Below, one piece after another: positions 1 through 51,331 of a stretch of 51,331 nucleotides of DNA (the stretch's first letter is position 1; the number at the start of each line of letters is the position of its first letter). Position numbers and translations under genes: made by a program. Source of the stretch: Aquificaceae bacterium (lineage in GTDB: Bacteria; Aquificota; Aquificia; Aquificales; Aquificaceae); NCBI GenBank assembly GCA_025057455.1, contig JANWWY010000008.1, forward strand, positions 1-51,331. The letters run 5' to 3'. The notes below the pieces were generated by a model. The model worked only from the letters and a program-made list of their open reading frames with translations. It did no database searches and was not told the DNA's origin.

Positions 1-290
1 ATGAAAATAAGAGTGGCAACGAAGGTGACTACAGAAGCGGTAACAGAAGACAGTGGGTCAAAAAAAAGACCTAAGGAGAGGTTGTAGTTTCCAAGGGGCA
101 AAAAGTCGTAGAGTTTTACCGAGAAAGGCTGGTTGAGAGCTTTGAAGGTAGCCCAGAGTGAGAAGAGAAAGGAGAAGGCACCGCCCAGTATGCAAAGCAG
201 TGCGGAAGCCATGTCTCCTATTCTTGAGCCAAAAAGCCCTATGAGAATAAAGGCTATCAAAGGTGAGAAAAGAACCGCAATCCCTTCCAT
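1..290 (-). CDS. nuoL: NADH-quinone oxidoreductase subunit L (5' part only)
   Basis: This is the N-terminal ~96 residues of the large antiporter-like membrane subunit of complex I, which couples quinone reduction to proton pumping; the rest lies beyond the left edge. The ATG is at 288-290 on the minus strand, one base after the nuoK stop. The visible protein starts MEGIAVLFSPLIAFILIGLF, has two or three hydrophobic segments, and contains the FFDPLSS motif typical of the NuoL/MrpA family N-terminus (established for the family). The order I-J-K-L supports the call. NuoM and NuoN also belong to this superfamily, but NuoL is the subunit that normally follows NuoK. Confidence 0.85.
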   Translation of the reverse strand, partial: MEGIAVLFSPLIAFILIGLFGSRIGDMASALLCILGGAFSFLFSLWATFKALNQPFSVKLYDFLPLGNYNLSLGLFFDPLSSVTASVVTFVATLIF

Positions 291-291
291 T

Positions 292-594
292 CTATTCCCT
301 CAGATGCGTTATCTCGGAAGAACCCTCATAACCCTTTAGCCTAAAAAGTGCCACGATTAAACCAAGTCCTACGGCCACCTCTGAAGCGGCTACCGCCAGT
401 ATGAAGAGGGCAAAGACCTGACCCTCTATACCGCCCACAGCTCTGTCCACGCTTACAAGAGCAAGGTTAACACCATTAAGCATGAGTTCCGTACTTATAA
501 GAAGAGTTATCAGATTTTTCCTTATGATAACACCAAACAAACCAGAAAGGAATAAAAAGATGCTTATAAGTATATAAGCCTTTTCTATGCTCAC
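292..594 (-). CDS. nuoK: NADH-quinone oxidoreductase subunit K
   Basis: This is the small three-helix membrane subunit of complex I that forms part of the proton channel. The 100-residue length is exactly that of the family. Three hydrophobic stretches cover about residues 5-25, 29-50 and 58-84. The two membrane glutamates known to be important for pumping are visible at E36 (in STELMLNGVNL) and E72 (in ASEVAVGLGL), at the same numbers as in E. coli NuoK. The gene overlaps the end of nuoJ by 4 bp and is followed one base later by nuoL, so it is translated within one operon. Confidence 0.95.
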   Translation of the reverse strand: MSIEKAYILISIFLFLSGLFGVIIRKNLITLLISTELMLNGVNLALVSVDRAVGGIEGQVFALFILAVAASEVAVGLGLIVALFRLKGYEGSSEITHLRE

Positions 595-1079
595 TCCTCT
601 TTCCTCCCAAGAAGTATGGCTCCTATCATGGCGGTCAATAGTATAACAGAAGCCACCTCAAGAGGAAAGAGGTAAGTGGTAAAGAGACTCTTGCCTACCT
701 CCTTCACATTATCCTTTACTTCAAGGTTAACCATGGCAAGCTTACCATTAAGTATGGCATAACTAAAAAGAGCAAAGCTAAGTAGCAAGACGGGGAAACC
801 TAAGAAAAACTCCCTTTTGTAAAAGCCTTCAAACCTCTTTACCTTTTCCCAGGGTATCGTGGTTATTACGAGAACGTAGAAAACTACTATGGCAACCGCA
901 TATATGATGAGCTGTAAGCCTGCCAGAAGCTCCGCACCAAGATGAATAAACATACCAGCCACAGAGAGGATAAGGCTCACAAAAGAGAGAAGGGCATGTA
1001 CTGGATTTTTCAGAAAAAGCACCCCCATGACAGAAAGGACAGCCCAAGTTGAGAGAAAACCAAAGATTAACCACTCCAT
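591..1079 (-). CDS. nuoJ: NADH-quinone oxidoreductase subunit J
   Basis: This is the complex I membrane subunit J, 162 residues and highly hydrophobic with about five membrane helices. The segment LIIYAVAIVVFYVLVITTIP is the conserved third helix of the family. The start codon lies inside the 3' end of nuoI (13-bp overlap) and the stop overlaps the nuoK start by 4 bp, so the reading frames are translationally coupled. An overlapping frame at 829-1074 is a shadow with a non-protein-like composition and is not counted. Confidence 0.93.
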   Translation of the reverse strand: MEWLIFGFLSTWAVLSVMGVLFLKNPVHALLSFVSLILSVAGMFIHLGAELLAGLQLIIYAVAIVVFYVLVITTIPWEKVKRFEGFYKREFFLGFPVLLLSFALFSYAILNGKLAMVNLEVKDNVKEVGKSLFTTYLFPLEVASVILLTAMIGAILLGRKEE

Positions 1080-1672
1080 CTTATCTTCCCCCAGAGCTTT
1101 TCTCTCTGATGGTCATCTATCCAAATACGGTCTGGTTCATCTCCTCTCCTCTTCTTCCAATCTATGGCATTCTCTTCAAGACTGTCCATCCTAAGGACTG
1201 CAGACCTTCTTGAATATCCAGCAAGCTCGTAGAGGTCTGTCATAGTAAGACAGCCAACGGGACAGGCATCTACACAAAGACCGCAGAAAAGACAATTGAG
1301 CAGGTTCATGTCAAAACGAACCACTTTTTTTGAGCCATCTGGCATCTGGACTGCTTCTATCCTGAAAAGGGTAGGCATAGGGCAAGCAGTTTGACACATA
1401 TAACAGGCAACGCACCTGCTTTTACCCTTCTCATAGCTCATGAACTTCTCTATGGCTTTGAGAGAGTCTGGCTCAGTGCCATCCCATACAAAGTGTCCGT
1501 GAGCACCCCTGTATCGCTTGGGTGGTGTTAGCTTCTCCACAGGATAGTTGGTGGTTATAGGTCTACGGAAGAGGTTTATGAGGGTAACTGACATCCCCTT
1601 TATAAAATCAACAAAGAAAACCGACTCCAGCAGATTTAAAAAAGCCTTCCTGTCTACCTTTTTTATACCCAT
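1067..1672 (-). CDS. nuoI: NADH-quinone oxidoreductase subunit I (8Fe ferredoxin type)
   Basis: This peripheral complex I subunit carries clusters N6a and N6b, passing electrons toward the quinone site. Two complete CxxCxxCxxxCP motifs are visible: C87-C90-C93-C97 (CVACYMCQTACP) and C127-C130-C133-C137 (CLFCGLCVDACP). The N-terminal ~60 residues include an amphipathic membrane-contacting segment (SVTLINLFRRPITTNYP). At 201 residues it is somewhat longer than the E. coli protein and resembles the forms of Campylobacterota and Aquificota. It is the first gene of the minus-strand I-J-K-L set here; nuoH is not next to it. No Shine-Dalgarno is seen before its ATG. Confidence 0.95.
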   Translation of the reverse strand: MGIKKVDRKAFLNLLESVFFVDFIKGMSVTLINLFRRPITTNYPVEKLTPPKRYRGAHGHFVWDGTEPDSLKAIEKFMSYEKGKSRCVACYMCQTACPMPTLFRIEAVQMPDGSKKVVRFDMNLLNCLFCGLCVDACPVGCLTMTDLYELAGYSRRSAVLRMDSLEENAIDWKKRRGDEPDRIWIDDHQREKLWGKIRWSG

Positions 1673-1683
1673 AGTGGGCTACT

Positions 1684-1711
1684 ATTTTAAGCCAACTTCA
1701 GTAAGAAGCAA
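1684..1711 (-). promoter_or_regulatory. Putative promoter of nuoIJKL
   Basis: On the minus strand TTGCTT (1706-1711) is followed after 16 bp by TAAAAT (1684-1689). The nuoI ATG begins 11 nt after the -10 box, so the 5' leader would be only a few nucleotides. The 55-bp gap 1673-1727 contains no terminator-like hairpin. Confidence 0.4.
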
Positions 1712-1727
1712 AATTTTATGATTTATT

Positions 1728-2843
1728 TCATTCTACAATCTTTAGACCCTCGTAGAGCCACTCCACACCAAGGAAGCCTTTCTTTATCCAGTACTCTACC
1801 TTTGCACCCCTGTAAGCTCCTTTATAAAAATCTTCAGATACTGTGAAGCCCTCGCAGAGAGGTTTTTGTTTGTGAAACTCTTCTAAAATAACCCTTGGTC
1901 CGTGTCTAAAGCCTCGCTCCTTTGACTCAATCCTGTCCAGTTTTTGAACAGGCTCAGAGCTATCAAGCCTACCGTTTACGTAGGGAAGGAAAAACAGAGA
2001 CAGGAAAAAGCAGGATATTAGACAGTAGAATAAGGTTTTTAGCACAACCCTTTGCTTTGTTGTCCCATGCCCTACTAAAAACACAGAAAGAGCCAAGTAA
2101 AGAGAAAACAAAGGTGAAAGCACCACAAAACCTACCAAAAGCATCTCAACAAGGCAAACAGGCTTGTATTTGTAAAAACCTCCAGCCACACCAAAGACAG
2201 TTCCCAAAGCTCCAAAAATCAAGGGCAATTTAAGGCTCATCCAATCTCTGAGGTTTGCCTTGTACAGTTCCGCAGATGGAAAACTTCTTAGCGTCTCCAA
2301 CACATCCTTTAGAATCTCTAAAGCCTTCGTAACCTTATCTTCGTCCATGCTCTTGAGAGAATTTTTTACGTACCAACCTGCTAAAACCTCCCTATTCCTT
2401 ATCTCAAGGAAGTCAACTCTGGCTTCTACGAAAAGCTTCATTATCAGATTCTTAAATTCCCCATGCTCCAGAAGCTTATGAGCCCATTTTTCATCCTCGT
2501 AATCTAAGGATAGACCTTCATAGCTCTTTTGGAAGGTTAGCCTATCCAAGAAGTCCCTTTTCCTAAGACTTAGGTAAGCCAGAGGCTCTACTTGGGTCTT
2601 TACCTTTAAACTGTGCAAACCCCTTGGACCAGATGTAAAGATTTCAAACCTCAGTCCCTCTAAGTAAATTTCAGCTTTCGGGTTTATAAGTTGGTGATAG
2701 CCAGTTATCCTTGCACCAAGGGCTCGGTAGAAGTCAAGTCTTTGTCTTATATGCTCGTGGATGGCATACGCAAGCAAGAGGATTGCGAAGGCTAACAGGA
2801 ATATCCAAAGTTCAAGGGGTAATGTCTGTGCATCCCAGGTCAT
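1728..2843 (-). CDS. Uncharacterised membrane protein with cytoplasmic helical domain
   Basis: I do not recognise this 371-residue protein. An N-terminal hydrophobic helix (about residues 12-28) precedes a soluble, charged region of about 170 residues (30-205) with mixed helix/strand character. Three further hydrophobic segments follow at about 208-226, 232-256 and 270-290, and a soluble tail ends with a KIVE sequence. The topology suggests an inner-membrane anchor with a large cytoplasmic loop. The ATG overlaps the rimO 3' end by 32 bp and has a G-rich AGGGGG three bases upstream. It lies between rimO and nuoI, but nothing in the sequence ties it to complex I. Confidence 0.7.
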   Translation of the reverse strand: MTWDAQTLPLELWIFLLAFAILLLAYAIHEHIRQRLDFYRALGARITGYHQLINPKAEIYLEGLRFEIFTSGPRGLHSLKVKTQVEPLAYLSLRKRDFLDRLTFQKSYEGLSLDYEDEKWAHKLLEHGEFKNLIMKLFVEARVDFLEIRNREVLAGWYVKNSLKSMDEDKVTKALEILKDVLETLRSFPSAELYKANLRDWMSLKLPLIFGALGTVFGVAGGFYKYKPVCLVEMLLVGFVVLSPLFSLYLALSVFLVGHGTTKQRVVLKTLFYCLISCFFLSLFFLPYVNGRLDSSEPVQKLDRIESKERGFRHGPRVILEEFHKQKPLCEGFTVSEDFYKGAYRGAKVEYWIKKGFLGVEWLYEGLKIVE

Positions 2844-4080
2844 ATCCCCCTACCTGGTTTATTCTCACCCTTATCATATCGCCGGGCTTTAAGTTCCTCT
2901 CCGTTTCTGTGTATGTTATGCCGTCCACCTCCGGTGCCTGTGCGTATATCCTACCAACTGGCACATACCCAAATTCTTCGTCAAAGCCGTCCACAATAAG
3001 GTCAAACTCCTTTCCCAGCATATTTTGGTTCTTTTTCTCTGTTATGCCTTTTTGAAGGCTTAAAAGTTCCTCCTTTCTCCTTTCCTTTTCCTCTTGAGGT
3101 ATTGGGTCGCCTAGGCTGTAGGCATATGTGTCCTCTTCTTGCGAGTAGGCAAAAACTCCTACCCAGTGGAAGTGCCCCTCAAGGATAAACTCTTTAAGCT
3201 TTTCAAAGTCTTCTTCTTTCTCTTCTGGATAGCCTACTATGAAGGTGCTTCTGAGAACCGCTTCTGGTAGTATTTTGTATATTTTTTCCAACAGCCTTCT
3301 TACATAGGTCTCGTCGTAGCCTCTTCTCATGCTCTTTAGCACTTGCGTTGAAATGTGCTGTAGAGGAATGTCAAGGTAGGGCAAAACCTTTTCCGAGTCT
3401 CCTATGTATTTTAGAAGGTCTTCCTCAACCTCCGTAGGATACAGATACAAAAGCCTTATCCATTCTATTCCTTCAATCTTCTCCAACTCTCTCAGTAGCT
3501 CTATAAGGTAGCTTTTATGGTAGAGGTCTCTTCCGTAGTAGGTAGTATCCTGAGAGACGATGCAGAGCTCTTTAACGCCTTCCTCCGCTATCTGCCTGGC
3601 TTCCTCTAAGATTTCCTCCACGGGCTTAGACCTGTGCCTCCCTCTTATAAGCGGAATTGCGCAAAAGGAACACAGTCTGTTGCAACCTTCCGCTATTTTT
3701 AAGTAGGCATAAGACTTAGGTGTAGTCAGCACTCTCTTAGCCTTTCCTTGTGCTTTTAAACCGATAGACTCCAAAACTTCGTCCCAACTTTCCGTGCCAA
3801 AGTAGGCATAAACCTCGGGGATTTCCTTCTGGAGTTCTTCTTTGTACCTCTGAACAAGACAACCCATAACTATGAGCTTCTTATTGCCAGCGAAGTCCAG
3901 TATGGTTTCTATAGCCTCCTGCTTTGCCGGGTCTATAAAACCGCATGTGTTTATGATTATGACGTCTGCCTTTTTGGGGTCTGAAACCAACTGGGCACCA
4001 CCCGATTTTAACCTACCCAGCAAAACCTCCGTGTCTACAAGGTTTTTGGCACATCCAAGACTTATTACACCTACTCTCAT
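2812..4080 (-). CDS. rimO: Ribosomal protein uS12 (Asp) methylthiotransferase RimO
   Basis: This radical-SAM enzyme adds a methylthio group to a conserved aspartate of ribosomal protein uS12. The 422-residue protein has the expected three parts. The N-terminal UPF0004 domain has three cluster cysteines (GC at residue 10, then NTCGF, then MGCLVQ). The radical-SAM motif is EGCNRLCSFCAIPLIRGRHR, with the CxxxCxxC cysteines. A C-terminal TRAM-like region carries the RINQVGGYDLGC tail. The GRHRSKP and YPEEKEEDF signatures favour RimO over MiaB. The stop overlaps the start of the downstream membrane-protein gene, and the ATG overlaps the stop of the upstream metallo-hydrolase by 4 bp. Confidence 0.93.
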   Translation of the reverse strand: MRVGVISLGCAKNLVDTEVLLGRLKSGGAQLVSDPKKADVIIINTCGFIDPAKQEAIETILDFAGNKKLIVMGCLVQRYKEELQKEIPEVYAYFGTESWDEVLESIGLKAQGKAKRVLTTPKSYAYLKIAEGCNRLCSFCAIPLIRGRHRSKPVEEILEEARQIAEEGVKELCIVSQDTTYYGRDLYHKSYLIELLRELEKIEGIEWIRLLYLYPTEVEEDLLKYIGDSEKVLPYLDIPLQHISTQVLKSMRRGYDETYVRRLLEKIYKILPEAVLRSTFIVGYPEEKEEDFEKLKEFILEGHFHWVGVFAYSQEEDTYAYSLGDPIPQEEKERRKEELLSLQKGITEKKNQNMLGKEFDLIVDGFDEEFGYVPVGRIYAQAPEVDGITYTETERNLKPGDMIRVRINQVGGYDLGCTDITP

Positions 4081-4997
4081 AATTCCTCCATATCAAGCTC
4101 TGAATCTACTTTAAAAACGTTAGCGTTGTGGAATGCATCGTACATAACATACTTGCCATAAGGATTATTTTTCAGGGCTTCTCTTATTTCATCTATGTTT
4201 TTGCCTTCATCCTTTAGCTTCTTTATGTTCTCTCTCAAAAATCGCACATATCCCATGGTGAACTCTACTGCGGACATATCCATAGGTTCGTTATGACCAC
4301 CAAGAAGGACTCTCGCATCCATCTTTTTTATCCCTTCAAGAGCTTCTAACAGACCTTTTGAGCTTGCACCTCTGTCCCCCATGAAGGGTATGCGATTTTT
4401 CACCACAAGGTCTCCTGTAAAGAGCACCTTTTCAGAGGGCATATACACGAGAAGGTCGTTATCAGTATGAGCGGGTGCAAGTGCTACGATTTCAAAGGTT
4501 TTTCCTCCTACCTTTAGAACATGTCTGCTCTCCACAACAATGTCAGGTGGCACAAGAACCACATTTTTGTAAACATCTCCAAACCTTTCTTTGGTTGCCA
4601 TAAGAACTGTCTGGGCATCGCCCGATTGATAGAAATCTAAAAGCTTTTTATGGGCTACTATTTTTGCACCCATGTCTTTGAAAGTTTTTGCTCCGTACCA
4701 ATGGTCTGGATGATAGTGGGTTATTATGGCATACCTTATGGGTGCTTTTTTTACCCTCATCAAGTTGTCCACAAACTCCTTTGAAAGCTCGGGCGTAGAG
4801 AGGGCATCTATCACAACCCATCCTTCGGAGGTTAGCACCGCAAAGGCATTGGACATAAAGCCTCTGTTTTCCTTTGAGGGCAGAGCATCTACACCCCTCA
4901 CCATATATATGTCTTTTTGCACCCTTCTTAGTTTCATCTCCGGTGCAAGGGCAAAGGCAAAGGCTACAAAGATGAAAAGTATTTTTATGTGTCTCAT
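4077..4997 (-). CDS. Secreted SoxH-like metallo-beta-lactamase-fold hydrolase
   Basis: The 306-residue protein begins with a signal peptide (a hydrophobic stretch after MRHIKIL, ending near ALA). It has the metal-binding series of the metallo-beta-lactamase fold: THYHPDHWYG (HxHxDH), then APAHTDND, FTGDLV and LGGHNEP. Proteins of this subgroup are called SoxH or quinoprotein-relay hydrolases and often accompany sulfur oxidation genes (established association; substrate unknown). A paralogue of the same layout lies inside the sox cluster at 37537-38505. This copy sits apart, in an operon with rimO. A TAAAAT box lies 8 nt before the ATG and there is no Shine-Dalgarno, so a leaderless start is likely. 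Confidence 0.8.
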   Translation of the reverse strand: MRHIKILFIFVAFAFALAPEMKLRRVQKDIYMVRGVDALPSKENRGFMSNAFAVLTSEGWVVIDALSTPELSKEFVDNLMRVKKAPIRYAIITHYHPDHWYGAKTFKDMGAKIVAHKKLLDFYQSGDAQTVLMATKERFGDVYKNVVLVPPDIVVESRHVLKVGGKTFEIVALAPAHTDNDLLVYMPSEKVLFTGDLVVKNRIPFMGDRGASSKGLLEALEGIKKMDARVLLGGHNEPMDMSAVEFTMGYVRFLRENIKKLKDEGKNIDEIREALKNNPYGKYVMYDAFHNANVFKVDSELDMEEL

Positions 4998-5033
4998 GAG
5001 TTTTAATTTTATGCCAGTTTACAATAGATGTTT
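4998..5033. promoter_or_regulatory. Divergent promoter region between the SoxH-like gene and fmt
   Basis: Both genes have a TANNNT box close to the start codon. On the minus strand TAAAAT is at 5006-5011, 8 nt before the ATG of the hydrolase. On the plus strand TACAAT is at 5020-5025, 8 nt before the fmt ATG at 5034. The -35 boxes are weak. Neither gene has a Shine-Dalgarno sequence. Confidence 0.5.
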
Positions 5034-8153
<3,120 letters not shown>

Positions 8154-8155
8154 GC

Positions 8156-8533
8156 TTACCTTTCCTCCATACTGATAAATATATTCTTTACCTCTTTTAG
8201 ATAGAAACCAGCTTCACCAGCTTGGGAATTAGCCCTGCAATATGTATTCAGAGGTAGAAAATACTCCTTGGAAGACCTGTCTCTGAAAAGAAGCCGCACC
8301 CTTATTTGATTACCATCCTGACCGAGAATCTCTACACCCCTCAGAGAAGAGAAATCCACTGAGTACTCTACGTTACCCTCTCTAACCTTGAGAAAGGGTT
8401 TACCGTTGCAAACTAAACCCTTTAAACTGTGCTTTATACCGCTTCTGTCTTCCAGTTCAACCTTTAACTTGGGATTTTTTACTGGCTCTGACATGGAGAG
8501 TATAAGGGGGGCAAGCAGAAACAACCTCCGCAT
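8156..8533 (-). CDS. Small secreted protein of unknown function
   Basis: I do not recognise this 125-residue protein. A short N-terminal signal peptide (MRRLFLLAPLILSMSEP) precedes a soluble domain rich in alternating charged and hydrophobic residues, probably beta-rich. It has two cysteines, one in LVCNGKP and one in NTYCRAN, that could pair. It lies between cimA (3 bp upstream) and ctpA (2 bp downstream) on the same strand. A periplasmic role near the protease CtpA is only inferred from this placement. Confidence 0.65.
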   Translation of the reverse strand: MRRLFLLAPLILSMSEPVKNPKLKVELEDRSGIKHSLKGLVCNGKPFLKVREGNVEYSVDFSSLRGVEILGQDGNQIRVRLLFRDRSSKEYFLPLNTYCRANSQAGEAGFYLKEVKNIFISMEER

Positions 8534-8536
8534 GCT

Positions 8537-10120
8537 CTAAATTATACCCTCTTCCTCATCCTTGTGAAGTTTGTATATTAGACTATCCGTCAGGGCTATC
8601 CACGAGGCTTCTATGATGTTTTCAGAAACGCCTACCGTACCCCACTTTTTGTTTCCATCAGTTGACTCTATCAACACCCTTACTTTTGCTTTTGTACCTT
8701 CTGACTCGTTTACTATTCTCACCTTATAGTCAATGAGCTGAACTTCCTTAAGGTTTGGATAAAACTCCTCCAGAGCTTTTCTCAACGCTCTATCTAAGGC
8801 GCTTACTGGTCCGTTCCCAAGGGCAGCGGTATGCTGTTTTACATCCTCCACAAAGAGCCTTACCGTTGCCTCAGAAACAGGAAGGTCATCAGTGCTCCGC
8901 TTTGCTATAAGCACCCTGTAGGCATCAAGGTTAAAGTAATCCCTCACAAGCCCAAAGTGCCTTTTACACAATAGCTCAAAGGAGGCTTCCGCAGCTTCAA
9001 AGTGATAACCCTCCTTTTCCAGCTCCTTTATTTTCTCGACGAGCTTGAGAACCTCTGGAGACTTTTCCTCCGCTTGAATACCCATTTCCCTTAATTTATA
9101 AAGGATGTTACTTCTTCCAGATAGGTCTGAAACGGTTACCTTCCTCCTGTTTCCTACCAGGGCTGGATCAATGTGTTCGTAGGTGCTTGCATGTTTCATT
9201 ACTGCGGAGGCGTGCACTCCAGCCTTGTGAGCAAAAGCACTCTCACCCACATAGGGCATGTTCTTGGGCAGTGGCATGTTGGAGATTTCAGAGATAAAGT
9301 GGCTCAGTTCTGTAAGTCTTCTTAAACTGCTCTCTTGCACAACCTTGTAGCCCATTTTTAGCTGAAGGTTTGGTATGATGGAGCAGAGGTTTGCGTTGCC
9401 GGTCCTTTCACCTATACCGTTTATGGTGCCGTGAACCTGTCTTACTCCTGCAAGCACCGCCATAAGGGAGTTGGCAACTGCGGTCTCCGAGTCGTTATGG
9501 GCATGTATGCCTATGTTTGCATCTGGGAAGACCTCCCTTACCCTTTTGGTTATTTCGTATACCTCGTGGGGCAGACATCCGCCGTTGGTATCGCATAACA
9601 CCAGCCAGTCCGCACCACCCTGATGTGCAGCCTTTAAAACCTCAAGGGCATACTCTGGGTTATTTTTGTATCCGTCAAAAAAGTGTTCCGCATCAAAGAT
9701 TACCTCTTCTGCGTGCATTTTCAGATAGTTTACAGACTCATAAACCATAGAGAGGTTTTCTTCTAAGCTGGTCTTTAAAGCCTCCTTAACATGAAAGTCC
9801 CAGCTTTTACCAAAAATGGTTATAACTCTTGCATTGGACCTTAGGAGGTTTTCCAGCTGAGGGTCTTCCTTTGCACTTTTGCCAGGTCTTCTGGTGGAGC
9901 CAAAGGCAACTATCTTTGCATGCAATGGCTTGTACCTTTTAAGCCTTTCAAAAAGCACAGTGTCCTTCGGGTTTGCACCTGGCCAACCGCACTCTATGTA
10001 GTCTATACCAAACTCATCCAACTTTTGAATGATGCGTAGTTTATCTTCCAGGGAAAAGTTCACACCCTCTGCCTGGGAGCCATCTCTTAGTGTGGTGTCA
10101 TAAATGAAAACTTTTTCCAT
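8537..10120 (-). CDS. cimA: (R)-citramalate synthase
   Basis: The enzyme condenses pyruvate with acetyl-CoA to citramalate, the first step of a threonine-independent isoleucine pathway. The 527-residue protein begins with the DRE-TIM motif [17 protein letters not shown] and has GWPGANPKD and [13 protein letters not shown] (metal-binding HxH). A C-terminal regulatory LeuA dimer domain runs from about residue 400 to the end. [10 protein letters not shown] and the overall length point to the CimA subgroup rather than LeuA (2-isopropylmalate synthase). No Shine-Dalgarno is visible, and TATATT lies 7 nt before the ATG. The gene is 16 bp downstream of dnaG. Confidence 0.9.
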
Positions 10121-10136
10121 AATATAAAATATATCA

Positions 10137-11678
10137 CTAATGTTTGCTCCTCAGCTTTCTAGGCTGAGCCTTACTTTTTTGACGAAGCTGTTCAAAGCCT
10201 TCGAGCTCCTCTACGCTGGGCATCTTTAATGCCTTTAGACTATCTTGAAATACCCTCTGCAGGTTATTGACTTTGATGTTCTTCACTCTGTCAGGAATAA
10301 GATGGTGCTCTCCATTTTTAATAGCTTCTACAATTTCAAGGGCGTTAGGTGAAAGCCGTAGCTCTTCTAAATTTACACCTTCAAAACCAAACCTGTATAA
10401 ACCTGCCAAGAAAACAAGTTCGTGATAGCCAAGATTAAATTCCTCCTTTTTGGGTTTCTTTTCTATCCCTTTGACCCTGTCTTGAAGGTTTGTTATGGGC
10501 AGGCCAGTTATCTGGGAGATGCTCCTTAGGAGTTCATACCTTTTTAGACTGTCGGGGATAAAACCGCAAAAGTAAAGAAGGTCTTCAAAGGCTTCTTTGT
10601 CTCCTTCTCTTATCCTTTCTAAAAGGTATACTTCTACCTCTCTTGCGGATTGTAAAAGCTCCCTCAGAACTCTTGGCTCCTTTCTTACCAATGAGTCTGG
10701 GTCTTCACCTTCTGGTAGATAAACAACCCTTACAGTAAGCCCATGCATCAAAAGGTTGGGCACCGAGGACCTTACTGCCCTACGACCTGCCTTGTCTCCA
10801 TCGTAAAGAAGCAAAACCCTCTTGATTAACTTTGAGAGCATTCCCGCATGTTCCTCTGTAAGAGCGGTGCCAAGGGGTGCAACGCAGTTTTTTATGCCCT
10901 CTTGCCAAAGGCTTATAAGGTCAAAATAACCTTCAACTACGATAGCTTCCCCTTCTTCTTTTATATATTCCTTTGACTCATAGAGTCCAAATAGGGTAAT
11001 TCTCTTCTTGAAAACCTCCGATTCTGGTGAGTTTATGTACTTAGGTTGTGAGCCATCTAAGCTCCTTCCACCAAAGGCTATAACATTTCCGTCCATATCC
11101 CTTACGGGTATAATTAGCCTATTTCTAAAAAGGTCCCTGTAAGTGTTCTCGTCTACTTTTACGAGATTACCACTTTTTTCGTAAAGCTCAAGAAGACCCT
11201 CTTCCCTTAAAAGCCTTGTTAGTCTTTCCGTGCTACCACCGAAGCCTATGGTAAACTTGTTTATGGTTTTGGAGTTTACGCCTCTTGCCTTTAGGTATTC
11301 AAGGGCTTGGCTGTTTTCTCTCAGCTCCTGATGGTAAAACTCCGCAACCATCTCCAGAGCACGCAGAAGCTGGTGGTTTTTTTCTTTTTTTCTCGCCTTT
11401 GTAGGTATTGCCAAGTTGTATTTTTTGGCGAGCCTTTCAAGGGCTTCCCAGTAGTCTATGTTTTCATAAAGGGACACAAACTTGACCGCATCACCACCCA
11501 CACCACAACCAAAGCATTTAAAAATACCCTTGGAAGGTGAAACAAAAAAGGACGGCGTGTCATCAGGATGGAAGGGACATCTTGCTACATAGTTGTTTCC
11601 TACTCTCTTTAGCTCTATGTAGGAAGATATAACATCTACTATATCAATCTTAGTGATGGGGTCTCTAAAGGAGGGCAT
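10137..11678 (-). CDS. dnaG: DNA primase
   Basis: DnaG makes RNA primers at the replication fork. The N-terminal zinc-binding domain is complete: C34 and H37 (ARCPFHPDD), C55 and C58 ([10 protein letters not shown]). The Toprim catalytic residues appear in [14 protein letters not shown] and [12 protein letters not shown]. The C-terminal helicase-interacting part (from about residue 400) is short, so the protein has 513 residues against about 580 in E. coli. It heads a minus-strand unit with cimA. TATAAT lies 8 nt before the ATG with no Shine-Dalgarno, so translation is probably leaderless. Confidence 0.95.
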
Positions 11679-11696
11679 AGTGATAAATTATAGGTC
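11679..11696. promoter_or_regulatory. Bidirectional promoter with overlapping -10 boxes, dnaG/hemD
   Basis: The whole gap between the divergent start codons is 18 bp. The dnaG -10 is TATAAT on the minus strand (11687-11692), 8 nt before its ATG, with GTGTCA 17 bp further upstream. The hemD -10 is TAAATT on the plus strand (11684-11689), 7 nt before its ATG. The two boxes share three base pairs. Either transcript would begin within 0-2 nt of the start codon. Confidence 0.55.
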
Positions 11697-12401
11697 ATGA
11701 GGGTAGCCCTGACACGAACGCAGGAGGATATAGATAGAGATAAACACCTTTTTGAGAGGGAGGGATTTGAAGTGGTTCCATTGCCACTCATAGAAGAGGT
11801 AGCTTTGGAGTTTAAATTGCCGGAGGAATCCTTTGACTTTGTTATATTTCAAAGTCCGAGGGCTGTAAGGTTTTTCCTGTCAAGATACAAGTTAAAAGGT
11901 GAAAAGGTAGTCGTCGTCGGGGAGAAAACAAAAGAAGAGGTAGAAAAGTGGGGATACTCTGTTTGGGCTATGCCTGAAAACTACTACGGTAGAGAGCTTT
12001 TAGAGCTGTTCAAAGGGCTATCGGGAAGAGTGCTCATTCCAAAGTCTGCGGTGGGAAGGGATGAGGTTATAGAGGGTCTAAAAAATATGGGTTTTTCAGT
12101 TTATCCATTGAGTGTTTACACGGTAAAGGAGGTCCTGTACAAAAGGAAAGAACTCCTTAAAAAACTCCATGAATCCCATGTGGTTGTCTTTGCCAGCCCC
12201 TCTGCGGTAAAGGCTCTTATTGCAAACTTGCAAAAGGAGGATGCAAGAGCCATACTAAAGGAAAAGAAACTAATATGCATTGGCAAAACTACGAAAGAAT
12301 TTCTAAGGGAGGAGCTGTCTTTAGATTGTCTAATACCTGAAAAACCTACGATGGAAAGCGTAGTAAACTTACTAAAGAGTAGGCATGAAATTTGCATATA
12401 A
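11697..12401 (+). CDS. hemD: Uroporphyrinogen-III synthase (HemD-like)
   Basis: HemD closes and inverts the last ring of hydroxymethylbilane on the way to haem, sirohaem and cobalamin. The 234-residue protein has the family's two-lobe layout and weakly conserved signatures: VALTRTQEDIDRDKHLFEREG at the start, VIFQSPRAVRFFL, YGRELLELF, and VVFASPSAVKALI followed by CIGKTTKEFL. The family is divergent in sequence, so this rests on the pattern of these short blocks. Haem is needed for the soxAX cytochromes in this window. The gene overlaps the lpxC frame at its end and starts an 18-bp divergent promoter shared with dnaG. Confidence 0.8.
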   Translation: MRVALTRTQEDIDRDKHLFEREGFEVVPLPLIEEVALEFKLPEESFDFVIFQSPRAVRFFLSRYKLKGEKVVVVGEKTKEEVEKWGYSVWAMPENYYGRELLELFKGLSGRVLIPKSAVGRDEVIEGLKNMGFSVYPLSVYTVKEVLYKRKELLKKLHESHVVVFASPSAVKALIANLQKEDARAILKEKKLICIGKTTKEFLREELSLDCLIPEKPTMESVVNLLKSRHEICI

Positions 12402-12411
12402 AAAGAGCGGA

Positions 12412-14209
<1,798 letters not shown>

Positions 14210-14221
14210 TTTGGAAGGACA

Positions 14222-14995
14222 TTATAAAACCTCTTCCCTTAGGCTCTTTCTCCTGAGTATCTTCCTGTACTCTTCAAGAGCTATCCTCTCTTGCTCCGCA
14301 TAAGCTCCCTCCCTAATTAGAAGGTTTTCCCAATTAACGCTATGAGCGTAAAACCAAGGACCGTCTGAACACGCTAACCTTTGTTTGCCATCTACGAGAA
14401 CTCTACAAACAAGGCACAGACCAACCGCATCCAGCATGTGTACATTGACCATGCTTATAATGTCTTTTTGGGGGTATAGAGCTACGAGCTCCTTTGAAAG
14501 CTGATTACTTCCAACGGATATTACAAGGTCAGCATCCACTATTTGAATCTCCTTTGAGTGGCTAACAGAATCAAAAACTCTATAAGCCATATCCTCAAGA
14601 TAAAAGTCCTCCGAAAGATGAACGAGATAGAGCTTATTTCCTTGGGCTTTTAGAGCCTCTGCCACGTTAATGGCCGGTGCCACGCCCCAAGAGTAGGTAT
14701 AGAAAGCTACATTTCCGTAGTGCCTTACTGGAAAAGGCTTACCCAGTGGACCCGCCACATAGTGGAATGTTCGAGCTTCATGAAAAATTTCAAGGGTAGC
14801 CCTTCCTACCGCTTTGACCAGACAGGTAAAGCCCTTTTCAAAGGTGCTGAGTATGCTCAGTGGCACGAGCTCTGAAAGTTCTTCGTGTTGAACCATAACA
14901 AACTGCCCAGGCTGAGCCTTTGATACATGAGGTGCCTCTACCTTTAGCAGGCAAGCTTCTTCAGAGAGCACTCTTTTCTCCAAAATGGGATACAT
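14222..14995 (-). CDS. FAD/NAD(P)-binding electron-transfer subunit (PyrK / NfnA / SudB type)
   Basis: The 257-residue flavoprotein has a ferredoxin-reductase-like FAD domain (PGQFVMVQHEE, then VPLSI), an NAD(P)-binding domain and a C-terminal [2Fe-2S] site. The cluster motif is MLDAVGLCLVCRVLVDGK followed by RLACSDGPWF. It has three cysteines and an Asp upstream at the place where NfnA-type proteins use Asp as the fourth ligand (known from the Thermotoga Nfn structure). Unlike NfnAB or SudAB, no large partner subunit lies next to it, so its redox partner is unknown. A GATAAT box is 7 nt before the ATG. It may work with the nearby ferredoxin (15282-15569). Confidence 0.75.
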   Translation of the reverse strand: MYPILEKRVLSEEACLLKVEAPHVSKAQPGQFVMVQHEELSELVPLSILSTFEKGFTCLVKAVGRATLEIFHEARTFHYVAGPLGKPFPVRHYGNVAFYTYSWGVAPAINVAEALKAQGNKLYLVHLSEDFYLEDMAYRVFDSVSHSKEIQIVDADLVISVGSNQLSKELVALYPQKDIISMVNVHMLDAVGLCLVCRVLVDGKQRLACSDGPWFYAHSVNWENLLIREGAYAEQERIALEEYRKILRRKSLREEVL

Positions 14996-15020
14996 GCATA
15001 CGATTATCTCACAAAAGCCC

Positions 15021-15048
15021 TTGACAGGAAAGAGATAACAATTAGAAT
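15021..15048 (+). promoter_or_regulatory. Sigma-70-type promoter of the DUF2892 gene
   Basis: TTGACA (15021-15026) and TAGAAT (15043-15048) are separated by 16 bp. Transcription would begin near 15055 and leave a ~24-nt leader containing a strong Shine-Dalgarno (TAGGAGGT) before the ATG at 15079. This is the opposite arrangement to the leaderless heads elsewhere in the window. Confidence 0.6.
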
Positions 15049-15078
15049 ATTCTTATAAACTTAATTAGGAGGTAAAAG

Positions 15079-15285
15079 ATGACTATGGATAGAGCTTTGA
15101 GACTAACTTCTGGTGCTGTGCTTTTACTGGTATTTTTAATAGCCATTCTTCCTTCGGACATACACTGGTTCTGGAAGGCTTTTATAGTCTTTATGGCGCT
15201 CAATCAAATACAGTCCGCTTTTACTGCGTGGTGTCCAGTGGTAAGCCTATACAGAAAGCTGGGAGTAAAGGAGTGCACCTGTTAA
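15079..15285 (+). CDS. Small two-helix membrane protein (DUF2892, YgaP-type)
   Basis: The 68-residue protein has two membrane helices (about residues 10-27 and 31-45) and the DUF2892 pattern RALRLTSGAVLLL ... FMALNQIQSAFTAWCPVVSLYRKLG. The final CTC adds cysteines to the conserved one in WCP. Stand-alone DUF2892 proteins often accompany sulfurtransferases or sulfur metabolism, and the domain is the membrane part of the rhodanese YgaP (established). It has its own promoter and a strong Shine-Dalgarno, and converges on the ferredoxin gene with a 4-bp overlap. Confidence 0.8.
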   Translation: MTMDRALRLTSGAVLLLVFLIAILPSDIHWFWKAFIVFMALNQIQSAFTAWCPVVSLYRKLGVKECTC

Positions 15286-15569
15286 TCGCTCTGTAGCTCT
15301 ATCTCGCACCCTTCCTTTTCTATGACCAGCTGGCAGGTAAGCCTCCTGTTCTCCTCGTATTCCCCTATACGCCAAAGAGTCTCTTCTTCCTGCTCGGAGG
15401 GCTCTGCCAGGCATTCAAGCCCTTTTACGACGGTGCATACGCACACGCCACACTGACCGTCCGTGCAACCGAATTCCACTCCAGCTTTTTCTATCTCATG
15501 GTGGTGGTCTCCAAATTTTTCACCCACGGGTATGTCCAACACCTTTCTGTTGATTTTTACCTTAGCCAT
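15282..15569 (-). CDS. [2Fe-2S] ferredoxin
   Basis: The 95-residue ferredoxin has the plant-type cluster motif FGCTDGQCGVC followed by a distal cysteine in RLTCQLV. An extra cysteine follows in CGVCVC. It would shuttle low-potential electrons in the cytoplasm; no signal peptide is present. TAGAAT ends 7 nt before the ATG, and there is no Shine-Dalgarno. The gene follows the flavin-reductase gene by 16 bp. It could serve the nearby PyrK/NfnA-like flavoprotein, but that is inference. Confidence 0.88.
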   Translation of the reverse strand: MAKVKINRKVLDIPVGEKFGDHHHEIEKAGVEFGCTDGQCGVCVCTVVKGLECLAEPSEQEEETLWRIGEYEENRRLTCQLVIEKEGCEIELQSD

Positions 15570-15585
15570 GGGAAATATTCTATCC

Positions 15586-16155
15586 TTAATCGCCTTGGGA
15601 GCTTTGATTTATCTCAATGATTTTACAAAACTTCTCCCCAAGCCTGCCCACGGGCTTAAGTTCACTTACCTCAAGGTTTTTAGCACCGGCAAATACTACC
15701 CTACCGAGTATAAGGTCATACTTAAAAAGTTCCTCGTGCCTTAGAAGTTTGCACTCAAGCCACGCCCTTGCGGATGCCACCCTCGGAACTCGAACCTTGT
15801 AACAATCCGCCTTTTGCAAACCAGCTTTTTCAAACTCATCCACCCATGGAGGATATTCCTGCGCGGTTACTTTTACCTTCTCAATTAGGTCGTCAGAAAC
15901 AAAGTTTATGACAAACTCACCTAAACTAAGTATGTTCCTGGCAGTATCCTTTCTATTTCCCTCCTCCCTTTTGCTCACAGAAAGCATAATGACAGGGGGC
16001 TCATCGCAGACCGCATTGTAAAAGCTAAAGGGTGCTAAGTTAGCAATACCCTCTTCGCTGAGGGTTGAAACCCATGCGATAGGTCGTGGTACCACAAGGC
16101 TTACAAGAACTTCATAAGGGTCAAAATCCTGTGGCTCTTCCATATCAAAAAGCAT
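15586..16155 (-). CDS. Flavin reductase-like (DIM6/NTAB family) FMN-binding protein
   Basis: The protein (189 residues from the ATG at 16155) has the split-barrel flavin-reductase pattern: YEVLVSLVVPRPIAWVSTLSEEG, NLAPFSFYNAVCDEPPVIMLSV, and DTARNILSLGEFVINFVS. These are the blocks that bind FMN in this family. The physiological partner is unknown. I prefer the ATG at 16155 to a TTG one codon earlier. TATACT (16163-16168) lies 7 nt before it, with no Shine-Dalgarno, so its start may be leaderless even though it lies 30 bp behind pgsA. Confidence 0.85.
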   Translation of the reverse strand: MLFDMEEPQDFDPYEVLVSLVVPRPIAWVSTLSEEGIANLAPFSFYNAVCDEPPVIMLSVSKREEGNRKDTARNILSLGEFVINFVSDDLIEKVKVTAQEYPPWVDEFEKAGLQKADCYKVRVPRVASARAWLECKLLRHEELFKYDLILGRVVFAGAKNLEVSELKPVGRLGEKFCKIIEINQSSQGD

Positions 16156-16188
16156 CAAGGATAGTATACAGAAACTCCTGAAAAAACC

Positions 16189-16692
16189 CTAAGAGTTTAT
16201 CTTACTGAAGGTTAAATATTTCAACACATAGTCATACATGGACGCGTACGCCAAAAGAACAGACAACCACAGGAAAAGGTCAGCCATACCGTAGTTAAAG
16301 GTTAGTGCAAGAATGGTTAGAAATTCAAAAAAAGCTTTTGCCTTGCCAAGGTATGAGGCTGGCATAGCATATCCCTTTTCAACAGAGAGGCTTCTCAGAA
16401 AGGAAACGGACAGCTCCCTAAGAAGCAACAACACGAAGGGAAGAAGGGTAATTTCCTGTTTGTACAGAAAGAAAGAAAGAACAGAAAGAACAAAGACTTT
16501 GTCTACGAAGGGGTCAAGCATGATGCCTATATGGCTAACTTGGTTATTTCTTCTTGCCAAACCGCCATCCAACCAGTCAGATATGCCCGCAAGCAGTATA
16601 AGAAACCCCGCAAGGTTTTCCCTTCCTCCCTCAAGAAGGTAAAGGGTGGGTATTACAAGAAATAGTCTGAAAAGGGTTATTGCTACGGGCAT
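16189..16692 (-). CDS. pgsA: CDP-diacylglycerol-glycerol-3-phosphate 3-phosphatidyltransferase family
   Basis: This membrane enzyme makes phosphatidylglycerophosphate from CDP-diacylglycerol. The CDP-alcohol phosphotransferase motif D-x2-D-G-x2-A-R-x8-G-x3-D-x3-D is complete in the stretch DWLDGGLARR ... GIMLDPFVDK. The 167-residue protein has four to five membrane helices. PgsA is the best match by length and N-terminus (TLFRLFLVIPTLYLL); another CDP-alcohol transferase cannot be excluded. A TAAAAT lies 6 nt before the ATG within the end of the upstream ligase gene. Confidence 0.85.
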   Translation of the reverse strand: MPVAITLFRLFLVIPTLYLLEGGRENLAGFLILLAGISDWLDGGLARRNNQVSHIGIMLDPFVDKVFVLSVLSFFLYKQEITLLPFVLLLLRELSVSFLRSLSVEKGYAMPASYLGKAKAFFEFLTILALTFNYGMADLFLWLSVLLAYASMYDYVLKYLTFSKINS

Positions 16693-16701
16693 GTTCTTAT
16701 T

Positions 16702-17352
16702 TTAAAGCAGGTTAAGCTGTGCCCTGATTTTATTTAAACTCCCTATAGCTCCTTCCTCTTCAATTCCCATCTCCTTGAAGGTGACCATCCTTTCCTTTAG
16801 CTTGCTCTTATCTATACCAGTTAGCCTCTCAAAGTATTCGTAGTCCATACACATAAAGAGACTTCCGTGTATTAGAAAGGACTTTTTCATTACGCGCATG
16901 GCACAGGCAAGCACCTTTTTACCCTTTAGGGTAATCTCCCCGAGGGTAGGATAAAAGTAACAAAAGTAGTCTTCGTAACCACCTCTGTACTTACTCATAT
17001 CAAAAGAAGGTTCGAGCTCCCTGAGGGCATCCAACACCAAACCCATGAAATTTTTGTATATTTTCGTAAAGCTACCACCCCATGCTTCTCTCTGTCCTGT
17101 GTAAGAAAAGGAAATGTCCCAACCATGAACAAGAGCTCCCCCACCCGTTGGCCTCTTTACTACGGGAATGTTGAAGTATAAACTTTCCTGAGAGTAGCCT
17201 ATGCTCATGGTAGGCTCTCTCCACCGATAAATCCTAAAGTGAGACCTTCCGAAGTGTTCTCCTTCGAGTAGATTTTTCCAATCCTTTTCCATGTTTTCCT
17301 TTCCACTGAGAAGCTCTCCATAAGCTAAATCATAGCTTTTTTCTATTTCCAC
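16702..17352 (-). CDS. Lipoate-protein ligase A family protein
   Basis: The 216-residue protein has the biotin/lipoate-ligase fold signatures: SIGYSQESLY, VKRPTGGGALVHGWDISFSY (the RRxTGGGA lipoate-binding loop) and LKGKKVLACAM with the catalytic-type lysine. It would activate lipoate or octanoate and attach it to carrier proteins such as GcvH or, in sulfur oxidisers with the sHdr pathway, LbpA. With lipA at 38488-39315 it supplies both ligation and sulfur insertion. The start is GTG (17350-17352), with TAAAAT 8 nt upstream and no Shine-Dalgarno. Whether it acts as ligase or octanoyltransferase is unresolved. Confidence 0.82.
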   Translation of the reverse strand: MEIEKSYDLAYGELLSGKENMEKDWKNLLEGEHFGRSHFRIYRWREPTMSIGYSQESLYFNIPVVKRPTGGGALVHGWDISFSYTGQREAWGGSFTKIYKNFMGLVLDALRELEPSFDMSKYRGGYEDYFCYFYPTLGEITLKGKKVLACAMRVMKKSFLIHGSLFMCMDYEYFERLTGIDKSKLKERMVTFKEMGIEEEGAIGSLNKIRAQLNLL

Positions 17353-17372
17353 GGATTAATATTTTAAAAGTT
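17353..17372. promoter_or_regulatory. Bidirectional promoter with overlapping -10 boxes, lipoate ligase / MoxR-like gene
   Basis: The gap between divergent start codons is 20 bp. On the plus strand TATTTT (17360-17365) ends 7 nt before the ATG at 17373. On the minus strand TAAAAT (17361-17366) ends 8 nt before the GTG at 17352. The boxes overlap by five base pairs on opposite strands, so one AT-rich element could open for both directions. The -35 boxes are weak. Confidence 0.5.
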
Positions 17373-20180
17373 ATGCGTTTTTTGGAAAAAATTTTAGGTA
17401 GAAAAGAAAGAAAGGAAGAGGTTGTCCTTCACATAAACACACCAAAGGGAGAGTTGAAGTTTTTCCTTGAAGACTTTTTGGAAAAGGACCCGGATGCTCG
17501 TATAGAGGAATTCTGGATTGATGCTCTTGGCACTTCTGAGGACGGTTATTGGGTTCTTGTAGGAAGAAGGCACGGAGTAATTCAACTTTACGACTGGAGT
17601 GGCAAGATACACAGATTACCTTCTAGACCTCCCGCCCAGGTTATAACGGAGGTGCTCTTTAAGGGGCCATACCTTGCACTCATAACACCTCCTTACCTTG
17701 TGGTATACCTTATGGAAGATAGGAAAAATCCACAGACTTGGAAAAGCTTCAAGACTACGCAGGAAGGAGTGAGAGCGTCCGCAGGTTTAGACATAAGCGG
17801 AAACCTCCTCGCCTACGGTGTGGTAGGTGACAGGGTTTACATAATAGACATATCGGGTGGTTTTGGTTCAGAGGGTCTGGACTTTAAGGCTGTTTTTTCC
17901 TACTCTGGTGCGGACATAGGAGAATTAAAGCTTTTAAAGTTTTTGGCACAGGGTAGGCTCTTGCTCTCTGGAACCAAAGGAGTAGCTCTCTACGACCTTG
18001 GCGGTAATCTAATAAAAAGATTTCCCCATGGTGCGGGCAAGAACGTGCTTACTCTAAGCGACCGTCTGTTGTTAGCTGAGGGTGAAAAACTTTTTATGTA
18101 CCATCTTCAGCAAGAAGACCTCCTACAGACCCTTGAAGTGCCCATGCAGGTATCTCAGATGGACCTGTCACCCGATGGAGACTTTTTATTTCTTGCCAAT
18201 TCCCAAGAAAACAGAATGGGCATAGTATACCTGCCAAGCTTTCAGCTTCTTCAGGAGGTTGAGGGCTTTGGCTATTCAGTTCTAAAGGTATCCGCAGATG
18301 GCACTCTTTACACATGCACCTATAGGGACGAGGATGACAAAAGGCTGTACAGCTTTAGAGCCATAACCACAAACCTCACAGATTTTCTCTACGACTCAGA
18401 CAGGCTCTCTAATATGGTAAAGAGGGCAGAGGAAGAGCTGAAAAACCTCAAGAGTAAACTAAAGAAACTCCCCCCAGATTCAGACCCTACGGAGGTAGAG
18501 GAATACAAAAGACTGCTGGCTATGGAAGCTCCCATTAGAAAGCTAAGACAGGTGTTGCTTCAAGCCAGCAAGGCGGTAGAAGAGGCGAAGTTTGAAGCCT
18601 TTGTAAAAAGCATAGAAGAAAAGATAAAGGAGGATACCATAAGCGGGGATGACCTAAGAGAAGTGGAAAGCAGATTAAGGTTAGAGGAGGGGGAAAGACT
18701 ACAAAAACTTCAAAACCTAAAGGAAGCCATAGAAGTCCACTTTCAAAAAAAGATAGAAGAGCAACTTCAGAGGGTGAAGAGTGCGATAAGTTCTATGGAT
18801 AGTGAGGATATTAGAGACCTTGAAGCTCTGGCGGAGGTCAAGGAAACAAGAGAGTTCCTCCAGAGACTACCGAGAGATTTGAAAGAAAAGGGTCAGAGTG
18901 CTCTCTACAGGCTAATGCAGGAAAAAATCCTTCAAGACAGATTAGAAAAATACAGGATAAGGTTAGAAGGAGAAAAGGTCTTCTTCGGGTCTGAGGAGTT
19001 TCCTCGCTTTTCTGGAGAGAGAAAAAGGTTCAAATGGAGGTTAAAGGTAGAGGAAAGGCTTTTCTTGGGCGACGGAATTTACGCAAAGATAGCCTTTGAA
19101 AGGGAAGATGGCATTGTCTTTGAACCTAAGAGGTATCCAAATCTGATTGCTCAGGAACAGCTCCGCTCTTTGCCCCCGTGGGTAAAGAGATACCTTAGGC
19201 ATCTTAACCACCTGTGTGCCTACGAAACGCCTAGAGTGCCACTTTTCGTGTCTTACGAAGAGACGCCATGGTTTGTCAAGAACTTGCAGAGGTTTGTCTC
19301 TCTTGTAAAGGAACAGCTCCTTTACTCAGAAGGTGTGTTAATACTTGAGGGGGACGCAGGTGTAGGTAAAAACTTTCTCGTGGAAGTCTTCTCAGCCTTG
19401 ACCAACAGACCTCTGTACATAGTACCATGCAACTCTAAAATGGAAAAGGAGGATGTGACCTTTGTGTACGAGTTTGACCCAAAAAGAGGCACCAGGAGGG
19501 TCTATTCAGACCTTGTAAAGGCACTGCAGACTCCCGGTGCGGTCGTATACTTTGACGAGATAAATACTCTACCCGCTGGTATGGTCAAGCTCTTTAACCC
19601 TCTCTTTGACTACAGAAGATACCTTGCGCTTCCCACTGGAGAGGTTATAAAGGCACACAAAGACGTAATCTTGGTAGGCGGAATGAACCCACAGAATTAT
19701 CTGGGCGTTTCTGAGCTCCCCCAAGATATAAAATCAAGGGCTGACATTCTATTTATTGATTATCCGCCCTTTGAAGAGCCAACTGGTATGTACAGTCCCG
19801 ACGAAGCTCTTATTCTAAAGGACTATGTGCCACAGCTCTCCTCTCTCTCCTCTGAGGATTTTCTTTATCTGTGGCACTGGACAGTGAACCACCTAAGGAT
19901 AAAGCCTGTTGAGGGACAAGAACAACTGGAAGAACATGTGTGGAAGATATTTGAACTTCTCAAAATAGCCAACGCCATAAGAAAGGCATACAGGGCATAC
20001 CAAATGCAGCAATCGGAAGAGCCAGTGGATTTTGTCTTTTCCATAAGGGATACCATAAGATGTGCAAGAAGATTGAGCCGTTACGCCAATGTGAAGGAGC
20101 TTGTCATGGACACCATTTTACCCAAGGTAAGCTCCCCCCTTGAGAAAGAAATACTAAGAAGCCTTATAGAAAGGGTATAA
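17373..20180 (+). CDS. Large MoxR-like AAA+ ATPase with N-terminal propeller-like domain and coiled coil
   Basis: This 935-residue protein has three visible parts. Residues about 1-335 contain repeated hydrophobic/Gly-Asp blades ending in turns such as LSPDGDFLFLANSQ and VSADGTLYTCTYRDED, like a beta-propeller. Residues about 345-520 are highly charged and predicted coiled coil. Residues about 640-935 form an AAA+ module, with Walker A GDAGVGKN at 660-667, Walker B YFDEIN around 726-731, and VGGMNPQNY as sensor 1. The ATPase resembles MoxR/RavA-type chaperones that load cofactors or remodel complexes. No von Willebrand partner gene is adjacent, which is the usual neighbour. The exact role is unknown. 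Confidence 0.75.
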   Translation: MRFLEKILGRKERKEEVVLHINTPKGELKFFLEDFLEKDPDARIEEFWIDALGTSEDGYWVLVGRRHGVIQLYDWSGKIHRLPSRPPAQVITEVLFKGPYLALITPPYLVVYLMEDRKNPQTWKSFKTTQEGVRASAGLDISGNLLAYGVVGDRVYIIDISGGFGSEGLDFKAVFSYSGADIGELKLLKFLAQGRLLLSGTKGVALYDLGGNLIKRFPHGAGKNVLTLSDRLLLAEGEKLFMYHLQQEDLLQTLEVPMQVSQMDLSPDGDFLFLANSQENRMGIVYLPSFQLLQEVEGFGYSVLKVSADGTLYTCTYRDEDDKRLYSFRAITTNLTDFLYDSDRLSNMVKRAEEELKNLKSKLKKLPPDSDPTEVEEYKRLLAMEAPIRKLRQVLLQASKAVEEAKFEAFVKSIEEKIKEDTISGDDLREVESRLRLEEGERLQKLQNLKEAIEVHFQKKIEEQLQRVKSAISSMDSEDIRDLEALAEVKETREFLQRLPRDLKEKGQSALYRLMQEKILQDRLEKYRIRLEGEKVFFGSEEFPRFSGERKRFKWRLKVEERLFLGDGIYAKIAFEREDGIVFEPKRYPNLIAQEQLRSLPPWVKRYLRHLNHLCAYETPRVPLFVSYEETPWFVKNLQRFVSLVKEQLLYSEGVLILEGDAGVGKNFLVEVFSALTNRPLYIVPCNSKMEKEDVTFVYEFDPKRGTRRVYSDLVKALQTPGAVVYFDEINTLPAGMVKLFNPLFDYRRYLALPTGEVIKAHKDVILVGGMNPQNYLGVSELPQDIKSRADILFIDYPPFEEPTGMYSPDEALILKDYVPQLSSLSSEDFLYLWHWTVNHLRIKPVEGQEQLEEHVWKIFELLKIANAIRKAYRAYQMQQSEEPVDFVFSIRDTIRCARRLSRYANVKELVMDTILPKVSSPLEKEILRSLIERV

Positions 20181-20189
20181 TAGAAGCTA

Positions 20190-21542
20190 ATGGCAAAAAG
20201 GTTGTTGGTGCTGTCTTCTGAAGACCTTATTTTATCCTTTCTTATTCAAGGAGATGATGTATACAGAATATGTGCGGAGGAAAAAAGCTCAAAAAGGTTA
20301 ACAGACAGCATATTCAAGGGCAGGGTTAAAAGGCTTGCAAGGGGTATGGACGGAGTTTTTGTGGATGTAGGACTGGACAGGGATGCCTTCCTTCCACTAA
20401 AAGACGAGAGTTACAGAATTGGAGAAAGTCTTGTAGTTCAGATGGTAAGAGAGCCGGAAGGGGAAAAAGGTGCCAAGCTTACCACCAACATAAAGCTGGT
20501 AGGTAAATACCTTATATACTTTCCCAAGGGTAAGGAAATCAAGTGTTCCAGCAAGGTGAATTGGGAAGATAGGGAAAGGCTATGTAGTCTCATAGAAGGA
20601 GAGCTAAAGGATGAAGGAGTAATACTCAGAAGCTCTGCGGTGAATGTGGAGGTGGGGCTAATAAAGGAAGAGCTTCAAAGGCTCAGAAACACTTGGCATT
20701 GGATACAGAAAAGGGCAAAAAGCCTGAAAAAGCCTCAAGTTATACTTGAGGAGTACCCAGTTTACATAAGGCTTATAAGAGACCATTGGCAAGATATTGA
20801 AGAAATAGTATCAGATGACCCTCTTATCTGGAACAGTGTGGCTTCCTTCCTTGAGGATTTTGAACCCCGTTTACTTAGGAAAAACATATACATAAAAGAC
20901 CCAGCAACATACATACAAAATTACAGACTTCATGATGCTCTGCGGAGTGTTTTTAACAAAGTGGTGTGGTTAAGAGGTGGCGGCTACATAGTTATAGAGG
21001 AGACGGAGGCCTTTACCGTAATAGACGTAAACAGCGGTGACCCTACTGGTTCCTGCCACGAAGAGAACGCCCTAAGGACCAACATGGAAGCCGTGGGAGA
21101 AATAGTGAGGCAGATTCTACTCAGGGACATAGGTGGTATAATTCTTATAGACTTCATAGACATGAAAAAACAGGAAAATAAAAACCTTATAATAAACACT
21201 ATGCAATCCGCTTTTGGGGAGGAGGCCTGCGGTGTAACCATATACGGATTTACCAAGCTGGGAATATTGGAGATGTCCAGGAGAAAGACAGGTAGGAGTA
21301 TAACAAAGATTCTTTCAGAACCTTGTCCTACCTGCTCTGGAAGGGGACTGATAAAAAGCTCTTCCCTTTTCCTTTTGGAGTTGGATAAGGAGCTCGCTTC
21401 TTACGCCTATAGGTCTATAGAGGTTAAGGTGCATCCACTAAGGCATGAGAGGGTAAGAAGGCTACTTCAAAAATACCCTTTCATGCGGGTAAAGGAAAGT
21501 CAGGAAATGGGTATAAACCAGTACCATGTGGGTCATGCGTAG
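20190..21542 (+). CDS. rng: Ribonuclease G/E family endoribonuclease
   Basis: This enzyme processes and degrades RNA, for example the 16S rRNA 5' end. The 450-residue protein has the S1-like domain (GRVKRLARGMDGVFVDVGLDR), the DNase-I-like catalytic region with the metal-binding aspartates in FTVIDVNSGD and ILIDFIDMK, and the zinc-link CPTCSGRG near residue 380. It lacks the long RNase E C-terminal scaffold, so RNase G is the better name. A TATAAT lies 8 nt before the ATG and overlaps the stop of the preceding gene. It begins the run of genes to rsmG. Confidence 0.93.
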   Translation: MAKRLLVLSSEDLILSFLIQGDDVYRICAEEKSSKRLTDSIFKGRVKRLARGMDGVFVDVGLDRDAFLPLKDESYRIGESLVVQMVREPEGEKGAKLTTNIKLVGKYLIYFPKGKEIKCSSKVNWEDRERLCSLIEGELKDEGVILRSSAVNVEVGLIKEELQRLRNTWHWIQKRAKSLKKPQVILEEYPVYIRLIRDHWQDIEEIVSDDPLIWNSVASFLEDFEPRLLRKNIYIKDPATYIQNYRLHDALRSVFNKVVWLRGGGYIVIEETEAFTVIDVNSGDPTGSCHEENALRTNMEAVGEIVRQILLRDIGGIILIDFIDMKKQENKNLIINTMQSAFGEEACGVTIYGFTKLGILEMSRRKTGRSITKILSEPCPTCSGRGLIKSSSLFLLELDKELASYAYRSIEVKVHPLRHERVRRLLQKYPFMRVKESQEMGINQYHVGHA

Positions 21543-22425
21543 ATTTTTAATTTTGCTTCTTCTCTTGGTCGTGGGCTGTGCCAAGATGACGGAAGAAAAG
21601 AGAGCAAGGCTTGCCCTTGAAAGCTACTCACAGGGTATGTCCGCCTATGCAAGAAAGGACTATAAAGAAGCCATAAGTAAGCTATCTGAGTCTCTCAAGT
21701 TTATTGAAAACCTTAGTCCAGAGCAGATAAAATCCGCCAAGTATGCCATAGCGGACAGCTACTATTCAAGAAAGGACTACGTGAACGCAATAGTTTACTT
21801 GGAAGATTATCTTTTCTACTATCCGGAAAGCCCAGAAGCGGAAAGGGTTTACTTTATGATTGTGGATAGCTACATGAAAGTGGCACCGGATGCCTACAGA
21901 GACCAAAGTTACACACTAAAGGCTATAGAAAAGGCTAAGGATTTTCTAAGCAGTTATCCCAACAGCCCTTACAGGGATAGGGTTGTAGAACTCATAGACG
22001 GAGCCCAAACCAAGCTGGCAAGACACGAATACCTCATAGGAAGGTTTTACGAGGATTTTGGTTATTACTACTCTGCCTCCCTCAGGTACAAAAACCTTCT
22101 GGTCAACTATCCTGAGCAAGTTCAAGAGGCGGAAGTCGTACACAGGTACATAAAGTCTCTACTCTTGGTCAGAGAGCAAGCAAAAAGACAGGAGGAAAAG
22201 TACAGAAAGTGGATAAACTCCGCAAGAGAAGAGCTAAGAAGAGCCAAGTCCGAAGAAGACAAAAGGGCTATCCAAAAGAGAATAGACTTCTTGCTAAGTG
22301 AGATAGAAAGATGGAGAGCTTTAGCTGAGGAAAGCTATAGGGAGGGTTTAAAACTTATGGAAACTTACAGAGAAACCTATGGGGAAAATGTCTACTATAG
22401 AGAACTCAGGAAATATGCAAGATAG
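21526..22425 (+). CDS. TPR lipoprotein, BamD-like
   Basis: The N-terminus MRRFLILLLLLVVGCAK (from the ATG at 21535; a second ATG is at 21526) is a lipoprotein signal with the lipobox VVGC. The ~280-residue mature part consists of TPR-type helix pairs, for example SYSQGMSAYARKDYKEAISKL, YAIADSYYSRKDYVNAIVYLE and YPNSPYRDRVVEL. That pattern is typical of BamD/YfiO, the outer-membrane beta-barrel assembly factor. The C-terminal ~90 residues are a charged coiled coil, which is unusual for BamD. It overlaps rng (17 bp) and rsfS (11 bp), so it is operonic. BamD or another TPR lipoprotein remains possible. Confidence 0.72.
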   Translation: MWVMRRFLILLLLLVVGCAKMTEEKRARLALESYSQGMSAYARKDYKEAISKLSESLKFIENLSPEQIKSAKYAIADSYYSRKDYVNAIVYLEDYLFYYPESPEAERVYFMIVDSYMKVAPDAYRDQSYTLKAIEKAKDFLSSYPNSPYRDRVVELIDGAQTKLARHEYLIGRFYEDFGYYYSASLRYKNLLVNYPEQVQEAEVVHRYIKSLLLVREQAKRQEEKYRKWINSAREELRRAKSEEDKRAIQKRIDFLLSEIERWRALAEESYREGLKLMETYRETYGENVYYRELRKYAR

Positions 22426-22756
22426 CATAGAACTGCTAAGATTTCTGAAGACACTCTTAGAGGATAAAAAGGCGGAAGATGTGGTTGTACTTGATGTTTC
22501 GAAGCACACAAACATAGCGGATTACTTTGTAATAGCCACTGCTAACTCCTCAGTGCATGCAAGAGCTCTCCTAAAATACCTTTTGGAGGAATTGGAAAAG
22601 AAGGGCATAAAGCCTGACCACGTAGAAGGTGAGGAAGAGGGAGGATGGATACTCATAGACCTTATTGATATAATAGTACATGTGTTCCTAAAGGAGTGGA
22701 GGGAATACTATGACCTTGAGTGGCTTTACTCTACGGCGGAGAGGATAAACCTATGA
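22415..22756 (+). CDS. rsfS: Ribosome silencing factor RsfS
   Basis: RsfS binds ribosomal protein uL14 and blocks subunit joining when nutrients are low. The core sequence VVVLDVSKHTNIADYFVIATANSS ... HARALL and EGEEEGGWILIDLIDIIVHVF ... EYYDLEWLY is the family hallmark. I choose ATG at 22415 (113 residues), preceded by CAGGAAAT, rather than the ATG at 22379, which would extend far into the upstream gene. The stop TGA shares the ATGA overlap with the next gene. Confidence 0.92.
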   Translation: MQDSIELLRFLKTLLEDKKAEDVVVLDVSKHTNIADYFVIATANSSVHARALLKYLLEELEKKGIKPDHVEGEEEGGWILIDLIDIIVHVFLKEWREYYDLEWLYSTAERINL

Positions 22757-23871
22757 GCTTGCTGAAGGTTTTGGTAGCACTTTCCCTTTTGGTTTTATTC
22801 CTTCTTTTCATAGCACAGAATGCGAGCTATGTGGATGTGTCCTTTTTCTACACTACTTACAGGTTGCCCCTTTTTGTGCTTTTGCTCCTAACCTTTGCCT
22901 TTGGTTTTCTCTTTCCATCCTTTTACTTTCTCCTAAGGGAGGCTTCTTTAAAAAGGAGACTAAACAACATAGAAGAAGGCTTTAAGGAATGGTCAAGGGG
23001 TTATCTAAACAGGGCGGAAAAACTTCTTCTCTACCCTTCCAGACACTATGTGGGCTTAAGATCCTTTCTCGCTCAAATCCTATGGAAGCAAGGGAAAAAA
23101 GAGGAAGCCCTTTCCATGGATTCTTACACCTTAGCACTATTGGGGGAGATGCTTCTAAAAGATGGGCGGGAGGAAGCGGAAGAAAAGCTAAAAGAAACCT
23201 TGGCAAAGGATGAGGAAAATTTAAGAGCTCTAAAGGGTCTCAGAAACCTCTATGCCCTTAGAAAGGATTGGGAGTTGGCTCTTGAATACCAAGATAGGAT
23301 TCTTCAGCTTTGTGAGAAATGGGAAAAAGAAAAGCAAAAAAGAATAAAAGCGGAAATAATGGCTGAGGTTTACCTAAAGGGTGGGGGTGAAAAATTCATA
23401 GACAAGGCTATGGATTTACAGACAACTCCCTTTGTGTACTCTGTTTATTTAAAACATCTCCTTTCCCAAAATAGAACAAAGGATGTGAGAAAAGTATGGG
23501 AAAAGCTTTTTTCCCTTGGATATCAGGAGGAAGTTCTCTGGATGCTGTTGGAAGACCAGGAAGTCTTGACGAAGCTTTTAGACCTTATAGAAGCTAAGAC
23601 TGACTTTCTTTCGGCGGATACCCTAGCCATGATTTACATAAAACTGAACCTTTTCAGCAAGGCTAAGGAGCTTGAAGACAAGCTCTCTAACAATATAAAG
23701 GCTCTTCTTTACAGCACACTATCCCATAGGGAACAGGACAGGTATTGTATGGAGAGTATCGGGGAGCTTTTAAAACCCTTCGTATGTTCTTGCGGTAAGG
23801 CTTATAATAGGTACTTACCCGTATGTGCAGGATGTTTTGAATGGGGGGATGTAAAGTTAAGGAGGGGTTAA
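22753..23871 (+). CDS. LapA-LapB-like fused membrane TPR protein with C-terminal metal site
   Basis: The 372-residue protein starts at the ATG at 22753 (MSLLKVLVALSLLVLFLLF), which overlaps the rsfS stop. Two membrane helices (about residues 4-22 and 38-62) with AQNASYVDVSFFYTTYRLP between them match the LapA/DUF1049 domain. TPR-like helices follow at about 75-335. The end has CSCGKAYNRYLPVCAGCFEW, a rubredoxin-like CxC...CxxC metal site as in LapB (YciM). In E. coli LapA and LapB are separate neighbouring genes, and LapB directs LpxC turnover by FtsH. Here both parts appear in one chain. A role in lipopolysaccharide control is inferred. Confidence 0.7.
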   Translation: MSLLKVLVALSLLVLFLLFIAQNASYVDVSFFYTTYRLPLFVLLLLTFAFGFLFPSFYFLLREASLKRRLNNIEEGFKEWSRGYLNRAEKLLLYPSRHYVGLRSFLAQILWKQGKKEEALSMDSYTLALLGEMLLKDGREEAEEKLKETLAKDEENLRALKGLRNLYALRKDWELALEYQDRILQLCEKWEKEKQKRIKAEIMAEVYLKGGGEKFIDKAMDLQTTPFVYSVYLKHLLSQNRTKDVRKVWEKLFSLGYQEEVLWMLLEDQEVLTKLLDLIEAKTDFLSADTLAMIYIKLNLFSKAKELEDKLSNNIKALLYSTLSHREQDRYCMESIGELLKPFVCSCGKAYNRYLPVCAGCFEWGDVKLRRG

Positions 23872-23872
23872 G

Positions 23873-24445
23873 ATGCTTGTGGATGTTGAGAGGAGATTAA
23901 TAAGGCTAAAAATCGTCTACTATGGGGTGGCACAGTCTGGGAAGACCACCAACCTTGAAAAGCTGTCAGAAATAGAGGGGCTCAACCTTATGAAGATAGA
24001 TACGCAGGAGGAAAAAACCCTCGTGTTTGACTTTACCACTAAAAAGGTTACAGTTGGAAACATGACCATCTCTTTTGCTCTTTATACAGTGCCAGGTCAG
24101 GATATATACAAAGATATTAGGCTTACAGTCCTCAGAGGTGTTGATGGTTTAGTATTCGTTGTAGATTCTCAGAGGGAGAGGCTTAAAGAGAACATAAATT
24201 TTTACAGCCTTCTTAAGGCTGACCTCCTTAGGATTGGAAAGGGTATAGGTGATGTGCCCCTTGTTTTCCAGTATAACAAGATGGACCTACCCAACACAAT
24301 GAGTTATGAGGAGCTGGAAAGGTTTGTAAACACAGAAAAGTATCCCTCCGTCTGTGCTAGTGCCATAAGGGGAGAGGGTGTGTTAGAGACCTTTAAAGTC
24401 CTGGAAGATTACCTGATTTCAAGGGTGGAAAGGATGTTGCTATGA
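23873..24445 (+). CDS. MglA-like small GTPase
   Basis: The 190-residue G protein has the P-loop YYGVAQSGKTT, a switch II region TVPGQDIYKDIRLTVLRG and the guanine specificity motif QYNKMDLPN, followed by SAIRGEG. This is the bacterial Ras-like MglA type, known to set cell polarity and direct motility. AAGGAGG just before the ATG gives a strong Shine-Dalgarno. The 3' end overlaps the next gene by ATGA, implying coupled synthesis of GTPase and partner. No MglB (roadblock) regulator is adjacent, so the partner at 24442-25848 may take that place. Confidence 0.88.
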   Translation: MLVDVERRLIRLKIVYYGVAQSGKTTNLEKLSEIEGLNLMKIDTQEEKTLVFDFTTKKVTVGNMTISFALYTVPGQDIYKDIRLTVLRGVDGLVFVVDSQRERLKENINFYSLLKADLLRIGKGIGDVPLVFQYNKMDLPNTMSYEELERFVNTEKYPSVCASAIRGEGVLETFKVLEDYLISRVERMLL

Positions 24446-25848
24446 TATCGGGCTACTTAAGCTCACAGCAGGATTTGGTAGACTTGTTAAACGGTTGTCT
24501 TTTTAGCAAGGTTGGTATTCTTGACCTTTTTTTAGGTATGGATACCGTGTCTCTTTACATAGAAAAGGGTTTAATAACGGGTTTCAGGTTAGGTTTAGAG
24601 GAAGCCTCCAGTGCTAAAAACCCAAAATCTGTTCTTCTTTATCACCTTTCTCAGTTTATGGAAAACCCAGAGGCTTTTTTTACCTTTGTGGAAGGAAAAA
24701 AGGAAGAAATTATAAAGTTGGAAGAGCCCGTGCCTGTTGAAGAGCTTGTTTTACAGCTTCAACTGGTGCATAGCGAGCTAAAATCACTCATGGAAAAGGT
24801 TATAACCCCAATGGCCGTGGTGAGAGTACTAAAAAACTTTGAAGATTTAGAGTTTTACCACGGAAAAAGCATATACCATATACTCACATCCTCTGGAGAA
24901 AATCTAAAAGAGGAGATAAGGAGGCTAAAGTCTCTCTTTTCTGATGGATATCTGGACATAAATCAGTTTTACAACGATGCTTTGAAAGATGAAGTTCATA
25001 TAGATTACATAATGGAGAAGGTAGAAGCAAGCAGGTTAAACCTTTTAACCCTGTTAGAAAACTTTCAGTTGGGTAAGTTTAGCGGTCTTGTAGAGATTTT
25101 AGGGGAGGATTTTGAGTTTCACCTCTACTATAAAGGTGGAAGACTCTTAGCGGTTTACCCTTACAGCTACGAGATATTCGACTTTTTTCTCAACCCAAGA
25201 GATACCTCTATCATGAACGTCTTAGCGATGAACGAAAATCTCATTGACCTAATAATGCTTAGGCATTCAGAAGATAAAATCGTGGATGGTTTGCCCATGC
25301 ATTTCTTTGAGGTAGGCAAAGCCCTTATGGGTATGGCAGCAGACCAAAAAACTGGAATGATTACAGTCTACTCAGAAGGGTCAAAAACCTACCTTTTTTA
25401 TAGAAACGGGGCTTTCTTAGGCGCAGTTAAGGAAGAGGAAAACTTGCTTAAACCCCTCAAACGCCCCACTTACTACAGAAAGGGGTGGGTTGACCTTATC
25501 TTTTACAGACCTATGGAAAACATAAAGTTTGTGGTATACAACTTTCTGATAAACATGGTTCACGGCATAATCCTTAAGCATGCTACGCATCTTAATCAAG
25601 TAGCCCTTAATCAGCTGTCATTTTCCGACCTTCTTAAGTACGAGGAAGGTCTTGTCCTGTATAGGAGAAGTCCAAGGGAAGAGGATGAGGAGGAGGTTTT
25701 TGGGTTTCTACACTTTTTACTGGACCTATGCTATAACCTATTGGGACAGACTAGGTTGGAAAGAGAGCTTGAGGCTGGATTGGAACCTTACAGGGATGTT
25801 CTGAAAATGCTGAGGGTGGAAGAATACATAAACCTTTACAGACCATGA
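24442..25848 (+). CDS. Probable GTPase partner protein, PATAN/DUF4388-like
   Basis: The 468-residue soluble protein has no signal peptide or membrane helix. Its start resembles the DUF4388/PATAN pattern (LVDLLNGCLFSKVGILDLFLGMDTVSLYIEKG), and a second similar block appears near residue 290 (GMITVYSEGSKTYLFYRNGAFLGAV). DUF4388 proteins are often encoded beside MglA-type GTPases in bacteria (family association from memory). It overlaps mglA and the downstream response regulator by ATGA each. The call is by pattern and context only; a profile search would settle it. Confidence 0.55.
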   Translation: MISGYLSSQQDLVDLLNGCLFSKVGILDLFLGMDTVSLYIEKGLITGFRLGLEEASSAKNPKSVLLYHLSQFMENPEAFFTFVEGKKEEIIKLEEPVPVEELVLQLQLVHSELKSLMEKVITPMAVVRVLKNFEDLEFYHGKSIYHILTSSGENLKEEIRRLKSLFSDGYLDINQFYNDALKDEVHIDYIMEKVEASRLNLLTLLENFQLGKFSGLVEILGEDFEFHLYYKGGRLLAVYPYSYEIFDFFLNPRDTSIMNVLAMNENLIDLIMLRHSEDKIVDGLPMHFFEVGKALMGMAADQKTGMITVYSEGSKTYLFYRNGAFLGAVKEEENLLKPLKRPTYYRKGWVDLIFYRPMENIKFVVYNFLINMVHGIILKHATHLNQVALNQLSFSDLLKYEEGLVLYRRSPREEDEEEVFGFLHFLLDLCYNLLGQTRLERELEAGLEPYRDVLKMLRVEEYINLYRP

Positions 25849-26525
25849 GGCTTCTGTTGGTTGAGGATGACCAGCACCTCGGACAGATGTTAAAGGATTG
25901 GCTATCTCATGAGGGTTTTCAGGTAGAATGGGTCAGTGATGGCTACACTGCAATAAATAAAGCTTTGCAACAGGAATACCAGCTGGTACTCTTGGACATA
26001 ATGCTACCCAAAATGGATGGCTTAAAAGTATGCAAAAAGATAAGGGAGTCAAAGGACATACCCGTTATAATGTTAACCGCTAAGACTCAGATTGAAGACA
26101 AAGTAGAAGGCTTGTCTGCGGGTGCAGACGATTACATTACAAAACCCTTTTCCCTCAAGGAGCTATCCGCAAGGATAAAGGCGGTTTTAAGAAGATACAA
26201 AAAAAACGGCCCTGAGGTGCTCAGAGTTGGAGGGCTTGAGCTAAGGCTCAAATCCTTAGAGGTTTATTATGAAGGTAGAAAGATTCCTACGACGCAGAAG
26301 GAGTTTAATCTTCTAAAACTACTCATGGAAAGGGCAGGGTCTGCGGTAAGCAGGGAGGAAATATACGCAAAGGTCTGGGGTCATTCTTATGCTGATTTTT
26401 CAAATGTGGTGGACGTTTACATAAAAAACCTCAGAAACAAACTTGGGGACAGGGAGCATAAACTAATAAAGACCATAAGGGGATACGGATATATGCTGAG
26501 TGTTGAAGATGTCTGTAAGGATTAA
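25845..26525 (+). CDS. OmpR/PhoB-family response regulator
   Basis: The 226-residue protein has an N-terminal receiver with the acidic pair (VEDDQHLG), the phospho-acceptor Asp in LVLLDIMLPKMDG and the conserved Lys in DDYITKPFSLKEL. A C-terminal winged-helix DNA-binding domain starts near residue 125 (GRKIPTTQKEFNLLKLLMERAG ... VDVYIKNLRNKLG). It is encoded with its cognate kinase (overlap of 17 bp) behind the MglA pair. Its regulon cannot be read from this window. Confidence 0.95.
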   Translation: MRLLLVEDDQHLGQMLKDWLSHEGFQVEWVSDGYTAINKALQQEYQLVLLDIMLPKMDGLKVCKKIRESKDIPVIMLTAKTQIEDKVEGLSAGADDYITKPFSLKELSARIKAVLRRYKKNGPEVLRVGGLELRLKSLEVYYEGRKIPTTQKEFNLLKLLMERAGSAVSREEIYAKVWGHSYADFSNVVDVYIKNLRNKLGDREHKLIKTIRGYGYMLSVEDVCKD

Positions 26526-27822
26526 GGTTCTTTTTCTCTTCTTTGGTCTATACATGGGTAGCGTGCTTTTCTTTTCCCTTTTCAGCCTCCTTCTCATTAG
26601 GTCTACACTTCATCAATACGTTATCAACTACATGGACTATCAGGTAAAGCCTCTTATAGAATTCTACGGAAACTACTACAAGAACCCTGACTACTACGCT
26701 AAACTCTTAGCTGAGGATGTTGTATCGAGGGATGTAGCCAGCATTCTTATAGATAAGGGTGGAAGGGTTGTGAAGTTTGAGGGTTTTCTGGAGGGAGAAG
26801 TTCCCCAAATGGACGCAAGTAGGATAGTCAAAATGGTAAGGGCGAAGAGGGGCGTGGATAAGGATTATGCTTTTACCGTAAAAAAGGTAGGAGATTACCA
26901 GCTTTTGCTTCTTGGGAAGTTAGACAGCATAAAGAAGGTAGAAAAGCGCGTGCTTTTCTTTACCCTTGGGCTTGTTTTTGTAGTTTCCATACCGGCCTCT
27001 TTGCTTGCCTTCTTACTCATAAACAGGCTCTTTGAACCACTCTCTTACCTAAGAGATGTATCGGAAAGGATTTCAAGGGGGGAGCTGGACATCAACATAA
27101 GAAAAAGCGGTAGGAAGGACGAATTTGGGCTTTTGGAGGAAGCATTTGCCAACATGGTGGAAAAGTTAAAGGGTATAATCCTATGGCAGAGGGAGTTTAT
27201 AAGAAACATAACTCACGCTCTTAAGACTCCTCTTGCCTACATCAGGGGACAGTCGGAACTTTTGCAGATGGGTGCCTATTCAGAGAATAAGCTTCAGGAA
27301 ATCTATAACAACCTCATCATGCAATCGGAAAAGATGGAAAAGCTAATAACACAGCTTACCACCATAATGAGGCTTGAGTCCCAGATGCCACTCAAGTTGG
27401 AAAGAGTAAGCATAAACCAGATTTTTGCAGAGCTTGAGGAGGAATACGAGTTTATAAAATCAGAGAGGCAGTTCAAGGTAGAATACCTTGAGGAACAAAG
27501 GGAATTGAACATAGATAGGGAATACTTTAAGATGGCACTTAGAAACCTCATTGAAAACGCCTACAAGTACACAGAAGAGGGGTGCAGCATTAGGCTTTAC
27601 TTCAAAGATGATTGCTTAGTGGTAGAAGACAACGGCAGGGGCATAGAACACCCAGAAAGGGTTGGACAGCTCTTCTACAGGGAAGCCACTGACAAGGAAG
27701 GTTCTGGCTTGGGACTTTACATAGCAAAGCTAATAGTCCAGAAAAGCGGTATGTCCATGAAGGTAGAAAGTAAAAAGGGTATTGGCACAAAGGTAAAAAT
27801 ATGCTTAAATTTTAATTTATGA
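26509..27822 (+). CDS. Membrane sensor histidine kinase
   Basis: Starting at the ATG at 26509 the protein has 437 residues. It has two membrane helices (about residues 5-28 and 148-170) flanking a ~115-residue periplasmic sensor, then a HAMP region (FEPLSYLRDVSERISRGELDINI). The phospho-His box is FIRNITHALKTPLAYIRGQSELL, and the ATPase boxes are LIENAYKYTEEG (N box), VVEDNGRGIEH (G1) and GSGLGLYIAKLIV (G2). It should phosphorylate the regulator encoded just upstream. The GTG at 26500 is a less likely alternative start. The stop overlaps the SCO1 gene's ATG. Confidence 0.93.
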   Translation: MSVRIKVLFLFFGLYMGSVLFFSLFSLLLIRSTLHQYVINYMDYQVKPLIEFYGNYYKNPDYYAKLLAEDVVSRDVASILIDKGGRVVKFEGFLEGEVPQMDASRIVKMVRAKRGVDKDYAFTVKKVGDYQLLLLGKLDSIKKVEKRVLFFTLGLVFVVSIPASLLAFLLINRLFEPLSYLRDVSERISRGELDINIRKSGRKDEFGLLEEAFANMVEKLKGIILWQREFIRNITHALKTPLAYIRGQSELLQMGAYSENKLQEIYNNLIMQSEKMEKLITQLTTIMRLESQMPLKLERVSINQIFAELEEEYEFIKSERQFKVEYLEEQRELNIDREYFKMALRNLIENAYKYTEEGCSIRLYFKDDCLVVEDNGRGIEHPERVGQLFYREATDKEGSGLGLYIAKLIVQKSGMSMKVESKKGIGTKVKICLNFNL

Positions 27823-28403
27823 GAAGATTAACGCTATTTATAACGCTCTTACTTCTTTTCTCCTTTTCTTGCGAGAAGAAGCATGAGTTCCACGGTCATC
27901 TGTACGAACAGCCAGCTTATAACTTTGAGCTTACAGACCACAACGGAAAAAGGGTAAGGCTTTTTCAGTATACGGAACAGGGCAAGATAGTGCTTTTGTT
28001 CTTTGGCTACACTCACTGCCCGGATGTTTGTCCTATGGCTCTTGAGACTATGGCAAAGGTAATGAAAAACCTAAATCAAGAAGAGGTACAGAAAGTGCAG
28101 GTGCTGTTCATAAGCGTAGACCCAGACAGGGACAAGCCTGAGGTTCTTAAGGGATATGTCCCTTACTTTTATCCTACCTTTGTTGGACTGACAGGTTCTG
28201 AGGAGGAGATTAGAAAGGTGGCAAAGGAATACAAAGCTTATTACAGAAAAGTGGAAGGGGAGTCTGCGAGTGGTTACCTTGTTGACCACAGTGCCACCAT
28301 ATACCTAATAACGCCTGACAACAAGATAAAAGTACTGTACACACCCTCCAAACAGGACCCCCAAAAGATGGCGGAGGACATAAGATTTCTGCTCAAGAGC
28401 TGA
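27819..28403 (+). CDS. SCO1/SenC-family copper/thiol lipoprotein
   Basis: The 194-residue protein begins with a lipoprotein signal ending FSFSC. Its thioredoxin fold carries the copper-binding pair in THCPDVCPMALETM (CxxxC) and the distal His in LVDHSATIYLI. SCO proteins deliver copper to cytochrome c oxidase CuA centres, or act as thiol reductants, on the outer face of the membrane (established). It is the last gene of the two-component unit. That suggests the kinase may sense copper or redox conditions, which is inference. Its 3' end overlaps the proposed AUU-started rsmG. Confidence 0.92.
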   Translation: MRRLTLFITLLLLFSFSCEKKHEFHGHLYEQPAYNFELTDHNGKRVRLFQYTEQGKIVLLFFGYTHCPDVCPMALETMAKVMKNLNQEEVQKVQVLFISVDPDRDKPEVLKGYVPYFYPTFVGLTGSEEEIRKVAKEYKAYYRKVEGESASGYLVDHSATIYLITPDNKIKVLYTPSKQDPQKMAEDIRFLLKS

Positions 28404-28984
28404 TAGAGGAACTTTTTAGAAGAAACCATTTTGAGCTTACAGAGGAACAGGCTAACAAATTTCGTACATATTTGGAGGAGCTAAAAAGGTGGAACAAGGT
28501 CCACAACCTTACAGCCATAAAGGAAGATAGACAGATAGTCCTCAGACACTTTTTGGACTCTCTGAGTTTGTGCCTGTGTCTTGAGGAAAAGGGCATAGAG
28601 GTAGATGGACTCTCAGTTTGCGATGTGGGAAGCGGTGCAGGCTTTCCAGGAGTTCCACTAAAGATATACTACGGAGATAGGATAGACCTTACTCTTGTGG
28701 AGGCGGTGGCAAAAAAGTGCTCTTTCCTTGAATATCTTAAGATAAAACTGGGTGTAGACTACAGGGTTTTGTGCAAGGAAGCACAGAAGGTGCAAGAAAG
28801 CTTTGACCTTGTTGTAAGTAGAGCTCTTGGAAAGATAGACAAAATTCTTCCGCTTCTGAAGAGGCTTTCAAAAAGCTACGTTTTGGTAATCAAAGGCAGT
28901 GAAATCCCAGAAGGTTATGACTACTGCAAGATAGACTTACCAGATGTGAAGGGTTATATCCTCTTTCTTGCAAAGACCAGATAG
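28385..28984 (+). CDS. rsmG: 16S rRNA (guanine527-N7)-methyltransferase RsmG, probable AUU start
   Basis: RsmG methylates G527 of 16S rRNA. The SAM-binding core is CDVGSGAGFPGVPLKI, followed by LVEAVAKKCSFLEYL and VVSRALGKI. Family members have ~45 residues before this that match LEELKRWNKVHNLTAIKE and an upstream helix. Here those upstream residues (EELFRRNHFELTEEQANK) are encoded without any ATG/GTG/TTG before the family's N-terminus. GGAGGA at 28373-28378 lies six bases before an ATT at 28385, giving 199 residues, close to the family length. A CTG at 28400 is an alternative, and TTG at 28472 would cut off the conserved N-terminal helix. Confidence 0.88.
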   Translation: MSAQELIEELFRRNHFELTEEQANKFRTYLEELKRWNKVHNLTAIKEDRQIVLRHFLDSLSLCLCLEEKGIEVDGLSVCDVGSGAGFPGVPLKIYYGDRIDLTLVEAVAKKCSFLEYLKIKLGVDYRVLCKEAQKVQESFDLVVSRALGKIDKILPLLKRLSKSYVLVIKGSEIPEGYDYCKIDLPDVKGYILFLAKTR

Positions 28985-29694
28985 CCCGTATGGGCAACCA
29001 TTGTATCCTGTGGTCTTAGCCTCTCTGGGTTTACCTTATAGTGCCTGTGAAGTATCTCCACAACTTCTATACTACAGAAAATATGCTCCATCTCCCTTAG
29101 AAGTGCACTTACTTGGTTCATTGTAGGAAGAAGGCTGGCAAAGGATGCACCCGGTTTTAAAACTTTCCAAACCTTTTCCAAAGAAGGTATGGGGTCTTTC
29201 ACATCCACAAAGGCTGCGTCAAAGAACTCCTCTTCTATCTGTGCCTGAAGAAAGTCTAAGTTTTCAAGCTTTACATTTTGACAAAGACCAAATTTTTCCC
29301 AGTTTTTCTTGGACAGATTAAAGAATTCCTCCCTTATTTCGTACGCCCAGACTTCACCAGCCAGCAAGGAAAAGACCGCGGTGGATGCACCGCTTCCCAC
29401 GCCAAACTCCAACATTCTCTTTTCTTTTGAAAGGTCAAGCTTATAAGCTATGTAAAAACTGTCCTTTGGGTATATGATTTGAGTTTTTCTCTGGAAGCCA
29501 AGGAGTATTATGTCCTCTATAGAAGGCTTTAGAAGGCAAAAGCTTTTTACAACTTCGCCGTGCCTTCTGTTCACTACATCCTCGTACTTTATGACCCTAT
29601 CCTTTAGGTTAAAGCTAAAATCTTTGGTTATACGCTTTAAGTATTTTCTTTCGTCTGTCGTTATAAGAATATAATCGTCCTCTTTGAAGGTCAT
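28954..29694 (-). CDS. trmI: tRNA (adenine58-N1)-methyltransferase, TrmI type
   Basis: The 246-residue protein has an N-terminal small barrel (DDYILITTDERKYL ... DRVIKYEDVV) and a Rossmann SAM-binding domain (RMLEFGVGSGASTAVFSLLA). FVDVKDPIPSLEKVWKVLKP contains the catalytic-site Asp block, and the C-terminus RLRPQDTMVAHTGYLVFARK is typical of the family. TrmI makes m1A58 in the T loop, a modification important for thermophile tRNA stability. It overlaps the end of rsmG tail to tail by 31 bp, and its ATG overlaps the upstream gene's stop. Confidence 0.88.
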   Translation of the reverse strand: MTFKEDDYILITTDERKYLKRITKDFSFNLKDRVIKYEDVVNRRHGEVVKSFCLLKPSIEDIILLGFQRKTQIIYPKDSFYIAYKLDLSKEKRMLEFGVGSGASTAVFSLLAGEVWAYEIREEFFNLSKKNWEKFGLCQNVKLENLDFLQAQIEEEFFDAAFVDVKDPIPSLEKVWKVLKPGASFASLLPTMNQVSALLREMEHIFCSIEVVEILHRHYKVNPERLRPQDTMVAHTGYLVFARKRI

Positions 29695-30161
29695 CTTAGC
29701 TCCAGTATTGCCTTTCCTAGGTTGTAAGAGGCTATAGAATATTTTAGAGCATATTCGTAATCACCTACTCTGTAGTTTTCCCTCGCTACCTGATAAAAAA
29801 GAAGCTGATAGGCGAAAAGTTGTGGGTATTTGCTGGAATGCTTGCGTGTCTCATTGAGAAGGATGGAGGACCTTCTTAACCTTTTGCTTGCAACCACTCT
29901 ATCTTTGCCAAAACTCTCGGGAAACTTTATGTTTTCAAGGGCTTGAAGAATCTGGTCTGCAGATTTCATAGCCTTAGCGTTGCCCTTGGTGCAAGCCAAG
30001 TTTATGAGAAACTCCGCTTCCTTCATCAAGTCTTCGTATATCATGTCTTCCTTTAAAGCCATATATCTTACCTTTAGAAGAGGACAATCGAGGGAGTAAG
30101 CATATGCAAAGAGTAAAAGAAGAAAAAACCAAACCACGAGAATTTTATTATAAGCCTTCAA
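29691..30161 (-). CDS. Small secreted helical protein of unknown function
   Basis: I do not recognise this 156-residue protein. An N-terminal hydrophobic segment ([17 protein letters not shown]) looks like a signal peptide. The rest is helical and charged, with two cysteines (SLDCPLLK and NLACTKG). TPR-like spacing is seen in [21 protein letters not shown]. The start is a TTG that overlaps the lepA stop (TTGA), and the end overlaps trmI by 4 bp, so it is made as part of the lepA-trmI operon. Confidence 0.65.
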
Positions 30162-31951
30162 TCTACTTTAAGCACCGTCAGGAAGGCTTCCTGAGGTAGC
30201 TCCACTTTTCCAAACTGTTTTAGTCTCTTTTTACCTTCCTTCTGCTTTTCTAAGAGCTTTTTCTTCCTTGTTATGTCCCCACCGTAGCACTTTGCGGTAA
30301 CATTCGCCCTTAGAGGTGGTATTCTTTCAGATGCTATTATTTTGGTACCTATGCCAGCCTGCACCTTTACCTCAAAGAGCTGACGAGGTATGACCTCCTT
30401 AAGCTTTTCTACGAGCTGTCTGGCTCTCCTGTATGCCTTTTCTCTGTGAACTATGAAGGATAGAGCATCCACTGGCTCGTTGTTTATAAAGATGTTTAGC
30501 CTCACGAGGTCTTCTTCTCTAAAACCTATAAATTCGTAATCGTAAGAGGCATAACCCTTTGAAAGACTTTTGACCTTGTCGTGAAAATCCATAATAACTT
30601 CACTGAGGGGCATTTCGTACTCAAGAAAAACAGTGTTTTGGTCAAGGTATACAAACTTTTTTTGTATTCCCCTCTTTTCTTGGCATAAGTTCATTATGCT
30701 ACCTACGTAATCCTTGGGCGTTATAACGGTAAGGAGGACGAAGGGTTCTTCTATAGCCTCTATAAGCCCCCAGTTTTCGGGAAGCTCAGATGGGTTCCTT
30801 ATCTCCGTTAGCTGACCATTCTTTAACCTAACTCTATACACGACGCTGGGTGCTGTGGTAACTATGCTTATGTTGTATTCTCTTTCAAGCCTTTCCTGAA
30901 CTATTTCCATGTGCAAGAGACCAAGGAAACCGACTCTAAATCCCAGTCCAAGGGCGGGAGAGGTCTCTGGTTCAAACTGAATGGCTGCATCGTTGATGGC
31001 GTACTTTTCAAGGGCATCCCTTAGTTCCTTGTAGGTATAACCTTCGGAGGGGTATATGCCGGCGTAAACCATAGGTTTGGCTGGTCTAAAACCAGGAACT
31101 GGCTCTGATGCTGGGTTTTTTGCATCGGTAATGGTATCACCAACCCTTATATCTCTTACGTCCTTTATGGAAGCGGCAATGTAGCCCACATCTCCAGCGG
31201 AGAGCTTTTCAAACTTTGTCATTTTGGGCGTCTGTGCTCCAACCTCTGTAACCTCAAACTCTTTACCTGTGGAGAAGAGCCTTATACGAGCTCCCGGCTT
31301 TACCTCCCCATCAAAAACCCTGACAAAGGCTACCGCACCCCTATATGGGTCGTAGTAGGAGTCAAAAATAAGAGCCTTGAAGGGCTTTTGAGGGTCTCCT
31401 TTAGGCGGTGGAATCCTCTTAACTATGGCTTCCAGTATTTGTTCTATACCGATTCCCTCTTTGGCGGATGCCAATATAGCATCTTCTGGGTCAAGACCGA
31501 GCACTTCCTCTATCTGGCGTTTAACCCTCTCTGGGTCAGCGGCTGGCAAGTCTATTTTGTTTATCACCGGTATTATCACCAAGTCCTGCTCCACCGCTTT
31601 CCAAAAGTTTGCCACAGTCTGGGCTTCTATACCTTGAGTGGCATCCACCAAAAGTAAGGCTCCTTCGCATGCGGCTAGAGCCCTTGAAACCTCATAGGAA
31701 AAGTCCACGTGTCCAGGTGTATCTATAAGGTGAAGGGTGTAGGTCTGCCCATCCTTTGCGGTATAAAACATTCTCACAGCTTGAAGTTTTATGGTTATGC
31801 CCCTCTCCCTCTCAATTTCTAAAGTGTCAAGCATCTGTTCCTTCATCTCCCTTTTGGAGACCGCTCCAGTAAACTCCAATAGCCTGTCAGCCAGCGTGGA
31901 CTTACCGTGGTCAACATGTGCTATGATTGAAAAGTTTCTTGCCCTTTCCAT
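30158..31951 (-). CDS. lepA: Elongation factor 4 (LepA)
   Basis: LepA is a ribosome-dependent GTPase implicated in back-translocation and 30S biogenesis. The 597-residue protein has all motifs: G1 [11 protein letters not shown]3 [13 protein letters not shown]4 NKIDLPAAD, and G5 in LASAKEG. The C-terminal LepA domain ends with [33 protein letters not shown] and EKQKEGKKR. It starts the minus-strand operon to trmI. The only -10 candidate (TAAAAT) lies 9 nt before the ATG, with no Shine-Dalgarno. Confidence 0.97.
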
Positions 31952-31960
31952 AAGTTTTAT

Positions 31961-31989
31961 ATTTTATGCCTTAGGTATGCTTCTGTCTC
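31961..31989 (-). promoter_or_regulatory. Putative leaderless promoter of lepA
   Basis: On the minus strand GAGACA (31984-31989) is separated by 17 bp from TAAAAT (31961-31966), which ends 9 nt before the lepA ATG. Transcription would begin about 2 nt before the start codon. Confidence 0.45.
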
Positions 31990-32007
31990 AGTGGTATAAC
32001 TTTAACT

Positions 32008-32017
32008 CTTATATAAG
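32008..32017. repeat. Short palindrome upstream of the sox operon
   Basis: CTTATATAAG is a perfect 10-bp palindrome in the lepA/sox divergent gap, 31 bp upstream of the sox -35 box. It could be an operator, but AT-rich palindromes of this size also occur by chance. Confidence 0.25.
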
Positions 32018-32048
32018 TCAGGCTTATACCCTTCATAAACACTTCCTA

Positions 32049-32077
32049 TTGATACAAACTCGCAACCCCTCTATATT
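32049..32077 (+). promoter_or_regulatory. Promoter of the sox operon
   Basis: TTGATA (32049-32054) and TATATT (32072-32077) are separated by exactly 17 bp. This is one of the best promoters in the window. The first start codon (32089) lies 11 nt after the -10 box and has no Shine-Dalgarno, so the transcript would have about five leader bases or fewer. Confidence 0.65.
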
Positions 32078-32088
32078 AGAAACATAGC

Positions 32089-32496
32089 ATGTGGAAGCTA
32101 ATCACGCTTATTTTGGTGACCTTTTCCCTAAGTTTGGCTAGTTGGTTCTCAAACTTAAGAGAGGGCTTAGATACCGCCCAGAAGCAAAATAAGTTGGTGG
32201 CATTTTACTTCTACAGCAATTATTGTCCCTACTGCGCTCAGATGGAGGAGTTTGTTCTTAACCAGGAGGATGTGCAGAAAAAACTTGAGAACTTTGTGGT
32301 TATAGCTCTCAACATATCCTCCGAAGAAGGCGGTAAGTGGGCAAGAAAACTGGGCGTGCCCGGTGTTCCCACTCTGGTTTTTTACGACCCGAAAGGAGAC
32401 AAACCCTTAGGAGCTCTTTTTGGAAGCAGGCCGAGGGGGGAAATTCTCAACTACATAAACGGTATATGCAAAAAACACAGCATAAAGGCATGTTAA
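32089..32496 (+). CDS. Secreted thioredoxin-like protein at the head of the sox cluster (SoxW-like)
   Basis: The 135-residue protein has a signal peptide (MWKLITLILVTFSLSLASW) and a thioredoxin fold with the active site NYCPYCAQM; the conserved cis-Pro loop is GVPGVPTLVFYD. Such proteins keep the sox carrier cysteine and cytochromes reduced in the periplasm (SoxW/SoxV logic established in Paracoccus). It is the first gene of the sox transcription unit and is probably translated from a leaderless mRNA. A similar protein lies at 46128-46622. Confidence 0.85.
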   Translation: MWKLITLILVTFSLSLASWFSNLREGLDTAQKQNKLVAFYFYSNYCPYCAQMEEFVLNQEDVQKKLENFVVIALNISSEEGGKWARKLGVPGVPTLVFYDPKGDKPLGALFGSRPRGEILNYINGICKKHSIKAC

Positions 32497-32519
32497 AAAT
32501 TCTTAAGGAGGTATAAACC

Positions 32520-32966
32520 ATGAACAGAAGGAAGTTTTTGGCACTATCCGCTGTAGCAGTTATGGGACTAGCTATGGTCCCAGGGGTACAACCTGCCCAT
32601 GCTTCAACGCCAAGGCTTGAGGAAGAGCTCAAAAAGAGGTTGGGCGTAAGCCTTGCTCAAATTAAGGAGGTTCCAGACGTAAAGCTGACTGCACCCACCA
32701 TTGCGGAGTCTGGCGCCAATGTTCCAGTAACTGTAGAGTCTACCATACCAATAGAGAGGGTTGAACATCTGTGGATTTTTGTTGACAAGAACCCAGTGCC
32801 ATGGATAGCAGATGTGAAACTCACACCTATGAACGGTCAAGTGTTCTTCTCCACAAGGATTAAAATGGGCGAGACTTCCAATGTCAGAGCCATACTTAAA
32901 CTAAAGGATGGTTCCTATGTGATGGCCACAAAGGAGGTAAAGGTAACAGCCGGCGGATGTGGTTAA
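32520..32966 (+). CDS. soxY: Sulfur carrier protein SoxY
   Basis: SoxY carries thiosulfate-derived sulfur on a C-terminal cysteine. The 148-residue precursor begins NRRKFLALSAVAVMG, a twin-arginine signal, so it is exported folded, probably with SoxZ. The immunoglobulin-like domain is followed by the swinging arm, which here ends AGGCG with Cys147. The usual family end is GGCGG, so one terminal Gly is absent. AAGGAGGT precedes the ATG. soxZ follows after 44 bp. Confidence 0.92.
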   Translation: MNRRKFLALSAVAVMGLAMVPGVQPAHASTPRLEEELKKRLGVSLAQIKEVPDVKLTAPTIAESGANVPVTVESTIPIERVEHLWIFVDKNPVPWIADVKLTPMNGQVFFSTRIKMGETSNVRAILKLKDGSYVMATKEVKVTAGGCG

Positions 32967-33010
32967 TTCCCTAAGCTCTTTATAAAAATTCCATAAACAG
33001 GAGGTGTAGA

Positions 33011-33337
33011 ATGGCTATAGGTGCAGGTATACTGCGTGTTCCAAAGGAGGCAAAGAAGGGCGAAGTTGTTCGCGTGCAGATGGTGATTACCCACCCCATG
33101 AGCCCACCCAGGAAAGACCCAGCAACGGGTCAGGAAATACCACCCCACACTCTAACAAAGTTGGACCTTCTTTTTAACGACAAGCTGGTGAGCACCATAA
33201 ACATGGGTGCTGGCGTAAGCGCAAACCCCTTCATAGCCATAGCTCTCAAAGTGGAAGACAGCGGTGTAGTAAAGATTGTTTATGAGGACAACAAGGGTGG
33301 TAAGTGGGAGAAGACTGCGGACATAAAGGTTACATGA
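33011..33337 (+). CDS. soxZ: Sulfur carrier partner SoxZ
   Basis: SoxZ binds SoxY to form the SoxYZ carrier and contacts the enzymes that load it. The 108-residue protein has no signal peptide, as expected for co-export with SoxY. The family pattern is visible in EVVRVQMVITHPM ... TGQEIPPHTLTKLD and GAGVSANPFIAIAL. AGGAGG before the ATG gives strong translation. Confidence 0.93.
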   Translation: MAIGAGILRVPKEAKKGEVVRVQMVITHPMSPPRKDPATGQEIPPHTLTKLDLLFNDKLVSTINMGAGVSANPFIAIALKVEDSGVVKIVYEDNKGGKWEKTADIKVT

Positions 33338-33350
33338 GGGAGGTCATAAC

Positions 33351-34187
33351 ATGAAGAAAAAACTGTTTTTTAGCATATTTACTGCCGGTGCTTTAGCCGG
33401 CGGTTTGCTCTCCACAAAAGCCATTGCCCAAACGGAGGAACTCTCCCCAGAAGAAGAAATTAGACTAGTTCAAGAATTTAACAGAATGTTGGCTGAGGGT
33501 ATTAACCCGGGGGAGGTGTGGTACGAAGTGGGCAAAGATGCCATAAAGAAGTACAATCTTGACAAGTGCGACCTCGGGCTTGGTCCTGGTGTTTTCAAGG
33601 GTGCAGCTGCACAGCTTCCCAGGTACTTTGCGGATGCGGGTAAGGTTATGGACTTAGAGACGAGAGTGGGTTGGTGTCTCCAAAAGCACGCAGGCATGAC
33701 ACAGGACCAGGTTTTAAAGTTTGTCCGTCAGTGCTGGGGTAAAACTGGTAACTGTGTAAGTGAGTACGATGGCATAATCATGTACCTTACCATGGAGTCC
33801 AACGGACATAAAATAAACGTGAACCTGAAAGACCCAAGGGTAAAAAAGATGTACGACCTTGGAAAACAAGTATACTACGCACGGATTGGACCTTGGGACT
33901 TTAACTGTGCAACCTGTCATGCAGGTAAACAAGAGGTAAGGATAAGAGCCACAAGGCTCTGGAGCGCAGATAGACCTGGTGAGGCGGGTAACGCAGTGGC
34001 CATCTTTCCCAAGTATCTGGTAAGGTGGGGTCTCCCTATGACCATGCATTACAGGTATGCGGAATGCATAAGGCAGATGAGATGGCCAGAATTTATACCC
34101 CACTCAGACCTCGCTGTGGCGCTGTCCACTTACCTTTACGCTACAGGAAACGGCACAGAAATAAAGGCACCAGGTATAGGGAGGTAG
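33351..34187 (+). CDS. soxA: Diheme-type SoxA family cytochrome c (single CxxCH)
   Basis: SoxAX attaches thiosulfate to SoxY. The 278-residue precursor has a signal peptide (residues 1-26, ending IAQ). One haem-binding motif is present, CATCH (C186, C189, H190), and the active-site cysteine lies in AECIRQMRW (Cys239), the conserved CxxQMR pattern. The N-terminal second haem of some SoxA proteins is absent; only isolated cysteines remain in the N-terminal half (for example DKCDLG and WCLQKHAG). GGGAGGT precedes the ATG. soxX follows after 4 bp. Confidence 0.92.
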   Translation: MKKKLFFSIFTAGALAGGLLSTKAIAQTEELSPEEEIRLVQEFNRMLAEGINPGEVWYEVGKDAIKKYNLDKCDLGLGPGVFKGAAAQLPRYFADAGKVMDLETRVGWCLQKHAGMTQDQVLKFVRQCWGKTGNCVSEYDGIIMYLTMESNGHKINVNLKDPRVKKMYDLGKQVYYARIGPWDFNCATCHAGKQEVRIRATRLWSADRPGEAGNAVAIFPKYLVRWGLPMTMHYRYAECIRQMRWPEFIPHSDLAVALSTYLYATGNGTEIKAPGIGR

Positions 34188-34191
34188 AGAG

Positions 34192-34869
34192 ATGAAAAAG
34201 ACCCTGTTTATAGCTGGTCTTTCAGTTCTTGTCTTTGGCACAGCGGAAGCTCAACAGAAAAAGGCTCAACCTAAAAAGGAACAGCCCTCTACAAAACAAG
34301 AGGATGTAATGCAGGTTCTTAATTCAGGGCTTTCTACCGACCCAAGGTTTGCTTGGAAAATTCAGCAGGACGAAGCCCAAAGGATATGTTCCCAGTACCC
34401 AAGCAGAGAAGTTATGCCAGGTCAAGCTATACAGAAGGTTATACAACTCAGTCAAGCGGATATAAGGTATCCCCAATGGGGCATATTCTGGGGTGACTGG
34501 AGAGAGGGTAAAAAGATAGTGGACAATCCTAGGGGTGGAAGGTTTGCCAGCTACGGTTTTTCCGATAGTCCCACAGACAGAGGTGGAAACTGCTATGCCT
34601 GCCACCTAATAGAAAAGGGGCTTCCTGGCGGTACTATGGGGCCCAATCTTTACCAGTACGGCAAAAGGTGGAACATAACCAAGGAAAACATGAACACTCC
34701 AGAAGCCCTTGAACGTGTTAAAATAGTGTACAATATCATATACAATTCATGGTCTGCTTTTCCATGCTCCTCCATGCCAAGATTTGGTCATAACGGTGCC
34801 CTCTCTCCAGAAGATGTGATGAACATAGTCACATTCTTGCTACACCCAGATTCTCCAGTAAACAAGTAA
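34192..34869 (+). CDS. soxX: SoxX family cytochrome c
   Basis: SoxX is the electron-accepting partner of SoxA. The 225-residue precursor has a signal peptide (ending GTAEA), then a lysine/glutamine-rich linker (QKKAQPKKEQPS), and a haem site CYACH (C134, C137, H138). The distal ligand Met195 is in SSMPRFGHN, a family pattern. The linker before the cytochrome domain makes it longer than the smallest SoxX proteins. A hairpin-forming sequence follows within 7 bp of the stop. Confidence 0.92.
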   Translation: MKKTLFIAGLSVLVFGTAEAQQKKAQPKKEQPSTKQEDVMQVLNSGLSTDPRFAWKIQQDEAQRICSQYPSREVMPGQAIQKVIQLSQADIRYPQWGIFWGDWREGKKIVDNPRGGRFASYGFSDSPTDRGGNCYACHLIEKGLPGGTMGPNLYQYGKRWNITKENMNTPEALERVKIVYNIIYNSWSAFPCSSMPRFGHNGALSPEDVMNIVTFLLHPDSPVNK

Positions 34870-34875
34870 ATCCTT

Positions 34876-34902
34876 GGGGGCTTTGCCCCCTATAATTTTT
34901 TT
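34876..34902 (+). terminator. Terminator-like hairpin between soxX and soxB
   Basis: GGGGGC (34876-34881), a TTT loop and GCCCCC (34885-34890) form a 6-bp perfect GC hairpin. It is followed by TATAA and a run of seven T (34896-34902). The five bases between stem and T-run weaken it as a classical terminator, so it may attenuate or protect the mRNA rather than stop all transcription. TATAAT at 34891-34896 could also act as a -10 box for soxB. Confidence 0.5.
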
Positions 34903-34922
34903 CAAAAACAAGGAGGTCAAGT

Positions 34923-36665
34923 ATGAGTCTTAGTAGGAGGGAATTCTTAGGACACTCTGCTTTGGCTCTTTCTTCTTTAGCCCTTGCTCCAGAGGCCTTT
35001 GCAAGAAAACACGCAAGCTTTGAAAAACTCATGGAATTCAAGCCCTACGGAAACCTTACCCTCGTTTTTATATCGGATTTTCACGGACATCTAAAACCTA
35101 TGTATTTTGCGGAACCTATGAATTTGTTGGCTCCTGAACCCCTAAAGGGCACTCCTGGATACTTAGCTGGCATGGACTTTTTGAAGTTTTACAACATTAA
35201 GCCGGGTTCTGTAGAAGCCTATATGGGTTCCTGCGTTAGCTTTATAAAGCTTGCAAGGATGTACGGAATGACTGGCGGAGGCCCGCAGGTGGCTACGGTT
35301 ATAAAAGCCATAGTCAACGAAAGGGGCAGGGATAAATGTCTCGTGCTTGACGGTGGGGATACTTGGGCTACCTCCGGCATAGCGGTAAAAACTGATGGTA
35401 TGGCTGTAGTGGATTGGCTCAATTACGTTGGATTTGATTACATGGTTGCTCACTGGGATGTAACTGTAGGCAAGGAAAAGTTCTTGGATATAGTCAAAAA
35501 CAAACTAAAAGCCAAGTTCATATCCTACAACATTACAGAAGAGCCCTTTGGAGACTTAGTATTTCCACCCTACGACGTGGTAGAAAGGGGCGGTGTAAAA
35601 ATAGGCATTATTGGAAGTTCCTTCCCCTTCACTCCCTTGGCAAACCCAAGGGTATACACAGAAGGCTGGAGCTTTGGCGTAAGACCCGACGAGCTTCAAA
35701 AGTATGTTAACGAGTTAAGGGAGAAGCATAAGGTAGACCTTGTATTACTTCTCTCCCATGATGGTCTTCCTTTGGATATAGCGCTTATGAAAATAGTAAA
35801 GGGTATTGACATAGTCATATCTGGACACACCCACGATATTACACCCACGCCCGTAAAGGTTGGTAATACGCTGATAGTCTCACCTGGCTCACACGGTAAG
35901 TTTGTGGGAAGGATGGACCTTGATGTAAGAAATGGGAAACTGCACGGCTACAGACTAAAGCTCATACCTGTTCTTTCAGATGTTGTTCCTGAAGACAAAG
36001 GTGCGAGGGAGTTGGTGAAAAAGTGGTATGCACCCTACGAGAAGGAGTTTAACACAGTCATAGGGACTGCCCAAACCATGCTCTACAAAAGGGATACGGT
36101 CTTTAGCACCTGGGACAGGCTTATAGGTGAAGCCTTAGCGGACTACTATCACGGTGTGGATGCGGTCATGTCCTTGGATGTGGGCACGTCGCCAGGCTTT
36201 AGGTGGGGGACCACAGTCCTACCCGGACAGAGGATAACAGTGGAGCATGTGTATGATGTGCTGGGGATGACCTATCCTGAGGTGTTTATAATGAAGAGGA
36301 AAGGTAGAGACCTTCTTGCCCTTTGGGAGGATGTGGCTGACAATGTGTTTAATCCTAACCCACTCTATCAGCAGGGTGGCGACATGTCCAGGATATACGG
36401 TGTAGAATACGAGCTAAAGATAAACACCAAGCAAGGCGACAGGATAAGGAACGTAAGGATAAAGGGCAAACCTATAGAGCTTGACAAGGAATACTTGGTG
36501 GCGGTTTACGGTGGCCCACCACCCATGGGAGTCCAGCCTGAAAAGAAGAACATAAGGGAGATTGTGATAGACTATATAAGAAAGAAGAAGGATGTACATG
36601 TTGACAGAAAGCCCAATGTTAAGGTGCTTGACCATCCCTACAATACAGACTGCTACTGGAGGTAA
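34923..36665 (+). CDS. soxB: Thiosulfohydrolase SoxB
   Basis: SoxB hydrolyses the sulfone from SoxY-bound thiosulfate to release sulfate; it is a dimanganese enzyme of the 5'-nucleotidase superfamily. The 580-residue protein has a twin-arginine signal (SRREFLGHSALALSSLALA). The metal motifs are FISDFHGHLKP, VLDGGDTW, VAHWDVT (usually GNHEFT in nucleotidases, changed in SoxB as expected) and VISGHTHD. GGAGGT stands before the ATG. It follows the hairpin noted at 34876-34902, so it may have separate expression from soxYZAX. Confidence 0.95.
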   Translation: MSLSRREFLGHSALALSSLALAPEAFARKHASFEKLMEFKPYGNLTLVFISDFHGHLKPMYFAEPMNLLAPEPLKGTPGYLAGMDFLKFYNIKPGSVEAYMGSCVSFIKLARMYGMTGGGPQVATVIKAIVNERGRDKCLVLDGGDTWATSGIAVKTDGMAVVDWLNYVGFDYMVAHWDVTVGKEKFLDIVKNKLKAKFISYNITEEPFGDLVFPPYDVVERGGVKIGIIGSSFPFTPLANPRVYTEGWSFGVRPDELQKYVNELREKHKVDLVLLLSHDGLPLDIALMKIVKGIDIVISGHTHDITPTPVKVGNTLIVSPGSHGKFVGRMDLDVRNGKLHGYRLKLIPVLSDVVPEDKGARELVKKWYAPYEKEFNTVIGTAQTMLYKRDTVFSTWDRLIGEALADYYHGVDAVMSLDVGTSPGFRWGTTVLPGQRITVEHVYDVLGMTYPEVFIMKRKGRDLLALWEDVADNVFNPNPLYQQGGDMSRIYGVEYELKINTKQGDRIRNVRIKGKPIELDKEYLVAVYGGPPPMGVQPEKKNIREIVIDYIRKKKDVHVDRKPNVKVLDHPYNTDCYWR

Positions 36666-36668
36666 GCA

Positions 36669-37544
36669 ATGTTGAGGTTTTTCTTGCTTCTTATGCTTCC
36701 CCTTTTTGTACTGGCAATGGACCCTATGAAAGTTATGTACGTAACCTACAATCTCAAGGAAAGGGAATTCAAGGCTGGTGTTGAGGCGGTCAGAAAAAGC
36801 ATGGAAGCACAGAAACTGAAGGTTTTGAGAACTCTAACCATATCTGATGCCATAAGGGCTAGAGGCAATCAAGCCTTCAGGAACTACTACGTGGTCTTCG
36901 GTTGTGAGTTTGAAGGTATGGATAGGGTGCTACTGAAGGCACCCGCTCTTAGCAATGTTGTGCCTTGCAGTGTAGCGGTCTACGAGGAGGGTGGCAGGGT
37001 AAAGGCAACGGTTGTAAACCATAGTATTTTCCTGACAAGGTATAGAGCAAACCTAACTCTATCTGAGAGAAGGGCTGTGAGCGATGTCTATCGTAGGCTC
37101 CACTCCGCTTTAGCAAAGATAAGTACCAACAGACCAATAGTTCCTCAAATTCCACCACTAAAGGAAGACCTTGTTTACGAGGAAGTTGTGGAAGGTATTG
37201 ACTTTGAAACCTTCAAAACCCTCTACAAGACCTCCTTAGATGGTGTAAACATGAACATACTGGACATTATGGATGTAAGAAGGGAAAGTCCCAAATTCTC
37301 TATATTCTTAGCCTGTAATCTTAGTTATGGCGAAGCCATACTCAAGGACATTCCACAGTTTGGAACGCTTGCACCTTGCAGGGTATACCTCTACGAAAAG
37401 AATGGGAAGGTAGCCACAGGATACATAAACATACCCTTTCTCCTAAAGACATACGGAAAACACCTAAGCAAGGAAAACGCGGAAATCTTCAAAAGAGCGG
37501 ACCAGGACATAAAGCAGGCATTGAAAGAGACAAAAGGTGAGTAA
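36669..37544 (+). CDS. Secreted protein with two DUF302 domains
   Basis: The 291-residue protein has a signal peptide (MLRFFLLLMLPLFVLA) and two copies of the DUF302 pattern. The first (about residues 35-105) has YYVVFGCEFEGMDRVLL and NVVPCSVAVYEEGGRV; the second (about 185-260) has FSIFLACNLSYGEAILKD and APCRVYLYEKNGKV. Each copy carries a FxCN/FxCE and xPC cysteine pair. DUF302 function is not established. Its place between soxB and a SoxH-like gene, in the same direction and 4 bp after soxB, suggests a periplasmic sulfur role (inference). Confidence 0.78.
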   Translation: MLRFFLLLMLPLFVLAMDPMKVMYVTYNLKEREFKAGVEAVRKSMEAQKLKVLRTLTISDAIRARGNQAFRNYYVVFGCEFEGMDRVLLKAPALSNVVPCSVAVYEEGGRVKATVVNHSIFLTRYRANLTLSERRAVSDVYRRLHSALAKISTNRPIVPQIPPLKEDLVYEEVVEGIDFETFKTLYKTSLDGVNMNILDIMDVRRESPKFSIFLACNLSYGEAILKDIPQFGTLAPCRVYLYEKNGKVATGYINIPFLLKTYGKHLSKENAEIFKRADQDIKQALKETKGE

Positions 37545-38505
37545 ACTCTTTCTTCTTTTGCTTCTTCCCCTCCTTTCCCTTTCTTACCCAAGGCATGTTA
37601 AGGATACCCTTAGGGAAATTGCTCCTGGTGTGTACGGTGTATTTGGCACTTACGAACAGGTAAGCAAGGAAAACAGGGGTTTTATCTCTAACTCATACTT
37701 TGTAATCACAAAGGAAGGCGTATTTGTTGTAGATGCACTGAGTACCTATAGGCTTGGAAAGGAACTCGTTGAAGCCATAAGAACAAAGAGTAAGCTTCCC
37801 ATAAGGTATGTATTGATTACCCACTACCATACAGACCATTTCTACGGATTAAAAGCCCTGAAGGATGCCGGTGCCCTGGTAATAGCACATCCTTGGTCTG
37901 AGGATTATCTTCAAAGCGATGCAGCAAGCAGGATGTACAGTGCAAGACTGGAGCTTCTTGGTAAAAAACTTATGAAGGGAACAAAGCTCATAGGACCTGA
38001 CATAACAACTTCAACAAGCATGACAATAAAGCTGGGAGGGGAAACCCTTGAAATACATCACCTTTGTAAGGGTCATAGCGACAGCGACCTTGTCTTATGG
38101 ATGCCCAGAAGGAGAATACTCTTTGCGGGGGATTTGGTCTTTGGTGGGCGCGTTCCCTTTTTAGGCTCTGGGCACTCTCGCACTTGGCTACAGTGTCTTG
38201 AAAGTATAAAGGAACTCTCCCCAGAAATTCTTCTCCCTGGACATGGAGAACCTATTTACGGAAAAGAAAAAATACTGGGTCAGGTAAGGTGGACAGAAAA
38301 TTACATAAGAGACATAAGGATGGTGGTAAAGGAGCTTTATCAGCAGGGCTACAGCGTGGAGGAAGTAAGAAACAGAGCTAATGAGGAGATGTTGAAGATA
38401 AACCCAGAGTATGCCCAACTGTCGGTTTTCTTTGAAGTAAACCCGGTAAATGCCTACTACCTTTACTTTGAAATAGAGAGGGAACTCTTAGAGGAACAAA
38501 GATAG
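37537..38505 (+). CDS. Secreted SoxH-like metallo-beta-lactamase-fold hydrolase (sox-linked copy)
   Basis: The 322-residue protein starts at a GTG (37537) overlapping the DUF302 gene by 8 bp. It has a signal peptide (SKLFLLLLLPLLSLSYP) and the metal series THYHTDHFYG, CKGHSDSDL, FAGDLV and LPGHGEP. It is a paralogue of the protein at 4077-4997, sharing KENRGF(I/M)SN and VDALST blocks. It ends the sox transcription unit and overlaps lipA tail to tail by 18 bp. The substrate of SoxH proteins is unknown. Confidence 0.85.
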   Translation: MSKLFLLLLLPLLSLSYPRHVKDTLREIAPGVYGVFGTYEQVSKENRGFISNSYFVITKEGVFVVDALSTYRLGKELVEAIRTKSKLPIRYVLITHYHTDHFYGLKALKDAGALVIAHPWSEDYLQSDAASRMYSARLELLGKKLMKGTKLIGPDITTSTSMTIKLGGETLEIHHLCKGHSDSDLVLWMPRRRILFAGDLVFGGRVPFLGSGHSRTWLQCLESIKELSPEILLPGHGEPIYGKEKILGQVRWTENYIRDIRMVVKELYQQGYSVEEVRNRANEEMLKINPEYAQLSVFFEVNPVNAYYLYFEIERELLEEQR

Positions 38506-39315
38506 CTCAAAGGCTCTGTAAGAGCTTCTAACATGAGCTCCGCATGCCACACCTTTAAAACCGAGGGAACGAGCAAAAGCCTCGAGCTCTTCAAATTCCT
38601 CATCAGTGTAGTGCTTGACAACAGGATGGTGGTTTCTTGATGGCTGATAGTACTGTCCTATTGTAATAAGGTCACATTGGACTTTTCTTAGGTCTCTCAG
38701 CACTTGCAGGATTTCTTCCCACCTTTCTCCAAATCCCAGTATAAGGGCTGACTTAGTGGGTATATGAGGAGCAAGCTTTTTAGCTTCTTGTAAGATTTCA
38801 AGACTTCTTTCGTACTTTGAACCTATTCTTACCCTATGGTAAAGCCTGGGCACAGTTTCTATGTTGTGAGCCAGAACATCTGGCTTTGCGGAGAGAACTA
38901 TCTCAAGGGCTTGATGGTTGCCCTTAAAGTCCGGCACGAGCACCTCCACCCTTATGTCAGGAATGTTGTCCTTTAGCACTCTAACGCATGCGTAAAAGTG
39001 TTCCGCACCGCCGTAGGGAAGGTCATCCCTTGTTGGGGATGTTAGCACCACATATTTTAAACCCAGCTTCCTCACAGCCTGAAGAAGGTTGTAGGGCTCT
39101 TCTGGGTTTGGGGGTGCAGGCTTTCCCCTCTTTAGGTTGCAAAAGGTGCAGGCTCTGGTGCATGTATCTCCCATTATCATGAAAGTAGCTGTACCAGAAC
39201 TGAAGCATTCACCTATGTTGGGGCATCTTGAATCTTCGCAAACGGTGTTTAGACTTAAACTTCTAAGAAGCCCCTTAACCTTATGGGTGGCTGAAAGAAT
39301 TAGCACGGGTTTCAT
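38488..39315 (-). CDS. lipA: Lipoyl synthase
   Basis: LipA inserts two sulfurs into protein-bound octanoate. Both clusters are visible: the auxiliary motif CEDSRCPNIGEC (CxxxxCxxxxxC) and the radical-SAM motif CTRACTFCNL (CxxxCxxC). The C-terminal RSSYRAFEL provides the conserved serine ligand (RSSY). At 275 residues it is compact. In sulfur oxidisers, lipoate on LbpA is the cofactor of the sHdr pathway, but no hdr or lbpA gene lies in this window. Its start is 15 bp from the divergent tgt. Confidence 0.94.
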   Translation of the reverse strand: MKPVLILSATHKVKGLLRSLSLNTVCEDSRCPNIGECFSSGTATFMIMGDTCTRACTFCNLKRGKPAPPNPEEPYNLLQAVRKLGLKYVVLTSPTRDDLPYGGAEHFYACVRVLKDNIPDIRVEVLVPDFKGNHQALEIVLSAKPDVLAHNIETVPRLYHRVRIGSKYERSLEILQEAKKLAPHIPTKSALILGFGERWEEILQVLRDLRKVQCDLITIGQYYQPSRNHHPVVKHYTDEEFEELEAFARSLGFKGVACGAHVRSSYRAFELSLFL

Positions 39316-42205
<2,890 letters not shown>

Positions 42206-42208
42206 TGT

Positions 42209-42580
42209 ATGGACATTTTTAAAGGGGTGGAGAAGGTTTTACCGTACCTTAACTACGCATGGAAAAGGCATAAAATAATAGCAAGCAACATTGCCAACGC
42301 AGACACGCCCAACTACAGAACAAAGGATGTTGCCTTTCAAGTCCACGAGGAAAACCCTTTAAAGGTCACACACGTGAAGCATATAAGGCCTAAGAGTTTT
42401 GAAGACTTTAAGGTCTTTGAGTTAAGAAAAAGATTGGTGGGCAATGACCTTAACGATGTAAGCGTAGAAGAAGAAATGGCAAAGATGACACAAAACAGAA
42501 TAGCCTACGAAGTTTACATGAGGTTTGCTATGGGCAGTCTTCAGAAGTTGAACAATGTCATAAGGGAGGGTAGGCAATGA
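42209..42580 (+). CDS. flgB: Flagellar basal-body rod protein FlgB
   Basis: FlgB forms the proximal rod. The 123-residue protein has the rod signature HKIIASNIANADTPNYRTKDV near the N-terminus and the C-terminal helix EEMAKMTQNRIAYEVYMRF. The length is typical. It starts a contiguous set flgB-flgC-fliE-fliF-fliM-fliN with overlaps or gaps of 1-3 bp. Confidence 0.94.
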   Translation: MDIFKGVEKVLPYLNYAWKRHKIIASNIANADTPNYRTKDVAFQVHEENPLKVTHVKHIRPKSFEDFKVFELRKRLVGNDLNDVSVEEEMAKMTQNRIAYEVYMRFAMGSLQKLNNVIREGRQ

Positions 42581-42990
42581 TAGACCTTTTTAGGGCTTTT
42601 GATGTATCCGCCAGCGGCATGTATGCCCAGAGGATAAGGTTTAATACCATAGCCAGCAATTTGGCAAACTTTGAGTCTTACAGAACCATGGGTGAGCCCT
42701 ACAGGAAAATACAGCCAGTCTTTGAAGCAGTAGAAACTCCGGAAAACCTTCAGAAGGGGTATATTCCTGTGCTGGTGAGGGAAATCGTGGAGTCTGACGA
42801 GCCCTTTAGGCTTGTTTTTGACCCAACTCATCCAAGAGCAAACGCAGAGGGTTTTGTGAGCTACCCAAACGTGGAGCTTGTAAAGGAAATGGCCGATATG
42901 ATTTCTGCTATGAGAAGCTATGAGGCAAACCTAAACGCCTTCAAAACCACGAGAGAGCTCGCCCAAAGAACGCTGGAGCTATGGAGATAA
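42577..42990 (+). CDS. flgC: Flagellar basal-body rod protein FlgC
   Basis: The 137-residue rod protein has the pattern FDVSASGMYAQRIRFNTIASNLANFES at the start. The carboxy-terminal helix VKEMADMISAMRSYEANLNAFKTTRELAQRTLEL is the standard FlgC ending. The ATG overlaps the flgB stop (ATGA). Confidence 0.95.
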   Translation: MIDLFRAFDVSASGMYAQRIRFNTIASNLANFESYRTMGEPYRKIQPVFEAVETPENLQKGYIPVLVREIVESDEPFRLVFDPTHPRANAEGFVSYPNVELVKEMADMISAMRSYEANLNAFKTTRELAQRTLELWR

Positions 42991-43262
42991 GGTCTATAGA
43001 TGGATTTTTAAAAGGCACCCATGCCACAAAAAGGGAAGCTAGTTCAGACTTTGTCAAAGAGCTTGAGAGCTTTATACACTGGGTAAACCAACAGCAAAAG
43101 AGGTCTGAGGCTGTAAAGGAGGCTGTCATGAGGGGTGAAGACATATCTCTTCATCAACTGGTGGTGGAGTTAGAAAAGGCAAGTGTAGCCATGAACCTGC
43201 TAATACAGGTCAGAAACAAGCTCTTGGAAGCCTTTCAGGAACTAAACAGAATGCAGGTTTAG
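42981..43262 (+). CDS. fliE: Flagellar hook-basal body protein FliE
   Basis: FliE links the MS ring to the rod. The 93-residue protein has the family pattern SDFVKELESFIHWVNQQQKRSEAVKEA and the C-terminal VVELEKASVAMNLLIQVRNKLLEAFQELNRMQ. It overlaps flgC by 10 bp. Confidence 0.93.
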   Translation: MEIRSIDGFLKGTHATKREASSDFVKELESFIHWVNQQQKRSEAVKEAVMRGEDISLHQLVVELEKASVAMNLLIQVRNKLLEAFQELNRMQV

Positions 43263-43265
43263 AGG

Positions 43266-44762
43266 ATGGAAAAAACGAGAGAAATCTTAGAAAGATTAAA
43301 GGATAAATTCAACTCTCTATCGCTTACTCAAAGGCTTCTCTTGATAGGTCTGCCCATCTTAGTCTTGGGAGTAGTCATAACCATAGCAACCCTGGCCACC
43401 AGACCCAACTACACTTTGCTGTATTCAGGTCTTTCTCAAGAAGACATGTCCGCCATCATGGCAGAGCTTGATAAGGAGGGTGTGAATTACAAAATAGGAC
43501 AGGATGGAAGGAGTATTTTAGTTCCCGAACAGCAGGTCAGGGATATTAGGCTCAAACTGGCTTCAAAGGGCATACCCAGTAAGGGTATAGTAGGCTATGA
43601 AGTTTTTGACAAAACTGGCATAGGTGTGTCCGATTTTCAAAACCAGGTAAACTTCAAAAGGGCTGTGGAGGGAGAGCTTGCAAGGACCATTATGAGGATG
43701 TCTGGCGTGGAGGATGCAAGGGTAAACATAGGTATGCCTCAAAAATCCATCTTCCTCAGAGAAGAGGAAGAGCCCACCGCAAGCGTATTTTTGAAACTAA
43801 AACCCGGTAGTGAGCTTACGCCAGAACAAGTAAAGGCTATAAGAAATCTCGTAGCATCAAGTGTTCCGCGCCTAAAGCCGAAGAATGTTGTTGTAGTGGA
43901 CGACAAGGGAAGAGACCTTACAGCCTTGTTAGAAGAAGATATAAGAGATAAAGAGCTAAAGCTAAAGTCTGAATATGAAAAGAGACTTGAAAAAGAGGTT
44001 CAAAGGGCTTTGGAAGAGGTCTTGGGCTATGGTTCTGTTAGGGTTAAGGTTTCCGCAGAGCTTGACTTTACGAGAAGGGAGCAAAGAGAAGAGATATACG
44101 ACCCAGACATGACTGCGGTGGTAAGTCAGCAAAAGAAAAAAGAAAGGAGCACCAGTGGTGGTGTGGCGGGTATTCCTGGCACTCAAGCTAACATTCCACC
44201 AGCTACTGGAGCTATCGCTGGAGCAGGACAGGTACTAACAGAAAAAAGTGAGACCATAACCAATTACGAGGTAAGTAAGAAGGAAGTTTACAGCGTTGAC
44301 CCTCTTATAAAGGTAAAGAGATTGAGCATAGGTGTGATGGTGGACGCTAACATAAAGAACCTTGACCTTGAAAAGATAAAAAGAGTAGTAACAGCCTCTG
44401 CAGGCATAAACCCTCAAAGAGGTGATGTGATAACCGTAGAGTCCATAGCCTTCCAAAGACCTGCGCCAGAAAAGGCAACACCCGACTATGAAAAGTACAT
44501 AAAGCTTGCATTGATTGCCCTTTTTGCTTTGGTAAGTGCAATTGTCCTATTGATAACTCTTAGAAGACTGATAAGGAAAAAGGAAGTACCCACAATGCCC
44601 ATGGTGGTTGGTCCTCCTTCCGTTGAAATAATGGAAGGAGCCGAGGAAATAAGACTCAAAGCGGAGAAGGTAGAAGCGGTTGAGACAATAGTCAAAGTGG
44701 CCAAAGAAGAGCCAGAAAAGGTAGCAAAAATTATAAAGGGATGGTTAAGGAGTAAAACTTAA
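43266..44762 (+). CDS. fliF: Flagellar MS-ring protein FliF
   Basis: The 498-residue protein has an N-terminal membrane helix (about residues 25-46) and YSGLSQEDMSAIMAELDKEGV. The large periplasmic domain contains FQNQVNFKRAVEGELARTI and ASVFLKLKPGSELTPEQVKAI. A second helix lies near residues 415-438. The C-terminal tail EEPEKVAKIIKGWL is the conserved FliG-binding peptide. No fliG follows in this window; fliM comes next. Confidence 0.96.
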   Translation: MEKTREILERLKDKFNSLSLTQRLLLIGLPILVLGVVITIATLATRPNYTLLYSGLSQEDMSAIMAELDKEGVNYKIGQDGRSILVPEQQVRDIRLKLASKGIPSKGIVGYEVFDKTGIGVSDFQNQVNFKRAVEGELARTIMRMSGVEDARVNIGMPQKSIFLREEEEPTASVFLKLKPGSELTPEQVKAIRNLVASSVPRLKPKNVVVVDDKGRDLTALLEEDIRDKELKLKSEYEKRLEKEVQRALEEVLGYGSVRVKVSAELDFTRREQREEIYDPDMTAVVSQQKKKERSTSGGVAGIPGTQANIPPATGAIAGAGQVLTEKSETITNYEVSKKEVYSVDPLIKVKRLSIGVMVDANIKNLDLEKIKRVVTASAGINPQRGDVITVESIAFQRPAPEKATPDYEKYIKLALIALFALVSAIVLLITLRRLIRKKEVPTMPMVVGPPSVEIMEGAEEIRLKAEKVEAVETIVKVAKEEPEKVAKIIKGWLRSKT

Positions 44763-44764
44763 AC

Positions 44765-45712
44765 ATGGCGGACGAGCTTCTTAGCCAAGAGGAAATAGAC
44801 CTTTTACTGCAGACATTAGGAAGGAAAGAGGAGAAAAAGACATACGATGTAAAACCCTTAGACTTGTCCATGTTTGAACACATATCGGCTGGTAGACTGC
44901 CTGGGCTTGAATTAATCTTTGAAAGATGGATAAGTGGCTTAAGAAGGGGGATGGCTTCTTTGGTTGCAAGCATACCTAACATTCTTAAAGAGAGTGTTAG
45001 TGTTATGAGGTTTGGGGACTTTGTGAAAACATTACCAACACCTTGTGCCATAGGTTTGTTAAGCGTAGACCCCCTAAGGGGCACTTGCCTTTTAGCGGTG
45101 GACCCAAAACTCATATATGTGATAGTTAGCAGTGTGTTTGGAGGCGGTGCAAGAAGCAACAAGGTGGAAGATAGAGACTTTACGAGAATAGAGTTCAGGA
45201 TTATTCAAAGGCTCTTTAATGTCTGCTATCAAGAGCTTGAAATGGCTTGGAAAACTATGATGGATGTGAGGATACAGCTTATAAGTATGGAAACAAAGCC
45301 CACGCTGTTAACTACAGCCCGTACCAGAGAAAGATTTATAATCCTAAAACTAAATGTAATCATAGAGGGAAATGAAGGTTATATACAACTTGCCATACCA
45401 GAAAACGCCGTAGTGCCCTACAAAGACCTGCTAAAAGGTTCTGCAGACCTGAAGCTAAAAGACATTCATGAAGATGCGATAAGAGCCCTTCAAGGAATAC
45501 AGGTAAATCTTGAAGTCATACTGGGAAGTGCGGAAATAATCTTTGAGAAACTTCTTGATTTGAAAGAAGGAGATGTAATAGCTTTAAACAGGTTATTAAG
45601 AGAACCTGTCGAGGTTAGGATAGAAGGTATTTCAAAATTCTTAGCCTTTCTTGGTCAAACAGGTAATAGAAAAGCCATAAAACTGCAAAGATATGTAGAT
45701 ATGGAGGATTAG
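44765..45712 (+). CDS. fliM: Flagellar motor switch protein FliM
   Basis: FliM is the middle C-ring protein. The 315-residue protein starts with LLSQEEIDLLLQTL, the CheY-P-binding motif (EIDxLL), followed by the core with SVFGGGARSN (the GGG loop) and a C-terminal FliN-like domain (about residues 235-310). The N-terminal CheY-binding peptide is intact even though no che gene is visible here. A 2-bp gap separates it from fliF. Confidence 0.94.
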   Translation: MADELLSQEEIDLLLQTLGRKEEKKTYDVKPLDLSMFEHISAGRLPGLELIFERWISGLRRGMASLVASIPNILKESVSVMRFGDFVKTLPTPCAIGLLSVDPLRGTCLLAVDPKLIYVIVSSVFGGGARSNKVEDRDFTRIEFRIIQRLFNVCYQELEMAWKTMMDVRIQLISMETKPTLLTTARTRERFIILKLNVIIEGNEGYIQLAIPENAVVPYKDLLKGSADLKLKDIHEDAIRALQGIQVNLEVILGSAEIIFEKLLDLKEGDVIALNRLLREPVEVRIEGISKFLAFLGQTGNRKAIKLQRYVDMED

Positions 45713-45713
45713 C

Positions 45714-46097
45714 ATGTACCAGGAGCCGGAAAAAACAGCGGAAAACTGGTCTTCAGCCATAAGGGAACAACAAGAGGCTTCCAGAGAAAACCAACCATCT
45801 GAAGAATCCAAAGGCGAACAACCAAATATAGAATTGTCCGACAGACTGAGGAAATTCTTAGATATACCTATGCGTTTGGAAGTTGTAGTGGGTTCTACCA
45901 CAATGACCTTGGGTGAGCTTTTACAGTTAGCACCGGGGTCTGTAGTGGAGTTGGAGCAGAGTGTGGAAAGTCCTGTTGATATAAAGGTCAACGGGAAGTT
46001 GGTTGCTAAGGGGGAAATAGTTATAGTTGAGGACAGGTTCGGTGTAAGGATAATTGACATAATAGGAAGGGATGAAAGAATAAAAAGATTAGTTTAA
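45714..46097 (+). CDS. fliN: Flagellar motor switch protein FliN
   Basis: FliN forms the base of the C-ring and docks the export apparatus. The 127-residue protein has a flexible N-terminal ~40 residues rich in Glu and Ser, then the SpoA domain with PMRLEVVVGSTTMTLGELLQLAPGSVVELE, VNGKLVAKGEIVIVEDRFGVRI and the terminal IIGRDERIKRL. GGAGG stands before the ATG. It is the last flagellar gene in the window. Confidence 0.95.
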   Translation: MYQEPEKTAENWSSAIREQQEASRENQPSEESKGEQPNIELSDRLRKFLDIPMRLEVVVGSTTMTLGELLQLAPGSVVELEQSVESPVDIKVNGKLVAKGEIVIVEDRFGVRIIDIIGRDERIKRLV

Positions 46098-46127
46098 CTA
46101 TTTAAATTTTATAGCGAGGTGCCTGCC

Positions 46128-46622
46128 ATGAGAGTTTTGTTTGTCTTGATTATTCTTTCTCTACTCGTGCCTTTTGCAGAGGCTACACCCTTCCTAAAAC
46201 CTTCTTTTCTGAACCTCAGAGAAGACTTGGAAGAGGCAAGAAGGGAAAACAAACTCCTCTTTGTTATGTTCCATCAGGAAGGATGTCCCTTCTGCGATAA
46301 GATGAGAAAAGTTACCTTTCAGGATAGGCGAGTGCAAGAATATTTCACAAAACACTTCTACATGGTAGAAATAGACATAAGAGGGTCAAACGAGGTAGTG
46401 GACATAGACGGAAAAAAATTAACAGAAAAACAGTTTTCTCTTAAGCATGGTGTAAGACTTACACCCGTCTTTCTTTTCTTTGATGCGGAGGGTAAACCTA
46501 TAGTCAAGGTTCCCGGATACATAGAGCCTCAGGAGTTTATACTTTTAGGTAGATACGTGGTAGAAGGTCATTACAAGACCAAGAATCTTGTTCAATTCCT
46601 CAGAGAAAACAAAGGAAGATGA
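46128..46622 (+). CDS. Secreted thioredoxin-like protein (SoxW/DsbD-gamma type)
   Basis: From the ATG at 46128 (GAGGTG six bases upstream) the protein has 164 residues, with a signal peptide (MRVLFVLIILSLLVPFAEA). The active site is EGCPFCDKM, and KHGVRLTPVFLFFD gives the cis-Pro loop. A GTG at 46119 is an alternative start. The fold and the CPFC site resemble periplasmic thiol reductants that draw electrons from CcdA, which is encoded two genes downstream. It overlaps the TolC-like gene by 4 bp. It is a second copy of the type found at 32089. Confidence 0.82.
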   Translation: MRVLFVLIILSLLVPFAEATPFLKPSFLNLREDLEEARRENKLLFVMFHQEGCPFCDKMRKVTFQDRRVQEYFTKHFYMVEIDIRGSNEVVDIDGKKLTEKQFSLKHGVRLTPVFLFFDAEGKPIVKVPGYIEPQEFILLGRYVVEGHYKTKNLVQFLRENKGR

Positions 46623-47821
46623 AATACTTTCTCATAATACTTATGCTTGGATTTTCTTTTGGACAGGAAATTATTACCCTTGACTACAAAGGTGCATACA
46701 ACCTTGCACTCAACAACAACAAGGAAATTCAGAAACTACAATTACAGATAAAGGCTCTTGATATAGACTACCACTTGGCCCAGAGATACTATCTTCCTGT
46801 GGTTTTTGTGGGTGCCTCCCTCCTTTACGATTTTGACAAGAAGGATACAAAATTAGATACAAACATAAACGTAGTGAGCACTCTTTATGAGTTTCAAAGG
46901 ACAAAATCAAGAATAGAACTTTCAAAGATTAAAAGAGATATCGCACAGATAATGTTGGAACAACTGTACAGAGACCTTCAGCTGAGAATATTAAAGCTCT
47001 TTGTTGATGCACATCTCTATAGGAAGCTTACAGAGGTAAAGAGGGAGGAGATGGCCATAGCTTATGTGCGTTTCGATAGGGCAAGGGAAAGAAAGGAATT
47101 AGGTCTCACCACAGACCACGAAGTTTTTAAGCTGGAGACAGTTTACAGAGAGAAAAGAAGCGAGCTTCTTTATGCACAATACATGTATAACTACACTCTT
47201 TTAGAGATTAAACAGCTTACTGGCTTGCCCTACGAAGCCGTGCTGGAGCTCAAGGACCTTAATTTAAGAGAACCAGAAAGGCTCGTGGCGGACTTTTCTA
47301 AGCTCATGGAAGATGCCCTAAGGAACAACGCCAGTCTTAAGATAAAGGAACTGGAAATAAAAAGCTACCATGAGGATATAAAGGGGGCAAAACAGACTAT
47401 AGCTCCTAGGATAAACCTGAAGGTTTCCACCGACAAGGCAGGTCTGGAGCTTACTACGCCCATATACGATGCGGGAAGGCACTATAGGGTTGATTATCTC
47501 TCTATGCTAAAAAGGTCTGTTCAAGCGGAAAAGGAAAATCTTGAGAGAAGCTTAAAGCTTATATTCTTTTCGGCCCCTTATGAATGGGAATACCTTAGGG
47601 CAAAGCTGGTAGAGGCTAAAACCAGAGAAAAGTTTGCAGAGGAAAACCTAACTCTGAGAAGGTCTGAGTACGAATTGGAGCTTGCCTTTGACCTTGGCTA
47701 TGCCATGGCTGAAAAAAGCGAAGCTGAAAGGCAATCAATGGAAACTCATTATAGACTACTACTCTTCTGGGCAAAGATTTTTAACCTTGCAGGAAAAGAG
47801 CCTTTTTACATCCTGGAATAA
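46619..47821 (+). CDS. TolC-like outer-membrane efflux family protein
   Basis: The 400-residue protein has a signal peptide (MKYFLIILMLGFSFG) and the outer-membrane-efflux helix-strand pattern. It is rich in long amphipathic helices, for example YKGAYNLALNNNKEIQKLQLQI at the start, and the second half-repeat appears near 226-262 (LMEDALRNNASLKIKELEIK). TolC members have two such repeats and ~420-470 residues, so this is short and lacks a typical C-terminal tail. No inner-membrane pump genes are adjacent. Its placement between a thioredoxin and CcdA is unusual. Confidence 0.75.
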   Translation: MKYFLIILMLGFSFGQEIITLDYKGAYNLALNNNKEIQKLQLQIKALDIDYHLAQRYYLPVVFVGASLLYDFDKKDTKLDTNINVVSTLYEFQRTKSRIELSKIKRDIAQIMLEQLYRDLQLRILKLFVDAHLYRKLTEVKREEMAIAYVRFDRARERKELGLTTDHEVFKLETVYREKRSELLYAQYMYNYTLLEIKQLTGLPYEAVLELKDLNLREPERLVADFSKLMEDALRNNASLKIKELEIKSYHEDIKGAKQTIAPRINLKVSTDKAGLELTTPIYDAGRHYRVDYLSMLKRSVQAEKENLERSLKLIFFSAPYEWEYLRAKLVEAKTREKFAEENLTLRRSEYELELAFDLGYAMAEKSEAERQSMETHYRLLLFWAKIFNLAGKEPFYILE

Positions 47822-47845
47822 TATAATCTATTATGGAGGTACTCA

Positions 47846-48691
47846 ATGACAGAAGTTTCTCTGTTTATTGCCTTTAGTGCAGGTCTTATATCTTTTCTTT
47901 CTCCATGCGTCCTTCCTATAATACCTGGTTATTTGTCCTACATCTCGGGCATAGGTGCACAGGAAGTAAAGGAAAGGGGAGGATTCAGCAAGCGTGCTTT
48001 TATAGCTTCTTTTCTCTTTGTAGTGGGTTTTTCCGTAGTTTTTACATTGATGGGAGCAACAGCCACGGGCATAGGCAGTCTTCTTAGAGAGTATCAGGAT
48101 TACATAGCTAAGGTGGGTGGCGGTCTTGTGGTCTTTTTCGGGCTTCATTTTGCAGGTGTTCTTCTAAGGCCCAACTTTCTCAAAGAGCTTATTGGTGTTG
48201 CTTCGCTCCTGTTGTCTCTCTTTTTCTTCAACATGCTTTCTCAGAAAGTCCTCTTTGACTTATTGGGCATCCTGCTCGTGGTTTCTTTCCTTTACCTTTT
48301 TGGCTTTCATAATGTTTTATACAGACAGATGAGAAAAGAGTTGAGGGGTAGCGTTTCTGGTTTTGGAGCTTTGATAGTTGGCATGCTCTTTGCTTTTGGG
48401 TGGAGCCCTTGTATAGGTCCAGTGCTTGGTTCTATTCTTCTTTACGCAAGCCAACAAGATACTGCCTTGCAAGGTGCAAGCCTTCTCCTTGCCTATTCTA
48501 TGGGGTTGGGCATACCCTTCCTAATTGCCGGTGGTCTTTTGTCTGCCTTCTTGGGATTTGTGCGCAGTTTTGGCAAGTTTTTCGGTATTGTGGAAGTAGT
48601 AGGTGGTGTGCTTTTAGTGCTCCTTGGCGTGCTTCTTACAACGGGTAAGCTGGCTGAAATATCTCTCTTACTTGGAGGTTGGGGAAGTTGA
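47846..48691 (+). CDS. ccdA: Cytochrome c biogenesis/thiol transporter CcdA
   Basis: CcdA moves reducing equivalents from cytoplasmic thioredoxin across the membrane to periplasmic thiol proteins, and is needed for haem attachment to apocytochromes such as SoxA and SoxX. The 281-residue protein has six or seven helices and the two conserved cysteine motifs LSPCVLPIIPGYLSY (helix 1) and WSPCIGPVLGSIL (helix 4). TGGAGGT precedes the ATG. Its 3' end overlaps hisH. It probably serves the sox and thioredoxin proteins in this window. Confidence 0.92.
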   Translation: MTEVSLFIAFSAGLISFLSPCVLPIIPGYLSYISGIGAQEVKERGGFSKRAFIASFLFVVGFSVVFTLMGATATGIGSLLREYQDYIAKVGGGLVVFFGLHFAGVLLRPNFLKELIGVASLLLSLFFFNMLSQKVLFDLLGILLVVSFLYLFGFHNVLYRQMRKELRGSVSGFGALIVGMLFAFGWSPCIGPVLGSILLYASQQDTALQGASLLLAYSMGLGIPFLIAGGLLSAFLGFVRSFGKFFGIVEVVGGVLLVLLGVLLTTGKLAEISLLLGGWGS

Positions 48692-49299
48692 ACCTGGTCT
48701 TGATAGATTACGGCATGGGAAATCTAAGGAGCGTGTCTAAGGCTCTTGAAAGGGTTGGATTCCGTGTGAAAATTACTTCGGAGGCAGAGGAGGTAAAGAA
48801 GGCTGATGCCATAGTGCTTCCGGGCGTGGGAGCCTTTAGGGATGCCATGGAAAACCTAAGAAGACTTGGACTTTTGAAGGAGATACTCAGACATGTGGAG
48901 AAGGGGAAACCCTATCTTGGTATCTGTTTAGGTCTCCAGCTTCTATTTGAAAAAAGTTACGAGTTTGGGGAGTCGGAGGGTTTGGGTGTGTTAGAAGGTG
49001 AGGTAATGCTTCTTCCAACAACAGTAAAGGTTCCACACATAGGCTGGAATCAGTTGTGGAAGAATAAGCCTTCTGATTTGCTTGAAGGATTAAGGGACGG
49101 AGAATACTTCTATTTTGTTCACTCCTACCATGTGGTTCCAAAGAGGGAGGATGTAATACTTACCAAGACAGATTACGGTATAGATTTTGTATCCTCAGTG
49201 GAGTATCAAAACATTTTTGCAGTTCAGTTCCACCCAGAAAAAAGCCAAAAGGCAGGTCTTAGACTTCTTGAAAACTATAGAAGAAGAATCTATGGCTAA
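48688..49299 (+). CDS. hisH: Imidazole glycerol phosphate synthase subunit HisH
   Basis: HisH is the glutamine amidotransferase that feeds ammonia to HisF in histidine synthesis. It has VLIDYGMGNLRSV at the N-terminus, the nucleophile Cys in YLGICLGLQLLF, and the catalytic His/Glu in FAVQFHPEKSQ. I place the start at TTG 48688 because GGAGG lies nine bases upstream; a TTG at 48679 is an alternative. It overlaps ccdA by 4 bp and pyrF by 8 bp. Confidence 0.94.
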   Translation: MNLVLIDYGMGNLRSVSKALERVGFRVKITSEAEEVKKADAIVLPGVGAFRDAMENLRRLGLLKEILRHVEKGKPYLGICLGLQLLFEKSYEFGESEGLGVLEGEVMLLPTTVKVPHIGWNQLWKNKPSDLLEGLRDGEYFYFVHSYHVVPKREDVILTKTDYGIDFVSSVEYQNIFAVQFHPEKSQKAGLRLLENYRRRIYG

Positions 49300-49963
49300 G
49301 CTTTGCATAGCTTTGGACACAAACTTACAGCAGGCTTTGGACCTTGTAGGTGCGCTTAGAGGTTATCCACTCATCTTCAAGGTAGGCTACAAGCTTTTTA
49401 TAAACCACCACAAGGTCATCACAGACAAGGTGAAAGAGACAGGTTTTGAGCTTTTTCTTGACCTTAAACTTCACGATATCCCTAATACAGTAAAAGAGGG
49501 CGTTATATCTGCAAGAGATTTGGGGGCGGACTATCTTACCATACACATAAGTGCAGGTAAGGAAGCACTAAAACAGGCGGTAGAAGTAAAGGGTAAGATA
49601 AAGCTCTTAGGTGTTAGCTTGCTAACAAGTTTAAGTGAAGAAGACCTACTTGACTTGGGCATATGCAGGGATAGAGAAAGCCACGTACTTGAGCTTGCAA
49701 GGCTTGCCGTTGAAACTGGGTTTGATGGAATAGTATGCTCTGGTCAAGAGGTAACTCTCCTCAAAGAAAGACTTCAAAGACCTTTTTTGGCTGTGGTTCC
49801 CGGCATAAGGCTAGAAGGTCAGCCAGCAGAGGACCAGAAGAGGGTGATAAGCGTGGAAGAAGCTCTTCAAAGGGGTGCGGACATATTGGTAATGGGAAGA
49901 AGCATTTTGAGGTCAGAAAATCCTGTAAAGAGAGTGGAAGAGATACTTCTTATGCTTGCATAA
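49292..49963 (+). CDS. pyrF: Orotidine 5'-phosphate decarboxylase
   Basis: PyrF makes UMP from OMP. From the ATG at 49292 (223 residues) it begins MAKLCIALDTN, followed by the catalytic charged network LFLDLKLHDIPNTVKEG and the phosphate loop near the end (ILVMGRSILRSENPVK). The upstream in-frame extension to 49187 is inside hisH and is not part of the family. It converges on queC with a 14-bp overlap. Confidence 0.95.
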   Translation: MAKLCIALDTNLQQALDLVGALRGYPLIFKVGYKLFINHHKVITDKVKETGFELFLDLKLHDIPNTVKEGVISARDLGADYLTIHISAGKEALKQAVEVKGKIKLLGVSLLTSLSEEDLLDLGICRDRESHVLELARLAVETGFDGIVCSGQEVTLLKERLQRPFLAVVPGIRLEGQPAEDQKRVISVEEALQRGADILVMGRSILRSENPVKRVEEILLMLA

Positions 49964-50600
49964 CGGCCCTTAGGGCTTCTTCTCTTTGCAGGCAGGTGGC
50001 GCATACACCGCAGGGAGGCTCTGTACCCATATAGCAAGAATAGGTCTTTTCAAAGGGGACTCCTAGGCTTTTCCCAAGTCTTGCAATGTCTATTTTACTA
50101 AAGCCAAGAAAAGGTGCATATAGATGTATTCTTCTTTTTGTCCTTGCTACATAGGCAGAACCCGCATTTATGGCAGCTTCCATAGCCGTTATAAACTCCA
50201 CTCTACAATCGGGGTAGGGGGTGTCTAAGGCATGAACGCCTATGGCTATGTGGTCAATCTCAAGGCTATCCGCAAAGGAGCCAGCTATGGCCAAGAAAAC
50301 TAAATTTCTCATTGGAACGTTTGTGGCTGGCACTTCTTGAGTGTACGAACCCGTTGGCACTTCAGGACCACCTTCCAAGAGGGCAGAGTTTCTTATAAAC
50401 CTGTAGTGGGGCACTTCTACGAGGATATGTTCTTTCACTTCTGCAATGCTTGCCAACTGCTTTGCATACTTCAGCTCTACCTTGTGCCTTTGTCCATAAT
50501 CAAAGGAAATGGCATAGACTTGCTGGAATTCCCTTTTGCATAACCACAGTAATGTGGCACTATCCATTCCACCAGAAAGTAGCACTATAACCTTTTTCAT
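49950..50600 (-). CDS. queC: 7-cyano-7-deazaguanine synthase QueC
   Basis: QueC converts CDG to preQ0, the last step before reduction to preQ1 in queuosine synthesis. The 216-residue protein has the PP-loop VLLSGGMDSATLLW and the zinc ligands CYMGTEPPCGVCATC at the end. The ATG lies 7 nt after the 3' end of tRNA-Leu with no Shine-Dalgarno, so it must be transcribed from the tRNA promoter. tgt in this window uses its product. Confidence 0.95.
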   Translation of the reverse strand: MKKVIVLLSGGMDSATLLWLCKREFQQVYAISFDYGQRHKVELKYAKQLASIAEVKEHILVEVPHYRFIRNSALLEGGPEVPTGSYTQEVPATNVPMRNLVFLAIAGSFADSLEIDHIAIGVHALDTPYPDCRVEFITAMEAAINAGSAYVARTKRRIHLYAPFLGFSKIDIARLGKSLGVPFEKTYSCYMGTEPPCGVCATCLQREEALRAVMQA

Positions 50601-50607
50601 GGCATAC

Positions 50608-50691
50608 TGCCGGAGGCGGGAGTCGAACCCGCACGCCCTTGCGGGCGGGGGATTTTGAATCCCCTGCGTCTGCCAGTTCCGCCACTCCGGC
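50608..50691 (-). tRNA. tRNA-Leu (anticodon CAA)
   Basis: The 84-nt sequence folds as a class II tRNA on the minus strand. The acceptor stem is GCCGGAG/CTCCGGC, the D arm lies in TGGCGGAACTGGCAGACGCA, the anticodon stem is GGGGA/TCCCC with loop TTCAAAA (CAA), the long variable arm is CGCCCGCAAGGGCG, and the T loop is GTTCGACTC. The discriminator is A. CCA is not encoded; the following bases are GTATGCC. The queC start follows directly. Confidence 0.95.
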
Positions 50692-50706
50692 TAGGAATGT
50701 ATTAGT

Positions 50707-50735
50707 ATTATAGTTGCAATTTTGTAATTTGCCAG
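50707..50735 (-). promoter_or_regulatory. Promoter of tRNA-Leu and queC
   Basis: On the minus strand CTGGCA (50730-50735) and a perfect TATAAT (50707-50712) are separated by 17 bp. Transcription would start about 8-9 nt before the tRNA 5' end at 50691, so only a short 5' leader must be removed. Confidence 0.6.
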
Positions 50736-51176
50736 AAAATATATAAAACCCCTTGTCAAAAGTTCATTTTTGAGTTTATGCCAAAAGTTGTGATGCGCCT
50801 ACGCATAGGGCAATATTATAACTCCTTGTTGGTTGTCTTTGGGTCCTGAAAATTTCTTTTCCACAGTATACCCACGGATTATGATAAACAGAAGGGACAA
50901 ATTGCACGAGTTTGGGCTAAGCGGGGACACGAAAAGGGGTTGGATAGGTCGTCAATTCTCCTGTTTAAATAGGCTTACTTTGATGCCTATGACAACCGTC
51001 AGGGCCGAGATTACAGTTATAACCTCCGTTGGGTTCATAAGAAAACCAGTCCCAAAGTCCTTGCTGAAAACAGGTAAATAGCAGTATAAACTCATATCTA
51101 AACCCTTTTTACACTTCCTAAGAAGGACAGCATAAAGCCAAATTACAAAGCATTAGAATTATCCTTTGAAAAGTTC
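50736..51176. other. Mostly non-coding stretch right of tRNA-Leu
   Basis: This 441-bp stretch is the first long gene-poor region in the window. It holds a small hairpin at 50793-50806 (ATGCG, CCTA, CGCAT), a second TTGACA on the minus strand (50754-50759) without a matching -10, and the short minus-strand ORF listed separately. A plus-strand frame at 50833-51081 has no Shine-Dalgarno or recognisable features and is read as chance. I see no tRNA, rRNA or transposon remains in it. Confidence 0.5.
50952..51095 (-). CDS. Possible small single-helix membrane protein
   Basis: A 47-residue minus-strand frame starts MSLYCYLPVFSKDF and contains a strongly hydrophobic segment (EVITVISALTVVIGIKVSLF) followed by a charged end KQEN. 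The segment has the length of one membrane helix. The frame stays open upstream for about 19 more codons without a standard start codon. No Shine-Dalgarno is visible. It is either a small membrane protein, the remnant of a larger one, or chance. Confidence 0.3.
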   Translation of the reverse strand: MSLYCYLPVFSKDFGTGFLMNPTEVITVISALTVVIGIKVSLFKQEN

Positions 51177-51215
51177 TTGACAAATTTAGACAGTATGTAA
51201 AACTATACTAAAAAA

Positions 51216-51299
51216 GTTTAGTGAATTCCCCTAACGTCTTTTTCCGCCTTGTCAAGAGTCTACTTTAGCTTCCTACGCTGGACTTAGGGAATTCTAAAC
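51216..51299. repeat. Long bulged inverted repeat, possible structured RNA
   Basis: The left arm (51216-51238) and right arm (51281-51299) are inverted copies with 19 matching positions and small bulges. They share GTTTAG, AATTCCC and CTAA blocks, including a GAATTC in each arm. The loop is 42 nt. TTGACA at 51177-51182 lies upstream on the plus strand, but the best -10 (TATACT, 51204-51209) is 21 bp away, longer than normal. The structure could be a small RNA, an operator pair or an element end. It is too short for 6S RNA by itself. Confidence 0.4.
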
Positions 51300-51312
51300 A
51301 TTATTTAAAAGA

Positions 51313-51325
51313 TTCTCCAGGAGAA
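51313..51325. repeat. Short palindrome near the right edge
   Basis: TTCTCC and GGAGAA flank a single central A, forming a perfect 6-bp inverted repeat. The right arm includes AGGAGA, which could also serve as a Shine-Dalgarno for a gene beginning beyond the window. Confidence 0.3.
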
Positions 51326-51331
51326 ACACCC

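Follow-up and report, generated by a model that had tools for sequence, protein, structure and literature searches.

The 18-bp gap between the divergent genes dnaG and hemD is probably a two-way promoter of the sigma-A type, in which overlapping -10 boxes would direct leaderless or near-leaderless mRNAs both ways, and which would belong to a class of such elements that recurs within the genus. The gap lies in a stretch of 51,331 nucleotides from an Aquificaceae bacterium, referred to here as the window. A preliminary description of this DNA had presented it as a single case; it is a member of a genome-wide class that was overlooked there.

DnaG was identified by its Zn_ribbon_DnaG, DNAG_N, and Toprim domains (Pfam), and an in-frame TAA 9 nt upstream of its ATG rules out an earlier start. 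HemD was identified by a HEM4 match (Pfam, E=1.7e-44), its N terminus is kept among relatives, and it is followed by LpxC (Pfam). The gap length of 18 bp, the overlapping TATAAT (minus strand) and TAAATT (plus strand), which share 3 bp, and the distances of 8 and 7 nt to the start codons had all been described previously and agreed with the sequence. Counted from the first T of TAnnnT, the distance to the ATG is 14 nt for dnaG and 13 nt for hemD. No Shine-Dalgarno (SD) sequence was found in the gap in either direction.

Table 1. Features of the dnaG/hemD element and of two further short divergent gaps (window positions)
Feature	Position	Strand	Remarks
dnaG (DNA primase)	10137..11678	-	ATG at 11678; ORF; predicted leaderless or near-leaderless
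hemD (uroporphyrinogen-III synthase)	11697..12401	+	ATG at 11697; ORF; predicted leaderless or near-leaderless
Proposed two-way promoter: divergent gap, 18 bp, AGTGATAAATTATAGGTC	11679..11696	.	Sequence
dnaG -10 box TATAAT, 6/6	11692..11687	-	8 nt before ATG; spacing kept across family
hemD -10 box TAAATT, 4/6	11684..11689	+	7 nt before ATG
Alternative reciprocal -10 AATTAT, 4/6	11686..11691	+	Supplied by any TAnnnT; would give canonical 18-bp spacing
Weak -35-like GTGTCA	11710..11715	-	17 bp from TATAAT, within hemD coding sequence; not above chance alone
Short divergent gap, 20 bp, GGATTAATATTTTAAAAGTT	17353..17372	.	Left start GTG, less certain
Short divergent gap, 15 bp, GTATAAAATGTTAAT	39316..39330	.	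Between lipA-like (-) and tgt-like (+), named by eye

The predicted geometry differs from the canonical 18-bp reciprocal spacing that had been proposed for this site. The hexamers are offset by 3 bp here, which predicts transcription starts 16 bp apart if a step of 7 bp from the -10 box to the start is applied, or 19 bp apart if both lie at the A of the ATG. If both starts lie at the A of the ATG, no T is seen at -18 in the 18-bp gap, but in the four relatives whose gap is 17 bp the geometry would put one there; both statements depend on the true starts. A -35/-10 scan around the gap yielded no excess, with 3 promoter-like sites against 3.2 in shuffles. Because the scan matches the shuffles, the site is weak evidence when taken alone, and what gives it significance is the class found across the genome, together with conservation.

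Conservation was evaluated among related genomes, and dnaG was found in 58 of 61. In 11 of the genus members checked, this genome counted, hemD is divergent from dnaG, and the gaps measure 17 bp (four genomes), 18 bp, 21 bp (four genomes), 13 bp, and 25 bp. A 9-bp core, TATAATTTA, is present in 9 of these 11 gaps, the DnaG proteins being 61 to 73% identical, and the trailing TTA that completes the plus-strand box is likewise kept in 9 of 11. The two relatives with 13- and 25-bp gaps have deviating cores. In a genus member in which hemD is not located beside dnaG (L002), TATAAT still lies 8 nt before the ATG and the trailing TTA is lost. Most dnaG genes of the family, also where hemD is missing, have a -10-like box 7 to 10 nt ahead of the ATG, in other genera often with TTGACA another 16 to 17 bp upstream. 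This persistence of the -10 spacing across the family suggests that dnaG may already have been leaderless or nearly so in the ancestor of Aquificaceae, and that the two-way form would be a feature of the genus. Many dnaG genes outside the genus (L020, L022-L029) are preceded by a near-perfect TTGACA-N16/17-TAAATT, with the -10 approximately 7 to 10 nt before the ATG.

The lengths of divergent gaps were determined in 1.15 Mb of sequence, 347 kb from this genome and 800 kb from three other genus members. Genes were called with a simple purpose-written script, strongly overlapping genes were dropped, and the genomes, mostly MAGs, were sampled in part. Among 142 divergent pairs in these four genomes, 36 gaps were 14 to 23 bp long, compared with 1 at 0 to 13 bp and 7 at 24 to 33 bp. 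None of the 157 convergent pairs in the same samples had a gap of 14 to 23 bp. Gaps of this length also accounted for 9 of 41 in G014, which represents a sister genus, and for 2 of 8 in G034; samples of seven other family genomes contained none (0/61). In a 50-kb stretch of Escherichia coli, the smallest gap among 6 divergent pairs was 118 bp. The window holds an additional divergent gap of 30 bp (4998-5027, GAGTTTTAATTTTATGCCAGTTTACAATAG), upstream of a gene named fmt-like by eye, in which the A/T core is nearer to one side and which is possibly a longer variant. Of the 157 convergent pairs sampled from the genus (window, L031-L070, L094-L113), 98 overlap; for example, lpxC (12385..13251) and a kdsB-like ORF (13176..13895) are convergent with an overlap of 76 nt.

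The class was also recovered by a pattern search that uses no gene calls. In 14 genus genomes, the offset-4 pattern CATN{2,5}TAWWATWWTAN{2,5}ATG gave 121 matches against 1 for the reversed-pattern control, and the offset-3 pattern CATN{3,6}TAWAWTWTAN{3,6}ATG gave 130 against 2, a total of 251 CAT-core-ATG matches against 3 for the controls. The dnaG/hemD gap fits the offset-3 pattern (G000:C65:11676-11699). Other Aquificaceae genera had fewer matches, mostly 0 to 8 per genome and mostly above their own controls. Matches were near the controls in other Aquificota families and at background in 100 genomes of the phylum to which a Clostridia MAG belongs; Deinococcus and Thermus plasmids, which are small, high in G+C, and little informative, gave none.

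In this genome, 24 distinct sites were inspected, and at 19 of them both ATGs open diverging ORFs of at least 60 amino acids, a count that includes two window sites judged by eye and leaves out the C64 match. The partner genes include glmS-like/trmFO-like, kdsA-like (DAHP-synthetase-family)/AA_kinase (proB-like), and gatB/rdgB pairs, as well as surE, pdxJ, ksgA-like, purE, asd, and rpiB. Since the GIDA/TrmFO, AA_kinase, PdxJ, GatB, Ham1, RpiB, Asd, PurE, and SurE domains (Pfam) begin within the first few residues, the start codons of these partners are fixed. The same layout was found at the kdsA-like/proB-like pair and at surE, named by Pfam, in a second genus member (G136). Class sites are located at 61673-61698, 82912-82934, and 844781-844805 in G016, the third preceding a lysS-like gene. 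In the window, TATATTTTATATT stands directly before the ATG of the minus-strand gene at 8537..10120, downstream of dnaG, and overlaps the end of dnaG (10118-10142). It fits the class pattern but has no divergent gene beside it, and so resembles a near-leaderless promoter that acts on one side only, within the operon.

A TAnnnT -10 (at least 4/6) with a spacer of 5 to 9 nt precedes 89% of class starts, compared with 14% in equal windows elsewhere, and the spacer peaks at 5 to 8 nt from the ATG. SD-like words occur at 8% of class starts, compared with 58% of operon-internal starts and 50 to 58% of other starts. A C or a T immediately precedes the ATG at 84% of class starts, the usual start-site preference being a pyrimidine at -1 and an A at +1. 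The class shows a weak -35 signal, so its promoters look -10-driven.

With both boxes at 5/6 or better, hexamer offsets of 3 and 4 were seen 8 and 14 times, respectively, against 0.3 and 0.4 in shuffles, dnaG/hemD being an offset-3 case. The canonical 18-bp reciprocal form (offset 1), considered as the main geometry, was only weakly enriched (4 versus 1.4 in shuffles at 5/6 or better) and was rejected. Offsets of 3 and 4 combined with spacers of 6 to 8 nt on each side predict gaps of 14 to 19 bp, in keeping with the abrupt lower limit at 14 bp. The TA that completes the opposite -10 is present at 65 of 80 two-sided starts (81%) compared with 47 of 136 one-sided leaderless-type starts (35%; P = 1.6e-11, a value that counts both sides of each pair separately although these are not independent, so that the true P is larger). 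A control TA one step nearer was equally frequent in the two groups (14/80, 17.5%, and 23/136, 17%).

The earlier proposal that a single short element unites promoter overlap with leaderless starts is partly supported. Its main idea is well backed at the sequence level by the conserved -10, the core, the recurrence, and the lack of an SD, whereas its single symmetric -10 gives way to what are mostly two distinct hexamers overlapping by 2 to 3 bp. In the mechanism that we propose, RNA polymerase would bind the gap in one orientation or its opposite, never in both at once, and the -35 contacts of each complex would fall within the first codons of the opposite gene. The polymerase would open the A/T core and begin RNA synthesis on the A of each start codon or 1 to 3 nt ahead of it, with predicted starts at approximately 11678-11681 (minus strand) and 11695-11697 (plus strand). 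The dnaG and hemD mRNAs would then be leaderless or nearly so and be translated without SD pairing. A length of 14 to 23 bp would remain between the start codons when a pair of overlapping -10 boxes, each with its own start-site spacer, is packed back to back. Since two polymerases cannot share one core, the two genes should compete, as follows from work on E. coli bidirectional promoters (PMC12825309). Given the unequal boxes (6/6 versus 4/6) and the weak -35 match, hemD expression from this gap could be low.

Other explanations of the same sequence were weighed against this two-way promoter. The perfect minus-strand box next to a plus-strand box of 4/6, the persistence of the dnaG -10 where hemD is missing, and the divergent transcription expected to some extent from any TAnnnT would all suit a gap in which TATAAT serves a leaderless dnaG alone, hemD is started inside dnaG, and TAAATT is a by-product of A/T-richness. 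We consider this unlikely, because the TTA that completes the plus-strand box is kept in most of the dnaG/hemD gaps (9/11), the second box is much more frequent in the class than in shuffles or at one-sided promoters, and hemD has neither an SD nor the room for one before its ATG. Ordinary leaders would be expected if both promoters were located inside the neighboring genes, the A/T-rich gap acting as a standby or unstructured ribosome-binding region. Promoters within coding sequence are common in compact genomes, but the rarity of SD words in the class compared with other starts (8% versus 50 to 58%) and an A/T signal whose sharp TAnnnT register 5 to 8 nt from the ATG goes beyond A/T-richness make this reading very improbable, and it does not explain why gap lengths break off sharply below 14 bp.

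The cluster of gaps at 14 to 23 bp might also be spurious, a product of how start codons were chosen or of compaction across the genome, given a very compact genome in which convergent genes often overlap and a simple gene caller. This explanation is largely refuted, and we assign it hardly any probability: convergent gaps show no peak at 14 to 23 bp (0/157), the matches obtained without gene calls fall on divergent genes with Pfam-anchored N termini, the reversed-pattern controls are close to zero, and the other Aquificota families and the 100 genomes of the Clostridia MAG's phylum are at background.

Beyond the dnaG/hemD gap, the balance of the sequence evidence tips slightly toward a broader reading of the two-way promoter. 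Approximately one-quarter of divergent pairs in the genus, mostly of unrelated housekeeping genes, may be run by distinct two-way promoters that are the 14 to 23 bp between the start codons, each joining overlapping -10s and two leaderless mRNAs in one indivisible element whose genes compete for polymerase orientation. If true, each genome would hold dozens of gene pairs at which a two-way promoter and leaderless mRNAs are combined in one compact element, and there would be an explanation for the favored spacing of divergent genes. Polymerase competition at two-way promoters would become testable on natural housekeeping pairs, in which changes to the gap or core would alter promoter, start site, and translation start together. 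In Aquificaceae genomes, which give SD-based callers no signal to use, the CAT-core-ATG rule could also fix start codons.

Both leaderless genes and bidirectional promoters have been described before, as separate phenomena. In the work of Warman, Grainger, Wade, and colleagues (PMC12825309, PMC10268837), bidirectional promoters have overlapping -10s on opposite strands that are used in one polymerase orientation at a time, and their starts are expected 7 to 25 bp apart, most often 18 but also 10 and 23. TA-led leaderless genes have a TAnnnT whose first T is approximately 12 bp before the start codon and no SD, and were predicted to make up 20.7 to 32.4% of genes in two Aquificae genomes, with Aquifex aeolicus as an example (Zheng et al. 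2011, PMC3160421). The start-motif passages of a dRNA-seq study of A. aeolicus (PMC4227106) make no mention of leaderless genes. Among open-licence titles and abstracts, none was found that joins leaderless genes with divergent or bidirectional promoters in bacteria, and no report was found in the open-licence literature of their fusion into a recurrent compact class.

Overlapping -10 elements on the two strands are common to the dnaG/hemD gap and to the bidirectional promoters described in that work (PMC12825309, PMC10268837). There, the starts are most often 18 bp apart around a single symmetric -10, whereas the favored form in the Aquificaceae class has two boxes overlapping by 2 to 3 bp and, by the 7-bp rule, a predicted spacing of 15 to 16 bp. 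Both start codons of the class lie at the predicted starts, without leaders, while no mention of leaderless genes was seen in the passages on bidirectional promoters. The TA-led genes (PMC3160421) share with dnaG and hemD a TAnnnT near the start codon and the lack of an SD. That survey proceeded gene by gene, and the words "divergent" and "bidirectional" are absent from it; here, two predicted leaderless signals share bases and would thereby fix the length of the intergenic gap.
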